Below the pieces are notes generated by a model that saw only the letters and a list, made by a program, of their open reading frames with translations, had not been told where the DNA came from and searched no databases. Of a DNA stretch of 32,243 nucleotides, positions 1-32,243 are shown piece after piece; the first letter of the stretch is position 1, and the number at the start of each line of letters is the position of its first letter. The DNA lies in NCBI GenBank assembly GCA_020437805.1, contig JAGQVV010000089.1, positions 1-32,243 on the forward strand. The letters run 5' to 3'. This DNA is from Flavobacteriales bacterium. GTDB taxonomy: Bacteria; Bacteroidota; Bacteroidia; Flavobacteriales_F; PHOS-HE28. Made by a program: the position numbers and the translations under genes.

Positions 1-237
1 CGGTGTGCTGTGGTTGTTGTTTCGGCCACCGAAGCGCCCCATGCTCCACTCGATCCAAAGGAGCGGTATTCCCATAAGTAGGAAGCAAACGAGATACGGT
101 ATTATGAAGGCTCCGCCCCCATTGTTCACTGCTTGAACAGGGAAGCGCAGGAAATTACCCAAACCGACCGCATTACCGGCCATGGCCAGGATCAACCCGA
201 CACGAGAGCCCCAGGATTCCGTTTGCTTCAGCGTCAT
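1..237 (-). CDS. Sodium-dependent transporter, SNF/NSS family (N-terminal part, cut by window edge)
   Basis: Only the first 79 codons are present; the gene runs off the left edge. The protein starts [16 protein letters not shown] and then carries [13 protein letters not shown] (about residues 21-33). That is the hallmark of the first transmembrane helix of LeuT-fold sodium:neurotransmitter symporters, where the unwound segment binds Na+ and substrate. A second hydrophobic helix follows at about 44-62 ([20 protein letters not shown]), ending in the family-typical pattern of an aromatic/acidic stretch before a glycine-rich turn. By family knowledge it is an inner-membrane secondary transporter of an amino acid or amino-acid-like solute driven by Na+; the substrate cannot be told from this fragment. 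The ATG at 237 is chosen because the NSS signature then lies at the usual distance from the N-terminus. The rmlD-like gene ends 86 bases upstream on the same strand. Confidence 0.9.
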
Positions 238-323
238 TCGTTCGGTTTCAGGTCGCCCAATATAGGCTTAGCCGCTCGACCGATGCGAAGCCGGACCAGC
301 GGAGTTGCGATCGAGCGGCCGAA

Positions 324-1232
324 CTAATCGCCTTTCTCCAACTGGCGCTTGAGCACCATCAACCCTTCTTCGAAGCTGCGTGGCTCGTAACCCAGCACAG
401 TACGCGCCTTGTCCAACACGAAGCCCGTCCTGGGCGGGCGTTTCGCCGGTTGGCCCAAGGAGTCGCTTTCAATGGGGTTCACACAGGAGGTGTCCAAGTG
501 GAAGAAAGCCCCTACCCGCTGCACGAGCTCCAGGATGCTCATCCCGTCCGGTCCGCTCAAATGATAAACACCCGTCGCCCCTCGTTTGGCTATTCGCATG
601 CAACCATCGGCCAGGTCCTCGGCGAGGGTGGGCATTCGCCATTGATCGTCCACCACTTTGATGGGTTGTCCCTTTTCCAGTGCCCCTTTCGCCCAAAGGA
701 CCACGTTGCTGCGACTCAATCCTTCGGCGATGCCGTAAACTATGATGGTACGCGCTATGACCCACTTCCTCAGGCCGCTCTCCATGACCAAGCGTTCGCC
801 TTTCAGCTTACTGTGTCCATAGACGCTGAGCGGCGCCGGCCCATCCGATTCTGCATACGGACCGTTCGCACCGTCGAAAATGAAGTCTGTACTGAGGAGG
901 ACGAAATGGCAGTCATGTCTTTTCGCAGCGGCCACCAGATACCCAGTAGCCGTTACGTTCTGGAGCTCGCATGCCAGAGGATCCAGTTCACAGGCATCCA
1001 CATTGGTCATTGCCGCTGTGTGGATCACCACGTCCGGTCGGGTGGCCTCGAAAACGGCATCAACATCCATTTCGGACGTGATGTCCAAGGGTCGATACTG
1101 TTCCTGCAACGGATCCGGGGTGCGGTCATCACCTCTAGATGTTGCGATGAGTTCCACCTCGGGGTCCTTCCTGAGAGCAGCCACGAGCTTCTGACCCAGC
1201 AGGCCGTTGCTTCCAGTGATCAATATCTTCAT
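324..1232 (-). CDS. RmlD-like SDR family sugar-nucleotide reductase
   Basis: A 302-residue extended short-chain dehydrogenase of the RmlD (dTDP-4-dehydrorhamnose reductase) type. Seen in the sequence: an N-terminal Rossmann motif MKILITGSNGLLGQKL (glycine pattern GxxGxxG), a conserved LSTDFIFDG stretch at about 113-121 supplying the catalytic Ser/Thr, and YGHSKLKGE (about 137-145) giving the YxxxK catalytic pair. The RmlD family reduces a 4-keto sugar nucleotide with NAD(P)H. No rmlA, rmlB or rmlC lies nearby, so a role in rhamnose synthesis is not supported by context, and related families (other sugar-nucleotide reductases, MAT2B-like proteins) remain possible. The ion channel gene ends 44 bases upstream on the same strand, so the two may share a transcript. 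The ATG at 1232 gives the full Rossmann motif right at the N-terminus, and a purine-rich stretch lies upstream. Confidence 0.88.
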   Translation of the reverse strand: MKILITGSNGLLGQKLVAALRKDPEVELIATSRGDDRTPDPLQEQYRPLDITSEMDVDAVFEATRPDVVIHTAAMTNVDACELDPLACELQNVTATGYLVAAAKRHDCHFVLLSTDFIFDGANGPYAESDGPAPLSVYGHSKLKGERLVMESGLRKWVIARTIIVYGIAEGLSRSNVVLWAKGALEKGQPIKVVDDQWRMPTLAEDLADGCMRIAKRGATGVYHLSGPDGMSILELVQRVGAFFHLDTSCVNPIESDSLGQPAKRPPRTGFVLDKARTVLGYEPRSFEEGLMVLKRQLEKGD

Positions 1233-1276
1233 CTGCCGCGAAGGAACATCAACTCACCTACCGGTCCAAGTTCTTG

Positions 1277-1993
1277 TTACTTCTCTTCCAGACCACCGAA
1301 GTAGCCTTTGTTGTGGCCACGGCTGAAGAAGCTGATGAAGAGGGCCAGGTAGCTCAGGTAGAACAAGGATTGCAGCACCACAAGGAACTTTCCCCACGGC
1401 GTGATCGGGTACAGGTCGCCGAACCCTATCGTACTGGTCACAATGAAGCTATAATAGACCGGATCGAACCAATGCTCCATTTCCACATTCAAGTGTCCGT
1501 AGGCCATGTGGAGCACAGCGAACGTGAAGACCACCTCCAGGTAATTCAGGAATATGAGGATCTTCGACCTTCGGTACGAACGCGGTGTGGGAAACACATC
1601 CGAAGCAAAGATCAGCGTGGGTATGTACATGAAGGTTTCCAGGACGAGCCACACCACGAGCCAGACCACCCATGCATGGACCTCCCATCCTTGATGAAGG
1701 ACCACAAGCGGGAACACGGTCTTGAACAGCACGAACACCTCGATGGCAAGGTCCTGATAGAGCGGGCCTGTGCGCCAGAAAAGGTGTTTGATGTACAAAC
1801 CCGGGAACAGGAACTGTGATCCTGCAAGGACCAATCGCACGACCTTTTCGAGTCCTGCGTCTTCCTCGTAGGTGTTGTTCCAAATGGCACCAAGGTTCTC
1901 CCATCGATGTCTGATCGTGCTGCGCCTTGGCAGGTCGTTCGCCTGACCCTTTCCAATGACGATCTTCCGAACCGTTCCTTGTATGCGTCCCAT
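1277..1993 (-). CDS. Ion channel family protein with potassium-type selectivity filter
   Basis: A 238-residue membrane protein. The C-terminal third has the two-helix pore architecture of potassium channels: a hydrophobic helix (ILIFLNYLEVVFTFAVLHM), a pore loop containing TSTIGFGDLYPIT, whose TIGFGD matches the K+ selectivity filter, and an inner helix (LVVLQSLFYLSYLALFISFF). Upstream are two or three further hydrophobic segments (around residues 65-85 and 105-130), so it is larger than a minimal 2TM channel. No regulatory RCK, cyclic-nucleotide or voltage-sensor charge pattern is evident. It likely conducts K+ across the inner membrane; gating is unknown. An in-frame TTG lies three codons upstream (2002), but the ATG at 1993 is preferred because a -7-like box (caaaagat-type, 2000-2007) lies immediately before it. 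Confidence 0.82.
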   Translation of the reverse strand: MGRIQGTVRKIVIGKGQANDLPRRSTIRHRWENLGAIWNNTYEEDAGLEKVVRLVLAGSQFLFPGLYIKHLFWRTGPLYQDLAIEVFVLFKTVFPLVVLHQGWEVHAWVVWLVVWLVLETFMYIPTLIFASDVFPTPRSYRRSKILIFLNYLEVVFTFAVLHMAYGHLNVEMEHWFDPVYYSFIVTSTIGFGDLYPITPWGKFLVVLQSLFYLSYLALFISFFSRGHNKGYFGGLEEK

Positions 1994-1999
1994 GGACCT

Positions 2000-2007
2000 C
2001 AAAGATG
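2000..2007 (-). promoter_or_regulatory. Possible -7 box (CATCTTTG) of the ion channel gene
   Basis: On the minus strand the sequence reads CATCTTTG, one mismatch from the Bacteroidota consensus TAnnTTTG, directly upstream of the ATG at 1993. If used, the transcript would have almost no leader. No convincing -33 TTTG element was seen. Confidence 0.3.
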
Positions 2008-2110
2008 GGGTAGCCTATGCATTGCAGACTGACGCGCATCACACACCGCTGACCAACCGATCGTTGCTGATCCCGATCGACCGAACAAGGTACTGTCCCA
2101 CAAATGCATA

Positions 2111-2879
2111 TCATTCGAAAAAGAGCGACCACCCATGCCATGTTTTCGGATCGTCGATATCCCGATACAACAACGGACCAGCGATCCCTACGGTGTGGAT
2201 TTCGAGCCATCGCCCTGCGTCATAGCTGGAATGGCGTAAGGCGGACCGGAGTTCGAACAACAGGACACGAGTTCCCCATAGCTTACGTGGAACGGATGAT
2301 CAACGATCCCCATGGATATCCACCAGCCCTTCTGGACCTCCTCATGTCCTGCCCATGGAAGGGCATCCGTCTCGAGACCACCGATCGCGAGGGTGATCCT
2401 ACGCTCTTCCGATAGGTCGCTGAACGAAAGCCGGAGTCCTCAAGCTTCTTGTTGATAGCCTTGGATCCTATGGTGAAGCATTCCACGTTCCAAGTGAGCG
2501 ATCCGCCCAAGTTGCATACGCCTTGGATACGAACGATCGTAAGATCCAGGCGCTGAACGTGGCGAACGTGCGTTTCAAGGAAGCGGAAGTCATACACATA
2601 CCCGCATTGGAACATTATACCGGGGCTGAGAAAAGTATGGTCATCATCCGCGGCCATGTGGCCAAGATCCGGTTCATCAGAATGCTCAACCTCGGAGAGA
2701 CCGGTCACCTCGAAGTCATATGGTCGGTAGGTGCTCTCCTCATCGTTCTCCAGGTCACCACTGGAACAAGCAACGAGCGACACACGGACAACCAAAGGGG
2801 GGGGGACTCTTTCAAATGCTTGATCACTCCGATGGAATTCCATTCCACCCGACCAAGGGCTTGCGACCGAGGCGCCCAT
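2111..2879 (-). pseudogene. Frameshifted lipoprotein-like gene, function unknown
   Basis: No single frame covers this region, but three minus-strand frames join into a coherent protein of about 240 residues. A GTG at 2827 opens VIKHLKES, then crosses a run of nine C into a frame reading LVVRVSLVACSSGDLEN, which looks like a lipoprotein signal ending at a lipobox cysteine. That frame stays open to about residue INKKLEDS (near 2440). Coding then resumes in another frame as LRLSFSDLSEERRITLAIGG. After about 2290 it shifts again to a frame ending RDIDDPKTWHGWSLFFE and a TGA at 2111. Each junction needs one base missing. Neighbouring genes, including a 3.5-kb one, are intact, which favours decay or phase variation over general sequencing error. 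The product is not recognised. An alternative ATG at 2879 exists in the second frame but gives no signal peptide. It lies 46 bases downstream of pspC. Confidence 0.55.
2797..2805. repeat. Mononucleotide run of nine G (C9 on the coding strand)
   Basis: Nine consecutive G on the plus strand, falling between the n-region and the hydrophobic core of the putative lipoprotein signal peptide encoded on the minus strand. With ten C (or seven) the GTG start at 2827 would read in frame into the lipobox; with nine it does not. Confidence 0.9.
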
Positions 2880-2925
2880 GAAGTATCCTTCACCCGTTCA
2901 ACCGATCGGCTGGAGACCTTACTTA

Positions 2926-3156
2926 CTAAAGGTCCCAAACAGTGCTCCGCTTGTTGAAGGGCTGCTTGATCCGCTCCTTGTGCTGAAGAATGAAAGCCAT
3001 GATCAAGTAGGCCACCAGGTGCACACCGGCTGTAATGAAGCTCAGGTAGATGAACGAGAGGCGGACCTGTTCCGTTTTCACGTTCAGCTTCCCCGCCCAC
3101 CATGCACAGACACCGAAAGCGTAGCGTTCGAAATACGTCTTGATACGATCGATCAT
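2926..3156 (-). CDS. PspC domain-containing small membrane protein
   Basis: A 76-residue protein beginning MIDRIKTYFERYAFGVC. It has an amphipathic N-terminus and one strong transmembrane segment (LSFIYLSFITAGVHLVAYLIMAFIL, about 34-58) followed by a basic tail. It resembles the short PspC-domain proteins common in Bacteroidota, which lack the rest of the phage-shock operon; in Proteobacteria PspC is an inner-membrane stress sensor. The start at 3156 is chosen because its ATG overlaps the TGA of the upstream DUF2851 gene (ATGA), a classic translational-coupling arrangement; the longer reading from 3201 lies wholly inside that gene. No PspA or PspB homologue is seen in the window, so a stress role is inference from the family only. 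Confidence 0.78.
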   Translation of the reverse strand: MIDRIKTYFERYAFGVCAWWAGKLNVKTEQVRLSFIYLSFITAGVHLVAYLIMAFILQHKERIKQPFNKRSTVWDL

Positions 3157-4571
3157 CGGGGGTTCCTGAGCAGTTCCATGCCTATGACGCAAGATAAGCA
3201 ATGACGTTGCCCACAGTGCGATCCGCGCAACTCAAGCAAGGCCTGTCCATCCGCGGCTGAATCGGCCCTCAGGCCCAAGCCTGACCACTTTTCCAGCACA
3301 GCATTGTGTTCCGCTGGTAATTGCTCCAAGATCTCCAAGGCCCGTCTGACCAACGCAGGTCTTCCATGGATCCGGCCCAGAGCGTGCAGCGCAGGAACGA
3401 TCGTATTGATGATGATGTGGTCCGCAGCCATGGTTCCCAAACGCTTGGGGCGGAATGTACCGGGGTGGTCGAAGCGATGATGGGTGTTCCAATAAGGACT
3501 TGCTTCCACATCGAGCAGGTCCCGGAGGTCCTCCACATCCACCAGTTGGAGGACCTTCCCGAACGAGCCATCGCAGCGCACGAGGAACTGGGCGAATTGG
3601 GCGAGTCGGATCGTTGGAAAGTTGGCAGGCCGCATTCGCCCGAATTTCCATGCACCGACAGGTGCTGGACGAAGCCCATGGAGCATGCCGAGGACCGCGT
3701 GATCGGCCTGCAACCGACGTGGGAAGTCATCCACGAGGTCGACCTGCAGCATGCCCGCTTGGCCAAAGACCAAGGCCTCGACCCGTTCGGGGTCATCCCT
3801 GTATCGCTTTACGATCTTCAAGGGTAACGCTTCCGCCAGCATACCGAAGGGTTCCGCATTCACCCGCATACCGAATCCCATGGCCAACAGGCGATACAAG
3901 GTCTCCTCCACATTTCCTCGGGTGCGCTCTTGGATGCGTTCCACCGCTTCTCCTTTGCGCAAGAATCGCTGTTCCAAGACCTCTTGCAGCCGATACCGGA
4001 TCATCTTCGGACCGACCTTACCAATATGTTCCGCGCATGGTATGAAATCCTTCCCTCGCATCAATCCATGATAGGTGTGCGCACGTTCGAGGGGTAAGCG
4101 ATTGATCAACTCAAGTGTTGGCAAGAGCGTTCCCTGTTGCGTTCGGACCTCCTTGTCGTGGACGTACACGACATGCAGCACAACATTCTCGTAAGCTGGA
4201 TCGTACTGATGGCCGTGCACATCCCATTCACTGCTTCGTATGTGCACCTCGACCGTACCTGCCCACAATTGGCCATCCACACGGACCAATGCTCCGGAAA
4301 GGTCCGGCCCACTATTCGGCTGGATAAGTCCAGGATGGATCACATCCACAGTGCGGCCGTCCGTGGTTCGCAACGCATGTGGTTCGTACATGCTCTTTTC
4401 CCAGATGAATTGGAGCAGTTCCTCTCCATAGGGAAATTCGGGATCGAGCAAAAGGCCACTTGTTCCCGATGGACCATGCCCCGAACGGCAGGGTGCTCGG
4501 GACATGACCACCTGTGGATGGGATGGATCCTCTCCAGCACGAAATGGCAACTGGGTGTTATTCAGCAGCAT
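3153..4571 (-). CDS. DUF2851 family protein
   Basis: A 472-residue protein matching the DUF2851 family, widespread in Bacteroidota and of unknown function. Recognised stretches are EELLQFIWEKSMYEPHALRT near the N-terminus, then VIHPGLIQPNSGPDLSGA and WAGTVEVHIRSSEWDVHGH, where the family shows conserved Asn, Asp, His and Ser/Asp residues that look like a metal- or nucleic-acid-handling site (inference). The first about 48 residues before EELLQF are low in similarity to the family and basic, so the true start may be the internal Met at about residue 23 (MSRAPCRSG); the ATG at 4571 is kept as the longest. It follows pyrF by 71 bases and overlaps pspC by four bases, so the three may form one unit. 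A 7-bp hairpin (4576-4597) lies just upstream of the 4571 start. Confidence 0.85.
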   Translation of the reverse strand: MLLNNTQLPFRAGEDPSHPQVVMSRAPCRSGHGPSGTSGLLLDPEFPYGEELLQFIWEKSMYEPHALRTTDGRTVDVIHPGLIQPNSGPDLSGALVRVDGQLWAGTVEVHIRSSEWDVHGHQYDPAYENVVLHVVYVHDKEVRTQQGTLLPTLELINRLPLERAHTYHGLMRGKDFIPCAEHIGKVGPKMIRYRLQEVLEQRFLRKGEAVERIQERTRGNVEETLYRLLAMGFGMRVNAEPFGMLAEALPLKIVKRYRDDPERVEALVFGQAGMLQVDLVDDFPRRLQADHAVLGMLHGLRPAPVGAWKFGRMRPANFPTIRLAQFAQFLVRCDGSFGKVLQLVDVEDLRDLLDVEASPYWNTHHRFDHPGTFRPKRLGTMAADHIIINTIVPALHALGRIHGRPALVRRALEILEQLPAEHNAVLEKWSGLGLRADSAADGQALLELRGSHCGQRHCLSCVIGMELLRNPR

Positions 4572-4642
4572 ATTGACGGGATTTTCGACGATCCCGTGCC
4601 AAGCAATATAATGCCGACCCCTAGGCCCTTTCGCGCTCGCGA

Positions 4643-5488
4643 TCAGCCCACGGACGATCGGTCGAGCACACCTTTCTCGAGCAAGGCCAAGGCCATGGTC
4701 GCCTGTAGACCTCGGGCAGCGGTGCGAGCGGCCGGAATGGCATCCTCACCCGCCCCTGCATAAAGAATACCTCTACTGCTGTTGATGAGCAGCCCACCAT
4801 CCTTGGTCATACCTGCGTCCAGCACAGCATTCAGGTCGCCTCCTTGGGCACCTACGCCCGGCACCAGAAAGAAGTGATCCTTGGCGATGTTCCGGACCTC
4901 GGCCACGACCTGTGGACGTGTAGCGCCAACGACCAACATGAGGTCCTCCGGCGTTCCCCATCCGATCGAATGCTGAATGGTCCTCTGATACACCGTCCCG
5001 CCCTGCTTCAATTCAAGGAATTGCACATCCTCGGCTCCGGCATTGCTTGTAACACCAAGAACGACCGCCCATTTCCCCTCGCGTCCCACGAATGGGATGA
5101 TGCTGTCCTTACCCATGTACGGTGATAGTGTAATCGCATCCACGTCGAGCAGATCGAAGAAAGCCTCGGCGTACTTCCGGGCCGTATTCCCGATATCACC
5201 TCGCTTTGCATCTGCAATGATCAGGCAATCGCCCTTGCTCCGGATGTAACCGATCGTGGCTTCCAGGTCCAACCAGCCCTGATCGCCCAAGGCCTCGTAG
5301 AACGCCAGGTTCAGTTTGTAGGCCACGGCAAGATCATGGGTCACCTCCACGATGGCCTCGTTGAATGCACGTACCGGGTGGCTTTCCGCACGAAAATGTT
5401 CGGGGATGAGTAGCTCCTCGGTGTCCAAGCCTACACAAAGCAAGCTCTTCTTCCGTCGGATGGCGGCTATGAGCTGGGTCCGGGTCAT
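4643..5488 (-). CDS. pyrF: Orotidine 5'-phosphate decarboxylase (type 2)
   Basis: A 281-residue enzyme that decarboxylates OMP to UMP, the last step of de novo pyrimidine synthesis, in the cytoplasm. The N-terminal LLCVGLDTEE and the catalytic DAKRGDIGNTA (residues 93-103; Asp93, Lys95 and Asp98 form the charged network of the family) are plain. Downstream, LSPYMGKDSIIPF and FLVPGVGAQGGDL supply the phosphate-binding end of the TIM barrel. The length fits the longer type 2 PyrF proteins (about 270-280 residues) rather than the roughly 230-residue E. coli form. It follows prfA by 59 bases on the same strand. In my recollection purM-prfA-pyrF is a recurrent order in flavobacterial genomes. No PyrR-type leader or attenuator was seen. 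Confidence 0.96.
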   Translation of the reverse strand: MTRTQLIAAIRRKKSLLCVGLDTEELLIPEHFRAESHPVRAFNEAIVEVTHDLAVAYKLNLAFYEALGDQGWLDLEATIGYIRSKGDCLIIADAKRGDIGNTARKYAEAFFDLLDVDAITLSPYMGKDSIIPFVGREGKWAVVLGVTSNAGAEDVQFLELKQGGTVYQRTIQHSIGWGTPEDLMLVVGATRPQVVAEVRNIAKDHFFLVPGVGAQGGDLNAVLDAGMTKDGGLLINSSRGILYAGAGEDAIPAARTAARGLQATMALALLEKGVLDRSSVG

Positions 5489-5547
5489 TCAGCGGCGAAG
5501 GTCAGCAGGATCATTCGTTCGACCAAAAGCACAATGCCCGGCGCGGG

Positions 5548-6630
5548 TCATAGCCCAGCATCAGCTTTCAGCTTCTCCGTCCGTTCGGCCAATTGGAGCG
5601 CATCGATGATCTCTTGCAGATCGCCATTCAGCACCTGTGGCAGGTTGTGTACCGTGAATTCGATCCGGTGGTCCGTCACGCGGCTTTGCGGGAAATTGTA
5701 GGTCCTGATCTTGGCGCTCCGATCCCCACTGCTGACCTGGCTCTTCCGGTGGGCTGCCACTTCCGCCTCCTGTTCACGGACCTTGTCCTCATAGAGTTTG
5801 GTCCGCAACATCTGCAGTGCTTTCACCCTGTTCCCGAGCTGGTTCCTTTCGGTCTGGCACATCACCACGATCCCTGTGGGAATATGGGTAAGGCGCACCT
5901 TGGTCTCCACCTTGTTCACGTTCTGCCCGCCCGCTCCACCGCTACGCGCGGTCTCCATCTTCACGTCACTTTCTCTCAGGTCCACGTCCGTATCCTCGGC
6001 CTCAGGCAACACGTTCACCGTAGCCGCACTGGTATGAATGCGACCACTCGCTTCGGTGCTCGGTACGCGTTGGACGCGGTGCACCCCGGCCTCGAACTTC
6101 AATACGCCATATGCACCGTCGCCGATCACATTGAACACCACCTCCTTGTAGCCTCCCACGGTCCCTTCACTCACATCTGCCACCTCCACGCGCCAACCCC
6201 GTTCCTCGCAATAGCGGCTGTACATCCGGTAAAGGTCACCGGCGAACAGGCTCGCTTCATCGCCACCCGTTCCAGCGCGTACCTCAACGGTACAATTCCG
6301 TGCATCATTGGGGTCCTTTGGAACCAGCATCATACGGACCTCCTCCTCCATGCTTTCGATGGATACCCTCATGGCATCCCGTTCCGCTCTTGCCATTTCC
6401 AGCATCTCCGGGTCCTTTTCGGAGCGCAGCATCTGTTCGGCACCGGACAGGTCATCGTGCATCCGCCTGAATCGGAAATAGGCTTCGACGACCGGCTCCA
6501 GATCGCGATAACTGCGATTCAGTTCCACGAAACGCTTCTGATCCGCGATCACACTCGGGTCCGCCAATTGTTTTCCGATCTCCGCATGGCGATCATGGAT
6601 GGCTGAAAGCTTGGAGAGAAGATCGCTCAT
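5548..6630 (-). CDS. prfA: Peptide chain release factor 1
   Basis: A 360-residue class I release factor that recognises UAA and UAG and triggers peptidyl-tRNA hydrolysis on the ribosome. The GGQ catalytic motif is at residues 234-236 in [14 protein letters not shown], with the glutamine that is normally methylated by PrmC. The codon-recognising PxT tripeptide, PAT in E. coli, is PST here (190-192, [15 protein letters not shown]). Its presence, and not SPF, identifies RF1 rather than RF2. The N-terminal helical domain and the C-terminal [12 protein letters not shown] stretch are also typical. The length equals that of the E. coli protein (360). purM ends 43 bases upstream. A weak -7-like TACATTTC occurs in that gap (6663-6670, minus strand), so a private promoter is possible but not demonstrated. 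Confidence 0.97.
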
Positions 6631-6673
6631 AGGTGTTCGCTACCGCGTCGAAATGACGAAGGGAAATGTACGG

Positions 6674-7843
6674 TCAGAGGTAGGAGAAGGTCCCGTGCGG
6701 GCCAGTGAGAACCACTTCCTTGTGCGGGGCTGCTTCGACCCTACCAATGACCTTTGCGTGAATACCGAAGGCCTTCGAGATAGCGATCACTTCGGCCGCT
6801 CGGGCTTGAGGCAGGTAGAACTCCATTCGATGGCCCATATTGAAGACCTTGTACATCTCCTTCCAGTCCGTTCCGCTCATCCGTTGGATGGTATTGAACA
6901 AGGGCGGGATCGGAAGCAGGTCATCCTTGATCACTCGCAGCCCTTCCACGAAGTGTAGCACCTTCGTCTGCGCACCTCCACTGCAATGCACCATACCATG
7001 GATCTCGGTGCGCATGGTACCCAGCACCTCCTTTACGACCGGGGCATATGTTCGTGTTGGCGAAAGCACCGCTTTCCCGTGGTCCAATGGTGTGCCTTCC
7101 AAGGGATCGTCAAGTCCTGCTTGACCGCTATACACGAGTTCCATCGGCGTACCGGGATCAAAGGTCTCGGGGAACTCCTTGGCCAAGGCCTTCGCGAACA
7201 CATCGTGTCGGGCGCTCGTCAATCCATTGCTTCCCATGCCTGAGTTGTACGCATCCTCATAGGTCGCTTGGCCATAACTCGCCAGCGCTACTACAACGTC
7301 CCCGGCCTGGATCCGAGCATTATCGATGACCGCTGCTCTAGGCATGCGACATACCACGGTGCTATCAACTATGATCGTGCGAACGAGATCACCCACGTCT
7401 GCCGTTTCTCCACCTGTGCTCCGGATGCCGATACCGAGATCCCGCATGCGCGCCAGGAACTCCTCGGTTCCTTCGATGATCGCGCCGATCACCTCTCCCG
7501 GTACCAGCCTTTTGTTCCGGCCGATCGTGCTGCTGAGCAGGATGCCGTCCGTTGCCCCGACACACAGTAGGTCGTCCAGGTTCATCACGATGGCATCCTG
7601 GGCTATTCCTTTCCAAACGCTAGTATCCCCGGTGCTCTTCCAATAGGCGTAGGCCAATGACGATTTGGTCCCGGCGCCATCGGCGTGCATCACCACGCAA
7701 TGCTCCGCACTGTTCGTCAGGTGGTCGGGTACCACCTTGCAGAACGCTTTGGGGAAAAGGCCCTTATCCAGTCCAGCGATCGCCTTATGCACATCCTCCT
7801 TCCCGGAGGAGACCCCGCGTTGCGCGTATCGATCGCTTGTCAT
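6674..7843 (-). CDS. purM: Phosphoribosylformylglycinamidine cyclo-ligase (AIR synthetase)
   Basis: A 389-residue enzyme of purine synthesis that closes FGAM to AIR with ATP. Signature stretches are MTSDRYAQRGVSSGKEDVHK at the N-terminus, MHADGAGTKSSLAY (about 53-66; the D-G-x-G-T-K nucleotide/substrate loop), MNLDDLLCVGA, and IRSTGGETADVGDLV. The C-terminal domain includes HCSGGAQTKVL and VFNMGHRMEFYL. It is longer than the E. coli protein (about 345) and matches the Bacteroidota form, which has a longer middle region. It is the first gene after the OmpA-family gene, separated from it by 60 bases containing a terminator-like hairpin, so it likely starts its own transcript; prfA follows after 43 bases. 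No PurR box or purine riboswitch is visible in the short leader. Confidence 0.96.
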   Translation of the reverse strand: MTSDRYAQRGVSSGKEDVHKAIAGLDKGLFPKAFCKVVPDHLTNSAEHCVVMHADGAGTKSSLAYAYWKSTGDTSVWKGIAQDAIVMNLDDLLCVGATDGILLSSTIGRNKRLVPGEVIGAIIEGTEEFLARMRDLGIGIRSTGGETADVGDLVRTIIVDSTVVCRMPRAAVIDNARIQAGDVVVALASYGQATYEDAYNSGMGSNGLTSARHDVFAKALAKEFPETFDPGTPMELVYSGQAGLDDPLEGTPLDHGKAVLSPTRTYAPVVKEVLGTMRTEIHGMVHCSGGAQTKVLHFVEGLRVIKDDLLPIPPLFNTIQRMSGTDWKEMYKVFNMGHRMEFYLPQARAAEVIAISKAFGIHAKVIGRVEAAPHKEVVLTGPHGTFSYL

Positions 7844-7859
7844 GATGCGTAACGAAGAA

Positions 7860-7885
7860 GAGCACCCACCATGCGGCGGATGCTC
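7860..7885 (-). terminator. Hairpin downstream of the OmpA-family gene
   Basis: Arms 7860-7870 and 7875-7885 pair over 11 positions with two mismatches around a four-base loop, between the OmpA-family stop and the purM start. On the minus strand it is followed by TTCTTCGTT, a weak T-rich tail. A plausible but imperfect terminator. Confidence 0.45.
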
Positions 7886-7903
7886 TCCCTCTGGTGTTCG
7901 GAT

Positions 7904-9883
7904 CTAATTGGCCTTGGGCACGTAATCGTAACTGAGCACCCGGAATTCAGTGCGCCGGTTCTGCTGATGGGCAGCTTCCCGCTCCTCCTCCGTTTTCATC
8001 GCGTTGATGGCCTTGTCATCGATGCGAAGCTCGGTCTCGCCCAAACCTTTGGCCACCATCCGTACCGGGTCGATACCTTTCTGCACCAGGTAGTTCACAC
8101 AACTTTGAGCACGGTTCTGGGAAAGAGTGAGGTTGTAGGCATCCTTGCCACGGCTGTCCGTGTGGGCCCGCAACTCAACGATGATCGTCGGGTTGTCCAC
8201 GAGCGTTTGGTACAAGGTCTCCAACGAGTCCTTGCCATTCGCAGTAAGTGCGTATTTGTCGAACTCATACTGCACCTCCGGCAGCTTGATGATGATATCC
8301 TTGTGCGCAGGCTGCAGGAAGTACTCCTTCACGAACGTGGTGCTCTCGTTGAGGCCCACGGTGGTCACCTGATCCTTCACGACCAAGTATCCCTCCTTTT
8401 CCGCGAGGATACTGTACGTGGTATTCTCCTTGATGTAGCGGTCTTTGCCGTTCTCCACGAAGGAGAAGCCGCCGTTGTCATCCGTTATCGCGCTGAAGTT
8501 GCTGCCATTGGTACCCACTACACTGATCTTTGCGCCGGGCAGAGGCTGGCTCGTGAGCTTATCATAGGCGGTACCCTGCAGCGCAAAGACCATATCCGGC
8601 AAATAGAAGCGCCAGATGTCGTCCTGCCCTTTTCCACCCGGGCGATTGCTGGTGAAGAAGCCACGCTCTTCATCGCCTTCGAAAGCGATGCCGAAATCAT
8701 CGTGTGAACTATTGATCGGTGATTGCATGTTGCTCACAGCGCTCCATGTGTTCTCTCCGGATTTCTCAGCGCGGTAGATATCCATACCACCCATGCTGGC
8801 ACGACCGTTGGATGCGAAGTACAAGCTTCCGTCGGCACGCAGGAACGGGAACATGTCGTCTTTGCTGGTATTGATGTCAGCACCGAGGTTGGTGGGTGCA
8901 CCTACCGGCATCCCATCCTTGTTGAGTTTCACCATGTACAGGTCCTTGCCACCCTTGTGGCCGGGCCATTTCATGTCACTGGCGAAGATGAGCGCATCCT
9001 CATCCTTGGTCAGTGCAGGGTGCCCGATGGTGATGGTGTCGTTCTTATCCGGGCGCAGAGGGAGCATGACGGCCTCGCTGTAGTTGTTACCCACCTTCTT
9101 GCTCATCCAGATGTCGCAACCGTACACCTTCTTCTTCTCCATGGGGCAGCGCGTGAAGTACATCACCGAGCGCTTCTCATTGAAGATCGGCGCTCCCTCG
9201 TTACCTGCGGTATTGACCGAGATCGGCAGTTTCACCGGCTCGCTCCATTTGCCCAAACGATCCCGACTGCTTGTGAACAGATCGCTGAAGCTCTCGCCAA
9301 TGATCTGATCGGTCTCCACGCCAGTGGCTCCAGGGCGCGTGCTCGTGTACACGACCATCTCGTTCTTCTTGTCCGCGAAGGCCGGAGTGAAATCGTATTG
9401 TGGTGTATTCAGCAGGACCTCGGGATCCACACTGTAACGCGTTGGGGAATCCTGCCATGCTTGTGCTTGTTGGCACTCCGCGATACTGGCATCGGCCCGC
9501 ATGTCATTGGGTTTCTTCTCCTTGAAGCGATTGTATGCCGCGATGGCATCGGCGTACTTGCCTTGTTGCTTCAGCATATCACCGATGTAGAGGTAGGTGA
9601 CGGGGTCGGCGTATTGGGCCTTGTTCGCCTTCTCGTACCACACGGCAGCCTGTTCCGGGTCACCGATCGCCTTGTAAGCCTCGCCGACCTTGAAGATCAG
9701 CTCGGCCTTGGTACTGGCCTTTTTCTCGACGGTATAGGCCTTCTTGTATAGCTCTATCGCGTTGAAATAGAATCCCTTCTTGAACGCGTCATCAGCCTCC
9801 TCAGCCAGCTTTCCTTGGGCCGCGGCGGTGGTGACGAAGAGCAAGCTGACAAAGAGGCTGGCCAGGATCTTCCTTGTGGTCAT
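7904..9883 (-). CDS. OmpA-family protein, TPR / beta-propeller (PD40) / CarboxypepD_reg / OmpA_C; PorE-like
   Basis: A 659-residue envelope protein. It has a signal peptide (MTTRKILASLFVSLLFVTTAAAQG), TPR helices at about 25-140, a PD40/WD40-like propeller at about 155-430 (blades with repeated xxLYFASNG and GFFTSNRPGG patterns), a carboxypeptidase-regulatory-like fold at about 432-525, and a C-terminal OmpA peptidoglycan-binding domain at about 535-659. In the last, HTDSRG supplies Asp576 and LSQNRA supplies Arg591, the meso-DAP-binding pair. This domain order is that of PorE, a T9SS component that anchors the complex to peptidoglycan. P. gingivalis PorE is a lipoprotein, whereas here no lipobox cysteine is seen, so it may be a paralogue. 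The ATG at 9883 is chosen because the signal peptide starts there and a promoter lies 40-67 bases upstream; the open frame extending to 10126 overlaps glnN and is not used. No porP/sprF neighbour is present. Confidence 0.88.
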   Translation of the reverse strand: MTTRKILASLFVSLLFVTTAAAQGKLAEEADDAFKKGFYFNAIELYKKAYTVEKKASTKAELIFKVGEAYKAIGDPEQAAVWYEKANKAQYADPVTYLYIGDMLKQQGKYADAIAAYNRFKEKKPNDMRADASIAECQQAQAWQDSPTRYSVDPEVLLNTPQYDFTPAFADKKNEMVVYTSTRPGATGVETDQIIGESFSDLFTSSRDRLGKWSEPVKLPISVNTAGNEGAPIFNEKRSVMYFTRCPMEKKKVYGCDIWMSKKVGNNYSEAVMLPLRPDKNDTITIGHPALTKDEDALIFASDMKWPGHKGGKDLYMVKLNKDGMPVGAPTNLGADINTSKDDMFPFLRADGSLYFASNGRASMGGMDIYRAEKSGENTWSAVSNMQSPINSSHDDFGIAFEGDEERGFFTSNRPGGKGQDDIWRFYLPDMVFALQGTAYDKLTSQPLPGAKISVVGTNGSNFSAITDDNGGFSFVENGKDRYIKENTTYSILAEKEGYLVVKDQVTTVGLNESTTFVKEYFLQPAHKDIIIKLPEVQYEFDKYALTANGKDSLETLYQTLVDNPTIIVELRAHTDSRGKDAYNLTLSQNRAQSCVNYLVQKGIDPVRMVAKGLGETELRIDDKAINAMKTEEEREAAHQQNRRTEFRVLSYDYVPKAN

Positions 9884-9922
9884 CTGGTACGGTTGAAGGT
9901 GTTCCCGTTTTTCGGGTCCGGG

Positions 9923-9950
9923 CGAAGATAAGCAGATCCCGCAATGGCAA
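9923..9950 (-). promoter_or_regulatory. Promoter of the OmpA-family gene (TTG-N17-TATCTTCG)
   Basis: Minus strand: a TTG (9948-9950), 17 bases, then TATCTTCG (9923-9930), one mismatch from the Bacteroidota -7 box TAnnTTTG. The start codon at 9883 is 40 bases downstream. It supports the 9883 start and independent transcription from glnN. Confidence 0.55.
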
Positions 9951-10005
9951 TAGGTCCCGTTCAAGGCTTTCTTTCGCTGCGTTCGGGAGGTCACGAAGCC
10001 CGGTA

Positions 10006-12198
10006 TCAGCGGGTGAACAGCAGTTCCCGCATCTTCGGAAGCGGCCACAGCTCGTCGTCCACAAGAAGTTCCAATTTGTCCACGTGGTACCGGATCCGGT
10101 CCAGGTATGGCCTCACATGGTCGCAATATGCGATGGCCTTGGCCCGTGCCTCCTCGATCGTGTTGGCCTTCTTTCTGGCATCGATCATTTTGTCCACCAG
10201 GACCTTCACCTCGCTCACGTGCTCGCTTATCTCCTCAATAAGCTTCACCTGTGTGATCGAGGCCTTCTTGGAGCTTTCCGCCGACAACACTTCCCTTAGA
10301 CCACGAACATTCTCCAACAGCCTGTTCTGGTATGTGATGGCCGTTGGTATGATATGGTTCTGGGCCAGATCGCCCACCACTCGGCTTTCGATCTGGATCT
10401 TCAGGGTATAGCTGTGCAGCTTGATCTCGTGGCGGGCCTCCAACTCCACCGGGCTCATCACCTCGAGTCCCGCGAACAGGGCCTTGGTCTCCTTTCGGTC
10501 CCAAACATCAAGAGCGCGCGGTGTATCCTTGATGTTGCTCAATCCACGCTGTGCGGCTTCCTTCACCCATTCCTCTCCATAACCATTGCCCTCGAAGCGT
10601 ATCGACCGGCTTTCCGCGATCAGATCACGCAACACACGGAGAATAGCCTCGTCCTTCTTCGTTCCCTTGGCGATCAAGGTGTCCACCTGCTCCTTGAACG
10701 AACGAAGCTGGCTTGCCACGATCGTGTTCAGCACGGTCATCGGACCAGCACAATTCGCGCTGCTTCCCACGGCCCGGAACTCGAATTTGTTGCCCGTGAA
10801 CGCGAACGGGCTCGTGCGGTTGCGATCCGTATTGTCCAGCATTACACTGGGGATCCTTCCGATGTCGAGCTTCAGTTCCGTCTTTCGGTCGGGCGTCATC
10901 GCTCCTTTTATGTTCTTCTCAAGGTCATCCAGCAGATTGCTCAAATGCTCCCCGATGAACACGGAGATGATCGCTGGCGGCGCTTCGTTGGCTCCCAAGC
11001 GGTGGTCGTTCCCGGCCGTGGCGATGCTGGCACGCAGTACATCGGCATGGGTGCTGATCGCTTTGATGGTGTTGACGAAGAAGGTGAGGAATTGCAGGTT
11101 CTCCTTCGGGGTCTTCGCCGGTCGAAGCAGATTGCGTCCCGTGTTGGTGGCCAAGCTCCAGTTGTTGTGCTTTCCGCTGCCGTTGACACCGGCGTATGGC
11201 TTCTCGTGCAGCAAGACCCGGAAGTCGTGCTTGTGCGCCACTTTCTCCATGATGTCCATGAGCAGCACGTTGTGGTCCACTGCGAGATTGAGCTCCTCGA
11301 ACACCGGTGCGCATTCGAACTGGTTGGGCGCCACCTCGTTGTGACGGGTCTTCACTGGGATGCCGAGTTTGAGCGACTCGATCTCGAATTCACGCATGAA
11401 GGCACGAACGCGATCGGGAATACTGCCGAAATAATGGTCTTCGAGCTGTTGCCCCTTGGCAGGGGTGTGCCCGAAGAGAGCACGACCGCTCATCATGATA
11501 TCCGGACGGGCGAAGAACAGTGCTTTATCGATGAGGAAATACTCCTGTTCCCACCCCAATGTGGCGATCACTTTGTTCACATCCTTGTCGAAGTATTGAC
11601 ATACAGCGGTCGCGGCCTCGTCCACGGCGCGGATCGCACGCAAAAGAGGCATCTTGTAATCGAGCGCTTCACCGGTATAGCTGATGAAGATGGTCGGAAT
11701 GCACAAGGTCCGGCCGATGACAAAGGCTGGACTGCTCGGGTCCCAAGCGGTGTATCCCCGAGCCTCGAACGTGTTGCGGATCCCGCCATTCGGGAAGCTA
11801 CTGGCATCCGGTTCCTGTTGTACCAGGAGGCTCCCATCGAAGCGCTCGATGCTCCGTCCGTTCCCGATCGGTTCGAAGAAGGCGTCATGCTTCTCCGCAC
11901 TGAGCCCCGTGAGGGGTTGGAACCAATGGGTATAGTGGGTAGCACCTTTGCTCGAAGCCCATTCCTTCATTCCGCTCGCCACCTGATCGGCCAACTTCCG
12001 ATCGATGCGCTGACCTTGATGGATCGCTTGTCGCACAGCGAAATAGGCATCTTCGGTGAGGAACATGCGCATCGCATCCTCATTGAACACGTTCGATCCG
12101 AAGAACTCCGAGACCTTCACGGTGGGAGCCTCATCGAATTGGGGAATACGGCCAAGGACGGCCTCGAGTGCCTTGTGACGAATATGGGGGGTACTCAT
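10006..12198 (-). CDS. glnN: Glutamine synthetase type III
   Basis: A 730-residue GSIII that makes glutamine from glutamate, ammonia and ATP. The length (GSIII about 700-730, against about 470 for GSI) and the distinctive order of motifs identify it: VSEFFGSNVFNEDAMR near the N-terminus, THYTHWFQPLTGLSAEKHD, the active-site stretch NEVAPNQFECAPVFEE, HEKPYAGVNGSGKHNNWSL, GNDHRLGANEAPPAI, and NRTSPFAFTGNKFEFRAVGS with the ATP/glutamate-binding arginines. GSIII is the common form in Bacteroidota; it is not adenylylated like GSI, and regulation here would be transcriptional. The ATG at 12198 (MSTPHIRHK) is chosen over an in-frame ATG at 12222, because the -7 box TATCTTTG (12220-12227) overlaps the latter. 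No GlnB/PII or ammonium transporter is nearby. Confidence 0.97.
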   Translation of the reverse strand: MSTPHIRHKALEAVLGRIPQFDEAPTVKVSEFFGSNVFNEDAMRMFLTEDAYFAVRQAIHQGQRIDRKLADQVASGMKEWASSKGATHYTHWFQPLTGLSAEKHDAFFEPIGNGRSIERFDGSLLVQQEPDASSFPNGGIRNTFEARGYTAWDPSSPAFVIGRTLCIPTIFISYTGEALDYKMPLLRAIRAVDEAATAVCQYFDKDVNKVIATLGWEQEYFLIDKALFFARPDIMMSGRALFGHTPAKGQQLEDHYFGSIPDRVRAFMREFEIESLKLGIPVKTRHNEVAPNQFECAPVFEELNLAVDHNVLLMDIMEKVAHKHDFRVLLHEKPYAGVNGSGKHNNWSLATNTGRNLLRPAKTPKENLQFLTFFVNTIKAISTHADVLRASIATAGNDHRLGANEAPPAIISVFIGEHLSNLLDDLEKNIKGAMTPDRKTELKLDIGRIPSVMLDNTDRNRTSPFAFTGNKFEFRAVGSSANCAGPMTVLNTIVASQLRSFKEQVDTLIAKGTKKDEAILRVLRDLIAESRSIRFEGNGYGEEWVKEAAQRGLSNIKDTPRALDVWDRKETKALFAGLEVMSPVELEARHEIKLHSYTLKIQIESRVVGDLAQNHIIPTAITYQNRLLENVRGLREVLSAESSKKASITQVKLIEEISEHVSEVKVLVDKMIDARKKANTIEEARAKAIAYCDHVRPYLDRIRYHVDKLELLVDDELWPLPKMRELLFTR

Positions 12199-12219
12199 GA
12201 AAAAAGTGGGTTCTGAGGG

Positions 12220-12227
12220 CAAAGATA
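12220..12227 (-). promoter_or_regulatory. -7 box (TATCTTTG) of glnN
   Basis: An exact match to TAnnTTTG on the minus strand, 22 bases before the glnN start. No good -33 TTTG lies at 17-23 bases, but a second, weaker -7-like TATTTTCG lies about 25 bases further upstream (12250-12257). The remainder of the 217-base glnN/tatA gap (12228-12416) holds a run of eight C (12278-12285) and a direct repeat of gatcgacc, and no gene. Confidence 0.55.
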
Positions 12228-12416
12228 GTACTCCATTGAGGGGGTGTTCCGAAAATAATCAGGACTTTTCAGCATAGCCCCCCCCAATTTCCAGTACACC
12301 TCATACCGAACGAGAACACTGATCGACCCGAGCGGATCGACCGCCGGCTATGTACAACACCATCGAATACAACAGAATTTGGGGGTGAACGGACGCAATC
12401 CGGACACCTGGCAGGG

Positions 12417-12713
12417 TCAAGCGCCCTCCTCCGGCCGCTCTTGATCCTTTGTCGGAGTATCCTCATCCGGGACCGCTTCCTCCACCGATCGTTGGAATGT
12501 TCTCCGCTGTTCGTTCAAGGAACGCTGTACATCGTTCGCCCCACGTTGGATCTCACGCTGTACCTCATTACTGGCGTCGCGCACTTGACGCATGGTCCTG
12601 CCCATGGTCCTTGCAAGATCCGGGATACCCTTTGAACCGAAGAACAAGAGAGCAAAGAGCAGGACGACCATGAATTCGCCCCCACTGATGTCAAAAAGAA
12701 GTACGTAGCCCAT
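12417..12713 (-). CDS. tatA: Twin-arginine translocase subunit TatA/TatB family
   Basis: A 98-residue protein with the TatA/Hcf106 plan: a short N-terminus (MGYVLLFDISGGE), one transmembrane helix (FMVVLLFALLFFG, about 13-25), the FG hinge (Phe24-Gly25) followed by SKGIPDLARTMGRTMRQ, an amphipathic helix, then a charged, Gln/Glu/Arg-rich coiled tail. It would form the protein-conducting element of the Tat system for folded proteins in the inner membrane. The Met at 12713 is chosen because it puts the transmembrane helix near the N-terminus; the longer frame from 12797 crosses the secDF terminator and stop region. tatC is not in the window. TatA and TatB cannot be separated with confidence here. 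It lies directly downstream of secDF but beyond a strong hairpin. Confidence 0.85.
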   Translation of the reverse strand: MGYVLLFDISGGEFMVVLLFALLFFGSKGIPDLARTMGRTMRQVRDASNEVQREIQRGANDVQRSLNEQRRTFQRSVEEAVPDEDTPTKDQERPEEGA

Positions 12714-12721
12714 GGACAGCC

Positions 12722-12729
12722 CAAAAGTA
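12722..12729 (-). promoter_or_regulatory. Possible -7 box (TACTTTTG) of tatA
   Basis: Minus-strand TACTTTTG fits TAnnTTTG exactly and lies just after the secDF terminator hairpin, nine bases before the tatA ATG, which would give an almost leaderless mRNA. It also forms part of the T-rich tail of the hairpin, so the match may be coincidental. Confidence 0.35.
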
Positions 12730-12730
12730 G

Positions 12731-12756
12731 GAAGTCCCGCTGGTGGGCGGGACTTC
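12731..12756 (-). terminator. Terminator hairpin downstream of secDF
   Basis: A perfect 10-bp GC-rich inverted repeat (arms 12731-12740 and 12747-12756, six-base loop) in the 64-base gap between the secDF stop and the tatA start. Read on the minus strand it is followed by CTACTTTTGGG. Confidence 0.75.
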
Positions 12757-12777
12757 GTAACGAAATGTGGGATCCGA

Positions 12778-15700
12778 TCAGGCCTTCGGCCCGTCAAGCT
12801 TGCGCTTCTTCAATAGATCCAGCACAACAGCACTGGCAACGAAGATCGACGAGTAGGTTCCGACCAGTATCCCCACGAACAAGGCGAAGATGAAGCCTTG
12901 GATGGAGACCCCTCCCAAAAGGAAGATCACGACAAGCACGATCAGGGTTGTCATTCCCGTGTTCAACGTACGGCCCAAGGTCGAGTTGATGGCTTTGTTG
13001 AAGACCACCTCGTTCGAGTCACGTTTGTGGTCCCGGAGGTATTCGCGGATCCGGTCGAATACAACGACGGTATCGTTCACGGAGTACCCGATCACGGTCA
13101 GGATCGCGGCGATGAAGGCTTCATCGATCTCCAGCGAGAACGGCATGATCTTGTACAGCAGTGAGTACAGACCGAGTACGAACAGGGCATCATGCATCAA
13201 AGCGAATAGACTGGCCAAGCCGAACTGCCACCTGCTGAACCGAACGGCAACATATCCAAAAATGAACAACAATGCCAAGGACAAGGCGGTGATCGCCGAG
13301 GTCTTGATGTCATCGCTGATGGTCGCATCCACCTTGCGTGACTCCATCACTTCATAACTCTTGTCCAAGGTGGACAATCCGGCATTCAATCGACCGTCAA
13401 CGATCTCATCCACACCTTCACCGGATTCGTCCATCATGAAGTTCGTGGTGATCTTCATCTGACGGGAGCCACCATAGGTCTTCACGTTCACACCGCTCTG
13501 GACCCCTTCCTCGGAAACGAAATTCGGCTCGAGTGCGTTCCGCACCTCCTCCACTTTCACTTCATCGGCGAACTTGACCACATATGAACGGCCACCGCTG
13601 AAGTCGACACCCCAATTGAAACCATTGGTGACCATGGAGAAGATGCCGACCCCGATCATGATCCCGCTCACTGCGTAGAACACTTTACGCTTGGCCATGA
13701 AATCATAGTTGGCGTTCACGAAGATGTTCCTGCTCCAACCGGTCCAAACTTCCAGGGTCTTGCCTTTCTCCAGACGGCGGGAAATGATCAACCGCGAAAG
13801 GAAGAGCGCGGTGAAAAGGGAGGTGAGGATACCTAGACCAAGGGTCGTTGCGAATCCGCGGATGGGGCCGGAACCGAAGATGTAAAGTATCACGGCCGTG
13901 ATCAAGGTCGTGACGTTCGAGTCGATGATCGCGGAATAGGCCCCTTTGAATCCAAGGTCCACTGCCGACTTGAGCATCTTTCCCGCGCGCAGTTCCTCTC
14001 GGATCCGCTCATAGATGAGCACGTTGGCATCCACCGCCATACCCATGGTGAGCACGATACCTGCGATACCCGGCAGGGTGAGGGCCGCTTGCAGCGAGGC
14101 CAGGGAGCCTATCAGAACGAAGAGGTTCACCAGCAATGCGAGGTCGGCTATCCAACCGGCATTGGCATAATAGAGGATCATGTATACAAGGACCACCAGC
14201 AAGGCCAGCGCGAAAGAGATCATCCCCCACTTGATGTTCTCGCCGCCCAAGGAAGGACCCACGACGGTCTCGTCGATGATGCGGGCCGGCGCCGGCAATG
14301 CGCCAGCCTTCAGAATATTGGCGAGATCATCCGCTTCCTGGATCTGCTTGTTCAGGTCACCCCCACCCATGCTGATGCTGGAACGTCCACCGGCGATCTC
14401 GGAGATGACGGTTGGTGCGCTGTACACCAGTTCGTCCATGACGATCGCCACAGAGCGTCCTACGTTGTCGCCTGTCATCACTTTCCAGGTCTGCGCTCCT
14501 TCAGGATCCATCTGCATGATCACTTCCACATCGCCCTTCATGTCGAAGTCCTGCGCAGCATTAATGATCGAGCTTCCATCGAGCTTGGGCTTGCCCCCCT
14601 TTGGAACCTCCAATGCGAACAAGTTGAGAAGGGCCACGGACCCACCATCCTGCAGTTCGCGTACCTCGGGCTTCGCACCCCAAGCGAGTTTCAGGTCGGC
14701 CGGAAGCATCTTCAGCACCTCCGGCATGGCGAGGTACCGGTTCACTTGAGCAGTATCCGCCAAGCGAGCTGTTCCGACCACGGCACCTTTCGCCAGATTG
14801 AATCCACCGCCTTGGCTTTGTACCAGTGACGGTGTGAGGACCGCGAACAGCGGGTTCTCCTTAGCGAACTCCTCAGGGGTCTGGGTCGCCGCCGCCGTGG
14901 TGTCCGGCTCGACCTTCGTTGTGTCCACTGCGAGCGCCGCAGTATCCACTCCATTGGAGGCCACACGCAGCGCCATTCTGCGATTCTGCGCACGTCCTTC
15001 TTCCGTATCGTTCGATGCCACAGGATGCTGTGGACCGTAGCCTTCGGCATCCAATCGCTCTGCGGCTACACCCCTGGTCACCAATGCCGCCTTCACCGCA
15101 TCCGCCCGTTCCTGGGAAAGCTTGGTGTTCGTCGCTTCATCACCGGTGTTATCCGTGTAACCGCCGATCTTCAACGTAATGTCCGGATAGGCCTTGAGGA
15201 TCTCCACCAAGTTGTTCAATTGTCCATCCGAAGCTGGATCCAGCTCGGCGCTGCCGCTTTCGAAGTTCACACGATCGAAATTGAACCAAGTGGTCTTATC
15301 AGCAGGTTTCCCATCCTCCAGAAAGCCGATCAATCCGCTCTCAACCCCGTTTCCGGCGCCTTTGACCTCAACACCCGAGGTCAGCGTGCGACTGAATTCC
15401 GCCCCATCCTCCAATGATCCATCCTTCACGGCACGAAGGCGCTCGTTGGCGGCTTCCAGGGCCGGGTACACATCCACGTTGTCATAGGTCTCCCAGAACT
15501 CCAGGTTCGCGGTGCTCTGGAGCACCTTGCGAACACGCTCCTTGTCCTTCACACCGGGCAACTCAACTTGGATCCGACCGCTGAATTGTTGCTTCTGGAT
15601 GCTGGGCTGTGCAACACCGAACTTATCGATGCGCGTGCGGAGGATCTTCTCCGTGTTGTTCAAGGCCGTTTCCGCCTCGGTCCGAAGCGCCTTCAGGTAA

Positions 15701-16248
15701 TCGTCGTCGTTTCCCTCGCGGTCGAACATATCCTTGCGCTCGGGGCTGTAGAAGATCGCCGACAATGGCCCATGATCGGGGATCTTCGCATATTCCTCAC
15801 CGAACAGGGTGATGAAGTCGGCATCACTGCTCTTTTGACGTTCGCGTGCATTCGCGATAGCAGCTGTGAAGGCCGGATCCTGACTGTTCTCGCTCAGGTT
15901 CACGATCAGCTCGGGAATGCTCACCTCCAAGGTAACGGCCATACCGCCCTTGAGGTCCAAGCCCAGGTTGATCTCCTTCTCCTTGCACTCGCCGTACGTA
16001 TACCCGAGGAGAGGATAGACCTTCTCTTCATTGCGGGAACGGAGAAAGTCGTTTTCGTACTGGATGATGAGCGCATCGCGGTCCAAGGACTCATCGCCGG
16101 TGGCGGTGATCACCGAGTCGGCCTTGTATGCGGCTTCGACACGTGCCTTCTTCTCCATGCTGGAGGTGAAGAACGAAAAGGACAACTGATAAGCACATGC
16201 CAGCGCCAACAGGATGGTGAAGATCCAGAGCGCGCCTCTATTCTGCAT
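12778..16248 (-). CDS. secDF: Protein translocase SecDF fusion with an OmpA-like domain inserted in the SecD periplasmic loop
   Basis: A 1156-residue inner-membrane protein that uses the proton gradient to pull Sec substrates across the membrane. SecD half: TM1 (about 7-25), the LGLDLKGGMAV motif (95-105), P1 periplasmic domain, and TM2-6 (about 673-826) with GMAVDANVLIYERIREE (736-752). SecF half: TM1 (about 855-873), GVDFSGGRSYVVKF (880-893), and TM2-6 (about 983-1145) with YSVNDTVVVFDRIREY (1055-1070). The fusion order is normal for Bacteroidota, but the length is about 150 residues over what I expect for the family (about 1000). The excess is an OmpA_C domain at about 320-430, followed by a Thr/Ala-rich linker, placed between LEFWETYDNV and KENPLFAVL. 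The ATG at 16248 is chosen because a -7 box lies inside the longer frame that begins at 16323. The frame is intact throughout. Confidence 0.95.
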   Translation of the reverse strand: MQNRGALWIFTILLALACAYQLSFSFFTSSMEKKARVEAAYKADSVITATGDESLDRDALIIQYENDFLRSRNEEKVYPLLGYTYGECKEKEINLGLDLKGGMAVTLEVSIPELIVNLSENSQDPAFTAAIANARERQKSSDADFITLFGEEYAKIPDHGPLSAIFYSPERKDMFDREGNDDDYLKALRTEAETALNNTEKILRTRIDKFGVAQPSIQKQQFSGRIQVELPGVKDKERVRKVLQSTANLEFWETYDNVDVYPALEAANERLRAVKDGSLEDGAEFSRTLTSGVEVKGAGNGVESGLIGFLEDGKPADKTTWFNFDRVNFESGSAELDPASDGQLNNLVEILKAYPDITLKIGGYTDNTGDEATNTKLSQERADAVKAALVTRGVAAERLDAEGYGPQHPVASNDTEEGRAQNRRMALRVASNGVDTAALAVDTTKVEPDTTAAATQTPEEFAKENPLFAVLTPSLVQSQGGGFNLAKGAVVGTARLADTAQVNRYLAMPEVLKMLPADLKLAWGAKPEVRELQDGGSVALLNLFALEVPKGGKPKLDGSSIINAAQDFDMKGDVEVIMQMDPEGAQTWKVMTGDNVGRSVAIVMDELVYSAPTVISEIAGGRSSISMGGGDLNKQIQEADDLANILKAGALPAPARIIDETVVGPSLGGENIKWGMISFALALLVVLVYMILYYANAGWIADLALLVNLFVLIGSLASLQAALTLPGIAGIVLTMGMAVDANVLIYERIREELRAGKMLKSAVDLGFKGAYSAIIDSNVTTLITAVILYIFGSGPIRGFATTLGLGILTSLFTALFLSRLIISRRLEKGKTLEVWTGWSRNIFVNANYDFMAKRKVFYAVSGIMIGVGIFSMVTNGFNWGVDFSGGRSYVVKFADEVKVEEVRNALEPNFVSEEGVQSGVNVKTYGGSRQMKITTNFMMDESGEGVDEIVDGRLNAGLSTLDKSYEVMESRKVDATISDDIKTSAITALSLALLFIFGYVAVRFSRWQFGLASLFALMHDALFVLGLYSLLYKIMPFSLEIDEAFIAAILTVIGYSVNDTVVVFDRIREYLRDHKRDSNEVVFNKAINSTLGRTLNTGMTTLIVLVVIFLLGGVSIQGFIFALFVGILVGTYSSIFVASAVVLDLLKKRKLDGPKA
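14959..15291 (-). other. OmpA-like peptidoglycan-binding domain inside SecD
   Basis: Residues about 320-430 of SecDF. The segment begins WFNFDRVNFESGSAELDP, a typical OmpA_C opening strand and helix. It continues IGGYTDNTGDEATNTKLSQE with Asp366, then Arg381, 15 residues later, the same spacing as the diaminopimelate-binding Asp271/Arg286 pair of A. baumannii OmpA. It closes with EGYGPQHPVASNDTEEGRAQ followed by NRRMALRV, the conserved final strand. All core elements look present, so the domain should fold and bind peptidoglycan; location in the periplasmic loop puts it on the correct side of the membrane. Confidence 0.9.
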
Positions 16249-16282
16249 GATGACCGATGATTGATTTTTCCAAAAGAGGCGG

Positions 16283-16290
16283 CAAATATA
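16283..16290 (-). promoter_or_regulatory. -7 box (TATATTTG) of secDF
   Basis: An exact match to TAnnTTTG on the minus strand, 35 bases upstream of the secDF ATG at 16248. It lies within the upstream extension of the open frame, so it argues for the 16248 start. No clear -33 element was found. Confidence 0.5.
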
Positions 16291-16432
16291 GCGTAGTTGC
16301 CCTTCGGCCACAGCGATATGCAACGAATACGCGTCCGCCTAAGGATGGCGGCATGATGGACCGGGGCGATAGGGCGCGTTGGGACCACACGGTCCACCGA
16401 AGATCGAGCTTTCACCATCCCGGGCGCATCAC

Positions 16433-16440
16433 CACCTTTG
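16433..16440 (+). promoter_or_regulatory. Possible -7 box (CACCTTTG) of the VCBS-repeat gene
   Basis: One mismatch from TAnnTTTG, ending one base before the ATG at 16442. If it is real, transcription would begin after that ATG and the in-frame ATG at 16457 would be the true start. The 193-base secDF/VCBS gap (16249-16441) holds this and the divergent secDF -7 box. Confidence 0.3.
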
Positions 16441-16441
16441 C

Positions 16442-18730
16442 ATGATCCGCAAGAACATGTATTGCTCCACTTTCCGATATCTCCTTCCCCTGGGTCTGCT
16501 TGTTGCCATGGTGCCTTGTTCGGCACAATCGGACCTCGAGTTCGATGGCAACATCCCCGTTCAACAGGGCGGAACACCCTATGTTCTGGCTTGGGCCGGA
16601 GGCATGAACTACACCCAAGTTGGTCAGGTGGACCTGAACTTGGATGGTTTGAAGGACCTCTTCTTCTTCGACCGTACCGGAAATGCGATCACCACCTTGC
16701 TCAACACCGGTGGCTCAGGAACGAACGCCTACATGTTGACGCGGGACTTCGAGAACACGGCACCTTTCAGTGAGCTGCATGACTGGGCCCTTTTTCGCGA
16801 TTACGATTGCGATGGCAAGGACGATATCTTCTCGTACTCGCAAGCCGGGTTCTCGGTGTACAGGAACACCTCGACCCCGCAGGAGCTCTCATTCGAACTA
16901 CTCAAGTTCCGGGTGGAATGCGACTATGTCTTCACGGACGGCACGTCCCAACGGACCAATTTGTACGTATCCTCGGAGGATATACCAGGGTTGGCCGATG
17001 TGGATGGTGACGGGGACTTGGATGTGCTCACCTTCAGCCAGTTGGGCTCCTATGTGCAGTATTACAAGAACATGAGTTTGGAGAACCATGGCACCTGCGA
17101 TAGCTTGGACTTCGTTCTGCGCAACGCTTGTTGGGGGCGTTTCTCGGAGAACGCCTCGACCAATGCCGTGGCCTTGAACGCCCCGTGCCCCTTCCAAGTC
17201 CCGGATCCGGAATTCGGGGAGGATGGCCGGCCCGTGGCCGCGGAGCCCGGGAGCGAAAGCGATGAGCGGGCCCATGCCGGTAGTTCGGTGACCCCATTGG
17301 ATTTGAACGGGGATGGTGTGATGGACCTGCTGCTGGGCGACATCTCGTTCCCGAACTTGGTGGCCTTGACGAACGGTGGTACGGTCGATGATTCGTTCAT
17401 GACCGCGGTGGATGATGCCTTCCCGGAGTATGACCTGACCGTGGATATGCCCATTTTCCCGGCGGCCTTCCACTTGGATGTGGACAATGATGGGAAGCGG
17501 GACCTCATCGTGAGCCCCAACTCGCGTTCGCTTGCCCGCAATTTTGAGAGTGTGTGGTATTACCAGAACGTTGGTACTGACGCCGCACCGGATTTCGAAT
17601 ACCAAGAGGCCGACCTGTTCCAGAGCCGCATGTTGGACTTTGGCGAAGGGGCCTATCCTGTACCGTTCGATCACAACGGGGACGGCCTGATGGACCTGAT
17701 CGTGGCCAACGACGGCTATTTTGAACCTACCGGCGATTACAGAGGGCAATTGGCGCTGCTGGAGAACATCGGAACACCCTCTGAACCATCCTTTCAAGTG
17801 GTCACCGAGGATTACATGGACCTGTCCACCAGCGGGATCGGTGTCGCGATGTACCCGGCCTTCGGCGATATCGATGGGGATGGCGACCTCGACCTTTTCA
17901 TCGGGGACCTTCAAGGAAAGATACACCACTTCAGGAACGACCCGATCGGCAGCACGGCACAGTTCAGCTTGTTCCAACCGAACATCACAGACGCGGATGG
18001 TGCCGTGATCGATCTCGGGAGGCACGTCACTCCGCAATTCACGGACCTCGATGGAGATGGTCTTCTCGACTTCATCGCCGGCGAGCAAAACGGCAATTTG
18101 AACTACTACCGGAACACGGGCACCCAAGCAGCGCCGATCTGGACCTTCGTGACGGACTCTCTTGGACGAGTGCGCACGAACGATGCTTTTACGCTTGGGC
18201 ATTCCGTGCCCTTCCTGTTCGTCAATGATGAGGGCGTCCGAGAGCTCATGGTCGGCTCTGAATCGGGCCGTATTTGGCGCTACTCCGGTATCGAAGGCGA
18301 TCTTGGTGGCACTTGGACACTTGAAACATCGGCATTCATGGGTCTTGATGAAGGGTTTCGAACAGGTGTATGCCTTTTCGACTTCACGGCGGATGGTGAA
18401 CTCGACATGGTCGTGGGCAATTACCGCGGCGGCCTATCCTTCTGGAGGAGCGACCTGACCTCCGGGATAGGGACCTCGGCGAAACCCGTCGGGAATGTAT
18501 CCGTGTGGCCGAACCCGACAACGGGAACGATCGAATTGACGGTTCCGGATCCTTTACCGGTCGGCACGCAATGGGTGGTACGGAATGCCCTTGGCCAGCA
18601 GGTGCTTCGCATGCCCGCCAATGGGACCCGGTTTACTCTGGACCTGGGAGGATCGCCTGATGGGCTCTACACGATACAAGCGGAAGGGATGCGTATCACC
18701 AGCCCCGTGCGCGTGATCCTCTCCCGTTGA
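16442..18730 (+). CDS. Secreted FG-GAP/VCBS repeat beta-propeller protein with T9SS type A sorting domain
   Basis: A 762-residue secreted protein. The signal peptide MIRKNMYCSTFRYLLPLGLL continues to a cleavage region around PCSAQ (27-29). About nine calcium-binding FG-GAP-type loops follow, for example DLNLDGLKDLFFF, DYDCDGKDDIFSY, DVDGDGDLDVLTF, DLNGDGVMDLLLG, DHNGDGLMDLIVA, DIDGDGDLDLFIG and DLDGDGLLDFIAG, building one or two integrin-like beta-propellers. The C-terminal roughly 80 residues (VSVWPNPTTGTIELTV ... GLYTIQAEG) form a Por_Secre_tail domain that directs export by T9SS and usually attachment to the surface through A-LPS. Function beyond a surface or matrix protein is unknown; no catalytic domain was seen. 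A second possible start is the ATG at 16457, if the -7-like box just upstream of 16442 is used. The gene converges on mdh. Confidence 0.88.
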   Translation: MIRKNMYCSTFRYLLPLGLLVAMVPCSAQSDLEFDGNIPVQQGGTPYVLAWAGGMNYTQVGQVDLNLDGLKDLFFFDRTGNAITTLLNTGGSGTNAYMLTRDFENTAPFSELHDWALFRDYDCDGKDDIFSYSQAGFSVYRNTSTPQELSFELLKFRVECDYVFTDGTSQRTNLYVSSEDIPGLADVDGDGDLDVLTFSQLGSYVQYYKNMSLENHGTCDSLDFVLRNACWGRFSENASTNAVALNAPCPFQVPDPEFGEDGRPVAAEPGSESDERAHAGSSVTPLDLNGDGVMDLLLGDISFPNLVALTNGGTVDDSFMTAVDDAFPEYDLTVDMPIFPAAFHLDVDNDGKRDLIVSPNSRSLARNFESVWYYQNVGTDAAPDFEYQEADLFQSRMLDFGEGAYPVPFDHNGDGLMDLIVANDGYFEPTGDYRGQLALLENIGTPSEPSFQVVTEDYMDLSTSGIGVAMYPAFGDIDGDGDLDLFIGDLQGKIHHFRNDPIGSTAQFSLFQPNITDADGAVIDLGRHVTPQFTDLDGDGLLDFIAGEQNGNLNYYRNTGTQAAPIWTFVTDSLGRVRTNDAFTLGHSVPFLFVNDEGVRELMVGSESGRIWRYSGIEGDLGGTWTLETSAFMGLDEGFRTGVCLFDFTADGELDMVVGNYRGGLSFWRSDLTSGIGTSAKPVGNVSVWPNPTTGTIELTVPDPLPVGTQWVVRNALGQQVLRMPANGTRFTLDLGGSPDGLYTIQAEGMRITSPVRVILSR

Positions 18731-18746
18731 TGGGCGATGAGATCGT

Positions 18747-18792
18747 ATGGAAAGAGGAACGGCGCCTTTGAAGGCGCCGTTCCTCTTTCCAT
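18747..18792. terminator. Bidirectional terminator between the VCBS gene and mdh
   Basis: A 20-bp perfect inverted repeat (arms 18747-18766 and 18773-18792, loop TTTGAA, two further T-A pairs possible) in the 72-base gap between convergent genes. Each arm ends in a GGAAAGAGGAA / TTCCTCTTTCC stretch, so a T-rich side is present on both strands. Confidence 0.88.
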
Positions 18793-18802
18793 ATCGTTGG
18801 GC

Positions 18803-19741
18803 TCAGGCCGTAACGTTCATCTTGTCGAGCACGCTCATCACCTCCTTCACGGCCACAGCACTCTCATTGCATAAAGCCTGTTCTTCTGCATTGAGCTTGA
18901 GTTCAATGATCCGTTCCACCCCGTTACGGCCCAGGATAACTGGTGCACCCATATATATATCCTTGAGACCGTATTCTCCTTGTAACCACACACAACACGG
19001 GAATACGCGCTTTTGATCGCGTACGATGGCTTCCACCATTTGTGCCGCGGCCGTTCCTGGAGCATACCACGCGCTGGTACCCAGGAGGTTCACGATCTCC
19101 CCTCCTCCCTTCTTGGTGCGCTCCACAATGGCGTCGAGCTTGTCCTTCGCGATCAATTCGGTCACAGGAATGCCACCTACGGTGGTATAGCGCGGTAAGG
19201 GCACCATCGTGTCGCCATGGCCGCCCATGAGCACGGCTTGGATATCCTTGGGACTCACTTGCAACTCCGTAGCGAGGAAAGCACGGTAGCGGGCCGTATC
19301 CAGGATACCGGCCATACCGAACACGCGGTTCGCCGGAAAATTGCTGTTGATGAACGCACAGTAGGTCATCACGTCCAACGGGTTGCTCACCACGATGATG
19401 ATCGCGTCCGGGCTGTGCTTCACAACGTTCTCTGTAACGCTTTTCACGATGGCCGCGTTCGTTGCGATGAGGTCATCACGGCTCATGCCCGGTTTCCGTG
19501 GAAGACCACTGGTGATCACGACCACATCGCTACCGGCGGTCTTCGAATAGTCGTTCGTGCTTCCCACCATCCGGGAATCGAACAAATTGATCGGGGCGGT
19601 CTGCCATATGTCCAGAGCCTTGCCCTCGGCGAAACCTTCCTTGATGTCCAACAGGACCACTTCGTTGGCGAGTTCCCAACGGGCTACGGCATCAGCGCAG
19701 GTCGCACCCACGTTACCGGCCCCTACCACGGTGACTTTCAT
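18803..19741 (-). CDS. mdh: Malate dehydrogenase (NAD-dependent, LDH-like type)
   Basis: A 312-residue enzyme interconverting malate and oxaloacetate with NAD in the TCA cycle. The N-terminal MKVTVVGAGNVGATCAD carries the GxGxxG dinucleotide motif. LLDIKEGFAEGKALDI contains the acidic residue at the end of beta-2 that favours NAD over NADP. TSGLPRKPGMSRDDL (77-91) is the active-site loop with the substrate-binding arginines (malate type, with Arg where LDH has Gln). SNPLDVMTY, GILDTARYRAF and GGHGDTMVPL (catalytic His) complete the site. The length and motifs fit the LDH-like MDH group. The ATG at 19741 gives the Rossmann fold at the very N-terminus; the 62-codon upstream extension runs into the promoter region and is rejected. 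Confidence 0.96.
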   Translation of the reverse strand: MKVTVVGAGNVGATCADAVARWELANEVVLLDIKEGFAEGKALDIWQTAPINLFDSRMVGSTNDYSKTAGSDVVVITSGLPRKPGMSRDDLIATNAAIVKSVTENVVKHSPDAIIIVVSNPLDVMTYCAFINSNFPANRVFGMAGILDTARYRAFLATELQVSPKDIQAVLMGGHGDTMVPLPRYTTVGGIPVTELIAKDKLDAIVERTKKGGGEIVNLLGTSAWYAPGTAAAQMVEAIVRDQKRVFPCCVWLQGEYGLKDIYMGAPVILGRNGVERIIELKLNAEEQALCNESAVAVKEVMSVLDKMNVTA

Positions 19742-19801
19742 TCTCGTCTCAGGTTGTTGTGTTGTACCTCTGAGCACCGGGATGGTGCCTTGAAGAGGGT
19801 G

Positions 19802-19809
19802 CGAAAGTA
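19802..19809 (-). promoter_or_regulatory. Probable -7 box (TACTTTCG) of mdh
   Basis: Minus strand, one mismatch from TAnnTTTG, 60 bases before the mdh ATG. No convincing -33 element. Confidence 0.4.
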
Positions 19810-19876
19810 GTATGATCCAGCAGAGCTGTGTTCGATCGGCCGGATCCCGGCAGAGCACGACGAAAGCCCATTCCAT

Positions 19877-19884
19877 TATTTTCG
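19877..19884 (+). promoter_or_regulatory. Probable -7 box (TATTTTCG) of the sigma-factor gene
   Basis: Plus strand, one mismatch from TAnnTTTG, 49 bases before the ATG at 19934. Together with the mdh box it makes the 192-base mdh/sigma gap a divergent promoter region. No -33 TTTG at the usual distance was seen, which could mean a non-housekeeping sigma, such as self-regulation. Confidence 0.4.
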
Positions 19885-19933
19885 TGGAGCAGGAGGCATC
19901 CTTTTTCCAAGGATCACGTCTTCCCATCGAAAC

Positions 19934-20614
19934 ATGGCCATCATACCTGCTCCAATGATGCGGTCCGGACCCACGACTCCTACGACCGAGCGGAATTCCC
20001 TACGGGTGGTTCCCTTGGTGCTGGACAGCGTTGGCGCGGAAAAGGCGCTGAATACATTGGTCGATGGTTGCTTGCGACAGGACCGCATGGCCCAGGAAAA
20101 GGTCTATGAGTTGTTCTATGGGAAGATGATGGCGGTATGCTTGCGGTATACGAAGAACACTGATCAGGCCAAGGATATCCTACAGGACGGCTTCATCAAG
20201 GTGTTCCGTGGCGTGGACAAGTTCAATCGCGCCGGAAGTTTCGAAGGTTGGGTGCGCCGGATCATGGTGAACACCGCCATCGATCATTTCCGTAGGGCCA
20301 AGAATTCATACCTCCTGTTGGGTGAGGATCGGAGTATCGAGGACTTTGCGGACCATGATGCCGAGGACATCATCGCTGACGAAGAGCAGGATACCCACTT
20401 GGATCTGAAGCCGGCGGACATCATCAATGCCATGCAGAAGCTGACACCGGCCTATCGAACGGTATTCAATCTGTATGTGTTCGAGGAACTTACGCACAAG
20501 GAGATCGCCGACATGTTGGGCATCAACATCGGTACTTCCAAGAGCAACTTGGCCAAAGCCAAACACAATTTGAAGAAGCTGCTCACCAAGGAGCACGGGC
20601 TCCACCAATGGTAA
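19934..20614 (+). CDS. ECF-type RNA polymerase sigma factor (sigma-70 family)
   Basis: A 226-residue protein with sigma region 2 at about 58-125 (VYELFYGKMMAVCLRYTKNT, then DQAKDILQDGFIKVFRGVDKF and the -10-binding segment SFEGWVRRIMVNTAIDHFRR) and region 4 at about 165-218 (LTPAYRTVFNLYVFEELTHK, EIADMLGINIGTSKSNLAKA, a helix-turn-helix for the -35 element). Regions 1.1 and 3 are absent, as in ECF sigma factors. The N-terminus is about 40 residues longer than usual, so a later start is possible; there is no closer ATG with a good ribosome site. The next gene starts six bases after its stop and encodes a membrane protein that may be its regulator. It lacks a neighbouring zinc-finger anti-sigma. 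Confidence 0.9.
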   Translation: MAIIPAPMMRSGPTTPTTERNSLRVVPLVLDSVGAEKALNTLVDGCLRQDRMAQEKVYELFYGKMMAVCLRYTKNTDQAKDILQDGFIKVFRGVDKFNRAGSFEGWVRRIMVNTAIDHFRRAKNSYLLLGEDRSIEDFADHDAEDIIADEEQDTHLDLKPADIINAMQKLTPAYRTVFNLYVFEELTHKEIADMLGINIGTSKSNLAKAKHNLKKLLTKEHGLHQW

Positions 20615-20620
20615 CGCGAC

Positions 20621-21871
20621 ATGGATAGGATGAACGCATTTGAACGCTCGGTAAAGGACTCCTTGGAGCCTTATGAAGTGCCGTACAATTCGGCCGATTG
20701 GGCTCAATTGGAGAAAGCGCTCGATAAGGGGAACGGTTCCGGCCGCGTATCCCGAGCGGGGCTATATGCCTTGCTCTTTGGGGGGGCCACTGCAGCTGCG
20801 ACCAGTTTGTATCTCCTCCTGACCCCCCAGCCTCAGGTGGCCGTGGTCACTGGGCATGCCGAATTGGACGCTTCGATGGAAAGCGCGGTGGAAATGACAA
20901 CGACGACGATGCAAGAGATCAACGGTGCGGAGTCCGCCATGGTGGGCAGCAAGCCCGTTGGCGGTGTGAACGAGGCCGATCCCGGATCGAACGCGACGGG
21001 TGTCAAGGAGATCACGAACGTTAAAGCGGAACGATCGCCTTCGACCGATCCGGACGGGAACGAACCACACCTCCGGCCTGGTGCCAACGCGGGCCCCATC
21101 GTAAAGCCCAGCATAACGGAAGGATGCCCTGGAACGATGATCGATTTTGCCGTGGAGAACGCCCCCGAAGGTGGTATCTACCTCTGGAATTTCGGCGACG
21201 GTAGCTTCTCCAATAAGCCCTCACCCAGCCACGCCTTCTCAAAATCCGGGAATTTCGAGGTGATGTTATCCCATTCCTCCCCCGGTGGTGGCACGATCCA
21301 TAACAAGCCGGCGGCCGATCGCATCATCATCCATGAGGCTCCCGAAGCGGCCTTCAACATGTTGAAGCAGGAATACGACAACACTGTGCCCTCCGTGCAT
21401 TTCGAGAACAGGAGCATGGGAGGACGCACCTACACGTGGGATTTCGGCGACGGTTCCTCCTCCAATGTGGCCCATCCGGACCATGTCTACAAGAAGAAAG
21501 GGGTTTACCAAGTAACACTTACCGTTACGAACGCGAACGGCTGTGTGGACCTGACGGAGCGAACGGTGCGCATCGACAGTGATTACGATCTCCACGCTCC
21601 GAAGACCTTCTCCCCGAACGGAGATGGTGTGGATGATGTATTCATGCCCGAAGCGCTCAAGACCTTGGGTGTGAAGTTCAATCTATCGGTGTTCGAAGCG
21701 GCCACCGGGCAGTTGGTTTACGAGACGACCGACGCTCAACGTCCTTGGAACGGACGCATCAACAATCGCGGGGACCAATGCTCTTCCGGGGATTACGTCT
21801 GGATGGTGGAGATGAAGGACGGTGACAAACTGGGCGGCACCTATAACGGTTCCATCGACCTTATGCGATAG
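20621..21871 (+). CDS. Single-pass membrane protein with two PKD domains and a CHU_C (T9SS type B) C-terminal domain; possible sigma-factor partner
   Basis: A 416-residue protein. N-terminus: about 45 hydrophilic residues (MNAFERSVKDSLEPYEVPYN then DWAQLEKALD), resembling the cytoplasmic start of Bacteroidota membrane proteins that sit beside ECF sigma genes. Residues 46-67 form one transmembrane helix (AGLYALLFGGATAAATSLYLLL) with no obvious cleavage site. A Ser/Thr/Gly-rich linker follows to about 160, then PKD 1 (about 160-240, IYLWNFGDGS), PKD 2 (about 241-318, YTWDFGDGS), and the gliding-motility-associated C-terminal domain (about 325-416, TFSPNGDGVDDVF ... PWNGRINNRG). The gene is six bases after the sigma factor, so the two are surely co-transcribed. 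The start could be the ATG at 20621 or at 20630. A role as an anti-sigma or signal-relay protein is inference from layout; a T9SS substrate with an uncleaved signal is the alternative. Confidence 0.82.
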   Translation: MDRMNAFERSVKDSLEPYEVPYNSADWAQLEKALDKGNGSGRVSRAGLYALLFGGATAAATSLYLLLTPQPQVAVVTGHAELDASMESAVEMTTTTMQEINGAESAMVGSKPVGGVNEADPGSNATGVKEITNVKAERSPSTDPDGNEPHLRPGANAGPIVKPSITEGCPGTMIDFAVENAPEGGIYLWNFGDGSFSNKPSPSHAFSKSGNFEVMLSHSSPGGGTIHNKPAADRIIIHEAPEAAFNMLKQEYDNTVPSVHFENRSMGGRTYTWDFGDGSSSNVAHPDHVYKKKGVYQVTLTVTNANGCVDLTERTVRIDSDYDLHAPKTFSPNGDGVDDVFMPEALKTLGVKFNLSVFEAATGQLVYETTDAQRPWNGRINNRGDQCSSGDYVWMVEMKDGDKLGGTYNGSIDLMR

Positions 21872-21895
21872 GAACCCTTGAAACATGTGTTTTGA

Positions 21896-21928
21896 AGGAC
21901 CCGGGGTTTCCCCGGGTCCTTTATTTTT
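21896..21928 (+). terminator. Intrinsic terminator of the sigma / PKD operon
   Basis: A perfect 11-bp GC-rich stem (arms 21896-21906 and 21910-21920, loop TTT) directly followed by TTATTTTT, the classic rho-independent form, 25 bases after the stop codon. Confidence 0.92.
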
Positions 21929-21929
21929 G
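21922..21929 (+). promoter_or_regulatory. -7 box (TATTTTTG) upstream of the first giant surface protein
   Basis: An exact TAnnTTTG match that lies within the T-tract of the preceding terminator, about 107 bases before the ATG at 22036. No -33 TTTG at standard spacing. The 164-base gap also holds a possible leader hairpin (inverted repeat TCATTC ... GAATGA around GCACCGGGGTGC, about 21962-22000). Confidence 0.4.
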
Positions 21930-22035
21930 TACGGAGGCAACTTGCATCCCTGAAAACTTGTCATTCGTGCACCGGGGTGCGGTATCCCGAGTGAATGAAC
22001 GCTGAACCGAAGACCTTCTTCCTCAACGCCTTACC

Positions 22036-25000
22036 ATGGTGAACCTTCACAAGAATCTGCTCCTCACATCAAGCTTGCTGCTGACCCCGATCATGGCGGT
22101 CAAGGCGCAGCAGTTCAGCATTGCCGCAGGAACCATTACAACGTGCGCCGGGGTATTGGAGGACACAGGTGGGCCGAATGGGGCTTATGGTGACAATGAG
22201 AACTTCACGGTGGTCATTTGTGCGGACAACCCAGGGGATGGCATTTCCTTGAACTGGATCGTTGCAAACCTGAGCACCGCTGGTCCGAACAATAATTTGG
22301 ACAGGATCCGGATCTGGGATGGGGACAATACCGGTGAGACATTCCTAGGGGAATACACAGGTAATGGACTTCAGGGGCTGATCGTTTCGGCCACCACGTT
22401 CAACACCACGGGCTGTCTTACGGTCCAATTCATTTCCAACAACGTTGCTGGTCCGGGCAACTTCGCCGCTTCGATCACCTGTTTCACTCCATGTGAGCGT
22501 CCCATTGCCGTCGCTTCGATGAGCGAAGCCGTACCGGCCTTGGTCTGTGTCGGGGAGAACATTGCCTTCGATGGCACTGCTTCCTATGCCGCTGCCGGGT
22601 TCAACATCGTTTCCTATGAATGGGACTTCGATGATGGTACGACCGCCGGTTCATCGACCGCAACCCACGCGTTCGACGTTCCTGGTGAATACATCGTTCA
22701 GTTGAACCTGATCGACGATAACGATTGTGTGAATGCGAATGTGGTGGACCTTCAAGTGCTGGTGAGCACCACCCCTTCGTTCCAAGGAACGGTGGAGAGC
22801 GTGGAACTATGTCTTGGCGCGACAGTCGACCTTAACGCTGTTGTCACCCCGATCACATGGACCGGCATTCCCGATGCGAATTTCGGCGATGGGGTGTTCC
22901 TCCCGGATGATGTGGGCCAGCCCTTCACCTCCTCGCTCAGTTTCACACAATTCGAGCCGGGGCAAACCTTGACCGATTGCAACGACCTGCTGGATGTGTG
23001 TGTGGAGATGGAACACACGTTCATGGGTGACCTCGTACTTCAGATCACATGTCCGAACGGACAAACGACGATCCTGCACCAGCAAGGTGGAGGCGGCACC
23101 TACCTCGGGTCACCTAATGACGGTGACAGCAACGCGAACCCTATCCCCGGAGAATGTTGGACCTATTGTTGGAGTGAATCTGCCACGAACGGTACTTGGG
23201 TGGACAACTCGAACCAAGGTTCTCAGAATACCACATCGGCGGGCACACCGGCATCGCAGTCGCTCAACCCGGGCACCTATGAGCCGGTCGAAAGCCTTTG
23301 CAACCTTGTCGGCTGCCCGCTGAATGGCGAGTGGACGTACACAAGTACCGACCTCTGGGGAGCCGATAACGGCTTCATCTGCTCATGGTCCATCAATTTC
23401 AATCCTGCGATCATTCCTGATGTGACGCAATTCACACCGGACGTTGGCACGAACTCCTTGGACTCCGCGTTCTGGACCGGCCCGTTCCTGGAACAGGACC
23501 CGAACGACCCCTTGTCCGGAACGGCCACGCCTGACGTGCAAGGTGACTACGCGTACACCTTCTTCGTAACGGACAACTTCGGTTGCGTGTACGATACGAC
23601 CATCACCGTGACGGTCCCGCCCCAGATCACCCTCGACGCAGGTCCGGACCTGGTCCTTTGCACGGACCCGGAACCCATGGCCGGAGTGATCACGGCCAAC
23701 GGACCACCCACGAATTGCCTGTGGGACCTTGTCCTGTTCGATGCGGCTTGGGATTCATGGAACGGTGGCGCCAATCTGGTGGTGAACATCGATGGGGTGA
23801 ACACAACATATACCCTACCCGGGGGAACCAACTCGACCACCTATCCGATCAATGTCCAGAGCGGTCAGACCATCACGCTGACATATACGGCCGGGACCAT
23901 CTGGAACAACGAGAATTCCTTCGATCTGATCAACGACGTCGGTGTCGAGGTCTATTCATCGCCCAATGGTCCGGCCACAGGGGTGCTGTACACCGGTACC
24001 ATGGTTTGCGGTGGTGGAGCTACCCCTTTCTTCTTTGAATGGACACCGACCACGGGCCTGACCGACCCGAACAGTGCCACATCCGATGTGTATGTAACAG
24101 AACCCACGATGTTCTACTTGACGTCCTATCCGGTCGGTTATCCGGAATGTGGGGTGGTGGACAGTGTGCTCGTTAGTCCGGACCCATCCATCGATGCGGG
24201 TATCTCGAACGTGTTGACGATGTGCGCCAGTGACCCCATGATCCTCCTGACGGACTCCCTCGGCGGCACCCCCGACCTGACGGGCATATGGACGATGAGC
24301 GATGGTACGCAGGTCCCGAACCTGTTCGATCCAGCCGTGAGCATTACCGACATCTATACCTATACCGTGACGAGCGCGGCCGGATGCGTGGCCACCGCAT
24401 CCTTGGACATCACGATAATCCCGGCCGACGACCCGACCTGTTGTGGAGTGCCGGATGCTGGCGAACCGATGCTTTCATGTGATCTGACCATTGCACTGAG
24501 CGCCACACCCGGGAACACTGGAGTGGGTGAGTGGCGTGGCCCGACCGGTGCGGTATTCGCGGACCCACTTTCACCGCAGACCACGGTCACCATGCCGACC
24601 GGGGGCGGTGGTAGCCACATGTTCTACTGGGAGGAAAATGATGGGGCCTTCTGTAATACGGTCGATAGCGTGCTGATGACCTTCACGGACGCATTCTTCT
24701 TCACCCCGACGTTGACCGATGCGCTTTGTTTCGGCTATTGCGATGGCGCAGCGGACATTCCTGTTTCGGGTGGTAATTCGATCGCAGGGCTCAATTACGA
24801 ATGGAGCAATGGCGAGATCGGAGTGGACCTCACCATGATCGATGGCCTGTGTGCCGGTGAGCATATGCTCCGAGTGCGCGATGATAACAACTGCACGGAT
24901 TCCCTGATCTTCACCATCTCCGAACCTATCCTACTGGAGATCGACTCAATGGCGACCCAGCCCGTGACCTGTTCCGGTGACTGTGACGGGCAGGTGGAAG

Positions 25001-25698
25001 TCTATGATCCCGAAGCTGTACAGTACAGTTATGATGATGGGGCGAGTTGGAGCGCGGATGCACAGCTTGCCGATGCCTGTGAAGGATTGTACCAGGTACA
25101 GATCCAGGATATGATCGGTTGTATCGGTCGCGGCTCGATCCAAGTGACCGGCCCACCGCCGGTGATCGCTGAATTCACCTGGGGACCTGATCCCGCCAAT
25201 GTGAACGACCCGAACATCCGTTTCGGCAACCTATCATCCGATGCCATTCGCTACTTCTGGAACTTTGACGATCTCGCCACAAGCACCGAGGTGAACCCGA
25301 GCTTCACGTTCAGTGAGAAGGAACCCGGCATCTACGAGGTCTGTTTGGTGGCCTACAATTTCAATGACTGCGCCGATACCATTTGCCACAACGTGATCAT
25401 CGATGACGTGCTGTTCACATACATTCCGAACAGTTTCACGCCGGACGGGGATGGCGTGAACGACTTCTGGGGCATGAGCGCGAACATCGCGGTGATCACC
25501 GACTTCGAGATGCTCGTCTTCGATCGTTGGGGGCAGATCGTCTATTCCACGGAAAACCCGTACAAGCCTTGGTTCGGCAGTTACCAGAACGACGGTGAGA
25601 TCCTGAAGAGCGACGTGTATGCCTACCGGATCACATACGCTATCGAAGGGACGGAAGCCCGGAAGGAGATCCTGGGCCATGTTACCCTGTTGAAGTGA
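22036..25698 (+). CDS. Giant surface protein 1: CUB / PKD / P-domain / Ig-like / SprB-like repeats / CHU_C (T9SS)
   Basis: A 1220-residue secreted protein. Signal peptide MVNLHKNLLLTSSLLLTPIM, cleaved near KAQQ. Domains: CUB-like (about 25-150; NENFTVVICADNPGDGISLN, IRIWDGDNTG, TGCLTVQFISN); PKD (about 155-243; YEWDFDDGTT); proprotein-convertase P-domain-like (about 275-457; EHTFMGDLVLQITCPNGQTT, LNGEWTYTSTDLWGADNGFI); Ig-like (460-530); a GDGW-like beta domain (about 535-660); further Ig-like repeats (about 700-880); two SprB-like repeats (about 885-1040; YEWSNGEIGVDL); PKD (about 1043-1124); CHU_C (1128-1220; YIPNSFTPDGDGVNDFW, VFDRWGQIVY). The last directs T9SS export, so the protein acts outside the cell, perhaps in adhesion or gliding; no catalytic domain is seen. 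In the GDGW-like domain the expected Gly-Asp-Gly-Trp is DAAWDSW. First of three tandem paralogues. Confidence 0.9.
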   Translation: MVNLHKNLLLTSSLLLTPIMAVKAQQFSIAAGTITTCAGVLEDTGGPNGAYGDNENFTVVICADNPGDGISLNWIVANLSTAGPNNNLDRIRIWDGDNTGETFLGEYTGNGLQGLIVSATTFNTTGCLTVQFISNNVAGPGNFAASITCFTPCERPIAVASMSEAVPALVCVGENIAFDGTASYAAAGFNIVSYEWDFDDGTTAGSSTATHAFDVPGEYIVQLNLIDDNDCVNANVVDLQVLVSTTPSFQGTVESVELCLGATVDLNAVVTPITWTGIPDANFGDGVFLPDDVGQPFTSSLSFTQFEPGQTLTDCNDLLDVCVEMEHTFMGDLVLQITCPNGQTTILHQQGGGGTYLGSPNDGDSNANPIPGECWTYCWSESATNGTWVDNSNQGSQNTTSAGTPASQSLNPGTYEPVESLCNLVGCPLNGEWTYTSTDLWGADNGFICSWSINFNPAIIPDVTQFTPDVGTNSLDSAFWTGPFLEQDPNDPLSGTATPDVQGDYAYTFFVTDNFGCVYDTTITVTVPPQITLDAGPDLVLCTDPEPMAGVITANGPPTNCLWDLVLFDAAWDSWNGGANLVVNIDGVNTTYTLPGGTNSTTYPINVQSGQTITLTYTAGTIWNNENSFDLINDVGVEVYSSPNGPATGVLYTGTMVCGGGATPFFFEWTPTTGLTDPNSATSDVYVTEPTMFYLTSYPVGYPECGVVDSVLVSPDPSIDAGISNVLTMCASDPMILLTDSLGGTPDLTGIWTMSDGTQVPNLFDPAVSITDIYTYTVTSAAGCVATASLDITIIPADDPTCCGVPDAGEPMLSCDLTIALSATPGNTGVGEWRGPTGAVFADPLSPQTTVTMPTGGGGSHMFYWEENDGAFCNTVDSVLMTFTDAFFFTPTLTDALCFGYCDGAADIPVSGGNSIAGLNYEWSNGEIGVDLTMIDGLCAGEHMLRVRDDNNCTDSLIFTISEPILLEIDSMATQPVTCSGDCDGQVEVYDPEAVQYSYDDGASWSADAQLADACEGLYQVQIQDMIGCIGRGSIQVTGPPPVIAEFTWGPDPANVNDPNIRFGNLSSDAIRYFWNFDDLATSTEVNPSFTFSEKEPGIYEVCLVAYNFNDCADTICHNVIIDDVLFTYIPNSFTPDGDGVNDFWGMSANIAVITDFEMLVFDRWGQIVYSTENPYKPWFGSYQNDGEILKSDVYAYRITYAIEGTEARKEILGHVTLLK

Positions 25699-25711
25699 GC
25701 CATTCCAGAAC

Positions 25712-25748
25712 CGAACGCGGCGCAGGTCCATTTCCCGTGCCGCGTTCG
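25712..25748 (+). terminator. Terminator of giant surface protein 1
   Basis: A perfect 10-bp stem (25712-25721 with 25739-25748), 17-base loop, extended after a small bulge by CCAGAA / TTCTGG (25706-25755), followed by TGTTTCT. It starts 14 bases after the stop. The rest of the 167-base gap to the next gene shows no -7 box that I trust, only a short ACGAA-A-TTCGT palindrome at 25815-25825. Confidence 0.75.
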
Positions 25749-25865
25749 TGTTTCTGGGACCCTTGTGATCCCGATAGTGGGCGGCGTCGATCTGTGAAGG
25801 AGACCTCGTGAACAACGAAATTCGTGCCGCCAACAGTTGATAGGCAAGCCCAAGGAGCATTTCGA

Positions 25866-28800
25866 ATGGACCGACCGCAATACCTCGATGATCGGCGCAC
25901 TGGACCCATTCGTTCGGTCCTGGTGTCGATAGCATTCCTGCTGTTGGTCGCATCGCCGCTGCGTGCCCAGGTCTTCCCTATAACCGATGGTGCGATCACC
26001 ACTTGCAGCGGTGCACTGGTGGACAGTGGCGGTGAAGGCGGACCAGGCTATGGGAACAACGAGAACATCACCGCGACCGTTTGCCCGGACCAACCTGGAG
26101 AAGGCGTGTCCTTGAACTTCGTTACGTTCAACTTGAGCCCTGTGGGCGGTGCACCGGTGGACAGGATGATCCTGTACGATGGAGCGACCACGGCTGACCC
26201 CATCATCGGCACCTTCACGGGGAACCAACTGCAGGGCCAGGTGGTCTTTGCGTCCCCGACGAACAACTCGGGTTGCATCACGGTACAGTTCATCTCCAAC
26301 GGAGCCGGTACAGGTGCCTTCGCGGCATCGATCACGTGCTACACCCCATGTATTCCTCCCACTGCGATCGCAACTGTGAACGAAAGCGTTCCGGTGCATG
26401 CATGCGTGGGTGAGGTTTTCACCTTCGATGGTAACGGATCATATGCCGCTCCGGGGTTCAGCATCGTTTCCATGGTATGGGACCTCGCGGATGGCAGTAC
26501 GCAAAGCGGCGCAGTGGTGGATCATGCTTTCGCAGCGCCCGGTGCGTACACAGTGCAACTCACGGTAACGGACGACAACGGGTGTACGAACACCAACCTC
26601 GTGGACCTGCAGGTCCTGGTCGGGACAACACCCTTGTTCACTGGGACCGTTGAAAGCATGAGCGTATGCCAAGGTGCCACGGTGGACCTTTCAGGATCGG
26701 CGACCAGTGTGACCTGGAATTCCACCCCGGTAGCGGACTTCGGCGACGGGGTATACCTACCTGATGACGTGGGACAGACCTTTTCGAGCCAGTTACCGTA
26801 CACTTCCTTCGCTCCAGGGGCGGTATTGACCGACATCAACGACCTATTGAGCATTTGTGTTGACGTGGAGCATTCGTTCATCGGCGACCTTGTGATCTCG
26901 ATCGCCTGTCCGAACGGGCAGTCCGTTGTGATGCACCAACAAAATGGTGGCGGTACGGACCTTGGTGTACCGGTAACAGGCGATGAGAACAGCCCGCAAC
27001 CAGGTACGTGTTGGAGCTATTGCTGGAGCCCTGCGGCCACCTTGGGCAATTGGGTGCAGTGTTCCGCAACAGGCGCCACCCCCAATGTGATGAACAATGG
27101 GAATGGTCAATCGCTGATCCCGGCCACATACAGCAGCCTCAACAACCTGAACGGCCTTGTGGGTTGTCCGTTGAACGGGGCATGGACGATCTCCTTCACG
27201 GATCTATGGGGACTGGACAATGGATTCCTCTGCAATTGGTCCATGAACTTCGATCCTGGGCTTTACCCTGATCTGGTCGAATTCACGCCGGTCATCGGCT
27301 CGACCAGCGACTCGATCTTCTGGAGTGGTCCTGGTGTTTCATCCAATGGGTCCGATCCCGGTGAGGCCACCGCAAGTGTCCCTGAACCGGGTAGTTTCGA
27401 ATACCAGTTCAGTGTCACGGACAATTTCGGATGCACATATGACACCACCATCACCATCACGGTCACCCCTGCACCCGTGGTTGACCTGACCAGCACGCCT
27501 GGCGAAAGTTGCACGGATCCGGAGCAGTTGCATGCCGATATCGTGGCCTACCCTCCGCCACTTCTTTCCTGTGACCACACGTTGGTGCTCAACGACTCCT
27601 TCGATGACATCTGGCAAGGTGGGGCCCAAGTCAACGTGGTGATCAATGGTACATCGACAACGTACGCATTGGTGGCTGGCGGAGCCTCGACCTTCACGAT
27701 AGCAGCACCACCCGGAGCCAGCATCGCTTTGGTATATACTGCGGGAACCCAATTCAATGGCGAGAACTCCATGTCCTTCTTCGGCCCCGCCGGGAACCTC
27801 TTGTACAACTCACCGAACGGGCCATTGAGCGGTACTTTGTGGAGCGGCACTTCGAATTGCCCGGGCATGATGGGCCCTGTGACCTACGTGTGGACGCCTG
27901 CTTCTGGGGTCGATGACCTGAGCAGCTCGGACCCGTTGACCACGATCAGCTCCACCACGTTGTTCGAGGTGGTTGTTCACCCGACCGGCCAACCGTGGTG
28001 CAACACCTCGGATACCATCACGGTGGCGCCGCCGTCCTTCCTCGAGAACGACAGCGTTATCACTGAAGTGCTTTGCCACGGTGGTGATGGGAGCATAGAG
28101 GTCCTTACCTCCGGGGCCGGAGGGCCATGGGATTACCGATGGCTTGATGATCAGGGACAAAGCGTACGCAATACCATCGCCACCGTTGGCGATGCCTACA
28201 ATGGACCGGCTGGCACCTACACCGTGATCATCGCAGAGGGTTCCAATGGGAACGGCTGTACGGACACCTTGATGGCAACGATAACGGAACCGGATCCGTT
28301 GATCTGGGTAGGCATGTCGAGTGACACGCTGATCTGCCGTACTGGTACCGCGGTCCTGACCGCAGAGGCCATGGGCGGAACCGCGCCCATCACGTACCAA
28401 TGGTCCGGTGGTCCTGTCGGTATCGGTCCGCACATGGTTTCTCCCATGGTCACCCGCGTTTACACCGTGCAGGCCCTGGATATCAATGGCTGTGTCACAT
28501 CGACCGACACGATCATGGTCGAAGTTCGCGCCGGATTGGGATTCGATGCGCTCACCTCGTTCGATCAATGCAGTGGAGTCCCCTTCAGCTTGGAAGCGGA
28601 CAGTGTGACCGGTGGCGATGGGAACTACACGTTCACATGGAGCAATGGCGCCTCGAGCTCACCCTCGATGGAAACGACGTTGAACGATGATGCCACCATT
28701 TGTGTCACCGTGTCGGATGGATGTGAAACACCGGTCCTCAGTTCCTGTGCCACGATCACCGTCCTTCACTCCCCGCCCATTGTTCTCTCGGTGGATTCGA

Positions 28801-29570
28801 GTTTCGGTTGCGCACCGTTCCAAGTCCACCTGGCGTTGCAGGACACGACCGCTGGAGGAATGATCACTTGGGACTTCGGCGATGGCGTCACCACACCAGG
28901 ACCGGATGTGATCGGCCACATATACCCCGACCCGGGCACGTACGATGTTTCGGCCATAGTGACCTGGCCCAACGGTTGCACGACCGACTCGACCGTGACG
29001 GACATGGTCCAAGCGCTTCATGTGCCAGCACCGGACTTCTCATGGAGCCCGGAGCCGCTCACCATCTTCGAGCCCGTTGCACATTTCCAAGAGCTGGCCG
29101 GTCCGAACGAAGTGAGCTACGAATGGGACTTTTTCGAGTTCGGCACATCCACCGAACCTGATCCTGTCATCACCTTCTTGAGCGATCAAGGCCGGTACTA
29201 TCCGGTGCAGTTGGTGGTGGCCAATGAACTGGGCTGTTCCGATACGATCTTCCGTGAAGTGCATGTTGAAGATGTGTTCCTCACCTATCTCCCGAATGCT
29301 TTCAGTCCGGATGGTGATGGTATCAATGAGCTGTTCTTCGTTCAAGGCAATGACATCTCTTCAGAGGATTTCGAGTTCCTGATCTTCGACCGGTGGGGTA
29401 AGGAGGTGTTCAGTTCCACGGATCGTTACAAGCCGTGGAACGGTCGGAATGGTGGTGGTGATGATGGAGAGGTGCTTCCCCACGGGGTCTATGTGTGGCG
29501 CTTGAAACTGCGTTCTGCCCAGACCTTGCAGAAGCGGATCCTTTCCGGGCACGTTACGCTCTTGCGTTGA
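25866..29570 (+). CDS. Giant surface protein 2: CUB / PKD / P-domain / Ig-like / SprB-like / PKD-PKD / CHU_C (T9SS)
   Basis: A 1234-residue paralogue of the preceding gene. Signal peptide MDRPQYLDDRRTGPIRSVLV then SIAFLLLVASPLRAQ; the long charged n-region makes a later start conceivable, but no closer ATG exists. Domains: CUB-like (about 35-160; IGTFTGNQLQGQV, SGCITVQFISNGAG), PKD (about 165-252; MVWDLADGST), P-domain-like (about 282-463; EHSFIGDLVISIACPNGQSV, TDLWGLDNGFLCNW), Ig-like (465-535), GDGW-like (about 545-665; LNDSFDDIWQGGAQV), SprB-like (about 725-808), Ig-like repeats (about 810-965), two PKD domains (970-1048, 1053-1137; ITWDFGDGVTT), and CHU_C (1138-1234; YLPNAFSPDGDGINELF, IFDRWGKEVF, KPWNGRNGG). 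The N-terminal half is closely similar to surface protein 1, while the repeats after about 700 differ. The in-frame ATG at 25824 gives no signal peptide and is rejected. Confidence 0.9.
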   Translation: MDRPQYLDDRRTGPIRSVLVSIAFLLLVASPLRAQVFPITDGAITTCSGALVDSGGEGGPGYGNNENITATVCPDQPGEGVSLNFVTFNLSPVGGAPVDRMILYDGATTADPIIGTFTGNQLQGQVVFASPTNNSGCITVQFISNGAGTGAFAASITCYTPCIPPTAIATVNESVPVHACVGEVFTFDGNGSYAAPGFSIVSMVWDLADGSTQSGAVVDHAFAAPGAYTVQLTVTDDNGCTNTNLVDLQVLVGTTPLFTGTVESMSVCQGATVDLSGSATSVTWNSTPVADFGDGVYLPDDVGQTFSSQLPYTSFAPGAVLTDINDLLSICVDVEHSFIGDLVISIACPNGQSVVMHQQNGGGTDLGVPVTGDENSPQPGTCWSYCWSPAATLGNWVQCSATGATPNVMNNGNGQSLIPATYSSLNNLNGLVGCPLNGAWTISFTDLWGLDNGFLCNWSMNFDPGLYPDLVEFTPVIGSTSDSIFWSGPGVSSNGSDPGEATASVPEPGSFEYQFSVTDNFGCTYDTTITITVTPAPVVDLTSTPGESCTDPEQLHADIVAYPPPLLSCDHTLVLNDSFDDIWQGGAQVNVVINGTSTTYALVAGGASTFTIAAPPGASIALVYTAGTQFNGENSMSFFGPAGNLLYNSPNGPLSGTLWSGTSNCPGMMGPVTYVWTPASGVDDLSSSDPLTTISSTTLFEVVVHPTGQPWCNTSDTITVAPPSFLENDSVITEVLCHGGDGSIEVLTSGAGGPWDYRWLDDQGQSVRNTIATVGDAYNGPAGTYTVIIAEGSNGNGCTDTLMATITEPDPLIWVGMSSDTLICRTGTAVLTAEAMGGTAPITYQWSGGPVGIGPHMVSPMVTRVYTVQALDINGCVTSTDTIMVEVRAGLGFDALTSFDQCSGVPFSLEADSVTGGDGNYTFTWSNGASSSPSMETTLNDDATICVTVSDGCETPVLSSCATITVLHSPPIVLSVDSSFGCAPFQVHLALQDTTAGGMITWDFGDGVTTPGPDVIGHIYPDPGTYDVSAIVTWPNGCTTDSTVTDMVQALHVPAPDFSWSPEPLTIFEPVAHFQELAGPNEVSYEWDFFEFGTSTEPDPVITFLSDQGRYYPVQLVVANELGCSDTIFREVHVEDVFLTYLPNAFSPDGDGINELFFVQGNDISSEDFEFLIFDRWGKEVFSSTDRYKPWNGRNGGGDDGEVLPHGVYVWRLKLRSAQTLQKRILSGHVTLLR

Positions 29571-29687
29571 CCTGATGGAGCGTCGTGGTCCAGTCCTCCA
29601 AAACTGGTCCTCGTCTGTTACACGTTGGTCTTCACCATTGGCTTGTTCATCCAATTTCCTAGCCCCGCCTTCATTCGGGACGGTCAG

Positions 29688-29704
29688 GCACCTATTTTAG
29701 GTGC
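29688..29704. promoter_or_regulatory. Short hairpin upstream of giant surface protein 3
   Basis: A perfect 7-bp inverted repeat, GCACCTA-TTT-TAGGTGC, in the 173-base gap between surface proteins 2 and 3, overlapping a degenerate -7-like TATTTTAG. It lacks a T-tail, so it fits an operator or leader element better than a terminator. Nothing else was seen in 29571-29743. Confidence 0.3.
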
Positions 29705-29743
29705 AATGATCGTCGATCAAAAGGATGCTACCCCAATCCTGAT

Positions 29744-32243
29744 ATGGCAAGACGATACGCGTGGGTTTCCATGTTGGGCATTAGGACACTGCGGGCAATT
29801 CCATTTGTTCGGGTCATCGGGGTTGGAATGTCTTGTGCATTCCTGCTTTGCCTGTTCGGTGAGGCACAAGGCCAAGCCTTCCCGATCTTCAATGGCACGG
29901 TGAACACATGTGTCGGGGCATTCTTGGACAGTGGTGGCGAGGGTGGTGCCGGATACGGGAACAACGAGAACTTCACGTACACCATTTGTCCGGACAATCC
30001 GAACGATGCGATATCGCTGAATTTCCTCACGTTCCAATTGAGCAACACCGGTCCGGCCCCTGCGGACCAGATGACGATCTATGATGGGAACAGCACGGCG
30101 GCACCAACACTTGGGTCGTACGGCGGTAACGCTCTGGAAGGATACGTTGTCAATGCCTCGCCGCTCAACACTTCAGGTTGCCTCACCGTGGTGTTCCGTT
30201 CCAATGCTGCCGGCGTCGGGATCTTTGCGGCCAGTATCACGTGCTACACGCCATGCCAACGGCCAACGGCCGTTGCGGTCATGAGCGAGGCCGCACCGGC
30301 CATGGTCTGCCCGGATGAAGTGGTCACCTTCAATAGTTCAGGGTCCTTCGCAGCCACAGGGTTCTCCATTGCGAATCGCCGTTGGGAATGGGGAGATGGG
30401 ACTGTGACCGACCCTGCCCCGGTCGTTGCCACCCACGCCTATTCCCAACCAGGCTATTACCAAGCCCAGTTGTACCTGATCGATGATAATGGCTGCGCCA
30501 GCACGAATCGGGTGGACCTTGAAGTGCTCGTAGGAACGGAACCGGACTTCATCGGGACCGGTGGTGATATCCTGGGTTGTGTTGGCGAAGTTCTGTGCCT
30601 GGATGCAGTGGTGAATGCAACCACCTTCAATGAACTTCCTTCCGGCGATCTCGGCAACGGTGTATTCCTTGCGGATGAGGTCGGCTCCTGCTTCAATGCC
30701 GAGATCGAATTCACGCAATTCGACCCGGGACAGACGTTGAACTCCGTCGCTGACCTGTTCTCCATATGCATGAACATGGAGCACTCGTTCATGGGCGATC
30801 TGGTGGTAAGGATCATCAGTCCGACCGGACAAACGGTGACGATGCACCAACAGGGCGGTGGAGGAACGTTCTTGGGGGTGCCGGTGGACAACGATGCCAC
30901 ACCGAACGCGCAGGGAACGTGTTGGCAGTATTGTTTCAGCCCAACGGCCACGAACGGCACTTGGGTGGACAATGCCGGTGGGACATTGCCTGCAGGTACG
31001 TATGAGAGCTTGAACAATTTGAACGGATTGGTCGGTTCCCAATTGAACGGTATTTGGCAATTGCAGATCTGCGACCTATGGGCTTCTGACAATGGGTTCG
31101 TGTGCGATTGGGACATCGACTTCGACCCTGCGCTGTTCCCGGATCTGGTGGAATTCACTCCCGTGTACGGTACGGATTGTGATAGCAGCAGTTGGGCTGG
31201 GCCGAACATCACATCGACCACGGGCGATTGCCAAGGCTTGTGCATGACCCCACCCGGACCCGGTGTTTATCCGTACACCTACACGGTCACTGACAACTTC
31301 GGATGCACGTACGATACCACACTCTCGATCACGGTGATCCCACCTGCCATCATCGACGCTGGTCCTGATGTATCCACCTGCAATACGCCAGTCCAATTGG
31401 ACGCAACGATAACCTCAGGTGGCTTCCCCTCGGATTGTGTTTACCAATTGGTCCTCAATGACTCGTTCGGGGATGGATGGACGGCAGGGTCGAGCATCTC
31501 GGCCACGGTCAATGGCGTTACCACCACGCACACCTTGGGTGCGGGTAGCACCACCACAGTGAACATTCCGGTGAGCCACGGTGCGACGATCATCTTGAAT
31601 TACACCGCGGCGATCCTTTGGAACGGTGAACAGTCCTTCACCTTGAGGAACAGTACGGGAGGGGTCGTATACGCCTCTCCACTCGGTCCGATCAGTGGCA
31701 ACTCTTGGAGCGGAGCTGCGGTATGCCCTACCGGTGGGTTCGTATATAGTTGGAGCCCGGTTGCAGGGCTTTCGGACCCCAACATCGCCAACCCGGTGGC
31801 TACGGTATCCACGACCACCACATATTGTGTCACGGCTTATCAACCGGGCCATCCGGACTGCCCGGCCACGGATTGTGTTACGATCACCGTTGACAATGAT
31901 GTGGACGCCGGAACGAACGGCCTGGTAACGGTATGCGAGAATGCCGCGGCCGTGGACCTCTTCAGTGAGTTGGGCGGGACACCAGAAACTGGTGGCACTT
32001 GGACCGACCCCTCTGCGGCGGCACATTCCGGAAGCTTCATGCCCGGCTCGGATGCCTCCGGGGTATACACCTATACGGTGACGGGTTCCGGTGCCTGTGG
32101 AAGTTCGTCTGCCACCTCCACGGTTACGGTTACGGTAAGTCCTATGGCGAACGCGGGTACCGACGGCAGCATCACTATTTGTAGCACTGATGCTGCCCAA
32201 AGCATGTTCGCCCTATTGGGAGGAACTCCGGATGCAGGCGGCT
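29744..32243 (+). CDS. Giant surface protein 3 (partial, runs off right edge): CUB / PKD / P-domain / Ig-like / GDGW-like
   Basis: The first 833 codons of a third paralogue; the frame is open to the window end, so the C-terminus and any CHU_C domain are not visible. It starts MARRYAWVSMLGIRTLRAIP with a hydrophobic core (VIGVGMSCAFLLCLF) and cleavage near GEAQG. Visible domains: CUB-like (about 44-165; YGNNENFTYTICPDNPNDAI), PKD (about 172-262; RRWEWGDGTVTD), P-domain-like (about 290-465; EHSFMGDLVVRIISPTGQTV, QLQICDLWASDNGFVCDWDI), Ig-like (about 465-545), GDGW-like (about 550-665; VLNDSFGDGWTAGSSISATV, the intact form of the motif), then further Ig-like repeats with SELGGTPETGGTWTDPSAAA-type sequence. 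It has three extra cysteines in the loop after the P-domain (about 31178, 31229 and 31241). An internal ATG at 29771 is an alternative start. Confidence 0.88.
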   Translation, partial: MARRYAWVSMLGIRTLRAIPFVRVIGVGMSCAFLLCLFGEAQGQAFPIFNGTVNTCVGAFLDSGGEGGAGYGNNENFTYTICPDNPNDAISLNFLTFQLSNTGPAPADQMTIYDGNSTAAPTLGSYGGNALEGYVVNASPLNTSGCLTVVFRSNAAGVGIFAASITCYTPCQRPTAVAVMSEAAPAMVCPDEVVTFNSSGSFAATGFSIANRRWEWGDGTVTDPAPVVATHAYSQPGYYQAQLYLIDDNGCASTNRVDLEVLVGTEPDFIGTGGDILGCVGEVLCLDAVVNATTFNELPSGDLGNGVFLADEVGSCFNAEIEFTQFDPGQTLNSVADLFSICMNMEHSFMGDLVVRIISPTGQTVTMHQQGGGGTFLGVPVDNDATPNAQGTCWQYCFSPTATNGTWVDNAGGTLPAGTYESLNNLNGLVGSQLNGIWQLQICDLWASDNGFVCDWDIDFDPALFPDLVEFTPVYGTDCDSSSWAGPNITSTTGDCQGLCMTPPGPGVYPYTYTVTDNFGCTYDTTLSITVIPPAIIDAGPDVSTCNTPVQLDATITSGGFPSDCVYQLVLNDSFGDGWTAGSSISATVNGVTTTHTLGAGSTTTVNIPVSHGATIILNYTAAILWNGEQSFTLRNSTGGVVYASPLGPISGNSWSGAAVCPTGGFVYSWSPVAGLSDPNIANPVATVSTTTTYCVTAYQPGHPDCPATDCVTITVDNDVDAGTNGLVTVCENAAAVDLFSELGGTPETGGTWTDPSAAAHSGSFMPGSDASGVYTYTVTGSGACGSSSATSTVTVTVSPMANAGTDGSITICSTDAAQSMFALLGGTPDAGG

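Follow-up and report, generated by a model that had tools for sequence, protein, structure and literature searches.

Why should a protein that appears to be anchored in the inner membrane end in a sorting domain of the T9SS, and what is it about such a protein that places its gene directly behind that of an ECF sigma factor? The question is raised by a two-gene unit within the window, that is, the whole stretch of 32,243 nucleotides that was analysed, which belongs to a 3.2 Mb draft genome in which the sigma region 4 family is matched 20 times. The features of the unit are collected in Table 1. The sigma factor matches PF04542 at 60 bits and PF08281 at 53.8 bits, both above cut-off, and its protein start, MAIIPAP, is conserved in the genus. 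Exactly six bases separate the sigma TAA from the ATG at 20621, the gap given in the preliminary description, and the sigma and membrane genes share one reading frame. At the 3' end of the unit stands a terminator-like hairpin; the scan found this one hairpin against 2.2 expected in shuffles, and its support lies in its position and stem length only. Because the hairpin stands between them, the giant PKD-CHU_C genes downstream are left out of the operon. These genes form a group of at least three on the forward strand (22036-25698, 25824-29570 and 29744-32243) encoding giant paralogous PKD/P-domain proteins in tandem, with CHU_C ending the first two and the third extending beyond the window. 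On the reverse strand of the window, positions 12781-16236 encode a SecDF fusion in which an OmpA-family domain (PF00691, residues 325-419, 76.9 bits) has been inserted so that it separates the P1 head from the first part of P1.

Table 1. Features of the sigma factor/membrane protein unit (positions in the window; residues of the membrane protein)
Feature	Position	Strand	Basis
ECF-type promoter GGCATCCTTT-N12-CGTCT, 12 bases before the sigma ATG	19895..19921	+	Conserved upstream of sigma across the genus
ECF sigma factor gene, 226 aa	19934..20614	+	PF04542, PF08281 and TIGR02937 over cut-off
Candidate anti-sigma factor, 416 aa, single-pass	20621..21871	+	Domains, orthologues, alignment, AlphaFold2
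36-residue cytoplasmic sigma-clamp module, core residues 6-37	20636..20731	+	Profile, sigma linkage, co-fold helices
Transmembrane helix, residues 45-67	20753..20821	+	AlphaFold2 helix; hydrophobic segment after module in relatives
Linker, residues 71-158, disordered, unconserved	20831..21094	+	15% identity in genus; low pLDDT
Two PKD domains, residues 160-318	21098..21574	+	PF18911; alignment; PKD folds
CHU_C (T9SS type B) domain, residues 325-416	21593..21868	+	PF13585
Terminator-like hairpin, 14-pair stem and T tail, 3' end of two-gene unit	21893..21923	+	

The membrane protein combines a part without any Pfam match, its N-terminus, with parts that are easily recognised. The two PKD domains described earlier were recovered by PF18911 at 91 bits, and PF13585 recognises CHU_C (45 bits, cut-off 27). 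With TIGR04131, a stricter model for T9SS type B, the score of 33.7 bits falls just short of the cut-off of 35, so the sorting function may have been lost. When the protein was modelled alone, AlphaFold2 placed helices at residues 6-15, 24-36 and 45-67, disorder at 76-130 and beta domains from residue 160, and a Foldseek search with this model returned PKD and adhesin folds, none of the matches listed being a solved type B CTD. The long conserved N-terminus ahead of the helix suggests that the latter is an uncleaved membrane anchor. Residues 1-45 contain neither Cys nor His, which upholds the earlier observation that no standard zinc-finger anti-sigma is present and rules out by sequence the zinc form of the class I anti-sigma domain (ASDI; Hx3Cx2C, about 100 aa). 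Two cysteines are found further along, one per PKD domain, C169 at the start of PKD1 and C308 at the end of PKD2; both are invariant in all 46 aligned sequences, and a disulfide between the two domains is conceivable.

How widely is this arrangement conserved? When 98 genomes were searched with the whole membrane protein, nearly every genome of the same genus had an orthologue of full length, 45-68% identical, and such orthologues also appeared in other families at about 26-32%; many further genomes among the 98 matched only via PKD/CHU_C. Orthologues of the sigma/membrane pair occur in six or more families outside the genus, and wherever a full-length locus was read, the membrane gene came immediately after the orthologous sigma gene, with both on one strand. 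Identity to the window (genus / other families, as fractions) is 0.63 / 0.35 for residues 1-45, 0.37 / 0.19 for the helix region, 0.15 / 0.08 for the linker, 0.70 / 0.27 for PKD1 and 0.71 / 0.31 for PKD2, such that beyond the genus the N-terminal 45 residues rank highest in conservation among these five parts. The distances of sigma and module correlate (r 0.69), a correlation that common descent would also explain.

The core of the N-terminus is a conserved module at residues 6-37 with the pattern FExxxKxSLExYEVPYNSADWxxLExxL. A profile of the first ~40 residues (A1, 21 rows), in which F7, E19 and W27 are invariant, was searched against 396 Bacteroidia genomes with no use of sigma genes, and 170 of them gave a match (E up to 0.01). 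Loci were read for most of these matches down to about E 3e-5, with weaker matches left out, giving 117 loci, or 111 distinct ones after the removal of six duplicates. Without exception, these 111 have an ECF sigma gene of the same orientation whose stop codon lies close to the module, which begins between -20 and +214 bases from it. Almost every relative has a hydrophobic segment after the module, and the protein usually contains no other. The preliminary description had staked its reading on the membrane gene remaining linked to sigma genes in relatives and on the N-terminus being conserved, and both expectations were borne out. The module itself has no covering family among the relatives' matches listed, and a search of PDB sequences with its profile returned de novo TIM barrels only and no natural protein, CnrY included. 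A second module in the same genome is weak (E 0.18) and comes after another ECF sigma gene (G000:C145); its protein, of 562 aa, matches a barrel family at 21.8 bits, under the cut-off of 27, and has relatives in 38 of the 44 genus genomes, many of which match in the C-terminal half only. Elsewhere the module occurs in tandem, in two to five copies (L127:1047-2960, L129:922-2874, L112:1796-2824, L122:1157-3127 and others), with the copies mostly ahead of the membrane segment and an outer-membrane barrel often present.

This distribution bears on the most economical view of the locus, namely that a gene for a T9SS cargo merely sits in a sigma operon and that its N-terminus is an unusual signal peptide. 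Such a view would suit the PKD-CHU_C architecture, which is the usual make-up of secreted cargo, and the presence of at least three giant PKD genes downstream in the window, yet it appears very improbable against a module that ranks among the most conserved parts of the protein, that is joined to unrelated C-termini and that comes after a sigma gene in every locus read, with a terminator-like hairpin standing between the pair and the cargo genes.

What, then, does the module do? The suggestion that the N-terminal 45 or so residues hold the sigma factor finds support in the conserved module, in its sigma linkage at every locus read and in a predicted structure. For the latter, sigma residues 30-226 and module residues 1-45 were co-folded as one chain, with the TAA read as Gly and a three-residue linker, from an alignment of 109 rows, of which 22 were fused and the others were unpaired sigma or module rows. 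The model has a pLDDT of 86 and a pTM of 0.82, bearing in mind that the short linker itself forces the module near sigma. Within the module, pLDDT reaches 94-96 at residues 11-30, with 76 at residues 1-10 and 85 at residues 31-40; the core had 82 in the membrane protein alone as against 94-96 in the co-fold, the alignments differing between the two jobs. The clamp is formed by two confident helices, residues 1-15 and 24-36, and thus corresponds by prediction to the two-helix sigma-binding part of a class II (CnrY-like) anti-sigma factor. Both domains of the modelled sigma resemble those of anti-sigma-bound SigW (5wuq; Z 13.4, 158 aligned, 5.5 A) and of anti-sigma-bound CnrH (4cxf; Z 11.4, 149 aligned, 5.8 A), whereas ECF sigmas bound to RNA polymerase align over both domains only at an rmsd of about 26 A. 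In the CnrH/CnrY pair, CnrY likewise uses two short cytoplasmic helices with no four-helix ASDI (PMC7406223) and sigma is closed in a manner similar to that modelled here, but CnrY and the module have no sequence similarity detectable by the PDB sequence search.

The closest known kind of protein is that of the Dma dual-membrane-spanning anti-sigmas, in which a disordered tether joins a sigma-binding N-terminus and transmembrane helix to a barrel at the C-terminus, and which adjoin ECF21 sigmas (PMC13088901). The present protein shares with them the ECF sigma next door, the N-terminal sigma-binding part (predicted here), the one transmembrane helix, the long disordered tether and a C-terminus that would lie on the far side of the envelope, but ends in PKD-PKD-CHU_C rather than in a barrel; because the barrel is absent, it is a variant of the Dma kind by layout and not a member. 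The Phocaeicola vulgatus pair M0N98_03761/03760 and the B. fragilis pair compared with it also join an ECF sigma to an anti-sigma predicted to span the periplasm (PMC9308784), that of P. vulgatus differing from the present protein by its outer-membrane barrel end. Linkage and co-fold leave the sign of regulation undefined, and the membrane protein might, in principle, recruit or stabilise sigma instead of inhibiting it. This is improbable, as the modelled sigma is closed, like inhibited SigW and CnrH, and deletion of the analogous dma2 in B. thetaiotaomicron switches its sigma on, an effect that depends on the neighbouring ECF21 sigma factor (PMC13088901). The membrane protein is very likely to be an anti-sigma factor, one that would inhibit its neighbour.

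The C-terminus is the more difficult part to understand. Following the module and helix, relatives carry PKD-PKD-CHU_C, an outer-membrane barrel (in some cases PorP/SprF) or a short uncharacterised tail. Among the 55 relatives of 365-474 aa, PKD_4 and CHU_C were each found in 39 and OMP_b-brl_2 in three, while the 17 long or multi-copy relatives contain OMP_b-brl_2 in 10 and PorP_SprF in five; relatives of 209-330 aa (n=18) gave no informative family matches. Short relatives of the A3 group (e.g. L104:1655-2404) have the same module together with a conserved C-terminal PxFGDMIDSxKGI and no informative Pfam match. Co-occurrence with the T9SS was assessed through SprA (TIGR04189), which is matched in 385 of the 396 sampled genomes and is too common to discriminate; one pair-bearing draft genome, G101, has no SprA match. 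The paradox of a sorting domain on an anchored protein is reduced because Dma anti-sigmas end in barrels and because the same N-terminal module is itself fused to barrels.

Does the C-terminus then make contact with the outer membrane? The prospect that it does is put at a little under even. Docking of CHU_C on a PorP/SprF-like barrel is the best guess, because PorP-like barrels are the binding partners of type B CTD proteins (PMC9143113) and because the N-terminal module is found fused to PorP/SprF. The same two observations, and the retention of a recognisable CHU_C in 39 of 55 relatives of similar size, tell against a purely periplasmic sensor, in which the PKD and CHU_C domains would act as Ig-like ligand or redox sensors that touch neither the outer membrane nor the T9SS. 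Such a sensor is nonetheless a serious contender, if a less than probable one, since CHU_C is degenerate against TIGR04131 and the invariant cysteines of the two PKD domains would allow for redox chemistry of a conceivable kind, a disulfide between them. The earlier proposal that the sorting domain senses T9SS or outer-membrane status is plausible, although sensing of the T9SS is rather less likely than not. Such sensing would make of the protein a split trans-envelope anti-sigma, whose type B CTD docks on a PorP/SprF-like carrier so that the clamp is pulled or let go according to carrier occupancy or T9SS traffic, and secretion status is relayed directly to the ECF sigma, a scheme that is offered equally tentatively. 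A T9SS CTD protein that influences an ECF sigma has a precedent in P. gingivalis, where PorA acts through PorXY-SigP (PMC7712824), but PorA is located at the cell surface and acts via a two-component system, whereas the present CTD sits on the candidate anti-sigma itself.

The promoter of the unit provides a separate view of its regulation. The divergent -7 boxes proposed earlier were not confirmed, the one descriptive detail of the preliminary account that did not hold, and an ECF-type promoter was found instead; self-regulation, which the boxes had been taken to allow, is supported by the conservation of this promoter ahead of the sigma gene. The promoter is the sole match to its pattern in the genome at up to 1 mismatch, and amid otherwise diverged sequence the upstream regions in the genus have AGGCATCCTTTT and, after a spacer, GCGTCT in common. 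In distant families, an element resembling GCAACC-TTT-CGTC precedes 22 of 90 sigma genes (shuffle mean 2.4, maximum 8). A scan for housekeeping promoters around the operon, one that does not cover the Bacteroidota -33/-7 boxes, found nothing. The exact core, GGCATCC-N15-CGTCT, has 65 sites in the 44 genus genomes as compared with 19 for the reversed pattern: 21 lie ahead of the sigma gene, each in a different genome, 12 ahead of the gene for a ~260-aa protein and 5 ahead of that for an NAD epimerase, with the others, about 27, being close in number to the 19 sites of the reversed pattern.

Only two exact cores occur in the genome itself, those of the sigma operon and of the ~260-aa protein gene (G000:C285). 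The latter protein has a signal-peptide-like start, a C-terminal Phe as in outer-membrane barrels and no Pfam match, features that make it a probable outer-membrane protein. Target families were chosen from promoter matches, and the evidence for them is thus recurrence in orthologues and not the first match. For instance, the 16 close orthologues of the C285 gene have the exact core in 12 cases, a 16-base spacer in two and one mismatch in two. The NAD epimerase, first noticed among the promoter matches, was set aside as a target; 8 of its 17 orthologues carry the motif with no more than 2 mismatches. In a third family, a secreted 262-aa protein (G000:C137), 3 of 30 relatives carry it within that limit of 2 mismatches where about 0.5 would be expected from shuffles, which is no more than suggestive.

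These strands can be drawn together in an account that is, as a whole, probable: an autoregulated sigma/anti-sigma pair with a trans-envelope clamp, outer-membrane docking and release. Linkage, conservation, domains, promoter and the core at a second gene were computed and the structure of the clamp predicted; the inhibition of sigma, the topology, the docking partner, the signal and the way in which sigma is released are inferred. At rest, the protein, anchored in the inner membrane, would use its two-helix clamp (residues 6-37) to keep sigma closed and off RNA polymerase. Outside the inner membrane, the flexible linker of about 90 residues, the two PKD domains and CHU_C could reach the outer membrane, where CHU_C would most likely dock on a PorP/SprF-like barrel or other envelope partner. 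A change in this contact, or damage to the envelope, would lead to the release of sigma, probably by proteolysis of the anti-sigma, and the freed sigma would transcribe the operon that encodes it together with a few surface genes, including that of the probable outer-membrane protein.

Among the ECF sigma factors of Bacteroidetes, just 6% have a class I anti-sigma domain encoded in the vicinity (PMC7406223), which leaves most of them with no known regulator. The 36-residue module, Pfam-less as it is, represents an easily tested candidate for many of these regulators, and could supply a good number of the anti-sigma factors that seem to be missing in the Bacteroidia. Should the form with CHU_C prove to be a sensor of the outer membrane or the T9SS, secretion status would have a direct route to transcription.
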